From: Acidobacteriota bacterium
Lineage (GTDB): Bacteria > Acidobacteriota > Vicinamibacteria > Vicinamibacterales > UBA8438
Direction of reading: 5' to 3'
NCBI GenBank assembly: GCA_011523485.1
Contig: WTGR01000775.1
Coordinates: forward strand, 1 to 5,031
Length of the DNA stretch: 5,031 nucleotides
Part shown: positions 1 through 5,031 of the stretch, in pieces
Position numbering within the stretch: the stretch's first letter is position 1
Layout: each line of letters begins with the position of its first letter
Notes under the pieces: model-generated
Seen by the model: only the letters and a program-made list of their open reading frames with translations
What the model was told of the DNA's origin: nothing
Database searches by the model: none
Program-made: the position numbers and the translations under genes

Positions 1-30
1 GTAGACGGGGCGTGCAGGCGGCGGGACGAA

Positions 31-87
31 CCGCGGGCGAAGGTCCGGGCTCCGCGGGCGGCGGAGAGGAATAGGGAGCCGCGGGCG
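31..87. repeat. Three spaced direct copies of CCGCGGGCG
   Basis: The nonamer CCGCGGGCG occurs at 31-39, 52-60 and 79-87, with starts 21 and 27 bp apart. Each copy contains the palindrome CCGCGG. GGCTCC (48-53) and GGAGCC (75-80) also form an inverted pair here. The repeats lie just upstream of the possible promoter of the DUF4159 gene, so they could be a regulator-binding array, but at this GC content chance recurrence or low-complexity sequence is a real alternative. No gene was recognised in 1-94; a TAG at 2-4 could be the end of an upstream gene but this cannot be shown. Confidence 0.3.
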
Positions 88-100
88 ACGGCAGGTGCGC

Positions 101-106
101 TATGCT
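101..106 (+). promoter_or_regulatory. Possible -10 box (TATGCT) of the DUF4159 gene
   Basis: TATGCT matches the sigma-70 -10 consensus at four of six positions and stands out in very GC-rich surroundings. It ends 9 nt before the ATG at 116, so transcription would start within a few bases of that ATG and give a leaderless or nearly leaderless mRNA. No convincing -35 box was found at the usual distance. Tentative. Confidence 0.25.
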
Positions 107-115
107 GTGGGAACC

Positions 116-949
116 ATGACGCGCCGGGTCGCTGTGCTCGCGGTGGCGTCGTTCCTCCTGTCCGGCCTGCTGGCCGCCGCGGCGGCGCAGTGGGGTTGGG
201 GGGTCGGGGAGGGCAACATGCCCGTGCGCTTCCCGCCCGCCTCGATGCCGGATCGCGGCTTCACCTTCTGCAAGCTGATGTACGACCAGGTGCGCTACGA
301 GGCGCTCGGCATGGGCTGGTCGACCGACTATCCCTACGCCGGCATCAACCTGATGCACCGGATCGAGGACCTGACGACGACCCAGGTCAGCAAGGACCGC
401 CGCGGCGATCCGAACCACTGGGTCGTGCGGCTGACCGACGACGAGCTGTTCAACTGCCCGTTCGTCATGGCCGCCGACGTCGGCACGATCGGCATGAGCG
501 CCGCGGAGGCGTCGCGGCTCCGGGAGTACCTGCTGAAGGGCGGCTTCCTCTGGGTGGACGATTTCTGGGGAACGCGCGCCTGGGACCACTGGGTCGGCGA
601 GATCTCCCGGGTGCTGCCGCCGGCGCAGTATCCCATCCGCGACGTGCCGCTCGATCACCCGGTGTTCCGCGCGCTGACGCACGTCGAGAAGGTGCCCCAG
701 ATCACGTCGATCCAGTTCTGGTACCGGGCGCGGGGACGCACGACGTCCGAGCGGGGACGCGACAGCGACGTGGCCCATCTCCGCGCGATCAGCGACGAGC
801 ACGGGCGCTTCCTCGTGGTGATGACGCACAACACGGACGTGGCCGACGCGTGGGAGCGGGAGGCCGACGACCCCCGCTTCTTCGAGCAGTTCTCGCCCGA
901 CGGCTACGGGCTGGGCATCAACATGGTGCTCTACTCGATGAGCCGGTAA
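116..949 (+). CDS. Exported DUF4159 domain protein, function unknown
   Basis: A 277-residue protein. The N-terminus is a standard Sec signal peptide: basic MTRR, a hydrophobic stretch at about 5-20, then a run of alanines (20-24) ending before Q25, a plausible signal peptidase I site, so the mature protein is probably periplasmic or outside the cell. The rest matches DUF4159: an FxxCKLMYDQVRY-like opening (about 50-61), a DYPYAGINLMHRI segment (71-83) and the hallmark GGFLWVDDFWG (142-152), followed by conserved blocks around LDHPVFRAL (179-187) and GYGLGINMVLYSM (263-275). DUF4159 has a glutamine-amidotransferase-like fold, and no catalytic activity is established for it. In many bacteria it accompanies MoxR ATPase, DUF58 and VWA-domain genes; none is visible here because the window starts just upstream. 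The ATG at 116 was chosen because it gives a compact signal peptide; a GTG at 95 would add seven residues and lie upstream of the possible -10 box. The ribosome-binding site is weak for both. Confidence 0.85.
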   Translation: MTRRVAVLAVASFLLSGLLAAAAAQWGWGVGEGNMPVRFPPASMPDRGFTFCKLMYDQVRYEALGMGWSTDYPYAGINLMHRIEDLTTTQVSKDRRGDPNHWVVRLTDDELFNCPFVMAADVGTIGMSAAEASRLREYLLKGGFLWVDDFWGTRAWDHWVGEISRVLPPAQYPIRDVPLDHPVFRALTHVEKVPQITSIQFWYRARGRTTSERGRDSDVAHLRAISDEHGRFLVVMTHNTDVADAWEREADDPRFFEQFSPDGYGLGINMVLYSMSR

Positions 950-1093
950 CGATCCCGATCGCGCCGGAAGGTTCGCCGGTGAACCCAATCGCGCTGATGG
1001 TGGCCGGTTCCGTTCAACGCCCGGCCGGCCGCGCCTGCCCGCGGGCAACCGCGTGTCGCCGCGCCGGCGGCCATGCCTTCCAACGGGCCGTCG
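950..1093. other. Gene-free gap with one small hairpin
   Basis: This first half of the 301-bp gap between the DUF4159 gene and the mandelate racemase-like gene holds no convincing reading frame with a ribosome-binding site. The clearest element is a hairpin at 970-985: GGTTCG, loop CCGG, TGAACC (six pairs, one of them G-U), 21 bp after the stop codon. No T-run follows, so it is not a classical intrinsic terminator, though it could protect a 3' end. Further on, GGCCGGCC and CCCGCGGG palindromes reflect high GC. Confidence 0.45.
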
Positions 1094-1099
1094 TACAAT
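1094..1099 (+). promoter_or_regulatory. Possible -10 box (TACAAT) for the mandelate racemase-like gene
   Basis: TACAAT matches the sigma-70 -10 consensus TATAAT at five of six positions, in a region otherwise close to pure G and C. No good -35 box is seen at 16-18 bp. If used, transcription would start near 1105-1107, where the structured repeat (copy A) begins, giving a leader of about 145 nt before the start codon at 1251. That coincidence modestly supports both calls. Confidence 0.4.
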
Positions 1100-1104
1100 A
1101 GCGG

Positions 1105-1205
1105 CGCCTGGAAGTGCGCGCCGCAGAGGCGGTGCAGACTTCTGGTCAGGCCCGGTTGGGCGGCAATCGGAGCCATCGGCGACGATGTCGGACTGGAACG
1201 GCTCC
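1105..1205 (+). repeat. Structured intergenic repeat, copy A (leader of the mandelate racemase-like gene)
   Basis: This aligns without gaps to 2465-2550 at an offset of 1360, about 62 of 86 positions identical by hand count (1105-1190). The best-kept block is 1147-1174, 27 of 28 identical. Predicted structure: a long 5' hairpin, 1108-1124 against 1129-1145, with an AGAG loop at 1125-1128 and two adjacent mismatches (1116/1137, 1117/1136); a GCCC-GGTT-GGGC hairpin at 1150-1161; a short ATCG/CGAT stem (1166-1169 with 1183-1186) or, alternatively, CATCG-GCGA-CGATG at 1174-1187 with a GNRA-type loop; and GGAGCC (1169-1174) complementary to GGCTCC (1200-1205). It ends 45 nt before the start codon. 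It could be a cis-regulatory leader RNA or a dispersed palindromic repeat. I do not recognise it as a known riboswitch. Confidence 0.6.
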
Positions 1206-1237
1206 CGCGGAGCCCCGGTCCGGCGACTGATACACCC

Positions 1238-1244
1238 GCAGGAG
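1238..1244 (+). promoter_or_regulatory. Ribosome-binding site GCAGGAG
   Basis: The purine-rich GCAGGAG lies six bases before the ATG at 1251. It fixes that ATG as the start although the frame is open further upstream, and the choice also places a Tat motif at the N-terminus. Confidence 0.7.
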
Positions 1245-1250
1245 AACGCC

Positions 1251-2471
1251 ATGACCACACGCTTCTCGCGCCGTGCGTTCCTCGGCAGCGTCCCCGCGCT
1301 CGCCGCCCTCCCGCAGGTCTCGGCCGCCGCCGGGGCGGCGCCGCGGCTGCCGCTGGGGCAGCCGGAGCTCGGGCTCCGCATCACCGGCATGGAGCTGATC
1401 ACGGTGCGGGCTACCGCGCGCACGAACTGGATCTTCGTGCGGCTGTCGACCAACGACGGCATGACGGGCCTGGGCGAGGCGTCGATGGGCCGGCTGACCG
1501 CGTTGCCCGAGCTGGACGAGTTCTTCGAGCTCGCCCGCGACCGCTCCCCGTTCGAGATCCAGCGTTACCGGCAGCAGGGCCGGCCGCGGGCGGCGGCCGG
1601 CGACCGCCGGTTGGCCACCGCGTTCAGCGCGATCGAGCAGGCGCAGTGGGACCTGGTCGGCAAGGCCCTGCAGGCGCCGGCCTACGACCTGACCGGCGGC
1701 GCGCTGCGGCACGAGCTGCCGGGCTATGCGAACATCAACCGCGCCACGGCGGATCGGACGCCCGAGGGTTTCGCCGCCAACGCGCGGCAGGCGGTGGCGG
1801 ACGGCTTCCGCGCCATCAAGGCGGCGCCGTTCGACGGGTTCCCGCCGCTCGACGGTCCGGCCGCCGAGGTGGAGGCGGCCACCGAGCTGGGCATCGCCTG
1901 CATCGAGGCGATGCGGGCGGCCATCGGGCCGGACGTCGACCTGAAGATCGACGTCCACAGCTTCTTCGACGTGCCGCTGGCAATCGAGGTCGCCGAGCGT
2001 CTCCAGCCGCAGGCGCTGTCCTGGTACGAGGAGCCGGTGCCGCCGACCGACGTGGAGAGCACCCGGGCGATCAAGGAAGGCATCCGCCAGACGATGGCGG
2101 GCGGCGAGTTCCTGTTCGGGGTGGAGGGCTTCGCCCCGCTGTGCCGGGAGCGCGCGGTGGACATCATCATGCCCGACGTCAAGCACTGCGGCGGCGTGGC
2201 GGAGCTGGGACGGATCGCAACCGTCGCGGAGCTGCACGACGTCCTTGTCTCGCCCCACAACCCGAGCGGTCCGGTCAGCACGATGGTCTCGGCCAGCGTC
2301 TGCGCCGGCCTCTCGAACTTCGACATCCTGGAGTATCAGTGGAACGAGGTGCCGTGGCGCGGCGACCTCATCGATCCGCCGGAGCGGTTCTCGGGCGGGA
2401 TCCTGCCGGTACCGGACGGGCCGGGATTCGGCATCACGCTCAACGAGACCCTGGCGCGGGAGCACGCCTAG
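1251..2471 (+). CDS. Tat-exported mandelate racemase/muconate lactonizing family enzyme, probable sugar-acid dehydratase
   Basis: A 406-residue member of the enolase superfamily. The N-terminus carries a twin-arginine motif (SRRAFLG, 6-12), a short hydrophobic stretch and an alanine-rich region to about 30, predicting folded export to the periplasm, unlike most relatives. The capping domain spans about 41-160, followed by the (beta/alpha)7-beta barrel. Visible active-site residues: K190 at the end of barrel strand 2 (AIKAAPFDG); metal ligands D234 (KIDVH), E260 (WYEEP) and E286 (GGEFLFG); and the base dyad D309 (PDVKHCGG) with H336 (SPHNPSGP). The DxH spacing at 234-236 and the PHNPSGP loop resemble the galactonate/gluconate dehydratase side of the mandelate racemase subgroup. 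Such enzymes remove an alpha proton from a sugar acid and eliminate water to a 2-keto-3-deoxy acid, with Mg2+. The substrate cannot be read from sequence; racemase or epimerase activity is possible. In MR itself strand 2 has KxK; here the second Lys is Ala192. Start chosen from the ribosome-binding site and Tat motif. The TAG stop lies inside repeat copy B. Confidence 0.88.
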
Positions 2472-2574
2472 CAGTCTGCACCGTTTCTACGCCGCAGACT
2501 GCCAGACAGGCCCGGTTGGGCGGAAATCGGAGCCGCAGGCAACGATTTCCGGGCCAGCAGCGCCGGGGGGCTCC
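2465..2574 (+). repeat. Structured intergenic repeat, copy B (between the mandelate racemase-like gene and enolase)
   Basis: Second copy of the repeat seen at 1105-1205. The 28-bp core at 2507-2534 differs from 1147-1174 only at 2524 (A for C). The 5' hairpin is a perfect 9-bp inverted repeat, GCAGTCTGC (2471-2479) with GCAGACTGC (2494-2502), plus three inner pairs at 2482-2484/2489-2491. Next come GCCC-GGTT-GGGC (2510-2521) and a perfect 8-bp pair GGAAATCG (2522-2529) with CGATTTCC (2543-2550). Its loop holds GAGCC (2530-2534), complementary to GGCTC at 2569-2573. Homology to copy A begins at 2465, inside the last codons of the upstream gene, so the TAG stop sits in the repeat. It ends 27 nt before the enolase start. 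The first hairpin abuts the stop codon and could act as a 3'-end or attenuation structure, but no T-run follows. Confidence 0.6.
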
Positions 2575-2585
2575 GAAACGCCGGC

Positions 2586-2590
2586 GGAGG
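2586..2590 (+). promoter_or_regulatory. Ribosome-binding site GGAGG for enolase
   Basis: GGAGG is followed by 11 bases and then ATG at 2602. The spacing is a little long but acceptable, and the encoded [19 protein letters not shown] matches the normal N-terminus of enolase, which settles the start. Confidence 0.65.
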
Positions 2591-2601
2591 CACGACACGC
2601 A

Positions 2602-3891
2602 ATGAGGATTCGGGCGGTCGACGGACTGGAAGTGATCGATTCGCGCGGCAATCCGACGGTGGAGGCCCGCGTTCATCTCGACGACGGCACCGTGGCCGAG
2701 GCCCGCGTGCCGTCCGGCGCATCGACCGGCGAGCGCGAGGCGACGGAGCTGCGCGACGGCGGCGCGCGCTACGGGGGCAAGGGCGTGCGGCAGGCGGTGG
2801 CCAACGTCAACGGCGAGATCAGCCGCGCGCTGGCCGGCGCCGACGCGGCGGATCAGCGCGGGCTCGATCAGCGGATGATCGACCTCGACGGCACGCCGAA
2901 CAAGTCCCGGCTCGGCGCCAATGCGATTCTCGGCGTATCGATGGCGGCGGCGCGGGCCGCGGCGGCGGCCGCGGGCATCCCCCTGTACCGCCACCTCCGC
3001 GGCGACGACGCGGCGTTGCTGCCGGTGCCCTGCCTCAACGTGATCAACGGCGGACGGCACGCCGACAACACGGTCGATTTCCAGGAGTTCAAGATCGCCC
3101 CGCACAACGCGCCGTCATTCGCCGAGGCGCTGCGGATGGGCATCGAGGCCTTCCACGCCTTGCGGGCGCTGCTCAAGAGCCGCGGCAAGTCTACCGGCAT
3201 CGGCGACGAGGGAGGCTTCGCCCCGGACCTGTCGAGCAACGAGGAAGCGGTCGAGCTGATTCTCGAGTCCATCGAGAAAGCCGGATACCGTCCCGGCTCG
3301 GACATCGCGATCTGCCTGGATCCGGCAACGAGCGAGATGTGGCGCGACGCGTCCTACGTTGCGTTCAAGTCCGACCAGTCGGCCCGGACCACCGACGAGA
3401 TGATCGCGGTCTGGAGCGGCTGGATCGACCGCTACCCCATCGTGCTCATCGAGGACGCGCTGGCCGAGAACGACTGGGACGGCTGGGCGCGGCTGACCAG
3501 CGCGCTCGGATCGAGGATCGAGCTGGTGGGCGACGACCTGTTCTGCACGAACCCCGCCATCCTGCAGCGCGGCATCGACAGCGGGGTCGGCAACTCCATT
3601 CTCGTCAAGCTGAACCAGATCGGGACCGTCTCGGAGACCCTGGACACGGTGCGCCTGGCCCAGCGCAACGGCTACGGCGCCTACATGTCGCACCGCTCCG
3701 GCGAGACCGAGGACACCTTCATCGCCGACCTCGCCGTCGCCACCGGCTGCGGCCACATCAAGACCGGATCCGGTTGCCGCGGCGAGCGGACGGCGAAGTT
3801 CAATCGGCTGCTGCGCATCGAGCACGAGCTGGGCGACCGGGCGCGGTTCGCCGGTCTCGGCGGCTTCCGGCAGTCCGCACTGGCCCGTTGA
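2602..3891 (+). CDS. eno: Enolase (phosphopyruvate hydratase), divergent at several signature positions
   Basis: A 429-residue protein of normal enolase length. Enolase interconverts 2-phosphoglycerate and phosphoenolpyruvate in glycolysis and gluconeogenesis, in the cytosol, with Mg2+; no signal peptide is seen. The N-terminal domain has [11 protein letters not shown] (12-22) and the mobile loop SGAS (38-41). Barrel residues equivalent to those of E. coli enolase are present: H153 (GRHADN), E162 (QEF), the acid E203 (GDEGG), metal ligands D240 (LDPA), E284 (IED) and D311 (GDD), the base K336 (KLNQIG), H364-R365-S366 (SHRSGETED) and K387 (KTGS). Oddities: R152 where Glu, Ser or Ala is usual in GGxHADN; A286 in IEDAL where Gly is usual; and [13 protein letters not shown] (389-401) in place of the usual GSxSRSERxAKYN. 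The catalytic set is complete, so activity is expected. The divergence could mean a lineage-specific form or a second, specialised enolase. It lies 130 bp after the mandelate racemase-like gene and is probably co-transcribed with it. Confidence 0.9.
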
Positions 3892-3941
3892 ACCGCTTTG
3901 AACGAGCGCGTAACCGCGACGATCCCGACAGCGAATCCAGT

Positions 3942-3947
3942 TATACT
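3942..3947 (+). promoter_or_regulatory. Possible -10 box (TATACT) of the vapBC unit
   Basis: TATACT, within TTATACTTGG, matches five of six positions of the -10 consensus and lies 20 nt before the antitoxin ATG at 3968, giving a leader of about 14 nt. No good -35 hexamer is seen at the standard distance. It falls in the short gap between enolase and the antitoxin, consistent with independent transcription of the toxin-antitoxin unit. Confidence 0.45.
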
Positions 3948-3966
3948 TGGGCAGGCAGGGTCATAC

Positions 3967-3977
3967 CATGCCGCATG
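3967..3977. promoter_or_regulatory. Palindrome CATGC-C-GCATG over the antitoxin start codon
   Basis: A perfect 5+1+5 palindrome covers the ATG at 3968. VapBC complexes usually repress their own operon by binding inverted repeats near the promoter, so this is a candidate operator half or full site; the short length makes chance a serious alternative. Confidence 0.25.
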
Positions 3978-4240
3978 TAGTGGGAACCAAGGGCCAGGTA
4001 GTCATCGCGAAGAACATTCGCGATTCACTCGGCATCGCCCCCGGCTGGATCTCTCTCCAGCGCCAGGTGGACGACCACGTCGAGATCCACTTCCTGCCGC
4101 CGGACCATCGCGAGTCGCTAAAGGGCGCCCTGGCGCGTTTCGTCAAGGTGCACATCCCCCCTGGGAATGCCTGGCGGGAGGCTCGAGAGCGGGGTTGGAG
4201 CGAAGCGTCGCGGGCCGGCATCACGCCTGCATCCGGGTGA
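3968..4240 (+). CDS. vapB: AbrB/MazE/SpoVT-fold antitoxin (VapB-like)
   Basis: A 90-residue protein. Residues 4-42 form the swapped-hairpin AbrB DNA-binding domain: VGTKGQVVIAKNIRDSLGI matches the family pattern of a KGQ turn, a short strand, then a [KR]xIRxxLGI helix, with strands to IHFLP (40-44). The usual Pro before the helix is Ala14. The C-terminal half (about 48-90) is charged, with alternating basic and acidic residues, as expected for the flexible tail that wraps and blocks a PIN toxin; the pairing is inferred from position. It overlaps the toxin gene by four bases (GTGA at 4237-4240), implying coupled translation. Likely role: neutralises the toxin and represses the operon. Start: ATG 3968 is favoured because the domain begins at once; an in-frame TTG at 3947 would overlap the likely -10 box. 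The ribosome-binding site is poor (a purine stretch around 3951-3960). Base composition looks less GC-extreme than the genes upstream, which would fit horizontal acquisition. Confidence 0.8.
   Translation: MPHVVGTKGQVVIAKNIRDSLGIAPGWISLQRQVDDHVEIHFLPPDHRESLKGALARFVKVHIPPGNAWREARERGWSEASRAGITPASG
4004..4024. repeat. Perfect 8-bp inverted repeat inside the antitoxin gene
   Basis: ATCGCGAA (4004-4011), a 5-base spacer GAACA, then TTCGCGAT (4017-4024). It lies 36 bp inside the coding region, over the codons of the AbrB recognition segment. It could be an intragenic operator, an mRNA hairpin that tunes translation, or a coincidence of codon choice. Confidence 0.35.
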
Positions 4241-4641
4241 GCGGCCTTCTCGATACGTCGATGCTCGTCCGGTATCTCACAGGCGATCCGCCCGACTCGG
4301 CGGATCGGGCAGCGCAGGTGATCGACGGAGAAACCGACCTCGTCATCACCGATGTCGCACTCGTCGAGACCGCCTACGTGCTCACGTCGGTCTACGGAAT
4401 CGCGCGCGAAGTCGTCGTCGACCACCTGATCGCTCTCCTGCGCAAGGAGAACATCCGCCCGCGTCACCTGCCCAAGAGCCTGGCTCTGGAAGCGTTGCGC
4501 CTGTGCCGTCCCTCGAATCGCGTCTCTTTCGCGGATGCACTCATCTGGGCCGCCGCGAGAGCCGACGAGACGGCGGTCTTCACGCTCGACGAGCGGTTTC
4601 CGGGACAGGGTATCGCCGTCCTGCGATCGACACCGCCGTGA
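4237..4641 (+). CDS. vapC: PIN-domain ribonuclease toxin (VapC-like)
   Basis: A 134-residue protein, the normal size for VapC. PIN-domain acidic residues are all present: D6 (LLDTSMLVRYL), E44 (LVETAYVL), D100 (SFADALIWA) and D118 (FTLDERF); these bind the divalent metals used to cut RNA. VapC toxins typically cleave tRNA or rRNA and slow growth when the antitoxin is lost; the target here is unknown. The start is the GTG at 4237, overlapping the antitoxin stop as GTGA: the next in-frame ATG (4261) would remove strand 1 and catalytic D6. No separate ribosome-binding site is needed if translation is coupled. All four acidic residues and the full length suggest an active toxin. The stop TGA at 4639 overlaps the start of the next gene. 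Confidence 0.85.
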   Translation: MSGLLDTSMLVRYLTGDPPDSADRAAQVIDGETDLVITDVALVETAYVLTSVYGIAREVVVDHLIALLRKENIRPRHLPKSLALEALRLCRPSNRVSFADALIWAAARADETAVFTLDERFPGQGIAVLRSTPP

Positions 4642-5031
4642 GCGCCACCGTCGAAGCGCTCGTCCGCCGCTTCTACGACGACCTCTGGAACCGGTGCGAC
4701 GCCACGCTCATACCCGTCCTCCTGACCGAGGACGTGACGCTGCGCGGCGCGTTCGGGCGCCACGCCGCCGGCCACGCGGCGTTTGCCGACTACCTGGAGC
4801 TGGTGCGCGGCGCTTTCCCGGATTTCGAGCAGACCATCGACCGGATCGTGGTGGATGGGGTCGGAGGCTCCGCGTTCGTCCGCCTGCGCTGCCGCGGGAC
4901 GCACCGGGGCCCCCTGTTCGGCTTGCCGGCGACCGGCCGGCGCATCAGCTACGAGGGAGCGGCCCGCTTCGAGATCCGCGACGGCCGGATCGCCGACATC
5001 TGGATCCTGGGCGACCTGCACAGTCTGATGC
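4638..5031 (+). CDS. SnoaL-like (NTF2-fold) ester cyclase family protein, 3' end missing
   Basis: This frame is open from a GTG at 4638 to the window edge (131 codons, no stop), so it is partial. The product begins MSATVEALVRRFYDDLWN, the usual first helix of SnoaL-like proteins, followed by a GxxAGHAAFADYL helix (about 40-53), AFPDFEQTIDRIVVDG (59-74), the family hallmark GTHRGPLFGLPATGRR (87-102), and RFEIRDGRIADIWILGD (110-126). Family members are small alpha+beta barrels; founding members cyclise polyketide esters, but most, including this one, have no known substrate, and many are stand-alone stress or accessory proteins. Residues present suggest only about 5-15 more at the C-terminus. 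The GTG overlaps the toxin stop (GTGA, 4638-4641), so it is probably translated from the vapBC mRNA. No polyketide genes are nearby. The start rests on the overlap and the domain beginning directly after it. Confidence 0.8.
   Translation, partial: MSATVEALVRRFYDDLWNRCDATLIPVLLTEDVTLRGAFGRHAAGHAAFADYLELVRGAFPDFEQTIDRIVVDGVGGSAFVRLRCRGTHRGPLFGLPATGRRISYEGAARFEIRDGRIADIWILGDLHSLM

Follow-up and report, generated by a model that had tools for sequence, protein, structure and literature searches.

A probable mobile repeat of about 90 nt, REP/MITE-like and often at stop codons, in the genomes of one Vicinamibacterales family

The 5,031-nt stretch of an Acidobacteriota genome analysed here (the window; contig WTGR01000775.1, assembly GCA_011523485.1) carries two similar, foldable sequences, one in front of each of two enolase-superfamily genes. 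This raises the question of whether the pair is a regulatory leader RNA common to both genes or belongs to a family of dispersed intergenic palindromes, and an initial annotation of the locus had proposed both. We consider it very probable that both sequences are copies of a non-coding, REP/MITE-like mobile repeat of about 90 nt that has spread in the genomes of one Vicinamibacterales family. Five observations support this: the copy number is high but restricted to one clade, orthologous sites are occupied in some genomes and empty in others, copies occur in tandem, the structure covaries, and the repeat has a strong tendency to lie exactly on a stop codon.

The two copies and their orthologous sites

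The features of the window are listed in Table 1. The gapless alignment of 1105-1190 with 2465-2550 that first drew attention to the locus was confirmed by a recount (62 of 85 or 62 of 86 positions identical, core 27/28). The location of the repeat held as well, but the family alignment shows that the annotated starts were about 3 nt early and the ends 6-7 nt short. Likewise, both flanking genes do belong to the enolase superfamily, although only the second is a true enolase, the first being an MR/MLE-type member (MR below). In a repeat search, the two copies formed the longest direct repeat of the window (85 nt, 73%). A core pattern (24 nt, 20 fixed, up to 3 mismatches) matched twice versus 0.01 expected, and two matches were reached in 0 of 200 shuffles. 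The copies scored 91.5 bits (E 1.1e-15, 1106-1197) and 94.4 bits (E 3e-16, 2466-2558), respectively, against a covariance model, R1, built from 37 copies that included both of them. The TAG at 2469-2471, inside copy 2, is the stop codon of the MR gene.

Table 1. Coordinates of genes and repeat features in the window
Feature	Position	Strand	Remark
DUF4159 gene	116-949	+	annotated gene of the window
Copy 1 (family A)	1108-1196	+	between the DUF4159 gene and the MR/MLE-like gene
Copy 1, end tetranucleotides	5' CTGG 1108-1111; 3' CTGG 1193-1196	+	
Copy 1, hairpin 1	1108-1145	+	fold and family alignment
Copy 1, conserved core	1147-1174	+	linker, GCCC-GGTT-GGGC and start of hairpin 3; 27/28 identical to copy 2
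MR/MLE-type enolase-superfamily gene	1251-2471	+	Pfam MR_MLE_C 1.1e-54; stop codon from copy 2
Copy 2 (family A)	2468-2557	+	between the MR/MLE-like gene and enolase
Copy 2, end tetranucleotides	5' CTAG 2468-2471; 3' CCAG 2554-2557	+	
Copy 2, hairpin 1	2468-2505	+	fold and family alignment
Copy 2, conserved core	2507-2534	+	27/28 identical to the copy 1 core
Enolase (eno)	2602-3891	+	TIGR01060, 617.7 bits; context, outside the repeat
AbrB-like/PIN gene pair	3968-4641	+	AbrB match slightly under the cut-off
SnoaL-like gene		+	beyond the AbrB-like/PIN pair

The closest relative found, G155, is 95% identical in DNA sequence over 19-2469. Copy 2 is absent from the orthologous MR-enolase site of G155, G001, G002 and G003. 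In these four genomes, and also in G141, G005 and G006, the MR gene ends in TGA, while in the window it ends in a TAG within the repeat; at the site itself, the relatives have CTGA versus CTAG and CCAG in the window. Copy 1 is shared with G155 and absent from G001, G002 and G003. In G002, additional sequence was seen in the gap that corresponds to the copy 1 site. Between the window and G155, copy 1 is 86.5% identical and the spacers beside it 86.4% and 85.5%, with the two genes at 98.4% and 96.8%. Because copy 1 is no more alike than its spacers, it shows no sign of constraint.

In a survey of 22 ortholog loci (12 enolase, 10 MR), in which matches were placed relative to genes by hand, family A was found in G141 (one match ahead of MR and a weak one behind enolase), in G140 (after MR), in G005 (two after enolase) and in G006 (after enolase). 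Only the G141 copy precedes either gene, and none of the 22 loci has a family A match directly upstream of enolase. Judging by eye from its flanks, which are unlike those of the window, we take the G141 copy to be a separate insertion. Conservation in front of orthologous genes, as expected of a riboswitch, was thus not found. On sequence comparison, the presence of copies at orthologous sites in some genomes and their absence from others indicates that the repeat is mobile.

Copy number, structure and sister families

Further copies were sought with sequence patterns and the covariance model, and were abundant. A 19-base pattern run over the genome collection returned 45 loci, 43 of them in six Acidobacteriota/Vicinamibacteria MAGs; the other two, in Bacteroidota (L021, L042), are taken as chance matches. 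Six loci had two pattern matches in tandem, spaced 86 nt apart in three cases and 60, 75 and 130 nt in the others. At E<=0.01, and among the best 150 candidates per genome, R1 gave 131, 149, 104, 1, at least 150 and at least 150 matches in these six genomes. Scoring the best 26 candidates per genome identified carriers in 13 of 162 genomes of the order to which G003 belongs. Within the Vicinamibacterales family of G003, 13 of 28 genomes are carriers at E<=1e-4, and there was no match among the best 150 candidates in each of the other 15. Twelve of the 13 carriers have from 29 to at least 150 matches each, in keeping with the dispersed family of intergenic palindromes that had been suggested. 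The thirteenth, G004, has a single match, which may be mis-binned, since G004 and G001 come from the same project (isolates 277c_3 and 277c_2).

In 400 kb of G003, 17 matches were found versus one weak match in a shuffled control, and 1.95 Mb of G003 held 46 family A copies, 36 of them full length. A run of N lies inside a tandem array of the repeat at L034:4372-4454 (a scaffold gap or masked stretch), so that the counts for fragmented MAGs may be underestimates. A 20-base pattern was absent from viral contigs; plasmids were searched with the enolase protein only (best identity 65%). These copy numbers, the near-perfect palindrome of hairpin 1 and the 48 of 136 copies exactly at a gene end (see below) agree with the description of REPs as high-copy, mostly extragenic palindromes.

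The plan of the element of about 90 nt is as follows: CYAG, a long hairpin, GCCC-GGTT-GGGC, a GAGCC hairpin, and CYAG. Covariation was counted on the 37-copy alignment, with a model-fitted alignment of 130 matches (A2) kept out of the pair counts. Across the three helices, 93.3% of cells were paired, and 27 cells had both sides changed, compared with a shuffle mean of 9.0 (none of the 500 shuffles reached 27) and a range of 4 to 10 for slid structures. Pairs with a double change numbered 6, a value also reached in 34 of the 500 shuffles and within the range of 4 to 8 seen for slid structures. The base of hairpin 1 holds the strongest covarying pair (C-G 14, U-A 14, U-G 4, other 5). In helix 2 no pair is changed on both sides, and in helix 3 just one is; because double changes are so scarce there, the covariation speaks mainly for hairpin 1. 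We conclude that the covariation is genuine and lies chiefly at the base of that hairpin. Both compensatory changes first noted between the window copies are present: A1112-T1141 versus C2472-G2501 corresponds to alignment pair 8-40, unpaired in 4 of the 37 copies, and C1124-G1129 versus T2484-A2489 to pair 20-26, unpaired in 8 and gapped in 2. The initial idea of a folded element is supported by the covariation in the 37-copy alignment and, on visual inspection, by two sister families that seem to be built alike.

The fold itself is uninformative on strand. Folding z-scores were -2.15 (copy 1) and -4.70 (copy 2) on the + strand and -1.74 and -6.43 on the - strand.

Over 97 copies, the end tetranucleotide is CYAG (C 92%, T 54% or C 44%, A 84%, G 94%). 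It is base-paired, with covariation, and is in this respect not the unpaired GTAG or CGTC tag that REPs have at one end. The 5'/3' combinations were CTAG/CTAG (24), CCAG/CCAG (9), CTAG/CCAG (5) and CCAG/CTAG (10). At one orthologous site, a CTAG-type copy (L006:2199, G001) stands opposite a CCAG-type copy (L019:822, G002), with foot pairing kept in each; this difference could come from double mutation, conversion or repeated insertion.

The genomes that carry family A also contain two sister families. Family B, bounded by CTAG and 108 model positions long, comprises 77 distinct copies, 63 of them in G003 contigs. In the 1.95 Mb of G003, family B thus outnumbers family A, 63 copies to 46 (B at L093-L112 and L187-L266, for example G003:C63 near 45 kb). 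A few occurrences of a family C with the GAGCC hairpin were seen at G003:C15 near 20.6 kb, G003:C8 near 30 kb and in G155:C40. Read by eye, B and C seem to follow the family A plan, with stems that differ in sequence.

Stop codons and empty sites

The position of the repeat relative to gene ends was surveyed for 171 distinct copies taken from 14 sources; genes were called with our own codon-usage score, and a copy shared by related genomes was counted once for each genome. Among 136 copies with at least 300 nt of upstream sequence, 48 were in phase with the stop of the upstream gene: in 32 of these the best-scoring upstream frame ended on the 5' TAG of the repeat, and in the other 16 it ran on to an in-frame TAG in the hairpin 1 loop. 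No other offset occurred more than twice. The remaining upstream frames stopped before the repeat (45), showed no coding frame (34) or fell elsewhere (9). At the 3' end (137 copies), an opposite-strand frame stopped exactly at the terminal tetranucleotide in 22, before it in 35 and elsewhere in 21 (offsets 50 and 54 three times each), and 59 had no frame. Family B copies were at stops in 21 of 67 cases upstream and 13 of 59 at the 3' end.

As a control, 3000 random placements in G003 gave 597 in phase, 808 in another phase, 525 where the frame had ended before and 1070 with no coding frame. Random placement is a soft null, with 597/3000 in phase versus 48/136 copies; when only read-through cases are counted, the in-phase share is 48/57 for real copies versus 597/1405 for random placements. 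The CTAG motif itself is concentrated at stops in the G003 contigs (178 stop-codon matches per 904 strand-counts, from 452 palindromic sites), and part of the stop pattern is accordingly explained by CTAG simply being the target. Copies of the NTAG type were at a stop in 32 of 50 cases over all sources (6 of 7 in G003), compared with 156 of 782 strand-sites for unoccupied CTAG in G003, and only 16 of 86 non-NTAG copies were in phase. Survival of harmless insertions, and not targeting, may lie behind part of the phase bias.

Empty sites were compared by eye for 22 copies at 21 sites where the 5' flank could be aligned with a relative lacking the repeat. The stop of the relative lay exactly at the tetranucleotide in nine (CTAG, CTAA twice, CTGA twice, ATAG twice, TTAG and GTAG). 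In two others (L037, L040) there was a stop at that place, but a piece of this or of another repeat is present in the relative. The stop was about one codon off in two, a few codons further in two (L030, L160) and not placeable in six. For L005 and G155, the flank is 97% identical and the empty site carries a CTAG stop. Several empty sites have a single tetranucleotide, while occupied sites have a CYAG-like one at each end, the two often not identical. From the sequences, these pairs would fit either a 4-bp duplication or insertion next to the tetranucleotide with the other one supplied by the element. They provide material for working out the insertion rule.

The habit of lying at stop codons is already known from REPs. 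For REPs located no more than 15 nt from a stop, a connection with the control of translation has been reported (PMC12306157). The repeat described here offers a natural case of a small non-coding element spreading through compact genomes by landing on stop codons, and for annotation it means that some gene ends in this family are written by a repeat.

Candidate enzymes and possible origins

No intact Y1 transposase was found in the 13 carriers; PF01797 matched in one, G003, where it identified a truncated ORF. This ORF, of 106 aa and IS200/IS605 type, adjoins an IS110 gene (L076:65-1809) and lies about 50 kb from the nearest repeat. The RAYT model NF047646 matched in none of the 12 carriers other than G004, so that the associated RAYT gene typical of REP hosts was not seen. 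Since most of the genomes are fragmented MAGs, failure to find an enzyme in them is only a weak argument; G141, with a main contig of 6.1 Mb, is the exception. Two other candidates were rejected because they do not separate carriers from the other genomes of the family: IS110 (PF02371; 11 of 13 carriers versus 8 of 15) and reverse transcriptase (PF00078; 8 of 13 versus 3 of 15), the latter leaning to carriers, whose assemblies are often larger. Six reverse transcriptase and IS110 genes checked in G003 and G155 were at least 9 kb from the nearest A or B repeat. Nor could an autonomous copy be made out: element halves separated by about 2-5 kb formed eight orphan pairs, some overlapping each other; by eye, no transposase-like ORF was seen in five such regions (the C70 region being left out), and genes between neighbouring repeats looked host-like.

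The repeat may be a REP family, at odds we would put a little short of even, whose RAYT or IS200/IS605-type (Y1 HUH) transposase has been lost or is too diverged, and which moves as a single strand beside a CTAG-like tetranucleotide with no target duplication. Hairpins near both ends, the lack of terminal inverted repeats, tandem copies, a tetranucleotide at the hairpin foot, and closeness to stop codons all suggest this, as does the truncated G003 ORF. GTAG REPs show further likenesses (PMC3733652): their termini often supply a TAG stop to flanking ORFs, and their distribution among species is uneven. With GTAG REPs and their RAYTs (PMC3733652, PMC6006769), the repeat also shares high copy number, mostly intergenic palindromes, clusters and a tetranucleotide tag. 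However, PF01797 in one of 13 carriers and NF047646 in none of 12, G141 included, argue against this origin, as does the distance of the G003 ORF from any repeat. Furthermore, the CYAG tag takes part in base pairing, unlike the GTAG and CGTC tags (PMC3733652). GTAG REPs are 20-40 bp long (PMC3733652), unlike the roughly 90-110 nt and up to three hairpins here, and have RAYTs. CGTC REPs, like our repeat, apparently lack a dedicated transposase; their CGTC tag and stems of 8-9 bp set them apart (PMC3733652). In IS200/IS605 elements, the ends use guide tetranucleotides, the guide at the foot of the hairpin contacting a flanking tetranucleotide (PMC6006769); the subterminal hairpins at both ends and the flanking tetranucleotide of our repeat resemble them, and by analogy a guide might act here as well. 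Unlike IS200/IS605, no intact Y1 transposase accompanies the repeat in the carriers searched.

A further possibility, which we put forward tentatively and with more doubt than confidence, is that an A/B/C superfamily colonises CTAG, and thereby stop codons, by means of an enzyme that is neither a RAYT nor a recognisable Y1. A single machine would read shape and a few fixed bases, and foot pairing would set the target. That the stems of the families differ on a common plan (CTAG, hairpin, TGGGC, stem, GAGCC, stem, CTAG) is what would be expected of such a machine. In our main reading, that of a REP/MITE-like mobile repeat, an enzyme would recognise the folded single strand, namely hairpin 1 with the GAGCC hairpin, and join the repeat at a CTAG-like tetranucleotide. 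In these GC-rich genomes, stop codons are where CTAG tends to occur. An insertion at a stop would be harmless because the repeat brings its own TAG, backed up by another in frame within the hairpin 1 loop. The copies suggest that REP-like repeats can reach high copy number without a detectable RAYT, and the question of what moves them becomes testable. Among the papers listed in our literature search, none dealt with such repeats in Vicinamibacter-type bacteria, and this family, its paired CYAG tag, its composite plan and the lack of a detectable RAYT did not appear there.

We consider it unlikely that the repeat, mobile by origin, now acts at many mRNA 3' ends, for example in stability, termination or translation, a kind of role that has been proposed for REPs near stop codons (PMC12306157). 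Its location at gene 3' ends, with exact stops commoner in sense (48/136) than in antisense (22/137), the stable fold and the covariation would agree with such a role. However, for copy 2 the fold is stronger on the - strand (z -6.43) than on the + strand (z -4.70), and the one orthologous copy pair compared in detail evolves like spacer.

It is more unlikely still that the repeat is a MITE of a DDE element, presumably IS5-like, that duplicates a CTAG/YTAA tetranucleotide at insertion. Several empty sites with one such tetranucleotide and occupied ones with CYAG at each end would fit, and equal ends (CTAG/CTAG 24, CCAG/CCAG 9) are commoner than mixed ones (5, 10). MITEPsy1, non-autonomous and 100 nt long, inserts at CTAG or YTAA and duplicates it (PMC3189936); it resembles our repeat in size (about 100 nt), lack of autonomy and insertion site. 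Against this, MITEPsy1 has 18-nt terminal inverted repeats (PMC3189936), whereas none was found here: in the consensus, the 18 nt inside the end tetranucleotides matched at 1/18 positions (A) and 6/18 (B), with gapped scores no better than shuffles. Nor was a longer element with these ends found.

That the two copies are a cis-regulatory leader RNA common to the MR/MLE-like gene and enolase is hardly credible and was rejected: each copy does lie upstream of an enolase-superfamily gene on the same strand, folds are more stable than most shuffles and one G141 copy precedes an MR ortholog, but the orthologous sites are empty in G001, G002 and G003 (that of copy 2 also in G155), copy 1 drifts like the spacers, there are at least 104 matches in each of five genomes and dozens to at least 150 copies in 12, no family A match is directly upstream of enolase in the ortholog loci, and Rfam gave nothing in the window at gathering scores and, when 1080-2600 was scanned permissively, four weak matches, none over a copy. 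Paired elements of this kind should consequently not be filed as riboswitches.

Returning to the mobile repeat as the probable reading, one difference between the window and its relatives lies outside the two copies. The AbrB-like/PIN gene pair, which we take to be of VapBC type, occupies the stretch from enolase to the SnoaL-like gene (window 3878-4636) and is missing at the orthologous place in G155, G001, G002 and G003.
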